Positions 1-64,000 of a stretch of DNA of 64,000 nt are shown here, piece by piece. A model generated the notes under the pieces. That model did no database searches, was not told where the DNA came from, and saw only the letters and a list, made by a program, of their open reading frames with translations. A program made the translations under genes and the position numbers. Positions within the stretch are counted from its first letter, which is position 1; the number at the start of each line of letters is the position of its first letter. Source of the stretch: Pisaster brevispinus (lineage: Eukaryota; Echinodermata; Asteroidea; Forcipulatida; Asteriidae); contig JAMKCF010000018.1 of the NCBI GenBank assembly GCA_023634235.1, positions 719,195 to 783,194 on the forward strand. Reading direction: 5' to 3'.

Positions 1-3000
1 GGAGAATTTTGTTTTTAATTCCTTTTTTTCCTTCTTCTTCTTCTTCGTCTTCTTCGTTCAAATAACGAAAACAGATGATGGCAATATTTCACAAAACACA
101 CCCCCATAAAAAACAGGATCTTGATCCAACCGATCGTATTCCTCGCCTGTCAGACTTTGATAAGAATTAATTTAACCAAACAGACATCCAATCTGACTCT
201 ATTAAGTATTTGTCCCTCAACTCTCTTCATAACCGGCGAAACCAATCGCACAATATCATCGAATCAAATCAACTGTAAAGTTAAAATGAAGATTCCTTTC
301 AGAATCGATTCAAAATATTCTTTTCGGAATCGATTCCGAAATGTGTATGCAAAACAACTAATATAATGGGGAGGGTGGTTAAATTCGGAGTAAAGAATTG
401 ACCATGCCATAAACGGTACCCTTTACCAAATCAAACAATTTCGGTTTCCGAGTAAGAACAACAATTCCTTTCGGAATCGATTCCAAGCATTTCAGGGTCG
501 ATTCCATAAATTCTATACAAACCAATTTACAGTTAAATTAAGATGAAGCAGTACCATAAACAGTGGGCACAATGTGTTTTTATTGTATCTTTCTTGATAA
601 CTGTGCCTATAAATCAGCACCACGGATGACAAGAACTAAACGATGACCCTTCCAAGTTCTAAACATGATGGACCGTGTCCCAGTGTCATGGGTGTAAGGG
701 GGCTCCTTTGTGGTGGTAGAGGGGTTGATTTGCCCCACATCTTACACAGATAAAACACAAGTACTAATTTCTAACACCTGGTAAAAAGTAGTTTTGCATT
801 CTCAGTGCATTTTTCCCCCTTGTTGCTTGGCCTAAATTTTCCCCACTGTTTTGCCCGAACATGGAGGGGGCATTTCGCGCCTGCCCCACCCCACCCGCCC
901 CGGGTTTTACGGCTATGCCAAGTGTGACAATGCCACCGAGCTAAGTTTAAGCTACACGGCAAAGACCGAGGACGGAGTTGGTGGAGGAGCCACGCTTATG
1001 TCCTCGTAGCCTCAATTTCAAATTCATGTATTTACACTTTCCATTCCTTGTTCAAAGCAGGGGTCTTTTCATTTCAAATAATTTCTTGTTAAAATTCAAA
1101 ATGCTTCTTATAGGATCAGGGAGTCCTTACGCTATAAGGCAAGGTCTCCTGATTCGATAATGAGTCTGTTCGTGTCCCTGCTTAATTTTTAATCAAATCT
1201 CCTCAGAGAGATTTCTATTGATGGAGGGAGGGAGGGTCCATGCTGCAAGAAAGTGCACTCCTGTATTCTCCATGGTATTGAGAACAAAGTACTCCCCTCT
1301 CTGTGTACAATAATGTAATTTCATTTACCGTGAGTTATTCACAACGCCATTGTACAACGTAAACCCTAATTGCGGTTCAAGATTAGAAGGCAAGGTTTGT
1401 GCCTCTTTGAAACGTTCTCTCTGGGAGTGTATTTTTACATGCAGACCTTCAGCGGTTTGATTAGACGCAAGGAAAGTAAACCCGTTGGGTCTGATCTGTG
1501 AAGAATAGGCCCGGGCTTGTTTCTGTTTTCCCCCTCTTAATACGCCACGTCGTCAGCCCATCTTAATTTTCAAAGTCGAACAAATTTGTCCCAGCGAGCA
1601 AAGCAGATGTAGAAAAAGAGCTTAACATATATTCTTTTTATGGGTAGATCGTGCCATAAACAGTGAGAACAAGATGACTTTTGTAAAATACAAGACTTTT
1701 TTTAAAGTACGCATTAATGACAACTCTTAATTTTTGTTATTCATATCTGAATTTAAAAAACATAATTTCTTTTTGCGGCCATAATCCTCTGAGCTGTGCA
1801 TCTTTTGCAATTTACCCAACCCAAGACCGTTGCTTTTAGTCCCCCCTCTATAACTACAAACTGAATTTCAGGACAGAAAATTAAAATACAAAATTCAAAG
1901 GAGTCTAATTTGGAAATAGTTGAAAAGGCCACGTGACGGGTTCAGGTACCATTCTTCTCGATGAATATTTACGGTGCAGGGCATCTCTTGGGGGAAAAAA
2001 ATAAATGAATTCAAACTGAAAATGTTGTTGTTGCTGTGCAGAGCGTTTGTTGCGAGAGCAGATCTACTGAGAAGGCAGTACTCTCTCGGAAGCAGCAAGA
2101 GTCTCGTGACAGACCCTCAAGGCCTGACGGATACGGGTTAGAGAGCGCCTTCTCAGGGACTTTCCAGCAAAAGGCAGACATTTTTTGTGTTGTGATACCG
2201 TGGAAAAGGAATCGATAAGCTGTTTTTTTTTATACAAAGTCTCAAAGCGCCTTACACTCTATAACCCTATTCATCAGCCGTAAGCATAAACTATATCTCC
2301 ATTTAGGTATACGTAGTCGCATTAGAGCACCAAGTTGCTAATTAATAAGTTCCCCCACACGCACTGATTTACTCCTCTGTGATGGGAAGCAATCATGGTT
2401 AAACAGCTACTTGAGCGAAAACAATTGTTAATGGGAATGCTATCTGAAATTGTTTATACAGTGTTTGCTTATCATTTAGTTGTAATTTTGATATGTTTAC
2501 AATTCTGAATTTTTCGTAATTATCGATAAAATAGTTAGGCTTCGACTTTAAGGTTTTGAAAAACTAGCTACATTTCTTGTGTTGATGGCGTGCGCTTAAG
2601 TGACAATACTTAGATGTGATCTGTGAGATGTTTCTTTGTTATTGCAATAAAGCGACTATGGATACGGAGCTGCCACGAATTAATGACGGAACATGAGTGA
2701 CAACGTAACCGGGCTTTTCGCGAATCTTTCTGAAATGCACCGCAGAAGGGTATTCAGAACGATTGGTTTTTGAAAGTTAAACACCCTGATTACTCTCACG
2801 TGAACTCAATTTCCTTATTGACTGAAAACATTTTAAATGAAATTCAGCAAAGATCATTTGTTTCTGCTAATCATTCCAGTTTTTAGGGACTTTTTCAATA
2901 AATCTTTATCATTATTCCGCCATCTTAATTTGTCCCCTCCTATTTGTACCCATCCAACCAAAGCGAGGCCGGACGGGGAAAACTAGTCTGATCCCCCTTG

Positions 3001-3780
3001 TCATATCGAGAATCAGTCATCCTTCTTGCTCTCGCACACAGGATGCACGACAGAGAACGCAAACAACCAGCAACATGTTCAGCTATTTACGGGTATACAT
3101 ATTTTTTTACAAATCCAGAGAATGTGCTCTTCCGAACCCACCTTGATCTGGATGTAAACTAATCGATGATGACGTCAGCATGTTTAGTCAATACCTGATG
3201 ACGTCATTTGTTTTTGTGGGTCGATGACATTTAGGGGATGTAATATCGGGTTTCCACTGAACAACATGTGGTTCATATACAATAACGAGACGGGATATTC
3301 CTTGGCAAAAATTTTGATCCATTTTTCCTCTGTAAAGGGACTATATATTATATAATAACTCCCTTGCTGAAACACGTGGTTGTCATAACCGTTGTGTATA
3401 ACTCGTTATTATTCTATACAGAATCCCAAAGGTGACTTTATACTGACTTTATAGACTGGACAAATTGCGCTACTTTGTGGTGTATGGGGAAAAAACAATA
3501 CGGTTTATCCTTTTGGGTCTTGTCAAGGGACCTTGGGCGAGTTGAATCTGTAACAGATGAAGAGACGAGGGTCTTCATTATGTACAGAGCAAGAAAATTA
3601 TTTGTGAATGTATTTTTCGTGCTAGCAATTTAGACGACCGATCGGCATTGGTCTTGATAATCCGTCAGATACTAGTTTATATGATTTCTATTCAAGTGAA
3701 TACAGCAGTGGGGATGTTGCGTCCATACATATCTAAGCTGGAATTTGCAAAGACGTAGCACGTAAATTGTGTTCCAATTA
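1..3780. other. AT-rich intergenic DNA, no gene seen
   Basis: The stretch holds a short CTT microsatellite (about 34-57), the palindrome listed separately, and near 2948-3057 a fragment of a dispersed repeat (CCAAAGCGAGGCCGG, then AGTCTGATCCCC, then TCGCACACAGGATG). Related fragments occur near 39.73, 54.11, 55.15 and 62.67 kb. Two TGACGTCA octamers lie near 3171 and 3199. Short frames have no supporting signals. Confidence 0.5.
291..512. repeat. Repeated GGAATCGATTCC palindromes
   Basis: TTTCGGAATCGATTCCGAAA (322-341) is a perfect 20-bp palindrome. A degenerate copy of the motif precedes it (292-312) and another follows at 469-484, with a half copy near 496-508. This is probably a small inverted-repeat element or its remnants. 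Confidence 0.6.
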
Positions 3781-3829
3781 TGCATAAGTTTGTTCCAATT
3801 CCTAATCTCTTTTTAAAATTTTCTAAAAA

Positions 3830-4345
3830 CATTGTTCCAATTCCTAATTTACTTTTTTCCAGTTCCTATACAAACCTTGTTCCAAATCCTAATTTACATT
3901 TTTCCAGTTCCTACAAAACTTGTTCCAAATCCTAATTTACATTTTCCAGTTCCTACAAACCTTGTTCCAAATCCTAATTTACATTTTCCAGTTCCTACAA
4001 AACTTGTTCCAAATCCTAATTTACATTTTTCCAGTTCCTACAAACCTTGTTCCAAACATTTTTCCAGTTCCTACAAACCTTTTTCCAAATCCTAATTTAC
4101 ATTTTTCCAGTTCCTACAAACCTTGTTCCCAATCCTAATTTACATTTTTCCAGTTCCTACAAAACTTGTTCCCAATCCTAATTTACATTTTTCCAGTTCC
4201 TATAAACCTTTTTCCAAATCCTAATTTACATTTTTCCAGTTCCAAACCTTGTTCCAAATCCTAATTTACATTTTTCCAGTTCCTAATCACCTTATCCCAA
4301 TTCCTATAACATTGTTCCAGTTCCTTGTAACGTCGTTTCAATTCC
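3830..4345. repeat. Minisatellite, unit about 43 bp, about 12 copies
   Basis: The unit reads approximately AAACCTTGTTCCAAATCC + TAATTTACATTTTTCCAG + TTCCTAC. It decays into looser TTCCAATTCCTA motifs on both sides (3780-3830 and 4345-4500). Two overlapping frames stay open across it only because the unit lacks stops in them; it is not a gene. Confidence 0.9.
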
Positions 4346-4499
4346 TATTGATTCCAATTCGACAGCTTTGATCTAAATCCTAATAACTTTGCTCCAATTC
4401 CTACTAGTAAATTGCCCCAGATCTTAGTAACTATGCTCCAATTCCTAATAATATAATTGTTCCAGATCTTACAAAGTTTGTTCCAATTTCCATAGTTCC

Positions 4500-5550
4500 A
4501 CTTTCTAACCGAAATGCAATAAACTGGCATTCCAAAATAAAAAGCCGGCAGTGGTTTATTGTCATAGATCAGATCTCACATTCCCCCTTCCTCCCCCACA
4601 ACAATTTGTTTTCAAAAGACTGATAAATGCCATCTTCATCTAAATGTGACTCTCGTTGACGCTTGTTACAATTTCCATACTAAAATGCAATTAATCTTTT
4701 GCGTGTGTGCGCGTCTTCTGCAAACATATAAAACTCCATTGGTTAGCTTGACCCATGGGCAAAAAATGAAGACAAGAACGCCTGAAATAACCACTGTAGT
4801 TGCTTTGTCTTCAAATCGGATTTAAAGCCACGCAGCTGTCCCGGGAAAAAAATGAGCACGGACAAAGCGATCTAAACAACCGTCGAAATCAAATAGAGAA
4901 AGGTTTGGTCTCTTTGCTCTGCTTATCTCAGAGGAAAAATATACTTCACAGCACTGTTAGAATATTTCCACTAAAACCGTTATTGGATCACAGTTGTAAT
5001 TCTGGACCTGAGGTAGTTCAGTGTCGTCTTATTCCATTTGTTCCGGCCTTGGGATTTTCCCCAACTCGATTTCAGACTATAGGGTTGCTTGGGTGTAGAA
5101 GGGGAAAGAAAGAAAAATAAAAGGGGTTTAGATCATTCACAATATGACACGACATACTTCCTTTACCAAATACGTTTGTAAAAGTCACAATTGGTAATTT
5201 ATTGTTACAGACAAATATTGTTATTTTGAATCTGCTCACTGATGTTAAAGCTCATGCCAGGGCCGACCCTCCAGCTAAATACACCCCTCTGAATCACTCT
5301 CACACTTGGGAAAATAGCATTACGGGAATCCCAAGATAGCCATTGCTTAATTCGATTGCCACAAGCACATTATGAAAATTCACAAAACCGCTGACAAAAC
5401 ATAACCTCCGTTATCGCTGTTTTCATAAAAAAAGGATGGAAGAACCTATATTTCTTCCCCAATTTGGTCGTGTTCCCTGTGTAGGTAACGCACTACTATT
5501 AACTAATGAAAACCAATTCCCGTTGTACTAAAACAGGAGCCAGACTAATT
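4500..5550. other. Intergenic, no gene seen
   Basis: Unique AT-rich sequence. The open frame at 4800-5120 starts at a non-ATG codon and has no protein features. Confidence 0.45.
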
Positions 5551-5552
5551 GC

Positions 5553-5900
5553 CACTTAAGCCACGGCTTTGCTTAGGTTGAGCCTTTTCGAAACCACGGG
5601 TTCGGCAGCGGCTTAGGCTTCGGCACTGGCTTAGGCTTTGGCACTGGCTTAGGCTTCGGCACTGGCTTAGGCTTCGGCACTGGCTTAGGCTTCGGCACTG
5701 GCTTAGGCTTCGGCACTGGCTTAGGCTTCGGCACTGGCTTAGGCTTCGGCACTGGCTTAGGCTTCGGCACTGGCTTAGGCGTCGGTAGCGGCTTAGGCTC
5801 AGTTCGCACATCTGAAGCCCCGTATGGAAAGTGCACATTGTTATAATCACAGACGGAGCCAAAAGCTTACTCCGAAGCCGTGGCTTCGAAAAGGGACATT
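5553..5900. mobile_element. Inverted-repeat element with an internal 18-bp minisatellite
   Basis: The ends match inversely: CTTTTCGAAACCACGG (5584-5599) against CCGTGGCTTCGAAAAGG (5878-5894). Between them about 10 copies of GGCTTAGGCTTCGGCACT (5613-5795) form an array; translated on the minus strand this gives KPKPVP repeats, a shadow. A related element lies at 52620-52800 with a shorter (ACTTGG)n core and the same GAAGCCCCGTA(T/A)GGAAAG flank. Confidence 0.75.
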
Positions 5901-5904
5901 GATT

Positions 5905-6555
5905 TGAAAAGCTGTTCAAACGCATCGCAAGCTTTAAGCCTACGCCTTCACTTTAAAATGTAGACATTAGTTTTTGTTCTCCCGGAGGTGTTGCGAATTT
6001 TTTTTTCATGCATGTGCAAGAATTGCAAATGTGTTAAGAGGGCAGGACACACAGGTGTCGAAACTTGGAGAGGGAAACATTACTCCCATAGGGCACTTGC
6101 AATCCCGCGAGAAACCGCGTGATATCTCGAGAGGCTACTCGAGGGAAATGCCCATATTTTGGAGGTTTGTGTTCTAGTTCGATTGAGAGCGTTCAACGAT
6201 TTGATTTTTTTTTCTTACGGGGAAGAGGTAGAATTGTATAGACCGACCATTTTGTCCACTCAGGTGTAGGGTTGTCTCGCGGGTGTCCCGAGCGTGGCTT
6301 CTGACTGTAATTCACGCGCGGTTGTGCACGTCGCTTAGACACCAATAGGCCTATTCAAGTCTAATTTAAACCGAACAAAATGTAGTCATAATTTTAAAGA
6401 CAACTGATCAGTCCGCCAATCCTTTGCCATTCAATGGATGAGTCAAATCCACTTTTACGATATTTGTCTTAAAAACTAAATTGGGAATGAGTGGGTATAG
6501 TGTTTTGGTTTAGTTACATTTAGTAGTTGTTTTCATAACAATGGAAGACTTTAGA
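5905..6555. other. Intergenic, no gene seen
   Basis: Unique sequence without repeats or coding signals that I can identify. Confidence 0.45.
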
Positions 6556-6557
6556 AC

Positions 6558-6668
6558 GCTAGGTGGCAGCAGACTTACCATGTAAATTTTCATTGTTTAC
6601 GTAGTTCTGAACATGCGCACATTTCCGAGAACAATGAATTTACCTGGTAAGTTTACTGCCACTAGTGT
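6558..6668. mobile_element. Hairpin MITE, about 110 bp
   Basis: The left arm (CTAGGTGGCAGCAGACTTACC, then TGTAAATTTTCATTGTT) pairs with the right arm (AACAATGAATTTACC, then GGTAAGTTTACTGCCACTAG). The arms are about 40 bp with few mismatches around a small central loop. Confidence 0.75.
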
Positions 6669-6699
6669 CACCAACAGTCTCCCATTGTATATTTATATG

Positions 6700-6760
6700 T
6701 AATCTAGAATGCAAGGGACGTGGGTTCGAATCCCACCCGAGTAATATACCTGTGGATTTC
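6700..6760 (+). repeat. tRNA-like B-box fragment (SINE remnant)
   Basis: GTGGGTTCGAATCCCACCC contains the pol III B-box GGTTCGAATCC. No complete cloverleaf could be drawn. A second weak B-box-like site (CAGTTCGAATCCTAC) lies near 7349. Confidence 0.45.
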
Positions 6761-7421
6761 ACCTCAGCTCGTAAGATTTTGGAAGTATTTATTATACAGG
6801 ACATCACTCACTGGCGTACAGTAAAAACCACCCCCAAAAAAGTATTATTTTATAATCCCGGTGTAAGTTATGAAATCATTATTCATATTAATAATGTTGT
6901 TGACTTGTTACTATACTAGTGTGCTACTTTTAAATTATGGGTTTTAAGTAATATTTTATGGTGTAAGTAGTTTCTTTATAAAATAATTGTAAACTGTTTG
7001 CATCAGCAGTTGTTTCTACTTTGATTAAAATTAAACCAAATGAAATGACACTAAAATAATACACAATATCCTATTAGCATTCAACTTCATCTGTGTTGGT
7101 AATTCGATACAATTTAATGTATCTGATACTACGGACTGTAGAACTAGTATCGGTCGAAACTTACAGGTACGGCAATATTTCCAGTGTTGTGATGAAGTCC
7201 AACATTAAATTTTATAATATCTAAATATTTTATTTTTGCCCTTACACTGATGCGTATAGGCACTGTATACTCAGTACTTTTCCGAGTCCTGCCATTCTAT
7301 AGCGCAGATGTTTTACCACGGACCACCGAGCTAGCTCTGTGCCTAACGGCAGTTCGAATCCTACATTTTTAGCAGCGGATATACCGCAACGATTTGTGGG
7401 TAAAAACCAAATAATATTCTT

Positions 7422-7422
7422 T

Positions 7423-7453
<31 letters not shown>

Positions 7454-8366
7454 AAACTTATAAAGCGCACAAATCCATCAAAGTGCTCATGGCGCTAAAT
7501 ACAAACAATAACGTACATAAATATGTACAATAACCAAAATTAAAACGTAAGCCTAAGCTAAGAAGAAATCCAGAACATGTGCTATAGAAATACAATACAA
7601 TTACAAATGCCATATCTAAGAAACATCGAGGGGTAAAAAAACAAATCCAACCATTTACTCAAATACCTGATTGAAAAGATGTGTTTTAAGTTTTTTTTTT
7701 AATTGGGTTAAAGAAACAGATGATTTTACTAGTGCAGGCAATTTGTTCCATAGGCGTGGGGCAGCATGTGAGAAAGATCGGTCTCCCCATGAATGATTGG
7801 ATATGGGCTCAATAAGGAGGCTAGAATTGTAAGACCGGAGTTTGCGAGGAGGATTGTATGGGTGGAGAAGATCATCAATATATGCAGGGGCATTGTTAGT
7901 GAGTGATTTATACACAAAAAGCAGAAGTTTATACTTAATCCTACTGCTTACCGGTAACCAGTGTAATTCTTTTAAAATCGGCGTAATATGGCAGGACTTT
8001 TTAGTTAAGGTAATTATACGAGCAGCATAGTTCTGAATACGCTGAAGACGCTCAATTTGAGTACAAGGTAGACCATATAGAAGTGAATTACACATGTCAA
8101 GTCTGGAAACTACGACAGAGTGGACTATCTGCTCAGTTGCATTTTGTGTTAAAAATTTCCTTACTTTGCCTATATTACGAATGTGAAATGTGGTAGAACG
8201 TGCAATACTAGAAATATGTGAACTAAGTGTCATGGAAGAGTCGAATATCACACCAAGATTACGAACTTTGGTATGAGCGGTAACTCATGCAAAATTAACA
8301 TCTTTTAAATACAAAATATTAGCTGGGAGAGGACCAAAACACACACACTCCACTTACAACGGCCTC
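7422..8366 (-). mobile_element. 5'-truncated L2/CR1-clade LINE: reverse transcriptase C-terminal part, 3' UTR and (ATT)n tail
   Basis: On the minus strand the frame 8251-7655 encodes the end of a non-LTR reverse transcriptase. It includes LGVIFDSSMTLSSHI, YCxSL-like CNSLLYGLP, RLQRIQNYAARII, ILKELHWLPVSSRIKYKLL, and the terminal LWNKLPALV...LKTHLFNQVFE-stop that closes L2/CR1 proteins. Upstream, homology continues to about 8366 but an in-frame TGA (between FA and VTAH) breaks it. Downstream the 3' end reads GTGCGCTTTATAAG followed by an (ATT)n run (7422-7450 on the plus strand), the typical L2-like tail. The endonuclease and the fingers/palm region are missing, so the copy is dead on arrival. 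Confidence 0.9.
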
Positions 8367-8478
8367 ATGACCAGTGTTTTGTTTTCCAAATTGCAGAAGT
8401 AGAAAAATGCTGTTTAAAGAAAGTGCGTCTGCAAAGAATTAGTCACATTGAGCGTGAGCAAAAATCGCAAAGTCAAGT

Positions 8479-8495
8479 GGGGGGGGGGGGGGGAG
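8479..8495. repeat. Poly-G run
   Basis: An uninterrupted G run of about 15. Similar G or C runs of 9-17 occur near 9527, 10629, 18471, 23658, 24747, 34618, 34857, 45661, 50386, 55818, 55865 and 56041. Confidence 0.8.
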
Positions 8496-8499
8496 GAAC

Positions 8500-9225
8500 G
8501 CAACTCGAAAAAATGCTAGCAGTTTACTGTAAGGCCGCCATTCCATTTTGTTTCTGAATGGCAGCCAAATCGCAACAGTCTCCAATCAGTTGACCGCGGG
8601 GTCTTTTCCGGGGTCCCAGTAAAAACATTATTTCAAGGCAATTTTCAAGATTCGTACCAAAGATTTCTGGCAAGAAGCGCGCAGCTATAAATCCAATTTA
8701 TTTTCACCGAGCGAAGCCAAGGTTGCAAAAAGATGTCTGATAAACCACACAAACAGCATCTTCCTTTACTTCGACATTCATTAATAACGAGAGGCATCTT
8801 GTCCTGCCTACGTGAGAAGATGAGGAAACGTAAGGAAATAAACTAAGTGCCCCGGAACGGTCAGGGCCGTTCAGAGGTTCTACACACCGACCCTATGCAG
8901 CGCGCACGGGGGAAGAACGTACGCGGTGCTTGCGGCGCGCTGGACGGATCATATTATCCATGGCCACCGCTGCAACGTGAAACGTCCTTACTCTATATAA
9001 TAATGAGGAATAAAAATGCATAGAAATATTCAAATAGACTGTCCTTTTCCCGTAGGTCGTACATTTTATCGAATAATGCCGAGGTTCATTTGATTTGGTA
9101 TGGTTTGGAAATGTTAGAGGTCCCTCAACTGTCTTGGTGTCTTCTACATTACATTCAACGTGCAAGTATACCCATAAATTAACGATTACTTATTCCGAAA
9201 TGTACGGAGATCCAGGGTGCCACCA
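8500..9225. other. Intergenic, no gene seen
   Basis: No repeat with a second copy in the window and no coding signal was recognised. Confidence 0.4.
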
Positions 9226-9231
9226 CGTTAT

Positions 9232-9415
9232 CCAGGTCGACTTGGAAATGGGAAAAGGTCGACTTGTCTTGATATTATCCCGCCAAGACGACTTAATTGA
9301 ACTTCAGCGGTCGACTTGTCTGGACAATTTATCTCACCAAAACGACTTAATGAACTATAGAGGTCGACTTTTCTTGTCATATTTATCTCACCAAGACGAC
9401 TTACTGAATGCTATA
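9232..9415. repeat. Imperfect tandem array, three units of about 55-60 bp, each palindromic
   Basis: Each unit has GTCGACTTGTCTTG-like and CCAAGACGACTTA-like ends that pair with each other (AAGTCG-x-CTTG themes). The frame 9095-9475 crosses the array and is not credible as a gene. Confidence 0.65.
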
Positions 9416-9461
9416 AATCATTCACATCAACAATTTCTCCACCCTCTCAAGGTACCCATAG

Positions 9462-9600
9462 TTGCTCCTGGGTGATGTGAAGCAATTATGGTTAAGTGTC
9501 TTGCGATTAGTTTCACATACGGGAGTCGAACCCCCCCCCCCCCCGATGACACCCAGCCATCAGAACTTCACTCTGTACACTTCCGGCTCACAAGAAGAAT
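9462..9600 (-). mobile_element. Partial tRNA-derived SINE (family A)
   Basis: It shares GCAATTATGGTTAAGTG, CGGGAGTCGAACCC and CCAGCCATCAGAACTT with the fuller copies at 22998-23253 and 33407-33662. A C-run interrupts it at 9527-9543. Confidence 0.65.
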
Positions 9601-9665
9601 TGAGCAAGATTCTGGGTCTGGGGGGGGGACTTGACCCATTCCTGGGTCAGGCTCACCGGGAAGCT
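9600..9665. repeat. Fragment of the GGGTCA/TGACCC-rich element family
   Basis: It contains TTGACCCATTCCTGGGTCAG and GCTCACCGGGAAGC, like the fuller copies at 24826-25240 and 42632-42858. Confidence 0.5.
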
Positions 9666-9729
9666 GCATAACAAATTTATAGATCATTTTGTTGACAAAG
9701 ATTCCGGTTCAGTTCTGAACCCAGGAGTA

Positions 9730-9902
9730 TAGACCTTATGCACATGACGTCATTTGAGTAGGGCGCCCTCGCCTAGAGGTCAAAAAGAGGTTGTTCATTG
9801 GCCAATCCTGTGCGCCGCGCGTACAAAACTGTGCGTTTCCATTGTTACATCATCGGTTTACCTCTAAGATGGCGGCTGGATGACGTCAATGCATAAGGTC
9901 TA
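9730..9902. mobile_element. 173-bp MITE with TGACGTCA in both terminal repeats
   Basis: The terminal inverted repeats are TAGACCTTATGCACATGACG (continuing TCA) and its near-exact inverse at 9881-9902. Both ends read AT|AGACC...GGTCT|AT. The interior contains AAGATGGCGGC and GTGCGCCGCGCGTAC, shared with copies at 33121-33255, 45273-45476 and 47108-47258. Confidence 0.85.
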
Positions 9903-10129
9903 TTTAGAGTGAGGAGTTGGATGCTCAAGATCGCTGCTAGCGTGACACGCTACACTATTGCCTATTTGAATTGCCACCATCGAAATAAACAAATATAATC
10001 TACACGTGTACAAACTCCCCAAAGAATCAAGTACTGTTACCAAAATTGTCCACTAATTTTATGAAATCTTAAAAGACTAGTAAAATGATTATTGAAAATT
10101 AAGTACTTTTATAATTGCACTGGATATCA

Positions 10130-10275
10130 AAAAACCTCGAAGGACATGTTACAGGAGGCAATTGCAACAGGCAACTTGGAGGCAACCAACTCCACTGCTT
10201 GCAAAAAGAACAGTTTCACAGGGGAAGTTGTTTCTCTCTCTCTTTCTCTCTCTCTCTCTCCCTCTCTCTCTTACA
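10130..10275. repeat. MITE fragment plus (CT)n microsatellite
   Basis: GGAGGCAATTGCAACAGGCA and TTGGAGGCAACCAACT (about 10155-10198) match the ends of the element inserted at 11191-11402. A CT/TC run follows at 10231-10271. Confidence 0.6.
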
Positions 10276-10354
10276 GTTTCATGATACCATCCCCCGAAAG
10301 AATTACGTCGAAATTGGTGTCTGAGTTCTTTTCTTCTTGGAGATTTTTAGGCTA

Positions 10355-10400
10355 TATACTACGTGAATGGGATTCGAACCCACGACCCCGCTTGAATTAA
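10355..10400 (-). repeat. tRNA-like B-box fragment
   Basis: GGGATTCGAACCCACGACCC is an inverted B-box region, without a full tRNA fold. Confidence 0.4.
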
Positions 10401-11160
10401 GTTCTGAGAAGAAGACGAAAAACAGTGATTGTGATACTAATTATTTATGAGGGTCTTTTAGCCCTCAAAATGAACTGAATATCCCATCATTCCCTGTCCT
10501 TCATGGTGCCGATGAATCGATGACGTCATCCAAGGTATGGTTAATTAGCCATACAGCTGCGCTCACTGATGCCATATTGTGCATATTATTATTACACAAA
10601 AAGAACGCGTCCAGTGTAGGAGTTTCGGATACCGGGGGGGGGGGGGTCGCTCCACACCACTGGCGTCCCGCCGTAACCGAGCGATTTTTCACGGTCGAAC
10701 AAACCCAGAACTACACGGTAAAAAAAAACGATTCAAGGAGCAGTCCGTGATATTGAATATGTTATTTCCTATTGAATGATTTGATTTAATACGAGTGAGA
10801 GTCAACGCGCAAACAGCTATAAAAATAGGATATTAAAATTTGATTATACTCGACACCACCTGCCGAGTGAATTATTCTAAATAACACAATTATGTTTCTT
10901 TTATTGAATTCCAGCTCCCTGTTATTAACAAAAACAAATTTGTATAGTGATATTATTGAAATTGCATTGAATTTCCAAAATACTTACCCGTGGGGTTTTT
11001 TTTATTTAGGGGAGGGGCCAGGTTGGCAAAGGGAGGGGGCAGCACGGAACGAAGACAACTGATAAAATACTTTTTAAAAGATAAAATTTAAAGGGGGATT
11101 TAGAGTTTCCCTCCTTCCCTCCTTTCCTTAAAGGAGATTGGTTAATAAAAATAATAATAA
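10400..11160. other. Intergenic, no gene seen
   Basis: A TGACGTCA octamer (about 10522), a G-run (10628-10638) and an AAT run at the right end. No gene. Confidence 0.4.
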
Positions 11161-11190
11161 TAGATAGTTCCCAATAGACGCCATCTTTAA

Positions 11191-11402
11191 GACTATGTCG
11201 CACGAGACAACTTTTCCAGGCAGCTTGGAGGCAACCAACTGCAGTGCATGCTACAGGAACACTTTGGTAGCACATGGGTAATTTTTCAAATTATGTCTTA
11301 CGCTCCCCAAGAATAACATGTGAACATTCAAATGTAAATGGATTTTCTTCTTTGAGATTGCCTGGAACTGGTTGCCTGTAAATTGCCTCGTGTGGCATGG
11401 GC
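11191..11402. mobile_element. MITE nested in the AGATAG MITE (first insertion)
   Basis: It is present here and absent from the two intact host copies. The ends pair inversely: CTATGTCGCACGAGACAA against TTGCCTCGTGTGGCATGG, followed by GGAGGCAACCAACT against the GGTTGCCTG region. Confidence 0.7.
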
Positions 11403-11590
11403 CTTACGGGTAAATTGCATTTTGGCTTGCAGGCGCGTCAAGCGCTCAAATTATTAACGCAGCCGCGCAGTTTACTAACCAATCCTGCAATGAGTTTTGT
11501 GAAATGTGCGCGTGCTGAACGCCGTTCTCACGCGAAACGCATGACTGTGTGTTCCAAATTGCCCGTAAAGATGGCCGATTTACGTCATAT

Positions 11591-11732
11591 AGACCATGCA
11601 AGTCTCGCGCGTATTCGAACGTTTTTGGGACCACTGTGGTCCCACGTACATTGCTTTAACGCGTGAAAGAAACAAACTCACGCGCTTTAACAGATCCCAA
11701 ATATTCGAATACGCGCGAGACTTGCACAGTCT
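11591..11732. mobile_element. Hairpin MITE nested in the AGATAG MITE (second insertion)
   Basis: The arms are AGACCATGCAAGTCTCGCGC(GTATTCGAA) and the inverse ending GCGCGAGACTTGCACAGTCT. It is flanked by AT on both sides where the intact host has a single AT, so this looks like a 2-bp target duplication. Further copies are at 34044-34186 and 44286-44432. Confidence 0.85.
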
Positions 11733-11749
11733 ATTGCAAGCTATCTATA

Positions 11750-14085
11750 CAAGGTTCTTGTATAGGCCTGTATCCCGATGGGCGTCTCAAAGCGCTAAGC
11801 ATTTTCTTTACTACAAGGAAATATGGAGCAATGTGTTGAAGTATGAGACCTATTCCTTTACACGGCACCATAATGGTTCACAAGGTGCTGTGGCGCAATA
11901 TGCAGCCAATCAAACCAGGAACACGGGTAAAACCCATTTTCTTTGTTGCGATATTAAAATACACTACGGGGGGGGGGAGTACACAAGTTCACGCACCCCA
12001 CCCCAAAATGGAAAAATTTGATTTTACTAAAATGTTATAAAAGTTTTTGTACCTGAACCATTTTACTTTTTAAAAAAACCAACAATCGATCTTTTGATTA
12101 CCATCCAAAATATTAAGTCTCGAATAATTTATGATGGGACGTCACTGGTCAATAATATCATTTATTTATGTGAAATATTTGTACAAACGGTATATGTAAT
12201 TCATGGTGGTACATCGTCAAGAACATGAATTGACTCGTAAACGCACGAAGCAACGTCTACAGGGAAAGTAAAACGATCGGTTTATCGGGATTCACGAGAG
12301 GAAATACATCAGTCTCGCTCCTTTTTACTCAAGAAAAAAACCACCCCCACATAGACTATTAATTATTCCAAGATGGCAGTTTTGACCATCCAGACCCTCA
12401 CGGGCACTTGATAAATCTTAAGAGCGTTCGGATATGCGCCTGACATCCCTGAAGTCCACTCGAATGCTCCGTTGATGTTCACAACACCACGCTTCAGGAA
12501 GTCTCCAACACGGTTCAATAAGTTATTAAGTGGGCTGGAGTGCCCCTTTAAGGTGCAGCTGCGTATACGATTGATAATTGGATAAATTGACATGACGGAC
12601 GCGGTGCTTGGGAAGTAATCGCAGCTTAAAGAGGTGTTAAAGACCTTTTTTTTATACAATAAAAATGATAGATTAACCTGATGACACGGTGCCTGGACGG
12701 AATTCATTTGTACAATGTCTCAAAGTCAATTAAAGAGAACCATATCGTCGAAAGTCAGGGATGAACCAAAACACCCCGAACAAAAATGTAGAGATCAATT
12801 TCTTCAGAATGATGTCATCAGATGTTTTGGATGTTGACACATTTTGCACTGAGAGGGTATTGACTACAATGGCAATTTGCACCATTTTAACTTGAGGTTG
12901 GAGTCTTGTAGTTGTTCCCCACTCTATCTATTGGAACAAATTCCATCACAAAATTGAATTGGTCATTTCCCCTCATTGTACAGACCTTGGGATGTGAAGC
13001 GCTCCCCCTTCCCAGATGACTGTTACCAAACCGAGGCCGATGAAGATAAAAAGTCTGGTCCCTTTCTGTAAAATGTACTTCAATGTTCCTAATATCTATA
13101 AAAACACACGGAACACGACCAAGATTGTAACAGCATAAGAGAGTATGCAACAGTCATGATACATTATCCACTGGGGCACAACGCATACATCAAGATCAAA
13201 ATCCCAAATCATCAAAATTAACAGATTTCAAATCATTATGAACGGTGGTAACAGAAACAAAAACAGTTCAGACAAAATAAATTTTGTAACAAACTGAGTT
13301 GTTTCACCGCTATGTTTTCACGAAAAAGACACAATTTATTTAACAATGACAAAAAATAAAGAAGTAAGTCTACGGAGCCTGAGAGGTAACATTTAACTTT
13401 TTTTTTAATCTGTTGGGAAAAGAGAAGTTAACCCATGGGAACGAAATAATATCTTGTGGGAACGAGATTATAATGTCATGTCCTCAACATTATTATCACA
13501 TATAGGTTCGAATAAAAAATTCTCGGAAACCAGACAAACACAAACAATGTTTTTGCATGTTACTTCTGGGGCTCCATATCAGCTCCATCTCCACGTCCTT
13601 GTAATGTTCGTCAAAATGATCACTCCGTTCGGGAGTCAGTGCTGTGATTGACTAGCTGACAGCTCTCTTGTCTCGCGTAATCATCTAAAAATAGTTGATG
13701 GGAGACATTGTTCCCAGAAAAAAAAAACTCTCTGGAGAAGGGAGGTGTTGGTATGCCTGGAATAATGTTTGTCAATCTCCATCCCATTGTGACTGAGGTT
13801 GCCCAAGCCACATTCCTTCATTTCTTAATTGGGTCTCTTTCTTCTTGCAGCTAACTATCCTGATTTCTTTGGAACAAACAAGGTCTCACAGACCCTTATC
13901 TCGTCAAAGTTGTTTTCCACCTTCGTAATGAGACCCGGGCCTCGTCTGTCTCGAGTCTTTGTTTTTCTCCGGCGAAACCACTGCGGACAACATTCCAGTA
14001 TCGTAAGGGATCCCAGTTTACTAAGAACTACTTCAGCAAAGTCATCACATTTTCAAAAGCTGCCAAACTTTTGAACCCATAACCT
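11750..14085. other. Intergenic, no firm gene
   Basis: It contains a short G-run (11969) and unique AT-rich DNA. The minus-strand frame 12363-12707 has a smooth composition but no domain, and its flank (AGACTATTAATTATTCCAAGATGG, AGTGCCCCTTTAAGG) looks like a repeat end. The frame at 13850-14074 follows an acceptor-like TTTCTTCTTGCAG but encodes nothing recognisable. Confidence 0.4.
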
Positions 14086-14087
14086 TT

Positions 14088-14225
14088 ACACATGCCCGAT
14101 ATGGGGAAAGAGGGTACCCCTCCCCCAATGTTCACATACACTCTTTTCCTTTTGTACAGGAGTGGCCCCCACCCCCTAAAGTCCTCTAAGGAATTCCTGA
14201 GATGCCAAGCACACAATAAAGACAT
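14088..14225. repeat. Dispersed repeat, second copy inverted at 50402-50530
   Basis: Shared blocks are CATGCCCGATATG, CACTCTTTTCC(T)TTTTGT, CCCCTAAA, ATTCCT(TA)GAGAT and AGCACACAATAAAGAC. The 50.4 kb copy is the reverse complement. Confidence 0.7.
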
Positions 14226-14309
14226 GCTAGGGGGATAAATGCCCACTGTCGGGAACCAAATGTAACCTTTTAACATGTGACGAATCACTATAGCGCCGGT
14301 AGCATGTTG

Positions 14310-15050
14310 TAACCGACTATACACTGTGAAAAGTACTGGGTAATTATTCACTCGGTAGATTCCTTTTTGCATTTGTTGGTCCTTTTTTACCCAGTTATTT
14401 GGCACATTTTGCAGTTTGGTAAATAACAAAAAGTACCCAGCATTGGATGTACTTGTAGTCATAGGTGCAGTGGTAGGCAAAATACAGCCCCGGTTGGCCA
14501 ATATGCCTGCCTCCTCTTGGCCTGATTATTTCTTTACCAGTTGCTTAATGCCTTACCCCCGTTTCTCGAACTGAATAAGCCAAAATTCCCTCTTGGCAAC
14601 TTTGGTTCCATGAACATCAGACATCAACGACCTGCAACATTAGAATGACGTCCACCCATCGTTCTTTGATTGTGATATGTGCCTGAGACATGCCTTGTCC
14701 AAATGTATGGTACGCGTTGCATTATGGGCTAAATGTTTCCACAAGGAGCAGTTTACCCCCATTTTCAGTTACTTCTTACCGTATGTTGTGCAAAAGTTAC
14801 ACTGCTTGAGGTTTTAAAAAAACTGTTGTATTACCCACTTCATGAGTGATTTTAACCTCTGTGTTGTGCGATTTAATTTCCTACCCAACTTGGGTACTGT
14901 ATTACCTTTTCCTTGTGTACTTTATTTTACACAAGTGAAGGGTACAACAAAAAATCGTTTTACCCAAAATCGATCAAAAGTAACACAACATTTTTAGCCA
15001 GCAGTTTTACACAGCAACATTTTACATTTTTTTGAGAGTGTACGTTCAGA
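14310..15050. mobile_element. Non-coding element made of runs of short ACCCAACTTGGG-type motifs
   Basis: It starts near TATACACTGTGAAAAGTACT and ends near TTTTTTTGAGAGTGTA. The interior is a series of short inverted and direct motifs around TACCCA/TGGGTA. It includes a copy of the GGTAGGCAAAATACAGC block (14474-14542) that recurs at 16095-16167 and, inverted, at 19405-19470. Confidence 0.5.
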
Positions 15051-15148
15051 AGACGATTCGTTGTTACAACGTTATATTAACAACGTTACTTACACCAAAG
15101 TCTGACTTCATTACGTTGTAAGAACCTTAAATTGTTATCTGGGTCATC

Positions 15149-15212
15149 ATGTCGGACCTAGTAGAACTTCTTGACAATTGGGGTCTAGAGGAACTTAAAG
15201 ACACATTCATCG
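15149..15212 (+). CDS. Possible first coding exon of a SAM-domain protein
   Basis: The ATG at 15149 opens MSDLVELLDNWGLEELKDTFI and runs into a good donor, CATCG|GTAAGAA, in phase 1. The pattern of a short helix, then W-G-L-x-x-L and x-x-F is the usual beginning of a sterile alpha motif (SAM) domain, as in many SAMD3-like or transposon-associated invertebrate proteins. A convincing second exon was not found; an acceptor at about 15878 (GTCTCTAG|AAAAAGAC) is in a compatible phase but its product does not look like the rest of a SAM domain. The exon sits inside a dense repeat block (14.3-19.6 kb), so it may belong to an amplified or decayed family. Confidence 0.4.
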
Positions 15213-15890
15213 GTAAGAAATTTTGCCTGTACTAATAAAATAAGAACTTATGTAGGGATTGTAGGCCTAGATGTAGACCATAAAGCTGTCTATTATGGAA
15301 ACCCGTCCAAGCGGTTTTGTGTTACATTTCTGCTTAGCTATGCTCAAACCATGCTCAAACACAGTCATACGTTACAGCGTAGTACTGTAGTGCAGTGTAT
15401 TGTATAATATATCCATGGTGACGATCACAGACAGAAGTTGTAGCTGCGGCGTTAGTTTTGTATTATTATTAATGAATAACAGTTTGTTCACTGGTCAACA
15501 TGCATTAGATTGAGCCATTTTCAAGATGAGACAGACGCTTGCCTTTAGAAATTTACTCGTGTAGCCAAGTTAGACTGTATGGGTGGTTTTATTTACGATG
15601 CAAATATTAAATAACTTGAGTATTGACAGGCATTGCCTGTCCACCTTGACTTTGGAGCTATAACTTATCAGTCACTATATTATCACTATCAGTCACTATT
15701 CAGTATCACAAAGGCCTGTCTGGATTGACCTTATTTTATTGGGACAGCAAAAGTAGAATTTAAACATAGCTGGGTTTGCTTTTCTTATTTTAAGAAAGAT
15801 TTTATTTTTACACACAGCTTCTGTGCATTAGAATAAAAAATCACATTCAATGTTAACACTAATCGTTTGTCTCTAGAAAAAGACAAGAGT
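15213..15890. other. AT-rich stretch after the SAM-like exon
   Basis: No exon or repeat is firmly seen. A CACTATCAGTCACTATTCAG short direct repeat lies near 15670-15705. Confidence 0.4.
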
Positions 15891-15954
15891 GTTTCCCTCA
15901 AACTTGGTTAACTTCTTTTATCAGTTTTTCTCAGAAGTTGGCTAAATTTACTTC

Positions 15955-16195
15955 AAATAGTTGTGTAAATTTTGTATTTTTTTCATAAGTTGGTAAAAAT
16001 TGCCTTCAAATAGTTGGGTGAAATTTTCTTTTAACCATAAGTTAGTTGATGGAAAAAATGTCTTCAATTACATGGGTAAATGTAGTGTGGCGCATGGTAG
16101 GCAAAATACAGCTCCGGTTGGCCAATATGCCTGCCTCCTCTTGGCCTGATTATTTCTTTACCAGTTGATTATTTTAGTGTCTAGACTCCGAAGTT
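15955..16195 (+). repeat. Left arm of a ~200-240 bp inverted repeat pair
   Basis: CATAAGTTGGTAAAAATTGC through TGTCTTCAATTACATGGGTA, GGTAGGCAAAATACAG and GTGTCTAGACTCCGAAG is the reverse complement of 19365-19575 with few differences. Confidence 0.85.
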
Positions 16196-16954
16196 TTTTG
16201 TAACTTAACTTTTTAGATGGCCAGTTGAACAAATACCGCATGTTTGACAGTAATAAAATCATTAAAAATTCATGGCACCTTGATTTTATATAATTTCAAA
16301 CGAATATTTAGAGCCCTTTTTTAAAGTCTAAGACGATTTTTGTTGATTTGAAGTGAAAGTGGATCAAAGCCCTGGCATGATACTTATGTGTTTGTTGTTT
16401 TCATTTTGTAGTGTGACTTGAAGGTCATGTTAAAGTATATAGCTTTAAAATATGCAATCAAAGTTTGTAGCCCAATCCAAACCCTTCCCAAGTTCCACAT
16501 TAAAAGTTGTAAACATAAATCTTATTTTCTTTGTTTTGTTTTGTTTTTTGGGTTTTGTTTTGTTTTTGTAACAGAAAAGATGCCAAGGTGCTTGGAATTT
16601 CTTAGAGAAGTGTGTGTACGAGCAGCGTGGTATGAAAACCAGGGAATCTACCACCCTGTGAGGTTTGCGAGCCTTCCTGGCCTTTAAAAGGCACTGTAAA
16701 TGTTCGCTTTTTCGTAATACCAAACTTTTGATTCCCGAAAATGGCAGAGTGTGTTAGTTCAGGCAATTTCTGGGCACATTTGTGTGACTTACTGTACTAT
16801 GATTTCAAAATACTTCATACTCATAATCAACCATATTCATTTCATAATGAACGCTTTCAAACCGTTTTTATAGCCCAAATCACCCATTCTGAGGCAACAT
16901 GTCCCTTATAAGTATAAGTCATACGATCCTTAAGACACTTTCCCCTATTTTGGT

Positions 16955-17710
16955 TCTTGCTGCAGCAGAAATACAGTGCCATTGGTTTTTTTTATTAAAA
17001 TTATTTTTTAGTAATTCAACCAACAGAAAATTGTTTGAGCCGAGTAAGAAACATTAACTATATTTTATCCTCGGCACAGTGTTATTAAGGTCATAATTGA
17101 AATGTCGTATTCAGAATAATCAAAAGGTCATTTAATGAAAAATGCGTATACATTTGAAAAATATCAAAAACAGCAAATTAATGTTATGCTTAGAAAATAA
17201 TCTTTTGAAGACCACTATTGATCAATAAACCCCATTCACCAGGAGCTTCAAAATATGCAATACACTTTTTGTCGAACCCATACAAATTGCACTTGTGACC
17301 ATTATAGTCATCCTGAGCAGACGAAGTATTATTTAAATCTTCCCTCATAGCGTAAAATAAAAGTTATATATAAAGTTATATATGTGAAATAAAATATATG
17401 TTTTCATGTGACACAGGATGTGTCAATATCAGTGCAAGGGATTCAAAAAAGTTAAACGTAGAAGCCGTATGAAAAGGATGGGAACGGAGGTCTGATATGC
17501 CAAACTGTTGCCAGCCTTGTCCATGTTTTTTCCTGCTGTAGCAGATAATAAAGAGTAGCATTTTATTTTATTAGATAACTTTTTTTTTTCAGTAATTAAA
17601 CCTACAGAAAATTATGTTGAACCCAGTGAGAAACACTTAGCCTTTTTTTCCCAAATATCATTTAAATCCTCCGTCATAGTGTAGGCATAGATAAAAGTAC
17701 AAGTATATCT
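16955..17710. repeat. Diverged tandem duplication
   Basis: GCTGCAGCAGA...TAATTCAACCAACAGAAAATT...GAGTAAGAAACA...ATTTAAATCTTCCCTCATAG (16960-17365) is repeated as GCTGTAGCAGA...TAATTAAACCTACAGAAAATT...AGTGAGAAACA...ATTTAAATCCTCCGTCATAG (17535-17690). The second copy has a shorter spacer. Confidence 0.65.
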
Positions 17711-17999
17711 TTAAAATGAAACATTTGAAGTTAAGCCACAAAAAGAAAAGAAAAAGTAGTTATGTAAATTACTTTATTTTTGTTTGTATTGATTTTACAG
17801 CTGCATACCAAAAAGTGCATTTTAAACTACTTTATTTTTTTTGCCAACAGAGCTTTTACTACAATTTTACGTGTTTAAAGTTAGTTATGTAATTTGTGTT
17901 TGTTTCAGTTATGAATAAATGTCTTCAGAGATTAAGGCTAATTCAGAGTGTGATTGTTTCATGTTAGTACTCATTTGTTGGATACAAAAGCACCCAACT

Positions 18000-18465
18000 A
18001 TTAGATAAATTTATTTCCCGCCATTGATAACTTTTTTCAGAATACTGTCCAATTGTTGAGAGAAAAATGACCATCGGTTGGATACACATATTCACAATTA
18101 GGCCCTAAAGTTTCCAACTGTTGAGTAAATGTATGGGTCGTGATGCCCAAGTGTTGGTGACATGTAATCAGATTTCCAACATTTGGTCAAAATGTTCTGT
18201 CCAATGTTTGGGTAAATTTTTTCGCCAACTGTTGGCTATTTGTTATGATCCAGTAGATGGGCAATGTAAAGAACCCATACTGTTGGGTTTTTTTTATGGT
18301 CCAACTGTTGTGTAAAATGTTTACTTAATAGTTGGGGATGGGGATTACCCAACGACCGTTGGGTAGAAATTGCCCAATAGATGTACATGTTGACTATCGT
18401 ACCAACGTTGGGAAAAAGGCTGGGCAATTTTTGCCCATTATTTTTTACAGTGTACACAGATGTAC
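18000..18465. mobile_element. Element built of CCAACTGTTGGGTAAA-type motifs
   Basis: At least eight variants of (C)CAACTGTTG(G) spaced about 25-45 bp apart, ending in GGGCAATTTTTGCCCATTATTTTTTACAGTGTACAC. The design (short palindromic words, ACAGTGTA end) matches the 14.3-15.05 kb element, so both may be one type. Confidence 0.6.
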
Positions 18466-18797
18466 ACAACCCCCCCCCCATAAAAAAAATTAAATACTTA
18501 AAAAATAAATTTAAAAAGAAATCTACAAAACTGGTTTTTCCACAGCAAATATCATTTGAGAAGATCCCTGAAATCCCTCTCCCTCTTCTGGTTTTTACTC
18601 ATCCTGGAAATCCCTAGTCGCTTGTTGCTTGTTTTTCACCACCCCTGAAAGTCGCCTTTACATGCATTCTTTTATTGTATTTTTTTTTTTTTCAACAAGG
18701 AGGCGTCGTAAACATAAACTTAAAAAGTACAATAGATTGGAATGTGGTTTTCCTTTTATTGTGTGAGAACGTCTGGACCGCTACTTTGGACTACCCT

Positions 18798-19060
18798 AAA
18801 GCCCCGGTCACAACCCACCGTGCGTGTTTTTAGTCCGTACGTTTTGGGGGAGGCCACGGCCGCCACGTTTTTATGAAAACGTGGGGTCGTGTGAATCTGT
18901 AGCCCGACGGCAGCCCGTACGCAGCGAAAGTTTATCGTGCACTAAAAGTGCTACGGCGTGTCTGCGTGCTCCCAAATCCGTACTGAGGCGGTACTCACCA
19001 CGTACGGATCCCCAAATTTTGCCCACGTTTTTGCAAGTAGACAGCACGCACTTGCAAGTA
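18798..19060 (+). mobile_element. GC-rich stretch with a Harbinger-like end
   Basis: TAA|AGCCCCGGTCACAACCC resembles a PIF/Harbinger terminus with a TWA target. The next 250 bp are rich in CCGTACG/CGTACGG motifs, in contrast to the AT-rich flanks. No partner end was found, so the element may be truncated. It runs into the short exon candidate at 19060. Confidence 0.4.
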
Positions 19061-19112
19061 TGGCGGGTTGGGACCATGGCTTTACTCATGTTCCCTCAAT
19101 ACCCAGAAGCAG
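19060..19112 (+). CDS. Possible short first coding exon (MAGWDHGFTHVPSIPRS)
   Basis: The ATG at 19060 gives 17 codons and a split codon before the strong donor AGCAG|GTAAGA. It lies at the end of a GC-rich stretch that begins at 18798 with a TAAAGCCCCGGTCACA end similar to Harbinger-type transposon termini. Such elements carry a Myb/SANT-like accessory gene, so this may be the start of that gene or a host first exon captured by the element. No downstream exon could be matched. The start and the donor are seen; everything else is inference. Confidence 0.25.
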
Positions 19113-19117
19113 GTAAG

Positions 19118-19395
19118 AGTCTGAAAGTTAACAGCCATGAATTGTCGCGTGACTGCTTGAAATTCTTTATTCTGATACAATTTATGCACTATTGATTAAA
19201 CGTCGTAGTCTAGACACTATTGTGTACATTTAACCAGTAAAAAAAATGTACATTTGAAAGTTTCACAGATACATTGACAAATGTGTAATGAAAGTTAACA
19301 GCCACGAATTGTCGCAAGACTGCTTGAAATTCTTTATTCGAATACAATTTATGCATTACAATACACTTCGGAGTCTAGACACTAAAATAATCAAC
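19118..19395. repeat. Direct duplication, about 95 bp, offset 167 bp
   Basis: AAAGTTAACAGCCATGAATTG through GACTGCTTGAAATTCTTTATT, ATACAATTTATGCA and GTCTAGACACTA occurs at about 19122-19216 and again at about 19288-19385. Confidence 0.8.
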
Positions 19396-19575
19396 TGGTA
19401 AAGAAATAATCAGGCCAAGAGGAGGCAGGCATATTGGTCAACGGGCTGTATTTTGCCTTCCATGCGCCACACTACACTTACCCATGTAATTGAAGACATT
19501 TTCTCCATCAACCAACTTATGGTTTAAAAAAAATTTCACTCAACTATTTGAAGGCAATTTTTTACCAACTTATGT
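19365..19575 (-). repeat. Right arm of the inverted repeat pair
   Basis: Reverse complement of 15955-16195 (see that entry). The arms enclose about 3.2 kb. Confidence 0.85.
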
Positions 19576-19582
19576 ATCAATC

Positions 19583-19692
19583 TTAATTGCTAAGCAAAGT
19601 GTGACGTCACAATACAAATCACTATGGTAGTACTGACACCTCATCTTAAGATGAATCTTAGTGCTTTGTGAAATCTGCTGGCCCCTGTATTA
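19583..19692. mobile_element. MITE fragment, GTGACGTCACAATACAAATC family
   Basis: CTTAATTGCTAAGCAAAGTG, TCACTATGG and GATGAATCTTAGTGCTTTGTGAAATC match, in inverted order, blocks of the element at 45985-46148. Confidence 0.6.
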
Positions 19693-20145
19693 TACCTTTC
19701 AAGACCAAGACAAACATTGGTAATTGTCAAAGACCAGTAGTCTCACTCTATGTGACCCAGCATTTACATAAAATGGCAATCCTGTGAAAGTATAAGCGCA
19801 ACTAGTCATTTGAGTCACGAGAAAATAGAACAAAACCTCATTACTGTTGTCACTGTGTCTTTTATCAAACATCAGTTTTTTGACTCACGAGATCAAAACT
19901 ACTTGTTTTAACTCATTCCTCAAAAACTAGTGCAGCTTTTTAGCACCTTCAGGGAGAGCTTTCCACTGCGACCATCTTTAAACCATGTAATTTATGTTAA
20001 TTAAATCGTAAACGATAAACTATGTACTATTACTTGTTATTATTATTATTATTTCATTTTATCGCAGAATGCAAAAGAAATTTCACATTTTCCTTCGTGC
20101 CGGTAACTCCTCGAGTCGGGGTACGTCCCGTATCCTTGGATCTCA

Positions 20146-20398
20146 AGGGTCTTTATTTCTGGTAAAGAAACCAAGTAAACTTAATCACTGTAGCTTACAA
20201 GCCTGTAGGTGTGAACAAGAGAGCTTGCTGTGGGAACCAGAAACACGGGGGTAAAACCCTAGCCCTACTCTTCCACGATAAGTGTTTTTGGTTTAGGACA
20301 AAGCAATTGGTAAAGTATCTTGCTCAACGACACAAGTGCCACGACCAGGACTCGAACCCACTCTCTGCTGACCAAACCCACCAGAATCTCACGAATGT
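20146..20398 (-). mobile_element. tRNA-derived SINE (family B)
   Basis: The inverted B-box is CAGGACTCGAACCCACTCTC. The body has AACTTAATCACTGTAGC, GAACCAGAAACACGGG and GACAAAGCAATTGG. It shares blocks with 51079-51300 and, inverted, with 57955-58140. Confidence 0.8.
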
Positions 20399-20399
20399 T

Positions 20400-21470
20400 T
20401 AAGCAGGTTATGTTCAGTCACCGTGTGTAAATTTAAAACTAAAATGTCAAGAACTACAAATTGATTTTTTTCCTAAAACGAGTATAATGTTCCTTATTAA
20501 TACTTCAGTGAATAAGAAAGTCATGGGTAATGGTGGGGTGCTTTAATCTGAGAGCGTTTAAGTGTTTAATCGGAGAGCTTGTCGAAATAAATTTGATACA
20601 TGAACCTTTCCAAGGGGAGTTGTCCTCAAAGAACATTCTCTCTCAAGCGTCGATCATTTTATTTACTTGATGGCAAATCGAAGTTTACGTCCCCTGTACA
20701 GTTACAACATGCAACAAATCACTGTCAAAACGTTGATGCTACACTCTGTCTGTCTGTCCTCCCTCCAAAATAGGGGGAACATAAAAACAACATTCCAACT
20801 CAAGGCATAGGCTCGACGTTTCGACTCTTAAGACAAGTTACACAACGTATTAGAGCTCAGTTTTGCACACCAGACGGTGGTGGTCATCTCTCCGTGGTTT
20901 GATGGCGATCAAACGATGCAGAAAGACAAGATGGGTCAATAGCTTGTGCAAGATGGGTAGATAGCTTGGGGAAAATGCTAGTTGGTCAAATTCAGTTTTG
21001 TACACCCCACAACTTAAACTTTGCTTTGTGGATCATACAATCTAGTCAGGTTTGCAGTTAACAACATGCATGAGTACAAGTTGAAACTCTGCGTAATGCT
21101 AAACAAAAATCTAGAAAGGTTTGCGGTATCACAACGTACGCGAAATCTCTCTTTGACTTGCGGCGGTCAAAGGAAGCATAATAGGCCTACTCGGTCTTAG
21201 AAATTCAGAGGAGATTGAGGCCATTTCAAAAAGGTCTCCTTGTTTTGAGGTCAACATCTTTGAGGTGAGTTCTCGTATATCAGCCACTGGCCGCCTTGAC
21301 CTCATTTATAACCACTTAGAATGTATTTGTACAACTTCGATAAAACTGGGTGAATGTCACCCGCCATCCGTTGACTTATTTAAATATATATCGGTACTCT
21401 AAAATCTAGGATTTATCTGAGGGGTAGGGAAGTATCGGTACCATTTATGCTTGAGACGTTGGATGATGGA
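20400..21470. other. Intergenic, no gene seen
   Basis: Unique DNA. Degenerate precursors of the 67-bp tandem unit appear near 21040-21130 (ACAATCTAGTCAGGTTTGC, ATCTAGAAAGGTTTGCGG). Confidence 0.5.
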
Positions 21471-21471
21471 G

Positions 21472-21745
21472 ATACAATCTAGTAAGGTTTGCTGTAACAC
21501 ATGTACATTAGTAGGATTTCAAACTTTGCAAGGTGGAGATACAATCTAGTAAGGTTTGCTGTAACACCATGTACATGAGTAGGATTTCAAACTTTGCATG
21601 GTGTAGATACAATCTAGTAAGGTTTTCTGTAACACCACGTACAAGAGTAGGATTTGACACTTTGCAAGGTGGAGATACAATCTAGTAAGGTTTGCTGTAA
21701 CACCATCATGGGTAGGATTTGAAAGTTTGCATGGTGTAAGGTTTT
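21472..21745. repeat. Tandem array, unit 67-68 bp, four copies plus a partial
   Basis: Units start at 21472, 21539, 21607 and 21675 with ATACAATCTAGTAAGGTTT, then GCTGTAACACCATGTACATG, then AGTAGGATTTCAAACTTTGC. A decayed fifth copy follows at about 21735. Confidence 0.9.
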
Positions 21746-21749
21746 TGTT

Positions 21750-22160
21750 TACACCTTGTAAGTGAGTAAGATTACTTTCTTGTTTTTTACACGAAAGCGA
21801 GACGAGGACGTCCTCACTCTGTCGGAACACCCGGATCCCTTTTGTTAAGGTCCTCGGTTTGAACGGGTAGACATCCCCGACAAAAGTGTGTGATGATCTT
21901 CAGTCGTGGACTGTCCATTGTTCCACTCCTTGTCCTGGCAAACGTGGAAGCTATATTGTTTCCCTTCCGTGATAGCAACCGTGGACCTATTGTCCAATTT
22001 GTTTCAAATCCTTGATTTGAATGTCACTATACGCACACACTCATTTTTTCGACCTGGTAAATCAGACTTCCATTGTTTGGACTAAACGACGTTCCCTATC
22101 GGTTAATATTATTGTATTAACTAACCGAATTACATATCGGCGGTAAAGTTTAACACGTAA
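21750..22160. other. Intergenic, no gene seen
   Basis: Unique sequence upstream of the decayed open frame at 22167. Confidence 0.4.
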
Positions 22161-22166
22161 TTCGTA

Positions 22167-22562
22167 ATGACAACTGACGAACAGTCCTTTAGTCCGGACA
22201 TTTTATTTCGAGTTCATTTTATAAAGCATGCTTTTAGACATCGTCGTCGTACTTTTTAACACAACCCACCACTTCGAGAAGACAGCGACGAGTATATTGT
22301 GCGACCTGATTTACAATTGATTGCAGTTGGAAATTATCGTAATAAAATGTTAGGTTTCTATTCGAATGAAAGGACGGTAAATTCAGCTATCAGATTAAGT
22401 GCAAATTTTACTTCAATGAAGCTACATAAAGTGCTGCATTTACGGAATATCCGTAAATTGAAGCAAATTTGCCGATCTTTCTTTTTGGGATGTTCTGTTC
22501 AGTACCAAGCTTTGATTGCTAAAAGCGGTACTTCTGATGACATTATTTTGAATTTGTTGTGA
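22167..22562 (+). pseudogene. Possible decayed open frame with one in-frame stop
   Basis: From the ATG at 22167 a single frame runs about 131 codons with one stop (TAA at 22257). It begins MTTDEQSFSPDILFRVHFIK. After the stop it continues through PPLREDSDEYIVRPDLQLIAVG and ends in LNLL-stop at 22560-22562. The amino-acid composition is plausible for a protein and the stretch is not a visible repeat in this window. No domain is recognised. It could be a degraded mobile-element gene or a chance frame. Confidence 0.2.
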
Positions 22563-22997
22563 AACCATTTTGGCTGACAATACGGAGCTTTATTAAATAA
22601 AGAGTTCAAGTCTGTGCTAATAATGGTTGATGCTTTCATTCAACTGTCATTCGATGTTTACTGTATTGCAAATGTAAATCAAAAATGTATCATAGTCTTT
22701 GAAATTTGTGCAAACCAGCAGAAAGAACATTGAGTTTCTTCCAAACCTCGGTAAAGGCTCAGTCTCCCGCTCCAGGCTTCGTTTGATGCTGGAAACACCG
22801 TGCGAAATGCACACTGCTCCGAAATTGAAGCTGGAACCCAAACAGAGGTTTGGAAAAGGCCATCAGAAGTAAATTCGTCTAGACTTTTGATAAACTCTCG
22901 GCAGAAATTAGCTGGCAATAATAATACTTGGTTGTTATTTAGCGTACATATCCTGTCAGCTGACATTAATTACCTCCATTTACCGGGAATAATATAC

Positions 22998-23253
22998 TTT
23001 GACCGTTCCTCAAACTTTCTCGGCTCCCTAGGGAGCATACCACCTCAAGCTGCTTAAAACTAGCGCTAGGAGGTTAATTCAACACAATACTGTGTAATAG
23101 TCCTCTCAGGTTCCCATTTATACACCTGGAATAAGAGACGCAATTATGGTCAAGTGCCTTGCTTAAGGACAGAGTCAGGCGTCATGACCGGGATTTGAAC
23201 CCACACTCCACTGATTCAGCCATCAGAACTAGACCTTCCGGCCACGACACACC
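22998..23253 (-). mobile_element. tRNA-derived SINE (family A), near full length
   Basis: Co-linear with 33407-33662: GACC(G/A)TTCCTC(A/T)AACTTTCTC, TAGGGAGCATACCACC, GGTTAATTCAACA, TCCTCTCAGGTTCC, TACACCTGG, and the inverted B-box GGGATTTGAACCCACACTC. Length is about 255 bp. Confidence 0.85.
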
Positions 23254-23259
23254 ACAGTC

Positions 23260-24140
23260 AAGTTTCAATCTCAAAGCACACTGAGTTCATGGTCAAAGAG
23301 TAGCAAACAGCAACCCTTAAGTGAGCGCTACATGGCAAATGTTATTTATTTCACTGATTTCTCCAAAGTGCAATGTCTTGGGGAGTCAGAGTCCTTAATA
23401 CTCTAGACGTGACCATTCGGCATAATGAGAGAGGAACAGATCTCAGAGTTGGGTAATTTTTTGTTTTGGGTTTTGTTTTGTTTTTTGAGGGGCTGAGAAA
23501 TAATTTCATTCATGTACTTCGTGCACAAAATTGTACAGACATACAGACCTACCCAGGTATAACCCTCTGATAAAGTGGAGCCAGCTGTTCTTAGTAGCAG
23601 GCTTCCAGATGTCTTGCTGACAGCCTGGGCTAGGTTCTGATGTTTCCAACACCCCTCCCCCCCCCCCAGCCTGCCAATCAAACTTTTTTGGCATACTGTG
23701 TTAACTCCTGGGGTTACTGCATTAACGGCAATTCCATTCTAGAAAAAGGTCGCGAACGGATTAGCTTATGGTGGCTATTGTAGGGATTAGGCTAGCGTTA
23801 ATCCCTGTTTCATAAAGTCGCCGTACTGAACCTAGTTCTAACCGACCTTGCGATATTCAACCAATTCTACCTCCATGATTCAACTTATCCATGAATACTT
23901 AATGTTGTTTCTTCAAGAAATTAGATTTCATTACCCTTACGGTAAGGGACGCTTCAAGAAACCTTCATCTTCTTCTTTTTCTTTTCAAATTTCGAGTTTG
24001 GAACCTATATCAAATTCACGTTCAAAGCTCTGTAAATATTAAATTGAATCAGTGTGCTCAATTACTGCATCATTGGCTGGAAGTGGAAATACAATAAGTA
24101 AACAATAAATAAAGAATCATTCATTACAGTATAATTGATT
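23260..24140. other. Intergenic, no gene seen
   Basis: A GTTTTGTTTTG tract (23460-23485) and a C-run (23656-23668). No gene. Confidence 0.4.
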
Positions 24141-24144
24141 GAAC

Positions 24145-24425
24145 AGATATACACTTTCAAACCGCCAAAGACCAATTGGAAAACCCGATACACAATTGGT
24201 ACGTCATCTCGATAGTAAACCATGTTTCATTGCTCAGCAATAGACTCTCAAACCGCCAATGACCAATAGAATATCCTTATATAATACACAGGCGGTATGT
24301 CACCTCAATAGTACAGCATAATTTATTGGTCAGATATACACTTTCAAACCACCGTGGACCAATAGAATCCCGTGATACAACAATACACAGTGAGTATGTC
24401 TCCTCTTATTACAGAGACGCCATAT
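24145..24425. repeat. Tandem array, 94-bp unit, three copies
   Basis: Units start at about 24145, 24239 and 24333 with (AT)A(T/G)ACACTTTCAAACC, then GACCAATAGAATCCC, then ACACAG-CGGTATGTC. Divergence is 15-25% by eye. Confidence 0.8.
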
Positions 24426-24825
24426 TTGTAAAAGGAAAATACATGATTGAATCTGTCGCATTTCTTCCCCAGCTCTCTCCTGTAATTGAATTTCGTGACA
24501 GGTGAAAACACGCGGCTAGTCTACTCTATATTACTTCGTGCTTTTTCCCGCGGAAATTTTCACCCTGCAAAAATGTTCCTTTTGACGGTATTTTAAGCAA
24601 TACGCCGAGTGGCATGGTCCTTCATAAAGCCATGTTTGTATTTAGATAAACCTATGTACACATAACTCTTGAGGTTTATCATCGACTCAGAGGACGAAAG
24701 CGGGGTGTGATAGGTGGGGGGAGCAAGATTGACAGAGAGAGTGCGGGGGGGGGGGGCTCCTCCAATATCCCATACATTGCACGCATGTTACACGTATATG
24801 GAATGCACTGGAACTTACACTGGAA

Positions 24826-25240
24826 ACACCAGGTGTTAAATTGATTCTCTTGGTATCTATAGTGACAACACCGACACAGTGTTAATTTCACCCACGATGT
24901 AGTAACGGGCATAACAACACTGTTAAACCTTCCTGGTTTGAATTGACCCGCATGAGTCTCAGGATGCCTCAACCATTTCCGGGTCAAATGACCGGGAAAT
25001 CTGTGTCCAAATGACACAGAAACGTGTCAAAAGATGCTGAATCCGCGTTAAAATATTCTTTCTTTTTTAAGCACTTTCCGGGTCAGCCTGACCCGGCAAT
25101 GGGTCAGGCCCAATGTGACCGGGAATCCGGGTTAATTCTGACCCGGGGGTTGGAGTGTAACACCACGTAGGTGTTGTGTCAGATGCAACTACCGGACTGA
25201 CTCAATTTAACACCCCCAGGTTAAGCAGTGTACAAACTCA
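24826..25240. mobile_element. Element with AACACTGTTAA outer motifs and a GGGTCA/TGACCC core
   Basis: Outer parts hold CACCAGGTGTTAAATTGATT, GACACAGTGTTAATTTCAC and, on the right, GTAGGTGTTGTGTCAG and TCAATTTAACACCC. The core (24940-25160) alternates GGGTCA and TGACCC, including GGTCAGCCTGACC (25081-25093). Related cores are at 9600-9665, 42632-42858 and weakly 47725-47800. Confidence 0.65.
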
Positions 25241-25464
25241 ACACTTTGGAGGATGGTGGAGTCTTAGAGTAGAACCATGTAAGATGGTACATAAATAGGT
25301 CTCATGATTCAAAAATTCAAAAACCTGTCTTAAAATTCAAGCGCTTTGAGTACCTATTGAGCTATACACGACACTGACTATGCTATTAGAGTATGATTGA
25401 GACGGGAGTGGAAACTTTTACCCGCGATGAAAAACAATGCAGTCTTCGGATCATTAAAAGTGAT

Positions 25465-25640
25465 GGGCCCGATTTCTTAGAGCTGCTTATAGAGCAGACA
25501 ATTTTGAGTGAAAATTTCTGCTTAGCAGAAATGAGCGGTACACCAGTTAGAGGGCCTACAGGTGGTACATGTGACACGGTAATTTAGCTGGTAACCATAT
25601 TCTGAGTGAACATTACTTTCCTGTCCTGAGCTACACTTTT
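25465..25640. mobile_element. GGGCCC-ended MITE, diverged
   Basis: GGGCCCGATTTCTTAGAGC, CTGCTTAGCAGAAATGAGC, then TAGCTGGTAACC(A/T)TATTCTG. The family is described at 56373-56545. Confidence 0.7.
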
Positions 25641-26570
25641 AGTGGAATAATTAATCTGAGCCAACACTAAACACTCACCGTTTCACAACCTCGTCCCAAT
25701 ATTTGGAGGTCAGGTTTTGGATACAGAGAATATAAACGATAAGCCCCCAGGGGATCGACCGGAACCCGGTTAGATTTTCTCCATATATAGGCCTTGACTT
25801 GGACACCACACGCGTACACGCTTCGCCCTGGCTTTAAAAATAGTCGATACGATTATATAAATAGAAACCTTGAAATGTGAAATATCACCGGACCTCCAGT
25901 GAACCTTAAGGTGTCCTTATATAAAGAGAAACACCACCACCAAAATATGTCTTGAGATCTCCCCAGAGGATACTAAAATGTCCCCGTTGCACCCCCGGAC
26001 TCCGGGATGCAACCACCTGCTGCGGAATTTTCTCGCCATATTTTGTTGAAACTTTGTATTATACATTCCTGGAATCGCTCCGGAGTGTTTTTGCGACAAC
26101 CACGACCAGATCGGAACCATACTCTCCTTAAGTTCAACCGTCACTCACTACCCCCTCCCACCCTGCCACTCCACCTACTAAATCGCTCAGTAACTGAACA
26201 ATCGAATAAACCAGAGTTTTTCATCATTCAAAAAGAAAGCACTTTGGTTATTTACGGGTTATCAAAGTTATAAGTTAAAATTAAGCCTAATCTGAGAGCT
26301 TACTTTGTTTTGGGTTTTTTTTGGCGTGTGCCGGCGGCTGTCCGTCTGATAAGGTGAATATCTTGCAGAAGCTTGGTATATCTGCGAAAGATCAGCAAAC
26401 AAAGAAGCTTACCATTTACCTTTCTAAAACTTGAGGATTAATACAAACTTCTTACAGACTGGATTTCAGATATTTTCCTCGTAGAAAATGTAGGAAAATC
26501 TATAGAGTTTCTATCCATTGTTATATACAACTGTTTTTGAATTATATATTTATTAATTTGTTGAAGATTA
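25640..26570. other. Intergenic, no gene seen
   Basis: Short palindromes such as CACCCCCGGACTCCGGGATGC (25985-26005). No gene. Confidence 0.4.
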
Positions 26571-26584
26571 GGAGATTAAATGAG

Positions 26585-26835
26585 AGATGAAAGGAACACA
26601 TTGCCCTCGGATTTTGGGCGATTTGGGCTATAGAAATAGTTTATTACGAAATGAATATGGTTGGAAAGATGTTGTAAAAGTAGAATATAATGATTCACAC
26701 AAATAGCCCCGAGAAATTGTGTGGTTTTCCTTTTACTTCGAAAACTATACATGGGCCGCCATTTTGTGAAACCAAATTTTTGACTCTACAGTTTTCACTA
26801 ATTGGTTTACCGATGTTTGTTATATATATTTTATT
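26585..26835 (+). repeat. Dispersed repeat (AAAGGaACACaTTGCC family), copy 1
   Basis: Blocks shared with 43585-43800: GGAACACATTGCC, GAATATGGTTGGAAAGATGT, AAAAGTAGA, GTGTGG-TTTTCCTTTTA, and the region with CATTTTGTGAAACC and TTTTTGACTCTACA. Confidence 0.8.
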
Positions 26836-26849
26836 TTTTATTTTTTAGG

Positions 26850-27750
26850 AGGTGAATACAAGATAAGTATCAGTGCAATCCTAGAGCACGTAAACGAAAA
26901 GTGCTCAACAAATTTAAAGCTAAACAAGAAAAGTATACAACTGTACACACTTAATCTTGCCAGTTTGGCAATAAAAGCCAGAACAGTCAAAACAGCACTA
27001 ACAATTTCCAATTAAAAAACCCATGACAATCACTGGTACTATTTTAAAAACTCAAGCTATCAGCCCAAAATTATTTACTTAACTCTACGATATTAAATAT
27101 TAGTGAATATATTTTTTTAGACTGATCAAGTTATAAAACGACAGTATATCCCCACATTGATGGTTAATGAATACATAAATAAAAATATATACGAACCACA
27201 AAGGTACAAAAACCATGCCGACAATAATAATATTAACAGTAAAAACAGAAAGTTTGTTATCAATTTCTAGGCCCTATTTGGCACAAATATTTGTGCTATA
27301 TTTGGGTGGTTACTCCTTGTATATAATGTCAATCAACGTGTATAATAGAAGGTTATGGGAGTATCGCTCAACGTGAAACAGATATCGCTAATGAAAGGGT
27401 AAACTATGTGGGCGGGGCAAGCTGGGAAAGAAAAACCCAAAATTGTTGATTGGTTACGACATTTATTGTTAAAGATAATAAAGTCAGAGGGGGCCAATGT
27501 GGGTCGATGCCAAGTGTTTTAACTTCTTTTTTTTCAATCGCAGCAGGGGGCAGGTGGCTTGGGAAGGAGACCCAGGAGCATTTTGTCTAATCATGATGAT
27601 GACAATAAAAACTCAAGGGTAGCAAGTTTACATATCAACTCATTTTTGTTTTGCTTTCAATTTGAACTGTAACTGTTTGTCTTGCATGCAAGATTTATTT
27701 TGGGGGATTTGAATAATATTATGTGATTTACAATTTCAGGGATAAATCCA
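26850..27750. other. AT-rich intergenic DNA, no gene seen
   Basis: Only small ATA/TAT runs. No coding signals. Confidence 0.45.
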
Positions 27751-27754
27751 TCCA

Positions 27755-28080
27755 GGGGAACTCGATTACAATCCTCTAATAACTCAGGAAGAACAAACAT
27801 ATTGAACAAAGTTGATGTGGAAGAGTACATTCATTCCAATCCTCTAGTTTTCAAGAAACACAACGTAAAGGGACGGTACATCATTGGTTATTGGAAGAGT
27901 ACATTCATTCCAATCCTCTAGTTTTCAAGAAATATATCATAAAGGGATGGTACAGCATTGGTTTTTGGACGAGTACATTCATTCCAATCCTCTAGTTTTC
28001 AAGAAGTATTACAGAGAGAATGACAAATCGATGGTTTTTGGAAGATTACATCCATTTCAAAAAAAATTAAATCATTAACG
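27755..28080. repeat. Tandem array, unit about 70-75 bp (GAGTACATTCATTCCAATCC)
   Basis: Clear units start at about 27823, 27895 and 27969, each with GAGTACATTCATTCCAATCC, TCTAGTTTTCAAGAA and GGTACA-CATTGGTTTTTGG. Decayed copies flank them (27768 and 28045). Stray units occur at 30667-30770, inverted at 30840-30905, and at 41308-41425. Confidence 0.85.
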
Positions 28081-28940
28081 AATTAAACATACATTTTTTT
28101 AGCAAAAAGAATGACACAAATGGATGGTACACTCTTCGGTTTTGTTCTTTGGACAGTCATTTTATTCATGGTAAACGTGTCAAAAAGTTACCTGCACGAA
28201 AAGTTACCTGAAAACAAAGATCCATTCAACTACGTCAACAACGAGAATTTTTTTTTATTTCTCTCTCTCTCTCAAAATGCATTTTCAGAAAACTACTTCG
28301 CCGTCGGAAACTTCAATCGTGTTTCCGGGTCAATCACAAGATGCTAAATAAATTATTTCAGGAATGCGTTAATGACGACCTCGTGGTGGTCATTTCCCAA
28401 TTAATTGAATCTCTCTGGCCGTAAATTAGTGCAGACACTTAGAAATCATACTTCAAGATGTGGGTGTGGGGTTAGAATGCGTGCAGCGTCCAAGGTAACG
28501 GGCTGCAATATAGAAATATGCGGTGAAAATTAGTTTTTATTATAAAAAAAACTGTCTGCACGGAACAACATTGGGGTTCAATTAGCACAACGCCATCGTC
28601 TCTGTCTGGATCCACGTATGACATTTTAATGTGTTTATTCTGATTCTCGACGAACCAACAAGGTACCCGACTAATATTTCCTCCAGCCTCGATTTGGCTG
28701 CTTCGATGGTTAACAAAAATGGCAGATGGCTTATACTCGATAATGAAAAATACCACAGGTTTGCATAATTTGATATGATTATTTTTCGAAACGTCACGCC
28801 ATTTTAAAACAATTTCTGCAAGAAACATTTTTGATGTATGAAATATTTCCAGGCTTGATTTGCCATATGGAAGCACATAAAAGTCTGTTCTGTGTGCACC
28901 ACTGATCTAGTGTTCTATGCACATGTAGACGTGTATGTAA
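28080..28940. other. Intergenic, no gene seen
   Basis: A TCTCTCTCTCTC run at 28259-28271. The minus-strand frame 28472-28876 has no protein features. Confidence 0.4.
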
Positions 28941-28944
28941 ACGA

Positions 28945-29262
28945 AACGCCACGCCGCACCTAATTATCGTGTACACATACACGATAATTCAAAAGTTACT
29001 CGTGTACGTCCACACCATTTTTTAAACATATAGCTATCGTGTACGGACATCTTGTACGTACATAATAATTATTTTTACGTACATGCTAGTATTCTTGTAC
29101 GTACATGATAGTTGTGTACGAAGACAACAACTTTGGCCTTATCGTGTTTATACATTACAGTTATCCTCAACCTACACGATGTTACCATGTACTTACACGA
29201 CATCATTGGACCCATCGTGTACGGACACAATAGTGATTGTGTACGTGCATATTTATTGGGCA
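28945..29262. repeat. Cluster of GTACGTAC/TCGTGTAC palindromic words
   Basis: About ten motifs related to ATCGTGTACG(T)ACACGAT in 310 bp. The first is a perfect hairpin: AATTATCGTGTA, loop CACA, TACACGATAATT (28962-28989). Confidence 0.8.
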
Positions 29263-29382
29263 GATGTCTATATATGTTATCAGAGTACAGCAACTGAGAA
29301 TCCTATGACAGATTTAAGGCTCAAAAACACGGATTTTTCTTTGTCTGAGTTCGAAATCGGACCGCAGGTTTTGAAGTATTTA

Positions 29383-29608
29383 TAGATAGGTTGCAATATG
29401 ACGTAAGTCGGCCATCTTTACGGACAATTTGGAACACACAGTCATGCGTTTTGCGTGAAAACGGCGTGCAGCACGCGCACATTTCACAAAACTCATTGCA
29501 TGATTGGTTAGTAAACAGCGCGGCTGCGTTAATAATTTGAGCGCTTGACGCGCCTGCAAGCCAAAATGCAATTTGCCCGTAAAGATGGCGTCTATTGGGA
29601 ACTATCTA
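29383..29608 (-). mobile_element. Intact AGATAG MITE, 226 bp
   Basis: The ends TAGATAGGTTGCAATATGAC and GTCTATTGGGAACTATCTA are inverted partners (CCATCTTTACGG in both arms). AT lies outside AGATAG...CTATCT on each side. It is inverted relative to 57672-57898. Confidence 0.9.
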
Positions 29609-29719
29609 TACGAAGAAGTGTTTCTCAGCGCCGCTTCGGTTAGATCACGGGGCTAATTTATTTATGTATTTACTTAATTATTTATCTATTTTCTTCTTCT
29701 TCTTTTTTCATGACATATT

Positions 29720-30165
29720 CAACAGCGCAAGCGTCAACCAGATAAGTATATGGTTAGGAAACGTGTAGAAATGTTCAGTTTTAGATGTGGGAGGAAAGCC
29801 CCAAGTGAGGAAAACCCACGCAATCAGGTAGGGACTGAAAACAATCCACGTGCACGGCTCCGATCCATCGTTCTCCCTTAACACTGGTCCGCTGGCCAAA
29901 TACCAGTTAAAACACCCGGGGACCAGTCAACATTCACTCCAAGTGGTCCGACTCGATAGTTCAGTGTTGAAAAGCATAATTAAGGACAAGTGACAAGCTG
30001 ATGGACTAGTGAAATGACAACCTAATTGGTCCTGCTGGCTAGTCAATAATTTACAAAGTTAAGGGCAAACCATGCGGTTCAAGGTGGGATTTGAACCGGG
30101 TCCACAGAGGTGAAAGGCAGGGACAGAAACCACTCGGCCAACCTGATCGTCCAAGTTAATTCCCA
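29720..30165 (-). mobile_element. tRNA-derived SINE (family C)
   Basis: Read on the minus strand, a tRNA Ser/Leu-like head has A-box GGTTGGCCGAGTGGTT and B-box CCGGTTCAAATCCC (plus-strand positions about 30080-30148). The body carries the inverse of GATGTGGGAGGAAAGCCCC and GAAAACCCACGCAATCAGG (29785-29827), a motif common in SINE bodies of marine animals. Termini are approximate. Confidence 0.65.
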
Positions 30166-30169
30166 AGGT

Positions 30170-30660
30170 TAATGTATAGTGGAAATATATTTAAAACTTA
30201 CAAAATGCCTAACAGTATCAAAAGACTTACGTAATGCGAAGGTGACCACAGTTGTCGCATGTTTTATTGTTGTTGTTTTGGGGGAGGGATGGGGGGGTTG
30301 GGGGTTGAAGTCAATTATGAAGTTCTAAAAAACCAGTTCCCTTTGAGAAAGTTACCTAAGTTGAAAAAAAATAATGAAAGTAACCATTTGCATCGAAGAA
30401 AAAGAATAATTGAAATTAAAAAGACATGCGTTAAAAATGTAAGGCTTTTTACGAAGGCAATTTTGAAGTAAAGCTAAACCATTCATTGTCATCTACAAAC
30501 AAGGAAAGAGCATTATTGAATTGTATTTAAAAGTACAGTCAATCCAATAATCAAATTAGGATGATTCTTCCATCCTCCTTGTCAATAAAGCCGCAACACA
30601 ACTAGCCTGAGAACTAAAAACATTCATCAAATGGAGTCGGACACTGGAAAACAAAATGGT
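30170..30660. other. Intergenic, no gene seen
   Basis: A G-rich stretch (30279-30305) and unique AT-rich DNA. Confidence 0.4.
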
Positions 30661-30666
30661 TTCGGG

Positions 30667-30910
30667 GAAAGTACATTCATTCCAATCCTCTAGCTTTCAA
30701 GAAATATTTCATAAACGGATTTTACATTATTGGTTATAGGAAGAGTACATTTCTCCCAATCCTCTAGTTTGTGACAAAACCTTAACTGTAAGTGGATGTG
30801 TTCTCCTTCGTAAGACCAAAGGTCGCGATGGTTTTTTTTTCACTAATCTTCCGAACAGTGTGTTTATTGAAAACTAGAGCATTGGAACGAATGCACTCTT
30901 TCAAAAAGAC
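30667..30910. repeat. Dispersed copies of the 27.8 kb tandem unit
   Basis: Two plus-strand units (GTACATTCATTCCAATCCTC at 30671 and GAGTACATTTCTCCCAATCC at 30743) and one inverted degenerate unit (GAAAACTAGAGCATTGG, 30870-30886). Confidence 0.7.
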
Positions 30911-31424
30911 ACCGATGACGTAATACAGCCTGAAGTTGTTGATGGTACACACAGTGCAAGGCAAGGAGGAGACTCCAAGTTGAGGTGTACTGTAGGGTCG
31001 GGTGATCATAGCCAAGAGTGTATTTGAGCGCCCGAGAGTCCTTTCGATTCAGTATTCGCCACACTTGCACTCGGGACAAATCAATAGAGGTCTCGGCTAA
31101 CTATCCCGCCCAATTTCAGACTATGATGCCACCGCTCAAATCGGCAGAGTAAATATTTCCCTGATAAAGAGGCGACCGTGTTTAGTAATCATGGCCCTTA
31201 TCGATTTAGATTGGAGGGAGGGGGAGGGACACACCATAATCTGTGAAGATGTTAGTCTCTTAGTCAAGTTTGCCACCCACGTTGTAGACTTCGAATCCCA
31301 GATCGTCTTTAGAATAAGAAAAAAAGTACTTTAATCCGGTAAAAAAAGTTCTTCTGATCTATATTTGATTCGTTTCCGTGAACGAAAAAAATTGCCTTTT
31401 ACTTCATCACGGCGTGGCCTGTTT

Positions 31425-31576
31425 GTCTGCTAAGCAGAAATGAGCAGGGTACCAGTAACAAACTGTACATGTAACATGCTAGTTTGGCTGGTAAACTTAT
31501 TCTGGTAAGCATAATTTGTCTGTGCTTAAGCTACATACTTTTTGTACTTAAGCAGCTCTATGAAATTGGTCCCTGG
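31425..31576. mobile_element. GGGCCC-type MITE, left end lost
   Basis: CTGCTAAGCAGAAATGAGCA, TTTGGCTGGTAAAC, CTGGTAAGCATAATT, then CTTAAGCAGCTCTATGAAAT and TGGTCCC at the right end. Confidence 0.75.
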
Positions 31577-31579
31577 TGA

Positions 31580-33115
31580 GTCGAGTTCCCTGTTTTCGTT
31601 TCACTCAATGATATTCCGGTTAAGACTTTCTGAAGCCAAGGATTCTCAGAAAATGGCGAGAAGACAAGGAAGAAGTTTCAGCTTTAGAGGGAAACCCAGA
31701 GAATTATTCCAGGGAAAATCCAGACAACTAGGACTGCATACCCAATCCACATCGATACATAGGGTATATCCCTCAACAGAATGTGAAAGGCTTGACTTTG
31801 GCATTCAAATCTGCACTGGGATTTGGAAACTATAGATATAATTGGGAGTGACATGAGCAACAGAAAGGGCGTGAAATATACTGAAGTATGAACACAAAAT
31901 AATCTTGAAAATGTGCAGAATTGGACCTGTATCATAGAACAGCAGTCTGATTGTTATTCTGTTTCAATTTACGTCATCAAAACGAGACTGGGTGAGAAAT
32001 GGTCAGGTCCCTTGTTAGTGTGTCGAGAATCAGCATCCGCAATAGGGACTGCACGGCGGGAACTTGACTGTAATAGAATTATAAAGGTCTCCATTGAATA
32101 ACAAACACGTTCTTTTTCTTTGCCATAGAAATGATCCCCAAACCTCCAAACATTCCGTTTGGTATCCCATTTTTGTTAGTCCTCATTTCCGAAATTAAAT
32201 AAGTCCAGTTGAATTTTCCCTACACACACTATTTCTGTATTCAAAGGTATCCTAACACGGAGACACATGCGTGAACTGATCAGAAACACAGTCACCGAAG
32301 AAGAGCAAAAAAATCGACATAACTCCTGATCAATAGTCTGCCCTACCCACTGCCGGAGTTGTATTTATTCAGCCGACATCTCCGAAGCAAGTGAACCTTT
32401 ATCAAATATAAAGAAAACTCGCCAGGGAGCGGGACAATCGAGAATGTAGCGCCGGTTCTCTGCGTGGAATACACGGGGGACTCCCGCTTGCCGACACGCT
32501 TGGCTCGAGTACAACGGACCTAAAATATCTGCTACTGATAGCTTGCGATGAAAGCGTGTAACTTGCCGACCGTAACGTACCGTAAAGCGAAACGGGATGG
32601 CGTTTCTTTCTTATTTAAAGGGTAGACTAACACTGGTGAAATTAACCGAAATGAGTCACATCATTGAAACGCCCTCAACAAATGAGGTTAAAGATAATAG
32701 AATGACTCCTGCCAATCGAAAGTTAGTGTACTTGTTCATCAGTTTCTCAAACTGGAACATGAAAAAAACACATATGTTTGAAATATCGGGCACAACTTTA
32801 TGAAAAACTTTTCCAAAAACTTTGTCCACACCACGCGGCTTCAGCTACCGCCCCGGTTGGGGTTCTGTCAATTATTGATAAAACGTGCGCTTTCCTTACG
32901 GGCCTTCAAACAGGCAGGTAGGTTTGTTTTTTTTGGGGGGGGGAACTCATAGAGTTTCTGTGATTTGACAAAACCCGAAATATAAACAAACGCGCACAAA
33001 ATCCCTGAGAAACCATAAAGTGTTTTCCTGCCTTTTTTCGAAAACGTCATCATCCAATTCGATGACGTTTTCACAGGTGAGCTGAATGGTCCCTATTCTT
33101 CCAAGTAAACCATGA
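31580..33115. other. Intergenic, no gene seen
   Basis: A more GC-rich patch at 32430-32590 without repeats and without coding signals. Short frames here (31542-31835, 32597-32803) lack support. Confidence 0.4.
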
Positions 33116-33120
33116 CGTAT

Positions 33121-33255
33121 CAAAGGTCCCCTTGCATTGACCGCCATCTTTGATTTAATGGCACGCGCGATTGGCCGAGAGTCGTGCGCAGCGCGTACAC
33201 CCGTTGTTTGCCATCAAAGATGGCGATCAATGACGTCATGTGCATTCAATAATCT
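33121..33255. mobile_element. MITE of the TGACGTCA / CCATCTTTGAT family
   Basis: CCCCTTGCATTGACCGCCATC TTTGAT on the left pairs with ATCAAAGATGGCGATCAATG and ACGTCATGTGCATT on the right. The right end ...TCT is followed by AT. The interior has GTCGTGCGCAGCGCGTACAC, shared with 47108-47258 and 45273-45476. Confidence 0.8.
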
Positions 33256-33406
33256 ATACAGTTTAGGCATAGTAGGCCTACAGCTAATAGTGATTCATAG
33301 CGTTAAAAAATAGTTTTAAGCTTAGCGTGTTTAAATGTGGCACAGTTTAACAGTCTTATACTTGGTTCGTAAATAACGCACGTATTATCCCAGTAGTAGA
33401 CAGAGG

Positions 33407-33662
33407 TACACTCTTAGACCATTCCTCTAACTTTCTCAACTCCCTGGGGAGCATACAACCCCAAACCGCTCAAAATGAGCACTAAGGGGTTAATTCAACA
33501 TCCACACAATCTTGTTTCAGTCCTCTCAGGTTCCAATCTATACACCTGGGATAAGAGAAGCATTTATGGTTAAGTTCCTTGTTCAGGGACATAGTCAAGT
33601 GTCATGATCGGGAATCGAACCCACACTCATCCAATGATTCAGCCATCAGAGCTTGATTCCGA
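33407..33662 (-). mobile_element. tRNA-derived SINE (family A), near full length
   Basis: Co-linear with 22998-23253. Inverted B-box region GGGAATCGAACCCACACTC. Ends near AGAGCTTGATTCCGATGC. Confidence 0.85.
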
Positions 33663-33989
33663 TGCAGTAATACCATAACATTAGTTTATAAAATCAAGCA
33701 CCTATAAATCCGAATAAATTTTGGGTAGAACAAAAAAATTTCCCTCTCAAGAACTCCATTCAAAAATAAGAATAGAGATCACTTTTGAAGCTCGACAGTC
33801 CCGTAACTATTGTTGCGTATGACGTCACAAGTTTGTACATTGCCCTGAGCTCGTGTCCGAATCGGCAGCTTCGGCTGTAGGCAATGCTTCGGCGCATAAT
33901 GACGCAATTTTTCATCCGCAGTCACACAGTCTCGACAGTCTCGACCACTAATGCGGACACAAGAAGACAATGGTTAAAAGTTGCATTGT

Positions 33990-34036
33990 ATTGGGCGCGT
34001 ATTGGGCGCGTATCGGGCACGTATCGGGCGCATATT
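33990..34036. repeat. 11-bp tandem repeat, four copies
   Basis: GGGCGCGTATT, GGGCGCGTATC, GGGCACGTATC, GGGCGCATATT in succession, directly beside the hairpin MITE whose arms carry a similar GCGCGTATTCG word. Confidence 0.85.
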
Positions 34037-34043
34037 GGACCTA

Positions 34044-34186
34044 TAGACCGTGCAAGTCTCGCGCGTATTCGAACATTTTTGGGACCACTGTGGTCCCACG
34101 TACATTGCTTTAACGCGTTAAAGAAACAAACTCACGCGCTTTAACGGATCCCAATGTTCGAATACGCGCGAGACTTGCACAGTCTA
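34044..34186. mobile_element. Hairpin MITE, 143 bp (second copy)
   Basis: AGACCGTGCAAGTCTCGCGC ... GCGCGAGACTTGCACAGTCT, flanked by AT on both sides. Nearly identical to 11591-11732. Confidence 0.9.
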
Positions 34187-34189
34187 TTG

Positions 34190-35210
34190 TGGTCGGCCAA
34201 AGTATGGGCGGCCTCCAGTGCAAAAAAAATAATAATAATATAATAATACAAAGTGTACCCATGTACAAATACACATGTTCTTCATTATTAACGACTGGCG
34301 TTTTATGTTTTATTAAAAAGGGCAAATTTTGAATGCCGACCCGACCAATGTTATTTTATGATGATACAAAAACACCGCACATACAAGATGGTGGTCCAGG
34401 TTCGTGAAAAAGGTTTATTCCACGAAGTCGACGGCTCGAAAAACCGTTTGGTGACTCAGTCAGCACCTTTAAGTTAATTGGGACATCGCAGTTGGCCCTG
34501 AGAATGCAGTCATCCACTTTAAAATTACCGGTAGTTAATTTGTCGTCTGCGCAAATGCGAGACCTTCGAACTGGATACAATGTCAGTGCGTTGTTTTTTT
34601 CCCGCCATAAGTCCCCACCCCCCCCCCCCCCCCACCGCCTTAAAACTTGTTTTTATATATAGTTTCATAAAATGTAATTACAGTGCTTTAATTCTACACG
34701 GCCTCCCCGTGGCTCAAGACGTTTGAATACTCTTCGACAAAATTAGCCCATCTAATTCTTGATCACATACTATCAGGTAAATTCCAAACAGGTCGCTATG
34801 GGTTACCGTTGCTAAAGGCAACGGCATGAAGTCAAATTTACTCCCCCTGCCCACGCCCCCCCCCCCCCGGTAACGTTGTTTTGTTGTTGTTCGGGAAAGT
34901 CTTTTGTGTACTGCTATTTTTTAATTGACAACGGACGTGTAATGAAGCTGATGTTTTTGAAAAACATTTCCCTCAGTTCGTCAGCCAGTATGTGTTACAG
35001 AGCACGCGCAATGCGCAATGTGCAATGCGCATATTTCATGGGAAAGATCGACTGATGTTGTGTCACGACGGTTGATTTACATACAACGCGTGGGCAACGG
35101 ATCTCTGTTCAAGCGTTTTAGAGACCGTTTTTTATTGTTAAAAGACATGTCGACTTCTTTTGCCATTTCCTACAAAAAAGCAATAAATGTTGCTAGAATA
35201 ATTTAGTATG
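34190..35210. other. Intergenic, no gene seen
   Basis: C-runs at 34617-34633 and 34856-34868, otherwise unique. Confidence 0.4.
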
Positions 35211-35214
35211 TATT

Positions 35215-35348
35215 TTCAGAATAAGTTTACCAGCCAAAAAACCATATCACATGTGCAATCTGTGAGTGGTGTCCTGCAAAAATTTTCAGCAGAAAATGTT
35301 TAAGCAATACTTTCTGCTTTAAGCAGTTCTATGAAACTGAGCCCTGGA
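35215..35348. mobile_element. GGGCCC-type MITE, partial
   Basis: AGAATAAGTTTACCAGCCAA ... CTTTAAGCAGTTCTATGAAAC TGAGCCCTGG at the right end. Confidence 0.65.
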
Positions 35349-35349
35349 C

Positions 35350-36275
35350 GTAAGCGTGTTACCTCGACGTTTCGATCGCAAGGTCTTCAATTGTATTATA
35401 GTAAAAGATGGCCGATATTCGATGAAAGGATATTTTTCTTTACGTTCTCTCAGAACGATTTTTGACAGAATGATGCTGTTTAAAAATGCAAAAACTTACG
35501 AAAACCTTCCGCATAATTGCAACGTGCAGTGGCAAAGTACAACATTTTAATATGCAAAATAAATTGTCTGTACATGGCAGATGGACGTGACATAATGTCA
35601 GAATCTAGACAATAATTCAGTTTTAGCTATTGGAATTGTTTTCTTTTCTTCCTTTTTTGCATACCATAAATGAAAGCTTATAACTTTTTATAATTGAAAA
35701 TAGCTATTTCAAACTGAAATCTAAATTGAGTGTTCAAATCAGCCCACAATCGGACTTATTACTTTAAAAACTTTCCCAAATCAAAGTTATTTCTAGGATG
35801 TGGTTCGAGTACTTTCCAGTTGCAATTTCCACAGAGAAGAGGGTCGCCCCGTGTTTTCTGGTACGGTTGGCTGCAGATTGTACCGGAGCACCTTTTAAAG
35901 CGTTACATGGTGCTATGTATAAATAAATGATCTTAGAATTTGAACATAGCTCAACATATCCTTGTAGACAAAAATACTGAGCACTTTGAGACGCCCTCTG
36001 ATATGATAAAAAACTTTATAAGAACCGTGTATTGTAGTATTATTATTATTTATAAAGACGTGAAACTGTTTACGTTTGAAAGCGCGACTGCTTGTTTTTG
36101 TTTTGGGTTTTTTCAACATGATGATCATTTTCGCTTTATGAGATGCTTCTATACAAAATACAGTTTGAATTCATGCACTCTTCAAAATGAATCAATACTT
36201 TTACCATTTTGATGTGGCCACTGTTTTTCAAAGATTCTGGTTAAGGGAAATGTGTGAAATGTTTTATTCAATGGC
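35350..36275. other. AT-rich intergenic DNA, no gene seen
   Basis: No repeats or signals recognised. Confidence 0.45.
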
Positions 36276-36276
36276 G

Positions 36277-36480
36277 AGGTAACAACGTTGAAGTGTGCGT
36301 TGTTACCTTGCCCGTTCGCCTCCGTCCGGGTGACAAGTGCAACTTCAGCGTCGCCGCGTTGCGTTCAACCGTGAAAAGTTAAGCGCGACTTCAGCGAAAG
36401 GTCCAACCGTGAATTGTGATTTTTGCACCGCTCCGCGTGGCGGAGGCGTTCTGGGCGATGGTTATCCTCGTGTCATTGTA
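36277..36480. repeat. GC-rich patch led by a hairpin
   Basis: AGGTAACAACG (36277-36287) pairs with CGTTGTTACCT (36298-36308). The following 170 bp is GC-rich (GCGTCGCCGCGTTGCG, GCTCCGCGTGGCGGAGGCG) in contrast to the AT-rich surroundings, and repeats the word CAACCGTGAA. It may be an element, but its other end is not clear. Confidence 0.45.
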
Positions 36481-38025
36481 TACCATGAATGAGGTTCTGA
36501 GTTTGATTTACATGATCGACGAAAAATGCCACGACCCTTAAGTCCCTTAGTGCTACGAGAATGTCATCTCGGATCATTTTTTAAGGAGGTTTAAGAACAT
36601 CTTGACCGTTTTAGAATCAAGAAGAGTCATTTATATTTAACAAAAAATGACCCATTTCCAATAACTTCAGTATATATTTAAACAATGCGAAGCCTTGGTT
36701 GAACAAAAAAAAATTCAGGTAAGTTTTTGATCAGATTTTCGTCTTAAAGACACTCTAAGACCTTCGCCCACTGTGCTTTATAATAATGTCATTGATATTT
36801 TATGACATTCGCCTTGAGGGCACCATCGCTGTGTTGTTCACTGTCCGCTATAAAACATTTATGGCTGCAGATTTTAGTGACATTAAAAAGGGACACGTCT
36901 GTTATTTACCAGCCTCTGGTTTAATCTGCAGGACACTCTTGTCCCAAAGTGGCAGGAACTGAGAAGCAGAATAGCAATTTTCCCAAACCGTGAAATGTGA
37001 GGCCTAATTTGTTATCAACGATAACGAAAAAAATTGCAAAAGTGTTATCAAGTATCTGAGATTTCAAAGAGTAATAAAACAATAGATTAAAAACATTCTT
37101 AAATATGCATTTCTGTTAAGGCATCTTTTGTTCTTTCCTTTGTCCCTGTATACTTAACACCTTCCCAAAGACTTGGTACACACAATTTCTTGAGGAGCAC
37201 CCCGGTCTTTAAAATGTCCCTTAGGAGGCTATTTATGTTCTCCTTCTTTTTGTCACTGATATCCACAAGGTACCGAAAAAGAGCACTGCATATCATATAT
37301 CTGATGACGACTTGAGCGAACTGTACGAAAAGTCTGGTAAATTTCCGTTTCTAAACAGAACCACACACCCAATAAAGAGATTTAATACACAGTGTCACTG
37401 GCAAACCTCTATTACTTTTTCTTCCCCATGCAAACCTTCACACCATTCTTTCCAATGTAGTGTTTTTCTCGGCGGTTTACAACTTTGATAGATTGTGCCC
37501 ATGGTGGTGTGATAACTGTACTAAACGCACTTAGCATTTATCCTAAGCTACACTACCCTTTAAAAACAGGTGTTCACTAGCATCTTCCCTCCATTCGAGG
37601 AACTCGACTCACCGAGAGCAAACACAGTCCAATCTAATAACAGTCCAATCTAATAACATGATTAGCGTAAAACCAGAGCGGATCAATATGCAAAATCAAA
37701 ACCAGTTGCTCTTTGCGTTTCCGCGAGCTAATCCTCACGGCACGACTCAAGATAGCACATGGTTATAGGGAAGGACGGTTTACATTATAATTGCAAATAT
37801 TGAACTTTCCCGTAAGCTGTAACTGCAAGCCGTGCGCTCCGCGCGTGACGTAGGACTCGTTTATGTTCGCCCAATTACGGATTCACAATTCGTCACAATA
37901 ATTTGCTACTATGTCTTGAAGTTTAAACAAGTGTCGTGGGCGATGGTCGTCTTGCATTTTTTAATCCATTTTTATTTATTTAAATCAACATACATTGAGG
38001 AAAATGTGCTTAACAACTTCATGCT
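36480..38025. other. AT-rich intergenic DNA, no gene seen
   Basis: A direct repeat CAGTCCAATCTAATAACA sits at 37627-37658. No gene. Confidence 0.45.
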
Positions 38026-38029
38026 GAGG

Positions 38030-38165
38030 TAACATGAGCAGGATACCAGTCACATGGTACATGCTGAATGGTATTTTGGCTGGTAACCTTTTTCTGGTAA
38101 GCATAATTCTGTTGGGCTTAGCTAGGTACTTTTTGTGCTTAAGCAGCTCCATAAAATTTGGGCCC
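38030..38165. mobile_element. GGGCCC-type MITE, left end lost
   Basis: ATGAGCAGGATACCAGTCAC, TTTTGGCTGGTAACC, CTTAAGCAGCTCCATAAAAT and terminal GGGCCC (38159-38164). Confidence 0.75.
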
Positions 38166-38559
38166 ACAAAATAATGTGAAGTAGTAGGTCTAATAACAAA
38201 ACAGAGTCAAAATATTTGCTATTCTTTTGTCGCTCCACGTCCATCTGGGACTTTTGTTTTGTGTGTTCCTTGTTTTAGTGATGACTGAGTGACTAATAAG
38301 ATGAATAATAGAAATGCAAAACATCAAAAAAAGTGCAACGTCTAGCCCAATTGCTAAGAATGTAATTAAATTTGTTCAGTTTTACGCATTTGTTCTTATC
38401 CGGGCTCCGTTGGCTACAATGAGCAAGGTGGTGGTGTCGAGCACGTGCCTAGCCTTTAGACAAAAGCTACGGTCGTGCCGTACACACTGGCAATAATAAT
38501 AATTTTCTTATGTTCTTTCTTATTGTAAACAAAAATCTACGGAGATGTATCAACAAATA

Positions 38560-38930
38560 AATTTACATAGAACATAATGCATTGTGCATCTTTTTATGGA
38601 AGTTTTTTCCACTAAAGACCCCATGCATAATAAATGACCCCACACTCTCAGAAAGCGCCCTCTGAGGTAAAAAAGGAGGCAGATCATTGGATGATAGCCA
38701 TTCTTTGTGCATAAAAACGTGCGCGTGACCCCAGCGTACCTGTAGCGTTGCGCGTTATCGGGCCCCTTGCGCGGAACGTACCTCCGCAATGCGCGTCTAC
38801 CATTTCCATAATTTTGGAGTCAAATCTTTTGTGCATGTTTGTGCACGATTTTTGACTCCCAAAATGGTGGACAGAATATGCGCGTGTGAGTGCGCTGCGC
38901 GTTGTGCAAGGGGTCTATAGGCTCATGGTG
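38560..38930. mobile_element. Long imperfect hairpin element
   Basis: CCATAATTTTGGAGTCAAATC (38810-38830) pairs with GATTTTTGACTCCCAAAATGG (38848-38868) around a TGTGCA core. Flanks repeat GCGCGT words and GGGCCCCTTGCGCGG / TGCGCGTTGTGCAAGGGGTCT, so the element likely ends near 38921 in GGGGTCT|AT, like the AGACCC-type MITEs. Confidence 0.55.
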
Positions 38931-38989
38931 TACATTTTGTCCCTGCAGAAAGTCCAGGCCTAAGCCGTGGTCATAATCCGGGCCCAATT

Positions 38990-39221
38990 TCATGGCTCTG
39001 CTTACCGCTTACGGTCACCATTCTACGCTTACTTTGCAAGCGCCGAATTTCTGCTCTAGCTGTGTAAGCGAAGAGTGCCTAGTAGTAACGTGGAGTACGC
39101 ACGCACACAAGCAAAAATTACCTGCTAACCCGTGAAACACGCTTGACGAAGGCGCAGAATTCCCTGCTTCCGTAAGCGCCGATTCTTTGCTTACGGTAAG
39201 CAGAGCCATGAAATTGGGCCC
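38990..39221. mobile_element. GGGCCC-ended MITE, 232 bp, both ends intact
   Basis: GGGCCCAATTTCATGGCTCT + GCTTACCG at the left and the exact inverse at the right (39194-39221). Interior words GCTTACGG/CCGTAAGC recur. Confidence 0.9.
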
Positions 39222-39224
39222 TGA

Positions 39225-39960
39225 TCGTCATCACATGAACTTGCGAGATAATTCTAGTTTTCCGTCGATCATTATTCTTGTATTTATAGTAAGTACAGGC
39301 GCTCAATGACGTCATCTGACCTTGTAACTCCATACAAAGGGACGTTAGGGATTCACATAGGATTAGCATGCAATTATTACAGTAAATTTTTTTGACAGCC
39401 TTGACTACCTCAGTTAATTGCTATACGCTGTCTAAGTCAAATTGAGCGCGAAAATGTGGCGCCAAAATCACCGGATTATGTTCTAAATTGTAATCATCCA
39501 TTGTTGCATTATAATTGCGGTTTTGTGTCCTGCGTAAGAAGCCTATACTCAGTTATTGTAATAATATTAGCCATTGATAAATCAGCCTGTGTGAAGTCCC
39601 GTACTGAAAGTGTACGTTTTCAACACTTTATTGGCAGAGCATAAGCCGGAGCCTTTATAGCCGAATCCGCGCTTTCGAAAAGGGCAACAACTTAACTATA
39701 CGTGCAGCCATCCTGTTTCTTCCACTCAAGACAGTGTTGCCAAACCGAGGCTGGTATGATGCTTGATATGAGTGTGAACAAAATACCTGACAAAATATTA
39801 AGTTATTTCAGTGTTGATTGAAACCAACGAATTGAGTTGTTAACCACCGGTTCTTTTCAGAACCTACACTACTCAAAAGAGATTTCCACATGGTGTTACC
39901 GCAAGCCTTACTTATTTATAATATCTGCTTCAGCACAAAAACGACCTAAACACAATACAA
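39225..39960. other. Intergenic, no gene seen
   Basis: A stray TTTCGAAAAGGG word (39673-39684), matching the ends of the 5.55 kb element. No gene. Confidence 0.4.
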
Positions 39961-39971
39961 TTATGCTTGCC

Positions 39972-40218
39972 CGAATAAGGTTTACCAGCCAAAATATCAT
40001 TCCCCTTATACCATTTTATGGCTGGTAACCCTGCTTATTTTTGCTCAGCAGAAACAAACTGAGCAATATTTGCTGCTTAAGCTTACCACTAAATGGTTAC
40101 CAGCCCAAGTACATGGACCACGTACAATTTGTGGCTGTTTTCCTGCCAATTATTGCTTAGCTGAAATTGGTTAAGCTACCTAATTTACTACTTAAGCAGC
40201 TCTATGAAACTGAGCTCT
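39972..40218. mobile_element. Two adjacent partial GGGCCC-type MITEs
   Basis: The block TTACCAGCC...GCTTAAGC occurs twice in a row (39980-40085 and 40093-40205). The end is GCAGCTCTATGAAACTGAGC. Confidence 0.65.
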
Positions 40219-40219
40219 G

Positions 40220-42215
40220 TGTACAGAGTGAAGACTGACAATTATGTCAGTCGGTATCATACCGAGAAGTATTTCGAAGAAGTGTACCCACTCTTCAGCT
40301 GCTGTGATTTTTGAACTTCTAAACTTCTTCCATGTATCGTGTTACATAGGAAACTGCCCTCTCTGAAAACGCAATTTAGCAGATTTGTGTTCTTTTCGCG
40401 GTAACTTGAGATTGCAGCTTGTCAATGATTTTAAAGAAATGTCAAACATCCGTCAAAGATTGGTTGGTTGGACGCATCTGCATAATTGGTTTCGTGGACA
40501 ATTTTAAGTTATTTCACACGGACATTGTGACAGTTTTAGCAGTAATATCAAATTTGTAACTTTTTTTATTATTTTGCGACACTGACGTTTTTGCTTGCCT
40601 TGCCTCAAACAAAAGGGATAGCAAAATTCCAAGCAGGAAGTTTACATTGTAAACTATTGTATTCAAGGAATAATACATATTCTTAATGACCAGAAAAAAG
40701 TAGTTAAGTTTTTAATAAAGAGCTTATGTTTATTACAATTGCTTGTAATTATTACTGTTCGATTTGCCACGAGAGATAATTATTGTCTGGGACAAACATA
40801 ATTCTTTGAAAATCAGTTCTTAGACGAACATGCACCGAGACTCGGGGGGGACATCTCAGTTAAAAACACTTTCATTATATTATAGTGCATTGCCGACAGA
40901 GAAATACTTTTATTTAAAATACTGTCATCCGTTTGAAAAATATTCCTTCAAAATTGTGGTCTTATATTATACGAAAGTGGACTATGTTGTAAAAATCTCT
41001 GAATATTTCCATCTAGTTTAAGGAACATTTCCATAGGTTTGGTGACTGATATGTTTGTTGGAAGCTAGCGGGTACGAAGGAACGTGAACACCTTCAAAAA
41101 ACTAATGACGTGTCAAACGCAGAAACAAAACATGTCTGTGACAATTTCCTCGAAAAAAGATGCGAGCATTTGTTTTCTTTTGAGAAAACATAATTGTAAC
41201 GCTGACATGTTTTGTTTTTTAAAACAGCATGGGTGTTGTTCAGAGAGGATGCCTTACGGGCTACTTCAGTCAGTCATCGAAATACTCAAAGTGGTCTAGG
41301 CATCATTGGTTATTGGACGAGTAAAATTCATTCTAGCCTTTAGATCTCAAGAAACATATTTTAAAGGGATGGTTCACCAATAGGCTTTTGAAGAGTACAT
41401 TCATTTCAATCCTCTAGTTAAAAAAAACACACTGTACAATTAATCTGTTCAAGCTTCGTTATGTTCAGTTGGCACGTTGAAGTGAAAACAATATTTGTTT
41501 CAATGTATTTTTTTCCCCTTAACAGGCAATGCTGTTTCAATACAAAAAACAAGCCAAAACCTTTGCATATACCACAGACAATGCACAAAATACATGTAAC
41601 ATGTACAATTGTTTGTATGGACGGGAGACAATGTCAAAATCCGAACAATTTTTTAATTTTCTAATCTTCTTTTCTTTTCTTTTTTCTTTTCTTTTTTGCT
41701 TTAAGTTTTTTGTTTTTTTCATTGAACTTCGTGCGTACATACTTGTATTTTCGTATTTTATGCTTCTTCTATTGTGCTTTGGGTGTACATATCGTAAATT
41801 GTATTTATTGTTTGTATATTTTAAGATTTTGATAAACTGCTGCATTGGCAGATAAAGCCTATAAAAGAAAGCTTATAACCTTCTCAAACCTACAAAAAGT
41901 AGCATTCTAAATTGTTATATCATAAAGTAAAATCTTTGAGAGAATTCGGTCCTAAATCGAACGCTTTTCCAATTTTTTTAGTGGTGTCCACAAAAGGCAT
42001 TAAGATGGAATTTGATACCATTATTAGTATAATTATTTTGCTCCCATTATCCATTCAACCAAACAATTTCAAAATGTATACAATGGTCAAAAGTACAAAT
42101 TCCACGTACTAAAATAAAACAATAAAAAATAGACAGACACATACAAAGAAAAAGGAGGGGTACAAAATATTGAACACAGGCCTAAATAAATGCATACATG
42201 AATAAACAATTAAAC
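40220..42215. other. AT-rich intergenic DNA with a few repeats, no gene seen
   Basis: An inverted pair AAACAAAACATGTC (41123-41136) / GACATGTTTTGTTT (41204-41217), diverged units of the 27.8 kb tandem repeat (41308-41425), and a TTTTC-rich tract (41668-41700). The overlapping frames at 41529-41855 are low-complexity. Confidence 0.45.
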
Positions 42216-42232
42216 AATGTCTTTAAAAAAAG

Positions 42233-42625
42233 AGGATACCCAATTTGGTGAGATGCTATACTCAAAAGAGGATACCCTATTTGGTGAGATGCTATACTCA
42301 AAAGAGGATACCCAATTTGGTGAGATGCTATACTCAAAAGAGGATACCCAATTTGGTGAGATGCTATACTCAAAAGAGGATACCCAATTTGGTGAGATGC
42401 TATACTCAAAAGAGGATACCCAATTTGGTGAGATGCTATACTCAAAAGAGGATACCCAATTTGGTGAGATGCTATACTCAAAAGAGGATACCCAATTTGG
42501 TGAGATGCTATACTCAAAAGAGGATACTCAATTTGGTGAGATGCTATACTCAAAAGAGGATACTCAATTTGGTGAGATGCTATACTCAAAAGAGGATACT
42601 CAATTTGGTGAGATGCTATACTCCA
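42233..42625. repeat. Minisatellite, 36-bp unit, 11 copies, very homogeneous
   Basis: The unit is GATACCCAATTTGGTGAG + ATGCTATACTCAAAAGAG. Differences are a few C/T changes in the last three units (ATACTCAATTT) and one in the second (CCCTATTT). Because 36 is divisible by 3 and the unit lacks stops in several frames, two plus-strand frames and one minus-strand frame all stay open. This is not evidence of coding. Confidence 0.95.
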
Positions 42626-42631
42626 AAGACT

Positions 42632-42858
42632 CCTTGGTCAGAATTGACCCCGGATTCCGGGTCCCAGGAGAGCCTGACCAGTTCCGGGTCAAGCTGACCA
42701 GGAAAGTGGTTAAAAATGCGATTTTAACTCAGAGTCTGCGTCAGTCTGAGCCATTTACGTGTCCCTTTTGAGACAGATTCTGGGTCATTCTGAGACAAAA
42801 ATGGGTCAGGCCCAACGGAACCAAGAATCCGGGTCAAGTCTGACCCTGGAGTTATTAG
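42632..42858. mobile_element. GGGTCA/TGACCC-rich element core
   Basis: It joins directly to the 36-bp array. Alternating GGGTCA and TGACC words, including GGTCAAGCTGACC (42687-42699), and the block AATGGGTCAGGCCCAA shared with 25100-25120. Confidence 0.75.
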
Positions 42859-42859
42859 A

Positions 42860-43560
42860 GAGTAGCAATAGCTTATGGCTCATATCAAATTCCAATAGAA
42901 GAAACAATCATCATCATGATGGTCTGGGTACACAATCTAAAAAGGGAACAAATGGAGTGTATAGTAAACTGGCAAGCTTTACACATGTCAAGACAAATGC
43001 GAGTACAAAATGTTGTTTCCCTTTGCTGAGACTTAACATTAACACATAAAAGTCACGTGGTATAATGCTTTTAACGACTTGGTTTACATGGGTAGCAAGA
43101 CTCACCAAAAGCAGGTGAAAATTCACTCGGACAATTTGAACATGAAAGTTGCATCGGTAATGACATATTTCAGCAACTCGCCTTTAACCTGGTTTAATAA
43201 ACTGGGACGAGCGGAGATTGCCTCTGCCAAAGAAATCCGGCCCGACAAGCCGATAATTCCTGAAAAAATGTTTTTGCCGTGCTTTGGATCGATCCCTTAG
43301 GGAATGCAGACGGGATATAAAACTGACAGAAGGGCTATAGATTATCATCAGTCCAACCTGTGATCCTTAATATTATGCAGACCCAGATATGGGTGAGTGG
43401 TGGGTGTCAGACCTGTTTTTTGCAATTGCAAACCCGTATTAACAGTGTCTTACATAATGAACCCCGAGTTGAAATGGTCAAATGGGTGTTCCGGCAGCCG
43501 ATTTCACGAAGCTTTAAGCATGAGCTTTAAGCAACTGCGTAAGTCAAACTTGTGCAAGAA
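42860..43560. other. Intergenic, no gene seen
   Basis: Unique sequence. No supported gene. Confidence 0.4.
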
Positions 43561-43584
43561 TTCTTGTGTTAGTGGTGCCGACTT

Positions 43585-43800
43585 AAAGGGACACGCTGCC
43601 TTGGATTGGGCAATTCGGACTAAAAAAAGTCGTTTGTTATGAAATGAATTGAAATTAATATGGTTGGAAAGATGTTTTAAAAGTAGATAATCGACGTAAA
43701 TATCCCTTTGAATGGTGTGGGGTTTTTTTTATGACAGAACACGGTAAGCTAATTTCTGTTGAACCAACTTTTTGACTCTACAAAATGGCGGACCGTGTTC
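43585..43800 (+). repeat. Dispersed repeat (AAAGGGACACGCTGCC family), copy 2
   Basis: Co-linear with 26585-26835. It ends at TTTTTGACTCTACAAAATGG CGGACCGTG. Confidence 0.85.
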
Positions 43801-44285
43801 CGCTGGGTATCTCCAGAGACAAATTTATAGGCTTTCAATCACTACTCACTAATTAGAAAACGTTTTAGATGCTTTAGTGCGTGAACAGCTCTTTAAAAAG
43901 AATACAAAGTAATCAACAATTTTGAGAGATTTGATGGCAATGTACCGGTACCGCTATTTTTTACTATTAGTATCCGCTAAAAATTTCAAATATATGTAAG
44001 AGCCCTTTAGGGCTCCTCTCTCGAAATGACTGCAACATAAGAACTATTCAACATAGTCAACAAATTGCACTAATTGGCCATGAAGAGTCTACTGTACTGT
44101 GTGAGCGTTAGATTTCTACAAGACAGAATTAATTGGCATACGGATAAACACGTTGACAGCTAAACTGTCATTAACGAACTTGTAGCTAATGACTAAAGAT
44201 GACTTGATGGCCCTTGACGAACCTAATGCCCGATGACGTCCCAAAGGAAAAGATTAGATACTAATTGCAAGGTGAAGTCCGAGGT

Positions 44286-44432
44286 TAGAGACCGTTCAAG
44301 TCTCGCGCGTATTCCGAGATTTATGGGACCACTTTGGTCCCATCCGAACATTGCTCTAACGCGCGAAGGAAACAAACTCACGCTATTTAAATTATTCTTA
44401 TGTTCGAATACGCGCGAGACTTGCAAAGTCTT
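44286..44432. mobile_element. Hairpin MITE, third copy, diverged
   Basis: AGACCGTTCAAGTCTCGCGC ... GCGCGAGACTTGCAAAGTCT. The interior retains GGGACCACTTTGGTCCCA. Flanking AT is no longer evident. Confidence 0.85.
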
Positions 44433-44712
44433 TTACGTGTACATATCCTGGTTCACACGTGACGGATAACACCTTTCGTTTGTTTTCAAACGCTGATCAC
44501 TGTTGTGTATGGGTTGCCGTGCGTGTATCACAAAATACATCTGAGTTTGCGCTATATACATTTAAAACCTTTTATTTATAAATGAAGAGGAATATTTGCA
44601 TTTTTGTTTTGGGTGTAGCACAAATTGATTTATTAGTGATACGCGTAATTAGTTTGATAGCGATTACTAGATGGTTGAATGTTTTGCGCTGAGGCAGTCC
44701 GTAGTTTCGCCA

Positions 44713-44850
44713 ACCCCCCGTCCACTGAAACGCACACCTGTCCGTCACGAAGCCATCCAATTTCCAATCAAAATTTTTTCCCATTTTGAAACACTTTTGT
44801 ATCTGTTGCACCATGATACGTTAGTGCGATCACATCAGCACTGAACGCCA
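44713..44850 (+). repeat. 138-bp direct repeat, copy 1
   Basis: CCCCCCGTCCACTGAAACGC ... GCACTGAACGC is repeated at 45662-45799 with only a few substitutions. Confidence 0.95.
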
Positions 44851-45149
44851 CTGGTTGGCAAAACTCACGGCTGTGACGTAGCGAAAGAAAGGTATAAACA
44901 ATGATAATGCTATAGCACCGATACGTGGTGTATATAGTGTAAAGTATAGTACATGGACGATTCATTAAATTATTATCAACATAGCCAATTATCATGTATA
45001 AAGGAAACCAGACTATCTTTCCTTCCTTCCAGCCTCAGTGTGAGGCCAGTTGCGTACAGCTAGCGTATAGCTTAAATTTTGACAAGCACAGAAACATGGT
45101 TATGGACGCAAAGGACCTCTGGTCAAAAAGATCAACGTATAATGCGTGT

Positions 45150-45268
45150 GGCCCATGCATTTTCTGCATTGACCGCCATTGCTGCTGGTACGCTGACGTC
45201 AATGAGCTGCCTACTTTTGCCTCATTGAGGGTGCTGTTTGAGAGTGTGACGCCATAGGCAAGGGGTCT
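45150..45268. mobile_element. AGACCC-type MITE abutting the next one head-to-head (left boundary uncertain)
   Basis: Right end GGCAAGGGGTCT (45257-45268) mirrors AGAACCCTTGC of the neighbour at 45273. It contains GCTGACGTCAATGAG and GCATTGACCGCCATTG. Confidence 0.5.
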
Positions 45269-45272
45269 ACAC

Positions 45273-45476
45273 AGAACCCTTGCATATGACGTCACAAGCC
45301 CAAAACCATTGATCTCCATTAATATTAACAGCGATCTATGCCCAAAACATTGCCCTCACTGATGTCAATGAAGAGCTACTATTGGCTGAGAGACGTGTGC
45401 AGCGCGTACACCGAGCACGTTTCCACTTTTTGACATCAAAGATGGCGCAAAGATGGCGGCCAATGCAATGGGTCTA
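45273..45476. mobile_element. MITE of the TGACGTCA / AAGATGGCGG family, 204 bp
   Basis: AGAACCCTTGCATATGACGT at the left and GGCCAATGCAATGGGTCT|AT at the right. The interior has ACGTGTGCAGCGCGTACACC. Confidence 0.75.
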
Positions 45477-45661
45477 TTATAGGATACATCATGATGTGTG
45501 CGAGAACGGACCTAAGGCTTCACACATTTTCGAATTACACGCGCACAGCTTTTGCACAGTGGACAAACAGCGGTAGCTAGACTAGTTTCACTAATTTGTA
45601 GACGACACCGGCGCCATGTAAGCATGAAACAATAGTCACGCGAAAGCTTAGCAAGCGACAC

Positions 45662-45799
45662 CCCCCCCCCTCCACTGAAACGCACACCTGTCCGTCATGA
45701 AGCCATCCAATTTCAAATCAGAAATTTTTCCCATTTTGAAACACTTTTGTATCTGTTGCACCATGATACGTTAGTGCGATCACATCAGCACTGAACGCA
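45662..45799 (+). repeat. 138-bp direct repeat, copy 2
   Basis: See 44713-44850; preceded by a C-run (45659-45671). Confidence 0.95.
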
Positions 45800-45984
45800 T
45801 CTAACCGCCAACTGCCCCTAAGCTAGTCTTCAATCCTGCGTTAATTCACTGTATGCCCCATTAACTTTTCACTCAACCGCAACAAACACGTAATAAAAAA
45901 AAACCAGCATTCTCATGAAATCTCATTCGAAGCGGCGTTGGCAATTTATTCTCCCCCAAGCTTAATCCTACATGGCGTGTAAAT

Positions 45985-46148
45985 TCTGGGGGCAGAATTT
46001 ACACAGAGCTAAGATTGATCTTAAATTGAGTGGCCAGTATTGCCATAGTGATTTGCATTGTGACGTAACACTTTGCTTTGGCAATTAAGAGTGATACACA
46101 CTGCTTAAAATCCTAATCTTAGCTAGCTCTTTGTGAAATCGGACCTGG
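45985..46148. mobile_element. MITE with GCTAAGAT / ATCTTAGC ends
   Basis: CAGAATTTACACAGAGCTAA GATTGATCTTAA at the left pairs with CTAATCTTAGCTAGCTCTTT GTGAAATC at the right. It contains GTGATTTGCATTGTGACGT. Confidence 0.8.
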
Positions 46149-46301
46149 CAAGAACTTTGGGTTTTACGTATTGCGGAGGTGTACCGATTCCCTAAAGTAA
46201 ACGTTTAAACAAAACACTTTTATTCATGCAAATTATAATAGGCCTGTGTCTATAACAAAAATGTCACACAATTTTTCTGTTCTTTTTACACCTTTTTGCC
46301 A

Positions 46302-46502
46302 GAAACTGATAATTCTGACAAAATCCAGCGACTCTGCAAGACATTACAGCAAAGAAGCGTTCAAAAACTGTTTTGTGCATACATAAATTCTCGAGGAAAC
46401 CCGTTGCTCAAAATATTTCCCATCTGTGTCACAACAGCTGTGGATACCACACAGATTGTAACCTCGTACCTCGCAGCTGCAGAACGGTCAAGTGACTTCT
46501 GA
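46302..46502 (+). CDS. Possible terminal coding exon, function unknown
   Basis: A strong pyrimidine tract ending TTTTTGCCAG (46301) precedes an open frame of 66 codons in phase 1 (TDNSDKIQRLCKTLQQRSV... ending AAAERSSDF-stop at 46500-46502). The other two frames close quickly. A good donor (GAG|GTAAGA, about 46565) lies downstream, so the stretch could instead be an internal exon with a stop. The opposite strand is also open for 62 codons here, which weakens the coding case. No family is recognised and no upstream exon was identified. Confidence 0.2.
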   Translation, partial: ETDNSDKIQRLCKTLQQRSVQKLFCAYINSRGNPLLKIFPICVTTAVDTTQIVTSYLAAAERSSDF

Positions 46503-46679
46503 ATGTGCACTCGGGCAATGACGAGCTCGGGGAATATTATGCAAACCACAGATACACCGTCTTGAGGTAAGACTATGTTGTGTAGGTTTTTAAGCTAATA
46601 ATAAATAAGCACGAATCACCAACGAGATGATTCTCCAGCCATGACATTTCTTCGGGAAGTCAACTTTATAGACCCACAA

Positions 46680-47105
46680 GCCCAAACAGCATCCTCATTG
46701 AGGTCATTTAAGACCTACCATTGGCTAAGTTATGCGCGGTGCCTATTTTTATACCTTTCCATTGTTGATAAACAAACTGCCCTGATTCGTATGAACGGCC
46801 GAATGTTATTACCAAAACATTCAATCGTGTAAACAGATAACATGACCCAAATCAACACCTCTGCAAACTTTCATTAAAAAAAAATCCGTGATTGTTGGTT
46901 TGTTTCCAACAAATTCAACACTATTTTTGAATATTTGTGTAGGCCTAACATTGTTACAAACTGTGGCTAGCTGTTGTTGCTTTGCATTAATGGCATCCCA
47001 AAGTTTGCCAACCTTTGCTGGCAAAAACTCGGGCTGTGGCGTTGCGATTGAAAGGTCTAATACAAGTGTTGGATGACTGTTTGACCTCAGCAATGCAGGG
47101 GGTCT
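46680..47105. mobile_element. AGACCC-ended MITE, 426 bp
   Basis: AT|AGACCCACAAGCCC (46678) at the left and CAATGCAGGGGGTCT|AT (47107) at the right. The right end shares its AT with the next element. Confidence 0.7.
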
Positions 47106-47122
47106 ATAGACCCCCTGCATTG
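47091..47122. repeat. Perfect 32-bp palindrome at the MITE junction
   Basis: CAATGCAGGGGGTCTA followed by its exact reverse complement, created by the two abutting element ends and their shared AT. Confidence 0.95.
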
Positions 47123-47258
47123 ACCGTCATCGTTGATGAAACGTGCACGAGTGAAAGGCAATCATTGGCTGAGAGTCGTGCGCAGCGCGTACACGCCTGC
47201 ACTTTTCCATTGTTTGTCATCAGAGATGGCGGCCATTGATGTCATGTGCAATCCATCT
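47108..47258. mobile_element. AGACCC-ended MITE, 151 bp, head-to-head with the previous
   Basis: AGACCCCCTGCATTGACCG ... TCATGTGCAATCCATCT, with AT on both sides. GTCGTGCGCAGCGCGTACAC in the interior matches 33121-33255. Confidence 0.8.
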
Positions 47259-47259
47259 A

Positions 47260-50200
47260 TTGGACCATAGGGAAAGGTCCTTTCTCTATGATTGGACGCA
47301 TTTGTAACAATTTGCGTGGATCCAACCATAGAGCAAGGACCACCCAACACAGACAGTAGACCCCTAACTATAATTTAATGTTCGTCAGAAAAATATGGTT
47401 AGGGATGCTCTTAGCACAAGCAGGGAACTGTTTAACTAGCAAATTACATTACACTGTCTGTGCTATGCAAGTGTATTATTAATACATCAGGTACCGAATT
47501 TATAACAATGCTAAGCTGAAAATATTGCTCCACGATGTGAAAATACGGGTACAAGTTACAAAGATCATAATGGTTACTTCTTGAATAACCTTTTATAATA
47601 TTATAAGCAATATTTTGTGAAGGTAAGCAAATCTGCTAATGTTAAACATAGCTGTGTAAAATTGATCCGTGTGTTATTGTGTTTTGTAATTGATGTTGTG
47701 TTTTTGATTCGTACTGTGTAAATTTGACCGGAAATCCGATGGGTGAGACTGACCCATATGAGGTCAAACCGACCAATTTGGATCAGATTGGGGTTCAGAC
47801 CAACATCCATTCGAGTCCTTCAGAGCCCCATTTTAATCAGTATGGCCCCTTTTGAATCGGAATGATCACAGTTGTGTCAGAATAGTCCGAACTAAATAGT
47901 TAAAATAGTTAAACTAAACCACCTTGCAAGGAGTCAGACAGACCCAAATGTACGCGGTGTTACTTTGCTTTTACTGAAAGACGATAGAAATATAGATATG
48001 TATAAACTGTATAGGATAATTAAATCATAACTGTTATTTCGTCCCTTGCACTGACGTCACACGCAGCTAGTCTGGCCCTATTGTCTGGCCAAGGTCTACC
48101 ATTTATGGAGTCAAATTGCATGTGAAGATAGTGTGGGCGAATATCTGAGCCCGTCGCTTGTAATTAATACGAAATGCACGGAATGGGGAATACGGCTCAC
48201 TAAATAAGCAACTTTTATCTGCTAATGCTATCGGGTCAACTCGGTCAGAAGAAAATAGGAAATGTTCTTGATAAATTGTGCAGCTACCACAATTTGATTT
48301 CGAAACTGAAGCGTCACCTAGGAAACTGACAATGAAATGTCATCGCGTCAGAACAACCGCCTTTTTTAAGAATAAACTTCTGCGCTTCGCTATATTTGTA
48401 ACTGTCCGCATTTGTTTGCAACAAAGAATAATGAGTTGCTGATGCGGTTTCGTTATTGGTTTTTGGAAGGACATATTAATTTAAAACCGTCCACGGAAAC
48501 GATTAAGTTAACCCGTGAAAACGTCGTTAAATAATCGTGAACGGTCGGTGGGAGGGGGCAGTAATTGCATTTGTTTTTTCGTGGAGAGCAGGTCCGCGTT
48601 TAAACGGACAAAACGACGGCAAGTTTCTCTTAACCAATTTTCGGGTTAAAAATACAGGCAGCCCGATGTGATAAGCAATATGGATAGGGGAAATATTTTA
48701 GGGAATTGTGTGTTTTAAACAAGCATGCAATTTAACTCAAACAGTCAAAGTATGTCAATAGAGAAAGACATTGGGCTTCAGGGCCATTGCAAATTTTCCT
48801 TTTTTAACAAAATACTCGTAGAATAACAAGCAATCCATAAACAACTGTTATTTGTTATTCTACTTTTTCAAAGGACAAATCTGCGATAGCCCTAAAGCCA
48901 AACATCCATGCTTGTATCAAATGCACAATCCCATCACCTACCCGCTGTACACAACCAACAATCGACATGGGTTGCTCTAGGTTTGATTTGTTCAGCAAAT
49001 TGTCTTTTTCGCATTGTTTTGTTTTAATTTATATGGTGTTTTCTTTCTTCGTATTTTGTTGTAATGGTTTTCGCTGATCAACTTGCCTGCCAAGTGGAGT
49101 GTTCAATCGTGTCCCCTATTTGTCAGAGGCATCGCATCACAATCCCAGCTTCAAAGAATTTAATTTCCTCTTCATACATCATTGTAAGGTGGAATTGTTT
49201 CTCGTATTTTTTACTATTCCAGCGTTCTCTCGAATTGACTTTGAAAATAATACGTGAAAATGAATTGAGTTGAATTAAAAAAATAGTCATAAAGTCGTGT
49301 CGTGTCTTTAGGAAGAAAAAAAATGATGTGAGCGATTTTCCCGTCTTGCAAGCTTGTCATATTGCCTGTGCCCTGAGAGCACGACAATATTGCGTTTTCT
49401 CGTATAAGGCGTCAAGGTGTACTCAGGCTGTGTGTATATCCCTACTGCAATACGTACAGGTATGTCTGTTATGTGTGCTATACAGTCGCAGTGTTTACAG
49501 CGTCGGTTTCTCTTTTTTTAGCGTTGTGTGTTTTTGACCCGCGGGAATATTTTCGAAAAAATACTGTATCGCTGAATCTCTGTTTTAATATCTAGGCGGT
49601 CATGGTTTCTCGTTGAAATGATAGAAGGCCCTGAGGTTTGAGTATGTGATCGATTTGAAGAGATGATATGTTGACAGGTATCGTCAATATGACTTTAGAG
49701 TAACTGATGGACACTGTTAACGAAACTATTGCACTACCCTTTGCAATTATACCAAAACACTAAATTACTGCAATGTAGTCCTAGAATAAAATGGAATAGA
49801 AAGGTTTGGGCCAATAATAAAAAGCAATCATAGGAATGTGTAACAGTGGACTCGTAACATCATTATAAAACTCTATGTATAACAGTTGAAACAAACAAAT
49901 AACAATAACAAAGGAATTAATAAACACAATTAACACATATACGCACAAATAACACAACACATGAAAGAATGGAGACAAAACAAATAGAAGAAACACATAG
50001 CAATAATTAGAGCCTTTTGAATATACGTGGGTTGAGGCTCAATGGAATATCACAATGATCAATAATAACACTGCCGCTGCTAATTGACGCCGGGTATTTT
50101 AATATATAATGACCATCCACCTCTGTTCTGGATTCTTCCCTGTAGTCCCTTATGGATTATCCGTTTTTATCCTCAGTGGTTAATTAGCGCTACCCCTTCG

Positions 50201-50390
50201 TTAGCGTACAAGACACGCGCAACCACTTCTCACCATCAGCCGTTACAGTGTACCTCAGGTGAGCAATTATTGACATTGCAGCGGCTGCGCTGTGTCGTGA
50301 CGTCACATCAAAGTGGAGGAGTGCAGCAAGCGGCGCCCCGGGGAATTGGTGCTCGGTGGTATGGCATGGTGTGTTCCCGCCCCGACCCCC
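47260..50390. other. Mostly unique AT-rich DNA, no gene seen
   Basis: The largest stretch without clear repeats. A short degenerate GGGTCA-type patch lies at 47725-47800 (CCGATGGGTGAGACTGACCC). No splice-flanked frame was convincing. Confidence 0.45.
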
Positions 50391-50401
50391 CCCCCCCCCC
50401 C

Positions 50402-50530
50402 GCTCTTATTGTGTCTTCACTGTGTTCTGGGAATCTAAGGAATTATTTAGGGGTACTTTTGAACAAGAGGAAAAGAGTGTGTACAAGTTTGGGACCATTT
50501 AGGGGGAGACCCTCTGCCACATATCGGGCA
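50402..50530. repeat. Dispersed repeat, inverted copy of 14088-14225
   Basis: CTTATTGTGTCTTCACTGTG, AAGAGGAAAAGAGTGTGTAC and CACATATCGGGCATA are the reverse complement of blocks at 14.1-14.2 kb. Preceded by a 17-base C-run. Confidence 0.75.
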
Positions 50531-50589
50531 TATATATTATTATATATCATCCAGAAAGAGTCTTTCAAGTTTGACGTTTTGCAATAGAC

Positions 50590-51078
50590 GACGTCCACGT
50601 CCGCAAGCAGAAATTCACCCTATCTCTGAATGGCTTGGACGAATTGGGAATCCGCAAATGGGAATTGTGAAAGGGGTGTGACGTCATGGTGTCTCCGCAA
50701 AGCTAACTAGATTGTATTCCCACCATGCAAAGTTTCACATCTTAAAGCCCTATTCGTAAGAAAAGCCTCTTGCATACCATTCTAATGATAAGGGAAAACA
50801 CACACACAAAGCTCTCAGATTTTTCTGCTGCTTAGTTTATTATTTTTGCATTTTCTTTGAATTACTGATTTTGAAGTCTGATTTAAAGTTGCAATGCTTT
50901 GTTTGAAAAAAGCACAGTTTGTGTGTCATATTGTTGTATACTCTATTGTAATTATTTGTCAAATGTTTACCCGTCTACAGTAATGTTCAATGTTTAGCGT
51001 TTTCAATATCATTTTTTTTTAAATTCTCATTTACCTGATTTTATGTTAACTTAAATTTAATTATTATTATGTAGTTCT
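50590..51078. other. Intergenic, no gene seen
   Basis: Unique AT-rich DNA. Confidence 0.45.
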
Positions 51079-51305
51079 GATAAAGAAACCAAGGATGCCT
51101 TATAAGTGAACTTAATCACTGTAGCTCGCAAGCCTGAGGAAACTTGTAAACAAGGGTGCTTGCTACGTGAACCAGAAACACAAGGGTTAACCCTACTCTT
51201 AATAAGTGTTCTGGGTTCTTTTACATGCACTACCAATCCAAGTACACGGGACATGCGGCTTAAAGTCCCATCCGAAGGACAAAGCAATTTTCCTTTCTTC
51301 CTATA
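51079..51305 (-). mobile_element. SINE body (family B) without the tRNA head
   Basis: AACTTAATCACTGTAGCTCG, GAACCAGAAACACAAGGG, TTTTACATGCACTACCAATC CAAGTACACGGGAC, then GTCCCATCCGAAGGACAAAG. Shares the body with 20146-20398 and 57955-58140. Confidence 0.75.
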
Positions 51306-51309
51306 CCAC

Positions 51310-52615
51310 TCTGAAACGTACGTTTGTCAAAATGCGTTGCCATTGGGCTAACAGAAAAGCAGCAAAGAAGTAGGCGGTGAAAACAATCAATCCAAAGCCT
51401 AGAAATGACAAACTGGAAGAAAAAAATTATACCGCGAAGAAGAATAAATAGAAACTCACAGTCCAATCTTTAGATATCGTAAGTTGATTACGCAGATACC
51501 CAGATCAGTGTTTCGTTTATTAACAAAAAATTTCACCGCTTTTATGAACCGCAGCCTTGCCCATAATAATGTACATTTATCATTATGGCTGTGAGCATAC
51601 GCTGGGTAGATTACCCCAGAAAGATATGCTATAATGATAGGAAATAATGCACCGTCTTGCCGCGACAGCCTTCTACTGTTATTGCTGATAGGTAAAGCGG
51701 AGTATCTTAACTTCTTCGTTGGACTTACAGAAATAAAAAAAGCGTTTATGCGGATGGTACTTTTTTTGCAAGCATTGGTGCTTGCGAGCGAAATAGCGGA
51801 TTTCCAAATGCATCCACAAAAATAGCACTGGACTCAATTGGAAAGTTCTTGTTCCACGGAATGTCAGTTTGGACTACAGTTATACTTGGGGAGCAGGTTT
51901 TTAAATATATTTTCAACCTGAGGTGTATGAACCTTCTTCACAAGACTCGTGATACCCCCATATAAAACCCTAGCAACTCTGAGTCCCCCAAAACCCTAAT
52001 TTTTAATAAAAAAATTTCCCGGATGAAAGTTTTTTATTCTTTAAATGAATTTGATTTGTGATGACACGTTTCCACGTACAACTTTTGAGCCCTACCAATC
52101 TTATTAAGGTTCAAACATCAAGCTGGTTGTTGATTTACTATAAAGTGTGGTATTTGGATGGGTTTCGGACAGTGCCTAGAAATTTAATGTTCGTATAATA
52201 AATGCATGGAAATAATAAATTAAATGTTTGGGCCCCATCAACGTAAACATTTTGTTATATGCCGCTCATCCGTATTTAGGTCAATGTAATTGAGATATTG
52301 CGGCGACTTTGAGTTAATTGACTTCGACCATCATCTCATACGTACAACTCTATCGATTAATATTTAAAAAAAGACCGAATAAAAACGCAATCTCACTGAT
52401 GATAATATTACAGAAAAAAATGAAGGCGAAAAATAATTTCATAGAAATGATTTTATAAATACTTTTTACCAGGACCAAATTTCATTAAGCTGCTATGCAG
52501 GGTTTACTTAGCACAAGTTTAGCGAAAGCAGGATACCAACAAGAATGTCATGTAAATTACATTGGCCGTGACTGGTTCCCTGCTAGATTCTGCTTAACAG
52601 TATTTGTTTCTTTAA
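51310..52615. other. AT-rich intergenic DNA, no gene seen
   Basis: Near 52487-52530 there is a weak GGGCCC-type MITE trace (TTTCATTAAGCTGC, AGCGAAAGCAGGATACC). Otherwise nothing. Confidence 0.4.
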
Positions 52616-52619
52616 TTGC

Positions 52620-52800
52620 CTTTTACGAAACACGGCTTAGGCTTGGGTTCCGGTTTAGGCTCCGCCCACCTTTGAAGTCCCGTACTCAAATCTCGCGTTT
52701 GAAAATAACTGACAGAGTCTAGGACCCTTTTCGAAACCACGGCTTGGACTTGGACTTGGACTTGGGCTCCGTCCTCCCTATTGAAGCCCCGTAAGGAAAG
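52620..52800. mobile_element. Relative of the 5.55 kb element with an (ACTTGG)n core
   Basis: CCCTTTTCGAAACCACGGCT, (TGGACT)n, then TTGAAGCCCCGTAAGGAAAG CACA; also a first arm ACGAAACACGGCTTAGGCTT at 52625. Confidence 0.7.
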
Positions 52801-52805
52801 CACAC

Positions 52806-53783
52806 CAGCCTCGCTACCATGGGCAGCGCGCCGTATCGATACCTCTCGTCACTAACCCCTGGTAGGGATGTACTGAGAAACAACGCTGATTGGCTCCCAA
52901 GGATGTTTATTTTGCGTGCACGCTTGTTAAAAACTTTCTAGCGCATGTATGGCGCTTGTTGGACGCTTAGTACGCGCGTGTGAAAATGCAAGTATTTTGA
53001 CGCGATTTCACTTCAAATGAGTCATGTTTTTACACGGTCACCCTTAACTGCATACAATTAGACATTATCACAAAATCAAAGAAGAATGACAGAGAACCCA
53101 GCCTCGCTACCATGGGCAGCGCGCCGTATCGATACCTCTCGTCACTAACCCCTGGTAGGGATGTACTGAGAAACAGCGCTGATTGGCTCCCAATGGCGAC
53201 TACTTTGCGTGCACGCTTGTTAAAAACTTTCGAGCGCATGTATGGACGCTTAGTACGCGCGTGTGAAAATGCAAGTATTTTGACGCGATTCCATTTCAAA
53301 TGAATAATTTTTTTACACGGTCATCCTTAACTGCATACAGTTATACATATCGAAAATCAAAGAAGAATGACAGAGGACCAGTTGCTTTTTGACTTGATGC
53401 CTCTTTTACGGGTTACCGTACTTGAGCGCGCGCGTAGAACGGATCGGCCCAGGCCTGATTAAAATGTGCTAGATTCTAGCACATTTTAATGAACCAATTC
53501 CAGGGGTTATGATCGAGCAAGGCATGCTGGGAAAAAATGGCGCGGCGAGATCGATCACCCCTGGGAACGAGGATGCAGAGAACCAGTTGCTTTTTGACTT
53601 GATGCCTCTTTTACGGGTTACCATACCTGAGCGCGCGCGTAGAACGGATCGGCCTCAGGCTTAATTAAAATGTACTAGATTCTAGCACATTTTTAATGAA
53701 CCAATTCCAGGGGTTATGATTGAGCAAGGCATGCTGGGGGAAAATGGCGCGGCGAGATCGATCACCCCTGGTAACGAGGATGG
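52806..53783. mobile_element. Composite of duplicated blocks bounded by CAGCCTCGCTACCA-type inverted ends
   Basis: Block A (52806-53098) repeats at 53099-53376, offset 293 bp. Block B (53377-53581) repeats at 53582-53783, offset 205 bp. The outer left end CAGCCTCGCTACCATGGG is the inverse partner of the outer right end CCCCTGGTAACGAGGATG. Block B contains a perfect palindrome with 16-bp arms, ATTAAAATGTGCTAGA-T-TCTAGCACATTTTAAT (53458-53490), slightly mutated in the second copy. Confidence 0.85.
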
Positions 53784-54033
53784 GCCGAAGTTGAATTGGT
53801 TTCGAAACGGGCTGGTGAAACTAGGCCAAGGTTACGTGCTTGATGCAGTTGCGAGTGAATTATGTCCAAGCATTATGGTAAAATTCGTCAAAGACAGTCA
53901 GGGTAGGATTTCTGGAAGTGTCAGTGGGGGAAAAAATAACCAAGTTGTAGACTCTTTTGGGGAAACTTTAGATGATTCCAGTGGGCGTAATGAGTGGAAA
54001 CACAATAGTTATCGACTGAATAATGCTGTCTAA
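53784..54033 (+). CDS. Small open frame downstream of a repeat block, unknown
   Basis: The frame starts inside the 52.8-53.8 kb inverted-repeat composite and continues 83 codons beyond it (GPKLNWFRNGLVKLGQGYVL... to LNNAV-stop). The part outside the repeat is polar and low in hydrophobic runs. No domain, splice signal or promoter supports it. Listed only because it is one of the longer non-repetitive frames here. Confidence 0.12.
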
Positions 54034-55225
54034 ATACTTTTAGCACGGCGCACTCATCTTGTTTTTGTTTTCTGCTTCGTCCATTGTGATTCAATGTAAA
54101 TAAACCGACACTACGACAGCAGGAGAAATAGTCTGTTCCCCTTGTTGGTATAATGTGAATCAGCATTCTTTGTTGCTATTGCACACAAAGAGCACGACCC
54201 GTATCGGCGGCACGTGAGGGTTTTGTGTCATACTTATGAGATATATAAGTCATATTTATGACTGACTCGTACTTAGTTACAATGTTATTTTGACTTGAAT
54301 TTCTTTGTCTCCCATTGTCCCTTTAAAGCTTCCGTACCGATGCTCACCAGTGAAATTATAAAGTTATAAATACACAATGGCCATAATTGACTGGTCATTG
54401 GACCACATTGTATCTCGCCTCCCTGTTACGCACCAACGATTATGACCTTAGAACCAACTGCTGTTTAAAATAAATTAATCACAGCGTCCTTGCTCTAACG
54501 ACATGGCATTTCAGTTATTTACGATTTTTCAATGTTGTCAAGCAGTCGAGTATAAGTACTGCCGAGTACTCGGGTGGCCGTGTAGTACTCGACTACACAC
54601 ATGTGTTACTCGAGTACCATCAACATACTCGAGTACGTGTTATTTACTGCAGGCTAACAACCTCTCGCGGTAAGGGGCTACAAAGAAAAAAGTATAAGGG
54701 AAACTGAAAGTAGTAATGTTGATGTTTCCTCATAAAACAGTAAATTTGCTTCACCTTTAAGCAGGTACATGAAGGAGACTATTTGTATATGATTTGAAAC
54801 AATCCATAACACAATAACGCACATAACTTTACATTGTATACAGACGGTCATGATCTTCACTTAAAATTTCCCTGAAACGCTACAGTTTTTTTTAGAAAAG
54901 AGTAAATTAATTTTGATCCCGCGACTGCGGTTTTTTTTTCAGTGACTGTGGTGACCGATTTAGTTTTAACTCTCACAGGTTTATTTCATGTATACTATGG
55001 GTTCTCACACAGTGCAGATACTGCTCGTTGACAATAAAAAAAATTTTTACCAACGTTGGCTGCGTATGTTTTAACTGGTTCATTGCTACTATTCGCCTAA
55101 TAGTAACAATGACCTTAAGGTAACCAATTAAGCCATCGTGATTTTCTGGTATTCAAATCAATGTAACCAAACCGAGGCTGGAAGGGAAGATAGTCAGTCT
55201 CGTTTTAGTCTAACAAAAAATCTAT
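54034..55225. other. Intergenic with small repeats
   Basis: A dispersed repeat fragment (54113-54200; AAATAGTCTGTTCCCCTTG, GCACACAAAGAGCACGAC) and its left-hand part in CCAAACCGAGGCTGGAAGGG (55157-55176). No gene. Confidence 0.45.
54545..54640. repeat. Cluster of TACTCGAGTA palindromes
   Basis: Variants of TACTCGAGTA or GAGTACTCG occur six to seven times in about 95 bp, including GTTACTCGAGTACC and CATACTCGAGTACG. Confidence 0.8.
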
Positions 55226-55229
55226 AGTA

Positions 55230-55589
55230 ATGAATGGTGTAAAAGGGGACACGTCGAAAGTGGCGGAGGGGCGGATAAAACTCTTCATAGAATACCAACT
55301 CATTCCTTACAAGAATCGAGTGTTTAAACAAATCAATGCAGAACACCTTTTAGCCCACATGCAGCTCGCACTTCACACAAAAAACTATCACTTTTATTTT
55401 CGAAAAAACCGACGACACTCTTTGATTAAAAAATATCTTCCTCTCGCAATGTGCCTGCACTTTTTTAGAACCACTGTTTGCCGAAAGATCGACTATCTAT
55501 ATCGAATGCGTATCAATCACCAACCGTACACTTACGCACTTCTAACGCCGTGGAAAAGCCCTCCGTCACGGGTAAACCTCACTCTGTGA
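55230..55589 (+). CDS. 119-codon open frame, unknown
   Basis: The frame runs from ATG (55230) to TGA with no visible tandem repeat, which makes it the longest non-repetitive ATG frame apart from the prohormone gene. The product is basic and His/Tyr-rich (for example MQLALHTKNYHFYFRKNRR in the middle) and has no signal peptide or recognised motif. It lies just after the CCAAACCGAGGCTGG dispersed repeat fragment (55153-55205). A chance frame is as likely as a gene. Confidence 0.15.
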   Translation: MNGVKGDTSKVAEGRIKLFIEYQLIPYKNRVFKQINAEHLLAHMQLALHTKNYHFYFRKNRRHSLIKKYLPLAMCLHFFRTTVCRKIDYLYRMRINHQPYTYALLTPWKSPPSRVNLTL

Positions 55590-55599
55590 ACACGCTGAG

Positions 55600-56370
55600 A
55601 AACAAGTTACCGGAATTTATTAAGTTCACCCACTAATGTTACGGACTCGCCGCACAGCATAGTAAGTGTTATTTTGTGCTCGCAGATTTAATTTGCGGAC
55701 TGGGGAGCCGCCGCCGGTTCGGCTTTGACTCAAGTGTCCGTTTCCTAAAAAGGTAAGGGGGAAACAGTTTAGAGGAAATTGGGTTTCATGCTTTTGGAAG
55801 TTGGTGAGGCGTAACGGGGGGGGGGGGGAGAGAGAATTCGCGTCTGAGGTCACGCTTCTTGTTTGGGGGGGGGGGGGCTGCGTACGCACAGATAATCGAA
55901 ACATACAAAGGACCGTTTATTAAAAACCTCATAAGCAAGACATAGTGTGGAAAAGAATTGAACTGCAACTCTAAATTGTGAAACTTGTTTGCCTTTATAA
56001 GAAGGCTAATAAATGAGTTGTGTTGCTTTGGGCTTAGAAAGGGGGGGGGGGTCAAGTATGTGATTTAGGGGGTAAAACTGTTCTAGGGGTAATCCTCGAA
56101 AGTACGGGATAGGTCAGCGGTCCTGATGTGACATCCGGAGTATTGTGTTGAAGTATTGGCTGATCTGAATTAGCAGCTATGGTTACGGCTATTGCTGAGG
56201 CTGTTGTTAAGGACCGCCGATTCGGACACTGCCTCAGCTGAGCCAAGAGCGGTGAGGGTTTTCCCCTAAAGACACTTCACGCAACATCAGCTGGTGACGC
56301 TGACGCGAATAATAATTATACGGTGGCCCTGAGGAAACATTGTGACATCGTGAGTTATATTATTTCCAAC
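55600..56370. other. Intergenic with poly-G runs
   Basis: G-runs at 55817-55828, 55864-55877 and 56041-56051. No gene. Confidence 0.45.
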
Positions 56371-56372
56371 CA

Positions 56373-56545
56373 GGGCCCAGTTTCATCGAGAGCTGCTTAA
56401 GCAGAAAATATTGCTTAACAGTTTGCTGCTTAGCAAAAATAAGCAGGATACCCATCGGACATTGTACATGGATGACATTATATTTTGGTTGGTAACCTTC
56501 GTCAAGTAAGCATGATGCATGTTGCAGCTCTACGAAGTTGGGCCC
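56373..56545. mobile_element. GGGCCC-ended MITE, 173 bp, both ends intact
   Basis: GGGCCCAGTTTCATCGAGAG CTGCTTAAGCAG at the left and GCAGCTCTACGAAGTTGGGCCC (split: GCAGCTCTACGAAG, TTGGGCCC) at the right. This is the reference for copies at 25465, 31425, 35215, 38030 and 39972. Confidence 0.85.
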
Positions 56546-56549
56546 TGTT

Positions 56550-57670
56550 AGTCTTTCATGGCCACCGTGGCACTGCGTGGGTTTGCGATGTTGACCTGCC
56601 CTGTATCAGCGTCTGTAATCAATCTTTACAACAATCGGATATGAATAGTTTCCGGTCTGCAAGGCTAGATGCGCTCTGGAAGCCATCCGGTTTTAAACAG
56701 CTCCAGCTATGTCTTTATCAGCCGTTTAAACACCCCCACGTGACATGCTCTCCACCAATGGAAATAGCGAAACTGTCTGGGGTATTTATGAATAACAGTT
56801 AAAGGACCGATCGCCCACGTTAATGTTCCTTTTTGCCCAAAGCGCGCTTCGTACTTAATCCTGTTTGTATGCGACGTGATTCCACACCGCTTCGCACAAC
56901 CCACTGATTACCAGAAGCACATTGAGTTGCATTGAGCTAGATTTTCTTTGATGATTTGTACAAGAAAAAAATAATAATGAAACTTGGCTTTTACGTTCTT
57001 AGGAGCCTAGAGGTCTTCTCAGAATTATAAGTTTCTGACAACAACAAAAAAGCTTTTGGACGATTAAATTGGTGATGTGGGGTAAAGGTGCACACTGGTG
57101 CTTTTGGTGGAGCTTAAAAGGAAAACTTAAGGCGTACAGCAGATACGCACGCGCGCGTGTGACGCAATGAATGGTCAACAGGAATGTTTGCCAGCTCGTT
57201 CAGTTGAGAACGCCTATCGATTTGCATCATACGTGACGTCACGAGATGCATAAGAACAATGACAAGGTCTGGCAGGCAAGTGACTGTGTAAATCCGTTGA
57301 ACTCATTACGGCATTTATTCATGTCATCGTAAATGTTGAAAACAAACAGCTTAAACAGCTGTTTAAGACATAAGAAGTGTCACATTCAACTCCACGGGGA
57401 ATATGCCTACTAAGGATACAATACATGATGGTGGAACAAAATTAATGAACTAATTTTAGCACGTGCGCTTTCCTTCAACTTGATACAAACAAACACTGTC
57501 CTGCGTGATAGTTTCCGTCTGAAAACTGCCATATGCGGGAAATGTATCTCCCGTCACTCTTTTTCTTATTTCGGTGTGTCAAATTGAAATAAGAATATGT
57601 TAAAGGGAACGAAATCCCCGACACTATAGCCGTATGCGTTGCTTCCTTGAGTAATGTTTAACATCGTTGT
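56550..57670. other. Intergenic, no gene seen
   Basis: GTGACGTCAC octamer region near 57233-57242 beside a GCACGCGCGCGTGTG run (57148-57162). No gene. Confidence 0.4.
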
Positions 57671-57671
57671 A

Positions 57672-57898
57672 TAGATAGTTCCCAATACACGCCATCTTTA
57701 CGGGCAAATTGCATTTTTGGCTTGCAGGCGCGTCAAGCGCTCAAATGATTAACGCAGCCGCGCTGTTTACTTACCAATCGTGCATTGAGTTTTGAGAAAT
57801 GTGCGCGTGCTGCACGCCGTTCTCACGCGAAACACATGACTGTGTGTTCCAAATTGCCCCTAAAGATGACCGATTTACGTCATAATGCAACCTATCTA
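57672..57898 (+). mobile_element. Intact AGATAG MITE, 227 bp
   Basis: TAGATAGTTCCCAATACACG ... AATGCAACCTATCTA, with AT outside AGATAG and CTATCT. About 90% identical by eye to 29383-29608. Confidence 0.9.
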
Positions 57899-57954
57899 TT
57901 GTGTTGACATTTTTAAAATTAAGAACGACTCGTTCAAAACAATGGCGTGGCAGA

Positions 57955-58140
57955 GCGCATCCAGTTCTCCGGACTCGAGTTCTGGTGTGGCCGGCAACGG
58001 AGAGTGGGTTCGAGTCCCGGTCGTGGCACGGATACTTTACCCTAATTGATCTGTCCTTCAGATGGAACATTAGGTCTCGTGTACTAGGACTGGCAGTGCA
58101 CGTAAAAGAGCCCAAAACACTTATCGTGGAAGAGTAAGGG
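57955..58140 (+). mobile_element. tRNA-derived SINE (family B), plus orientation
   Basis: A/B-box part GTGTGGCCGGCAACGGAGAG and GTGGGTTCGAGTCCCGG, then the body CCTTCAGATGGAACATTAGG, TCTCGTGTACTAGGACTGGC, AGTGCACGTAAAAGAGCCC. Confidence 0.8.
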
Positions 58141-58222
58141 GTTAACCCTGGTGTAGAGGTTAACCTGGGTGTAGAGGTTAATCTGGGTGTAGAGGTTAAC
58201 CTGTGTATAGAGGTTAACCCTA
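58138..58222. repeat. 18-bp tandem repeat at the SINE tail, 4.5 copies
   Basis: GGTTAACCCTGGTGTAGA and three variants in succession, starting at the 3' end of the SINE body. Confidence 0.9.
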
Positions 58223-58224
58223 AA

Positions 58225-58970
58225 GCATAACTTTTAAGATAGGGTTTTTTCTGAAGGAATATTTTTCCAGAACGTCTGTAACATTTAACAGAACTGAGTA
58301 ATCTTTTTAAAATTAGAAATCGTCAACCCATCTTTTTGTAATCACCGAGGACTAATGCCACGTATTGAAGATGTCATTCCGAGCCGAATTACTACAGCAT
58401 GCTTGTAATTTTTATCAAAAGATTATAGTCATTTTTAATTTGATCCGGTTGGTCTTATCTAAACAAGATTCCGATTTTTTTTCCGGGAGCCGCTGTTTGT
58501 ACATTTCCGGAACTGCCACTTGCCACTGATGCACTCACGCAGACAATGTTAAACAACTACTGACTAGCATGTCTGTTTTCCGACACGGTTGTCAGTGACC
58601 CAATTACTGCCTCTTGCTTTACGCAGACGACAAAATAGCTACTGAACACTTCTTCTTTTTTCATCACTGCAACGTTCCGGCAACTTGATTGGCCAACAGC
58701 TGCGTGAACGAAGTGTGCCCATGCGCACTGAGTCGTGTTAAGTCGCGCTTCCGTGGCATAGCAAGTTCCCGTAAAAGCATAAATTGGCGTTCGCTGTGAT
58801 CAGTCCGACATCATGTCATATCACTCACGTTGGAATTATCATTTGAACATTTATATCGAGTGACAAGCCGTGTGCAGAAAAACACGTCCATACTCTCACT
58901 ACATTGTTTACATCAAGTACGGGCTTTGGTATCAACTCTTCCTGTTCGAAAGCTCATCTTCATCTACTCT
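58225..58970. other. Upstream flank of the prohormone gene
   Basis: Unique DNA. A possible non-coding first exon would lie here; no donor stands out. GATTGGCC and CAGCTG occur near 58687-58700. Confidence 0.4.
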
Positions 58971-59022
58971 TATATATATATCTTGTTTTGAGTTCACCTT
59001 CCTCGTCACTTTCCTTCTCAGT
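58971..59022 (+). promoter_or_regulatory. TATA run plus initiator, or alternatively a 3' splice acceptor, just upstream of the prohormone ATG
   Basis: TATATATATA (58971-58980) is followed about 30 bp later by TCACTTT (59006-59012), which fits an initiator with +1 at A59008 and would give a 15-base leader. The same stretch also reads as an excellent acceptor: a pyrimidine tract ending CCTTCTCAG at 59021, one base before the ATG. In that case a non-coding first exon lies upstream. Upstream elements include an inverted CCAAT (GATTGG, about 58687) and an E-box CAGCTG nearby. RNA evidence would be needed to choose between the two readings. Confidence 0.4.
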
Positions 59023-59359
59023 ATGCCAACTGGAGGAGCTATTCAACGACACATCGCGGGAACGCGGCCGGGATTCGCACCGTGCCCCTGGCGGGGAACA
59101 TGGATCCAGCTAACTCTACAGACCACTGTTCTTGTCTTACTACTCACCACGAGGTACGGGTCCGCCAGGCCGCCCCTTATGGACTACGTTACCGCCGATG
59201 AAGTGTCCCACATCACGACCCGGTCCGAAGGGATGGACCTTCGGAGTTTGTGCGATCGTACACAGTCCGTTGAAACGAGGGTTCTTTGCAGACTAACTCA
59301 GAGAAGTGGTGGTTGGTTGGACGGAGAAGGACGACAGAAACCGATTTCTAAAAGATCAG
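59023..59359 (+). CDS. Candidate secreted prohormone, coding exon 1 (signal peptide, pro-region, Lys-Arg site)
   Basis: The exon encodes residues 1-112 and the first base of codon 113. The ATG at 59023 is the only in-frame ATG after the upstream stop (TGA, 58861). Residues 1-28 are a long polar N-region. A hydrophobic core (LTLQTTVLVLLLTT, about residues 30-43) follows, with likely signal cleavage around Gly46-Ser47-Ala48. The pro-region has two cysteines (C77, C89; a C-x11-C spacing) and ends PISKR-S, so a prohormone convertase site (K110-R111) lies two codons before the exon end. The donor CAG|GTAAGT is a perfect consensus. The exon joins 63421 in phase 1 to give a 171-residue precursor. 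The join, the amidation signal and the signal peptide are seen in the sequence; the secreted-hormone role is inferred. Alternative: an unrelated small secreted protein. I do not recognise it as a named echinoderm neuropeptide. Confidence 0.62.
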
Positions 59360-62300
59360 GTAAGTTTAAAATCTCACATTTATCTCGGCGGATGCAAGTT
59401 TGTGTCACCTGAAGATAACGTGCTTGAACTAACGGTACACCACTAAAAAGGTGGAGCAAATTTTCAAACAAATTTTTTATTCAATTGAAAAAATCTTGCC
59501 AATGGTATCCAACACTTGGGCACGCAATATCCGCAGAACCGCAGAAACAGTCTTTATAGTATTTTTTTTGTTTACATTATTTTAGAGTTAGGTTTTGTAC
59601 GACACAATCAGTCTTTTTTTCTCTCTCTCTCCCCCCTCCCCCTCCACGTTTCAGCATCTTTGTTTATTTGAAAGAGAAAGGTTATAATTTCTAAACCGAT
59701 TTATATGCGAAATGTTTCGGTCGGGAGACTACGAATAGTACGAGAAAACAGTTACACAACGCCTGGTTTCGTAGCTTCAATTTGCCAAGAAAAGAAAACA
59801 ACACCACATGCACACAATCCTTGTAAAAACATTTTCTTTAACTGTATAAGCGATTTTGAGATATGTGGACACAATACTAAGACACTGTTGGGTAAATTAG
59901 TCTGTGTACACCCAAACCAAACAGTGCACTCCCGTAATGTCCACCATTTTTAATATCTCAAGATGGCTAATTTGGTACAGTCCCCTTCTCGAAAAGGTGC
60001 CGCTGATTTATGGTTTGGTTGTATTTTGTGAGTTTTGGAAACTAAGAGAAAATATTCATTCTTCAAAACGATAACTTTACGAAAACAAAGCGATTTACTA
60101 AGCACTTAATGTTGATTTCCTCTTAATTGTAGATGAAGAAATAACAGGTTCACGTGGAAATATTACGTATTAAAAGAATTAGACATTTCAAATTCTTCCA
60201 CCTGTTGATAATGAGACAGAACCAGGCAGCCCACCAGTACAACCACTCATTAAGCAATACAAAAACCATTTCAGATAACATTATTGTATATGTGGGGTTT
60301 TTTTAATTCCCAAATCCCTTTCAAAAAAAAGAAAGTCAAACTGCGCATTGTTTCAGACAGAACCTCTAAGATTGAAACCGTTACCGAGTTCAACAATTTT
60401 CAAATTACAATTTCCCCCTCGCATTTCTTTATGAACACTTACACAATCGGGTAACCGGTACTTCGTTAAACCCATGCTCCATGGTTAAACCATAAGTCGC
60501 GTTCCCCCAACATTTCCCCTGCACGGACTTCCCTGTATTATTTTGACAATTTGTAAGTCCCACAAATCACTTTCAATTAGAATAGAAGTGAAAGCCAAGG
60601 AAAGTTTCAACAACTCAGGTAAATACTTCCCAAGAATGTTAATCTCTGTGGACTTTCGCGTGTGCCGGATTGAATGTCTATAGCCACAGGGGAAGGTCGC
60701 TATGAAGATAGACTAGTTTTTCAATATCCCCCGGTAAATTCCAACGTAACAATAGCTATTAAGTTTGTTGGTTGGGCGCGTGGCGGTCCATGGTATGTCG
60801 AGTGCAATGTTTGTTGGTGTATTTTTCACACCATTTCGAGGTCGGAATGTTAAATAGTCGCAGGACATAATCGCAGGGAATGTGCAGCGTTGTTCGCCAG
60901 TAGAAAGGAAATAGATAGGCTCATGGGGGTGCCGTGATTGACAACTGGCATGAGTGTGGGGTCAAAATAGACGTCCACTGTATTTCTCCAGGCAGGCCCT
61001 TCCTAACTGAGTACAGGTAGATGATAAAATAATGCGCAGTTTCGGGACAGATACAGAATTTTGACGGAAAAGCTTTGGACATTTAGGTATTTTCTCAGAG
61101 CGGTATTTTAATTTACTAAAAAATATGCTCAGGCATAGCTCATTAAAAGAACATTGATTCTTCCGCAAACACCTAATATCAGGAATTGTATATTATTAGT
61201 ATTATTTTGTAAACTTATGGTTTGAAGTGCAAGTCCTTGCTCTATGGTCTTAGCATAGTCTTAACACCATGCCTGTTTGAATTTCCTACTGAGTTAAAAA
61301 AAATAATAATAATAATAAAGGTACCCGGTCCATCTTACATTGATAAATGCAACTTCCACTCAAAACAAAACACGTCAACTTTGATATTGGGAATATTATC
61401 TTGAAAACAAACGAACATATTTTACAAGTTGTCCCCCAGTTACCACAGCAAGGATCGACGGGGCCGTTTAATGCCTTTACCTTGCTCAGCTTGAAGCGTA
61501 ACCATGTCAATAATTTCAATTTAATTAAAATGCCACTTGAATTGATCCGCCGGCATTAAGTGCAACAGCTATGCGCCTTCGTTTCGGCGTAACTTCCTAT
61601 CAAAACAATTAAGGGCGTGGATCTTCCATGCACACTGCCATTTTTTTCTCCTGTTCGAAAATGAACAGAAAATTCATGCCAGTATTGGGACCACGTCGGC
61701 CAAGAGAATTTAGTTAATTGACACATTTTCATAATTGGGAAATGCTATTTTCTAACCGTGTTTTTTCCCTTCTCTTTTGGGATTCTGTAGGCCTTCGCTA
61801 CTGTCTCGCAGTAACTGAAAGACATGCGAATAGTTTTATATTCGATTAAATTCAGAAACATTCTTTTATTCCATATTGATCAACGGCAATCAACATTGCA
61901 AATACTGAAGAAAACATACAACAAAATAACGTATACAATGTTAAAATGAGAAAATACAATAGGGAAAGGAAAGCAAGTCTACGGACAGACGACAAAACAA
62001 ACAGAAACAGGCTTAATGACCAAACTAAATGGATCTGACACAACTAAAGATGAAAGCAAAGAGAGACGATAAACAAGAGGAAGACCGAGTGAGAATTCAT
62101 AAGACAGAAACATAAATTAACGAGCATGGGAGAAATTAAAAATAATCGTTCAAAGGAACTTAAACACAAAAATCTAAAATTGTGTTTTACGTAGTTTTCT
62201 ATCAAAATACAATAGCTTATAATTGTTTCCCTTGGTGTGGAACTAATGATATCTTTAATCATTTTGAGAAATACCGTTTACTAAAAAAAAAAATGGTTTA

Positions 62301-63420
62301 ATATGCCTAATTCCTGTAATGTTCTTTATATATATTTTTCTTTGGCATTTCTTGAGACTCTACCATCAAAAGTGAGGATCAGTGTATTTCTTTTTAATTA
62401 TTTTTAAACAATAAAAAATGTTATCTTACCAACGGGGAGGTCAAGGTAAAGCGGCACGTTTGTTCGCATTCTTAGCAAATCGCTGAGAAATTAGTCCCCC
62501 AATGGACTTGGTCGTTAAAACGTCTACACGTTTGGAGTCTGCAGTTTAAAAAAGAGGGTTTTTTAGACGCTCTGATTTTGTTATTTCACGTTGATCCTTC
62601 AACAATCTCTGTGTCGTGTTCCTTTTGTTCATGGGTAGTAAAGGAATACAATACCAAAAACATACCAGACTATTTCCCCTTCCAGCCTCGGTTTCGTTTA
62701 TATGATTTAGATGGGGGAAACATGGCTACCGTCGTTAATGTGTATTACCTGCATCTGCTCCCAGTGCAATTCCCAATTTGACCATGTCCTCGATAGTGCT
62801 ATCGAAATAGGGTCACAAACCACTTTTACCCCACGCCGCGCTCATTTTTTGTAGCGTATTTCAAGCACACCGACGACGTCGCTAATAAAATTACCCTACT
62901 TTGTACATTACGCTTAGCATTCATTTCACCCATAATGGACATAAAATTGCTGAACGGAATTATAATTTGTAGGTTGGCCATTAACGTTGGAAGCTGGAAC
63001 TAAATGGGCTCTGTTTAGAGCGACAATTGCATGATTACAAACAAACACTTCAACTAGTCCTCGATGTTTCTGTTGTTGCCAACATTGCCAAAGAAGAGAG
63101 TCAGTCCGTCAAATGCCGTGTGCATGAAAACCTTCTTCTTACATAAAACAGCAGAGTGCTTCCTGGATACCATGTTTCTTTGGTTTCTGTTAAACTTGTC
63201 TAGCAACTCTGAGCTGCAGTGAACCATTTGATTAGCCAATCAAAGTTCTTCTTTTAAAAGCCTTCGGTCTGATTCTAATTTTCATTATGTTCATTGGCCT
63301 CGTTAATGTCTTTTGGGCTATTGTTCATGGGCTATTGTTCACATTTGCTCCTTGTGTATAATTTTCTTAATGCACTTTATTAAATTCCCGCCATTTTGTT
63401 TTTGTTATTCTCCTTTCCAG
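59360..63420 (+). other. 4,061-bp phase-1 intron of the prohormone gene
   Basis: It is bounded by GTAAGT and CTTTCCAG. It is AT-rich and mostly unique. Visible content: a pyrimidine-rich tract with short CT runs (about 59612-59645), a short (AAT)n run at 61300-61318, and a fragment near 62667-62700 related in inverse orientation to the CCAAACCGAGGCTGG repeat also seen near 3, 54 and 55 kb. The small open frames inside have no matching splice sites or recognisable protein features, so no internal exon is called. Confidence 0.55.
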
Positions 63421-63599
63421 ACGCTTCTTCGTTTTCTGCCTTTCAGAGGTTAGTTAGCCGGCTAGGGGCTGCGGCGAAGCAGAGGGAAGACGCCATGCGA
63501 GAACTCCAACAACTAAGAGCCATGGGCGTTATCGATGAAAACAACCAAGTTATCAGGGTACCCGAAGAGACCCAAAACCTTATGCGGCTTCTAGGCTAA
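63421..63599 (+). CDS. Candidate amidated peptide hormone, last coding exon
   Basis: This exon encodes almost all of the mature peptide. The acceptor is a strong pyrimidine tract (TTTTTGTTATTCTCCTTTCCAG) and the reading frame continues exon 1 exactly (the split codon gives Asp113). After the Lys-Arg site the peptide starts SDASSFSAFQRLVSRLG and runs 59 residues to NLMRLL, followed by Gly and a stop. That Gly is the usual amide donor for peptidylglycine alpha-amidating monooxygenase. There is no cysteine. Residues 6-36 of the peptide are rich in Leu, Ala, Arg, Glu and Gln with i/i+3/i+4 hydrophobic spacing, so a long amphipathic helix is likely. The S-D-x-x-x-F start resembles secretin/VIP-type ligands, the start and the intron position resemble PTH/TIP39, and the C-terminal L-M-x-[IL]-[IL]-amide resembles CRH-type ligands. 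The family assignment is inference; 59 residues is longer than most of these hormones. Confidence 0.62.
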
Positions 63600-64000
63600 C
63601 CGGATACGGCGATCTTGGTTTTTCTTTCAACCAACGGTTCGTTGGCATGGAGTTCTAGTTTAACCCTCGGAGCAGCCGAGGGGCGCGGGCGGAAGGACCA
63701 GCTTCATACTGTTTCTAATAACTACAAAATGTGTGGATCAATTCCACTAATATTTTTTTTAACTACCCTTAAACATCACTCTTTCATATACTATAGTGAT
63801 TTCTGGGAGGGTAGGGGTTGACAAATAGTGTGGGATGGCAGATTAGTCTATATGGACCCATTATAATGTGCGCACAAAAATTCTACTGTGTGCACAAAAA
63901 CTTAATCCTTTGAATACAAAGTCATGTAATCTTCACATGCTTTTGACTATAACATGGTGGTGGAAGTTGGGGGAGGGGGTATAATAGATAATAGGTGATG
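63600..64000 (+). other. Downstream flank / probable 3' UTR of the prohormone gene
   Basis: No AATAAA is seen in the 400 bp available, so the poly(A) site probably lies beyond the window. A direct repeat TGTGCGCACAAAAATTCTAC / TGTGTGCACAAAAACTTAAT lies at 63867-63905. Confidence 0.4.

Follow-up and report, generated by a model that had tools for sequence, protein, structure and literature searches.

A candidate gene for an amidated secreted peptide precursor in Pisaster brevispinus and its possible link to class B1 receptors

The window analysed here, a 64-kb stretch of DNA from the starfish Pisaster brevispinus, carries a candidate two-exon gene with the following features.

59020..59021, + strand: AG dinucleotide at a probable acceptor, CTTTCCTTCTCAG/T (the slash marks the splice point), one base 5′ of the start codon and picked up by the acceptor scan
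59023..59359, + strand: coding exon 1, from the start Met through the first base of Asp 113, delimited by translation and a consensus donor
59350..59355, + strand: Lys-Arg codons AAA AGA, the sole dibasic pair of the precursor
59360..63420, + strand: phase-1 intron of 4,061 bases, GT...AG
63421..63599, + strand: coding exon 2, completing Asp 113 and running to Gly 171, with the TAA stop

The sequence-only reading had joined two exons in matching phase into a 171-residue precursor, and its coordinates, phase and translation all proved correct on recheck. Exon 1 (337 nt) ends at TCAG/GTAAGT and exon 2 (179 nt) is preceded by the acceptor CTCCTTTCCAG/A. Both splice sites are near consensus and join in phase 1, and this is the single exon pair of the 64-kb window that is compatible in frame and passes our feature scan. 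The GC content of exon 1 (55.5%), exon 2 (51.4%) and the intron (37.5%) was compared with that of windows of equal size, of which 0.2% and 3.6% reach the values of exons 1 and 2, respectively. The site at 59020..59021 has 14 pyrimidines out of 16, and such sites occur at 0.53 per kb on the + strand. With a single base between this strong acceptor and the ATG, the gene is likely to have a 5′ untranslated exon upstream of 59021. A second acceptor-like site lies within exon 2, 26 bases in, at 63446/63447; as read from the sequence, its use would change the frame and lead to a stop three codons on.

A genome search with the DNA of exon 2 returned no second copy, and none of the candidates that were scored proved to be a paralogue of the precursor at an E cut-off of 10; the gene is single-copy in the sense that these genome searches found no other. 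Repeats of at least 25 bases in 58400-64000 amount to four weak pairs, none inside the exons. A plasmid search with exon 2 gave nothing, as expected, and a REST/RE1 site was discarded, with 0 matches in the window when up to 3 mismatches were allowed.

The 182-codon open frame is ordinary. Indeed, 10 frames that long or longer occurred in 30 simulated windows, and we rejected its length as evidence for a gene. We give the joint occurrence of features, namely a consensus donor, a frame that opens with ATG and spans 80 codons or more, a hydrophobic core and a dibasic site near the donor. This combination occurs once in the window, in 0 of 1,200 third-order Markov sequences of 64 kb scanned on both strands, and nowhere in 293,409 bases taken from elsewhere in the genome (pieces of at most 10 kb), counts that are partly post hoc because the first hydropathy threshold missed the candidate itself and was then reset. 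Codon usage lends modest support to the gene: exon 2 has its highest score in the frame proposed for it, and exon 1 scores nearly equally in all three, with another frame slightly above its own. Altogether, we consider that the gene is very probably real.

Its sequence anatomy supports well the prediction of an amidated secreted peptide precursor. A hydrophobic core at residues 28-43, with a possible cleavage after Ala 48, can be read as a signal peptide by eye and from hydropathy, which reaches at least 2.5 over 8 residues inside the first 50; the predicted n-region is long (27 residues). A pro-region that contains two Cys leads to KR 110-111. The 171 residues hold no other dibasic pair, and none lies inside the predicted peptide, which would start as KR/SDASSF. 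As Ser 112 is encoded by exon 1 and the codon of Asp 113 is split by the intron, 60 residues follow KR; the C-terminus reads MRLLG-stop, so that Gly 171 is available as amide donor and a 59-residue amide without Cys is predicted, with an average mass of about 6,689 Da (6,688.55 Da), a net charge near 0 and a Leu-Leu-amide end. AlphaFold, run on a single sequence and only on the 58 residues wholly encoded by exon 2, predicts a helix at 3-33, a weak hairpin and a helix at 48-57, with a mean pLDDT that ranges over the five models from 78 to 90. The amphipathicity of helix 5-36 is no greater than that of shuffles (p 0.36). The signal core, the Lys-Arg, the cysteine-free 59-mer, its helical character and the final Gly, all claimed earlier, were each recovered, the signal core and the helix as predictions.

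The precursor has no match above cut-off in Pfam, NCBIfam or PDB, the NCBIfam search being a weak test because its models are of bacterial and archaeal proteins. Parathyroid, Hormone_2 and CRF are all absent from the Pfam matches listed at E up to 10. Exon 2 gives matches below the curated Pfam cut-offs to SHOCT (0.0031) and HTH_Crp_2 (0.03), and Foldseek with the predicted structure found nothing that reached E 0.001; its best match had an E of 2.9, and it brought up no HTH. A Crp-type wing-helix in exon 2, suggestive by eye, was dropped on these results. The claim that the hormone is new stands as far as the libraries and literature that we searched, where it is unmatched, and reaches no further.

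Local alignment with 19 class B1 ligands yielded none that is significant after correction. The PTH/TIP39 family gave p values of 0.29-0.45, CRH aligned worse than most shuffles (p 0.97), and DH31 (p 0.01) and calcitonin (p 0.027) stood out only before correction for the 19 ligands. When similarity was anchored at the N-terminus, ten PTH/GCG/secretin ligands gave a summed p of 0.0045 and, for the maximum (the best single ligand), a p of 0.058, in a comparison that was post hoc; six CRH/ELH ligands and ten unrelated hormones gave 0.21 and 0.24. The top score was that of TIP39 (18, p 0.036). VIP, PACAP, secretin and GHRH each fell below 0.05, as did none of glucagon, GLP-1 and GIP; PTH and PTHrP gave 0.55 and 0.82. 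As no family match exceeds the cut-offs, "class B1 hormone" denotes here a suggested function and not membership.

In the same genome, we found a receptor of the PTH/secretin/PACAP cluster, with exons near G000:C2:31.29-31.30 Mb. Its joined fragment scores 187 bits with PTH1R, 184.5 with the secretin receptor, which trails by just 2.5 bits, and 174.6 with PAC1; by itself, its TM3 exon ranks the GLP-1 and calcitonin receptors above PTH1R. A CRH-receptor-like exon was also found, and a calcitonin-like and one more class B1 receptor belong to this genome as well. The earlier description of the product as a class-B1-receptor-like hormone is plausible: the N-terminal resemblance, the predicted helix and the presence of a cluster receptor speak for it, and the lack of a significant local alignment against it.

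We propose that this single-copy gene probably encodes a secreted peptide prohormone. From its sequence, we infer that it would be transcribed, that the signal peptide would be removed from the 171-residue product, that a prohormone convertase would cut after Lys-Arg 111, and that amidation at Gly 171 would leave one 59-residue cysteine-free amide with an N-terminal helix of about 30 residues. Once secreted, the amide would act as a neuropeptide or hormone, most likely via a class B1 receptor, for which the cluster receptor of this genome is the best candidate. The gene anatomy, the lack of a second copy in the searches and the receptor gene were observed directly. In favour of this explanation, we counted the splice sites with their phase and order, the empty scans of simulated and other DNA, the sole dibasic pair, the GC-rich exons and the lack of a second copy. 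The acceptor before the ATG, the N-anchored p of 0.0045, the 187 bits with PTH1R and the cited part of PMC5627052, which places PTH receptors in Ambulacraria with no precursor identified in ophiuroids, likewise speak for it. Against it stand the empty family searches and non-significant local alignments, the high N-anchored p values of PTH and PTHrP, the near tie of PTH1R with the secretin receptor, the ranking by the TM3 exon, the intron after KR, the Gly that no basic residue follows, the long n-region, the codon statistics of exon 1 and the frame-breaking acceptor at 63446/63447, together with a Western blot cited in an excerpt of PMC3483286 in which starfish neural extract showed no PTH immunoreactivity, and PMC5640766, which in the part cited reports PTH and PTHR genes only in chordates. 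That the candidate is the ligand of this PTH-cluster receptor is a tentative hypothesis built on sequence. Speculatively, the ambulacrarian receptor of the PTH/glucagon/PACAP cluster would have in it the ligand that has been wanting. As a helical amide that begins with Ser-Asp, this hormone would then connect protostome iPTH to chordate PTH/TIP39 and to the secretin family.

Other readings have to be weighed against this one. It is quite possible that the product is a secreted amidated peptide of another family, or of no known one, acting on a rhodopsin-type or non-GPCR receptor, its class B1 look being that of any alpha-helical peptide. The non-significant local alignments, the shuffle-like amphipathicity and the empty Foldseek search agree with this, but the N-anchored resemblance and the cluster receptor argue against it, and long cysteine-free helical hormones often act through class B1 receptors. 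A peptide of the CRH/DH44/ELH type, diverged and extended at its C-terminus, is very unlikely: it would likewise be helical, predicted to be amidated and present once per precursor, and a CRH-receptor-like exon exists, but the CRH alignment and the N-anchored test do not favour it, and the published starfish CRH precursor has 130 residues and a 41-residue peptide, according to the part of PMC4772807 cited here.

The exons might also be coding and yield no hormone: the product could be a small protein, intracellular or anchored in a membrane, or exon 2 could belong to a different splice partner, its tail recalling Crp-type HTH/SHOCT. The sub-threshold Pfam matches suggest this, and the acceptor before the ATG and an upstream open frame would allow a further coding exon on the 5′ side, in which case the hydrophobic stretch would be a membrane anchor. 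We hold it to be unlikely, as the matches lie under the curated cut-offs, Foldseek offers no HTH, and a single frame-compatible exon pair passed the scan within the window. Quite improbable, finally, is a chance array of open frames and splice-like sites with no gene: the open-frame length lies within the simulated range and the codon scores of exon 1 are frame-blind, but the joint features recurred in neither simulated windows nor 293 kb of real DNA, and GC peaks coincide with both exons.

With a gene of the right anatomy and a cluster receptor in one genome, the open question of their pairing becomes a direct ligand-receptor assay. This question matters because of the ambulacrarian PTH receptors left without an ophiuroid precursor (PMC5627052, as excerpted) and because, in the cited part of PMC7251081, the transcriptomes of 40 echinoderms hold no PACAP homologue. 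Were the receptor guess wrong, a 59-residue amide outside the searched families would still add a new peptide hormone to those of its group.

Among known systems, the calcitonin family has two N-terminal Cys and a C-terminal Pro-amide, while the candidate has no Cys and would end in Leu-Leu-amide. Echinoderm CRH and the first PDF peptide, class B1 ligands as proposed for the candidate, share with it dibasic sites and an amidation Gly (PMC4772807, in part), but their peptides and precursors are shorter. No significant similarity was found to the CRH/ELH/PDF members aligned, used in place of the published echinoderm sequences, and neither local nor N-anchored alignment nor the Pfam CRF model places the candidate with CRH/DH44/ELH.

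Like vertebrate PTH/TIP39, the candidate has a predicted signal peptide, a pro-region, a dibasic site and one C-terminal cysteine-free peptide that is predicted to be helical. It differs from them by a much longer pro-region, by the predicted amide and by the absence of Parathyroid from the Pfam listing. Vertebrate PTH is not known to be amidated. Sequence similarity does not place the candidate in this family, since Pfam and local alignment give no match and the N-anchored score favours TIP39 only; PTH and PTHrP themselves show no resemblance in either alignment. PTH and TIP39 genes have a three-exon plan (PMC4354418, as excerpted), and the candidate, whose two coding exons are preceded by an acceptor next to the ATG, may also be a three-exon gene with its precursor in the last two; the intron lies before KR in the shark gene cited there and just after it here.

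Protostome iPTH/PXXXamide/QSGamide, known here from the description in part of PMC7224569, resemble the candidate in KR, perhaps in a nearby N-terminal Ser-Asp (residues 1-2 here, alignment columns 7-8 there), in a single amidated peptide, as predicted here, and in a PTH-type receptor, for the candidate a possible partner. In that source, Gly followed by basic residues is strictly conserved in insect PTH, and Pro at -4 mildly; the candidate has neither, its Gly being followed by the stop, and its peptide, unlike theirs, lies at the very C-terminus of the precursor. As to glucagon/secretin/PACAP, the candidate has no initial His, has one extra residue and is without Hormone_2 in the Pfam listing; its Ser-Asp...Phe spacing is near that of the HSDxxF ligands.

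The candidate lies on contig C18 (the window being G000:C18:719195-783194) of an assembly of 549.7 Mb in 512 contigs, and consists of two exons:

59023-59359, plus strand: exon 1, from the ATG start to a consensus donor
63421-63599, plus strand: exon 2, from a strong acceptor to the stop codon

Translation joins them in phase into a precursor of 171 residues and, together with inspection of the donor and acceptor, bears out the exons, splice sites, matching phase and length proposed by the sequence-only reading. The Lys-Arg placed ahead of the peptide also stands: it occupies residues 110-111, is the sole dibasic pair of the precursor and is followed by 60 C-terminal residues, SDASSFSAFQRLVSRLGAAAKQREDAMRELQQLRAMGVIDENNQVIRVPEETQNLMRLLG. 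The Ser after this pair is encoded by exon 1, and the intron splits the next codon, Asp. Judging from these motifs, the precursor would be cleaved at Lys-Arg and amidated. An alternative acceptor-like site is found inside exon 2 (63446/63447); splicing there would shift the frame and bring a stop three codons later. Because a strong acceptor stands one base ahead of the ATG, an untranslated 5′ exon is likely upstream, and an AATAAA occurs 450 bases downstream of the stop, slightly outside the window (read from locus L001). Searched against the genome, the exon 2 DNA matched only itself, and a search with the precursor at E up to 10 led back to the two exons of the gene alone (both candidates scored). 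We consider it likely that this is a real, single-copy prohormone gene.

Repeats also occupy the window. A dispersed repeat with the predicted peptide WNTQSCVSRENGVQHAHISQN is found at 11449-11655 (minus), 57774-58322 (minus) and in another locus, L002, at 8428-8634 (plus); a second, LARIRTFLGPLWSHVHCFNA (predicted peptide), at 11382-11663 and 33881-34141 (both plus). One of these dispersed copies precedes the gene by some 0.7 kb. A 209-codon open frame (7658-8284, minus) looks by eye like the final part of a non-LTR element's reverse transcriptase, and tandem repeats with several frames open (42185-42768 and 5548-5952) have units SKEDTQFGEMLY and of KPVPKP type.

Could such a gene arise by chance? 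The length of the open frame alone is within chance, frames of at least 182 codons numbering 10 in 30 simulated windows. The combination of features exceeds it: the joint presence of four of them (consensus donor, ATG-initiated frame of 80 codons or more, hydrophobic core, and dibasic site close to the donor) was seen once in the window and in 0 of 1,200 third-order Markov sequences (64 kb each, both strands), in a test that is partly post hoc because the hydropathy threshold was reset after its first value missed the candidate itself. When the core and dibasic site were dropped, 13 first exons turned up in the 1,200 sequences, along with 5 exon pairs, none of these pairs with a Gly-terminal product. 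The full combination did not occur in 293,409 bases from elsewhere in the genome, scanned in pieces of up to 10 kb. Both exons have a high GC content relative to the intron. A codon-usage score was derived from 22 long receptor frames in the same genome; it averages around 0.1 per codon in the training chunks and -0.09 in stretches that are open but non-coding. On this scale exon 1 scored 0.039 and exon 2 0.070, levels reached by 7% and 4% of open non-coding stretches, respectively. The three frames of exon 1 gave 0.039, 0.020 and 0.056, which does not set the coding frame apart; those of exon 2 gave 0.070, -0.063 and -0.074, its own being clearly preferred.

Family searches returned little. 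Pfam gave SHOCT (0.017) as the lone entry for the whole precursor and, for exon 2 alone, SHOCT (0.0031), HTH_Crp_2 (0.03), MEKHLA (0.13) and TssR (0.25), all under cut-off; NCBIfam, whose models are made for bacteria and archaea, gave no match, and the top match in the PDB sequence search had an E of 0.029. In the exon 2 translation (63423-63596), the C-terminal half resembles the recognition helix and wing of a Crp-type HTH, a likeness that is probably due to chance. From the single sequence of the 58 residues encoded entirely by exon 2, AlphaFold predicted a helix (3-33), a weak hairpin and a second helix (48-57), with a mean pLDDT from 78 (worst of five models) to 90 (best) and a pTM of 0.54; Foldseek found nothing at E 0.001 or better.

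The proposal that the peptide is a class-B1-type hormone held in part. When the peptide was aligned locally with 19 class B1 ligands, the proposal was not upheld: the best p values (0.01 for DH31, 0.027 for calcitonin) were non-significant once corrected. A post hoc test, devised later, in which the alignment is fixed at the mature N-terminus, pointed to likeness to the ten PTH/glucagon/secretin ligands taken together (summed p 0.0045), but gave 0.058 for the best single ligand. Individually, TIP39, VIP, PACAP, secretin and GHRH fell below 0.05, with glucagon at 0.08, GIP at 0.17, GLP-1 at 0.39, PTH at 0.55 and PTHrP at 0.82. The same test gave summed p values of 0.21 for six CRH/ELH peptides and 0.24 for ten unrelated hormones. 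A class B1 hormone is our best functional hypothesis, not an assignment to the family.

A Pfam 7tm_2 search of the genome gave at least 154 matches (150 of 288 candidates scored); among the subset that was translated, most look adhesion-type by eye. Matches with long single open frames cluster on C9, C20, C26, C37 and other contigs, and shorter exons on C22 and C27, apparently as local receptor expansions. In a motif scan of 66 loci, three of them (L044, L053 and L059) proved to carry an exon of a class B1 hormone receptor, and reading added a fourth (L054), making at least four in the genome:

C2:18.71 Mb: L044, class B1 receptor exon of calcitonin type, best match calcitonin receptor
C2:18.69 Mb: L054, unassigned class B1 receptor exon, 5vai_R the sole match at the cut-off used
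C2:28.87 Mb: L059, class B1 receptor exon of CRH type, best match CRF receptor 1
G000:C2:31291000-31299400, minus strand: L053 and L067, class B1 receptor exons of the PTH/secretin/PACAP cluster, with a long C-terminal tail

The entry 5vai_R is named 'Uncharacterized protein'; we take it to be a GLP-1 receptor. The TM3 exon of L053 alone placed the GLP-1 receptor (45.8 bits) and calcitonin receptor (45.1) ahead of PTH1R (43.8). Joined by eye to the following exons from L067, it forms a 205-residue fragment that matched PTH1R (187 bits), secretin receptor (184.5), PAC1 (174.6), VIP receptor 1 (170.3), PTH2R (167.5), glucagon receptor (162.6), GLP-1 receptor (159.1) and calcitonin receptor (148.1). 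A PTH/secretin/PACAP-cluster receptor is therefore present in the genome, PTH1R being nearest by a small margin. It lies on C2, as do L044, L054 and L059; the candidate ligand is on C18. That the peptide is the ligand of this receptor is the most testable form of the class B1 reading, and one we hold to be rather doubtful.

The literature bears on this pairing from both sides. Ambulacraria possess PTH receptors, and an ophiuroid search reported no such precursor (PMC5627052). In insect PTH peptides an SD close to the N-terminus is conserved; they are amidated, with Gly plus basic residues, and share less than 12% identity with human PTH peptides (PMC7224569); the QSGamides/QSamides of lophotrochozoans are their relatives (PMC8557429; PMC8398477). 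A search of the transcriptomes of 40 echinoderms found no homologue of PACAP (PMC7251081). Against a PTH reading count the statement that PTH and PTHR genes have been found in chordates alone (PMC5640766) and a failed PTH Western blot of starfish neural extract, cited in PMC3483286. Among the unassigned precursors that section 36 of the crinoid survey describes (PMC9793003), none yields an amide that lacks cysteine and is some 60 residues long, and none of this size and kind appears in the best 12 of 38 places on starfish orphan precursors (PMC4772807). The portions consulted of PMC11521371, PMC10508912, PMC3890597 and PMC12638048 contained nothing decisive. An echinoderm PTH-type ligand is unnamed in the titles and abstract openings searched, a coverage that mostly leaves out subscription papers, preprints, figures and supplements, and its absence is unproven.

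The candidate gene is comparable to the PTH and TIP39 genes described in PMC4354418 in its probable plan of an untranslated exon, a prepro exon and a peptide exon, but differs in the placement of the intron, which comes after Lys-Arg here and ahead of it in the elephant shark gene.
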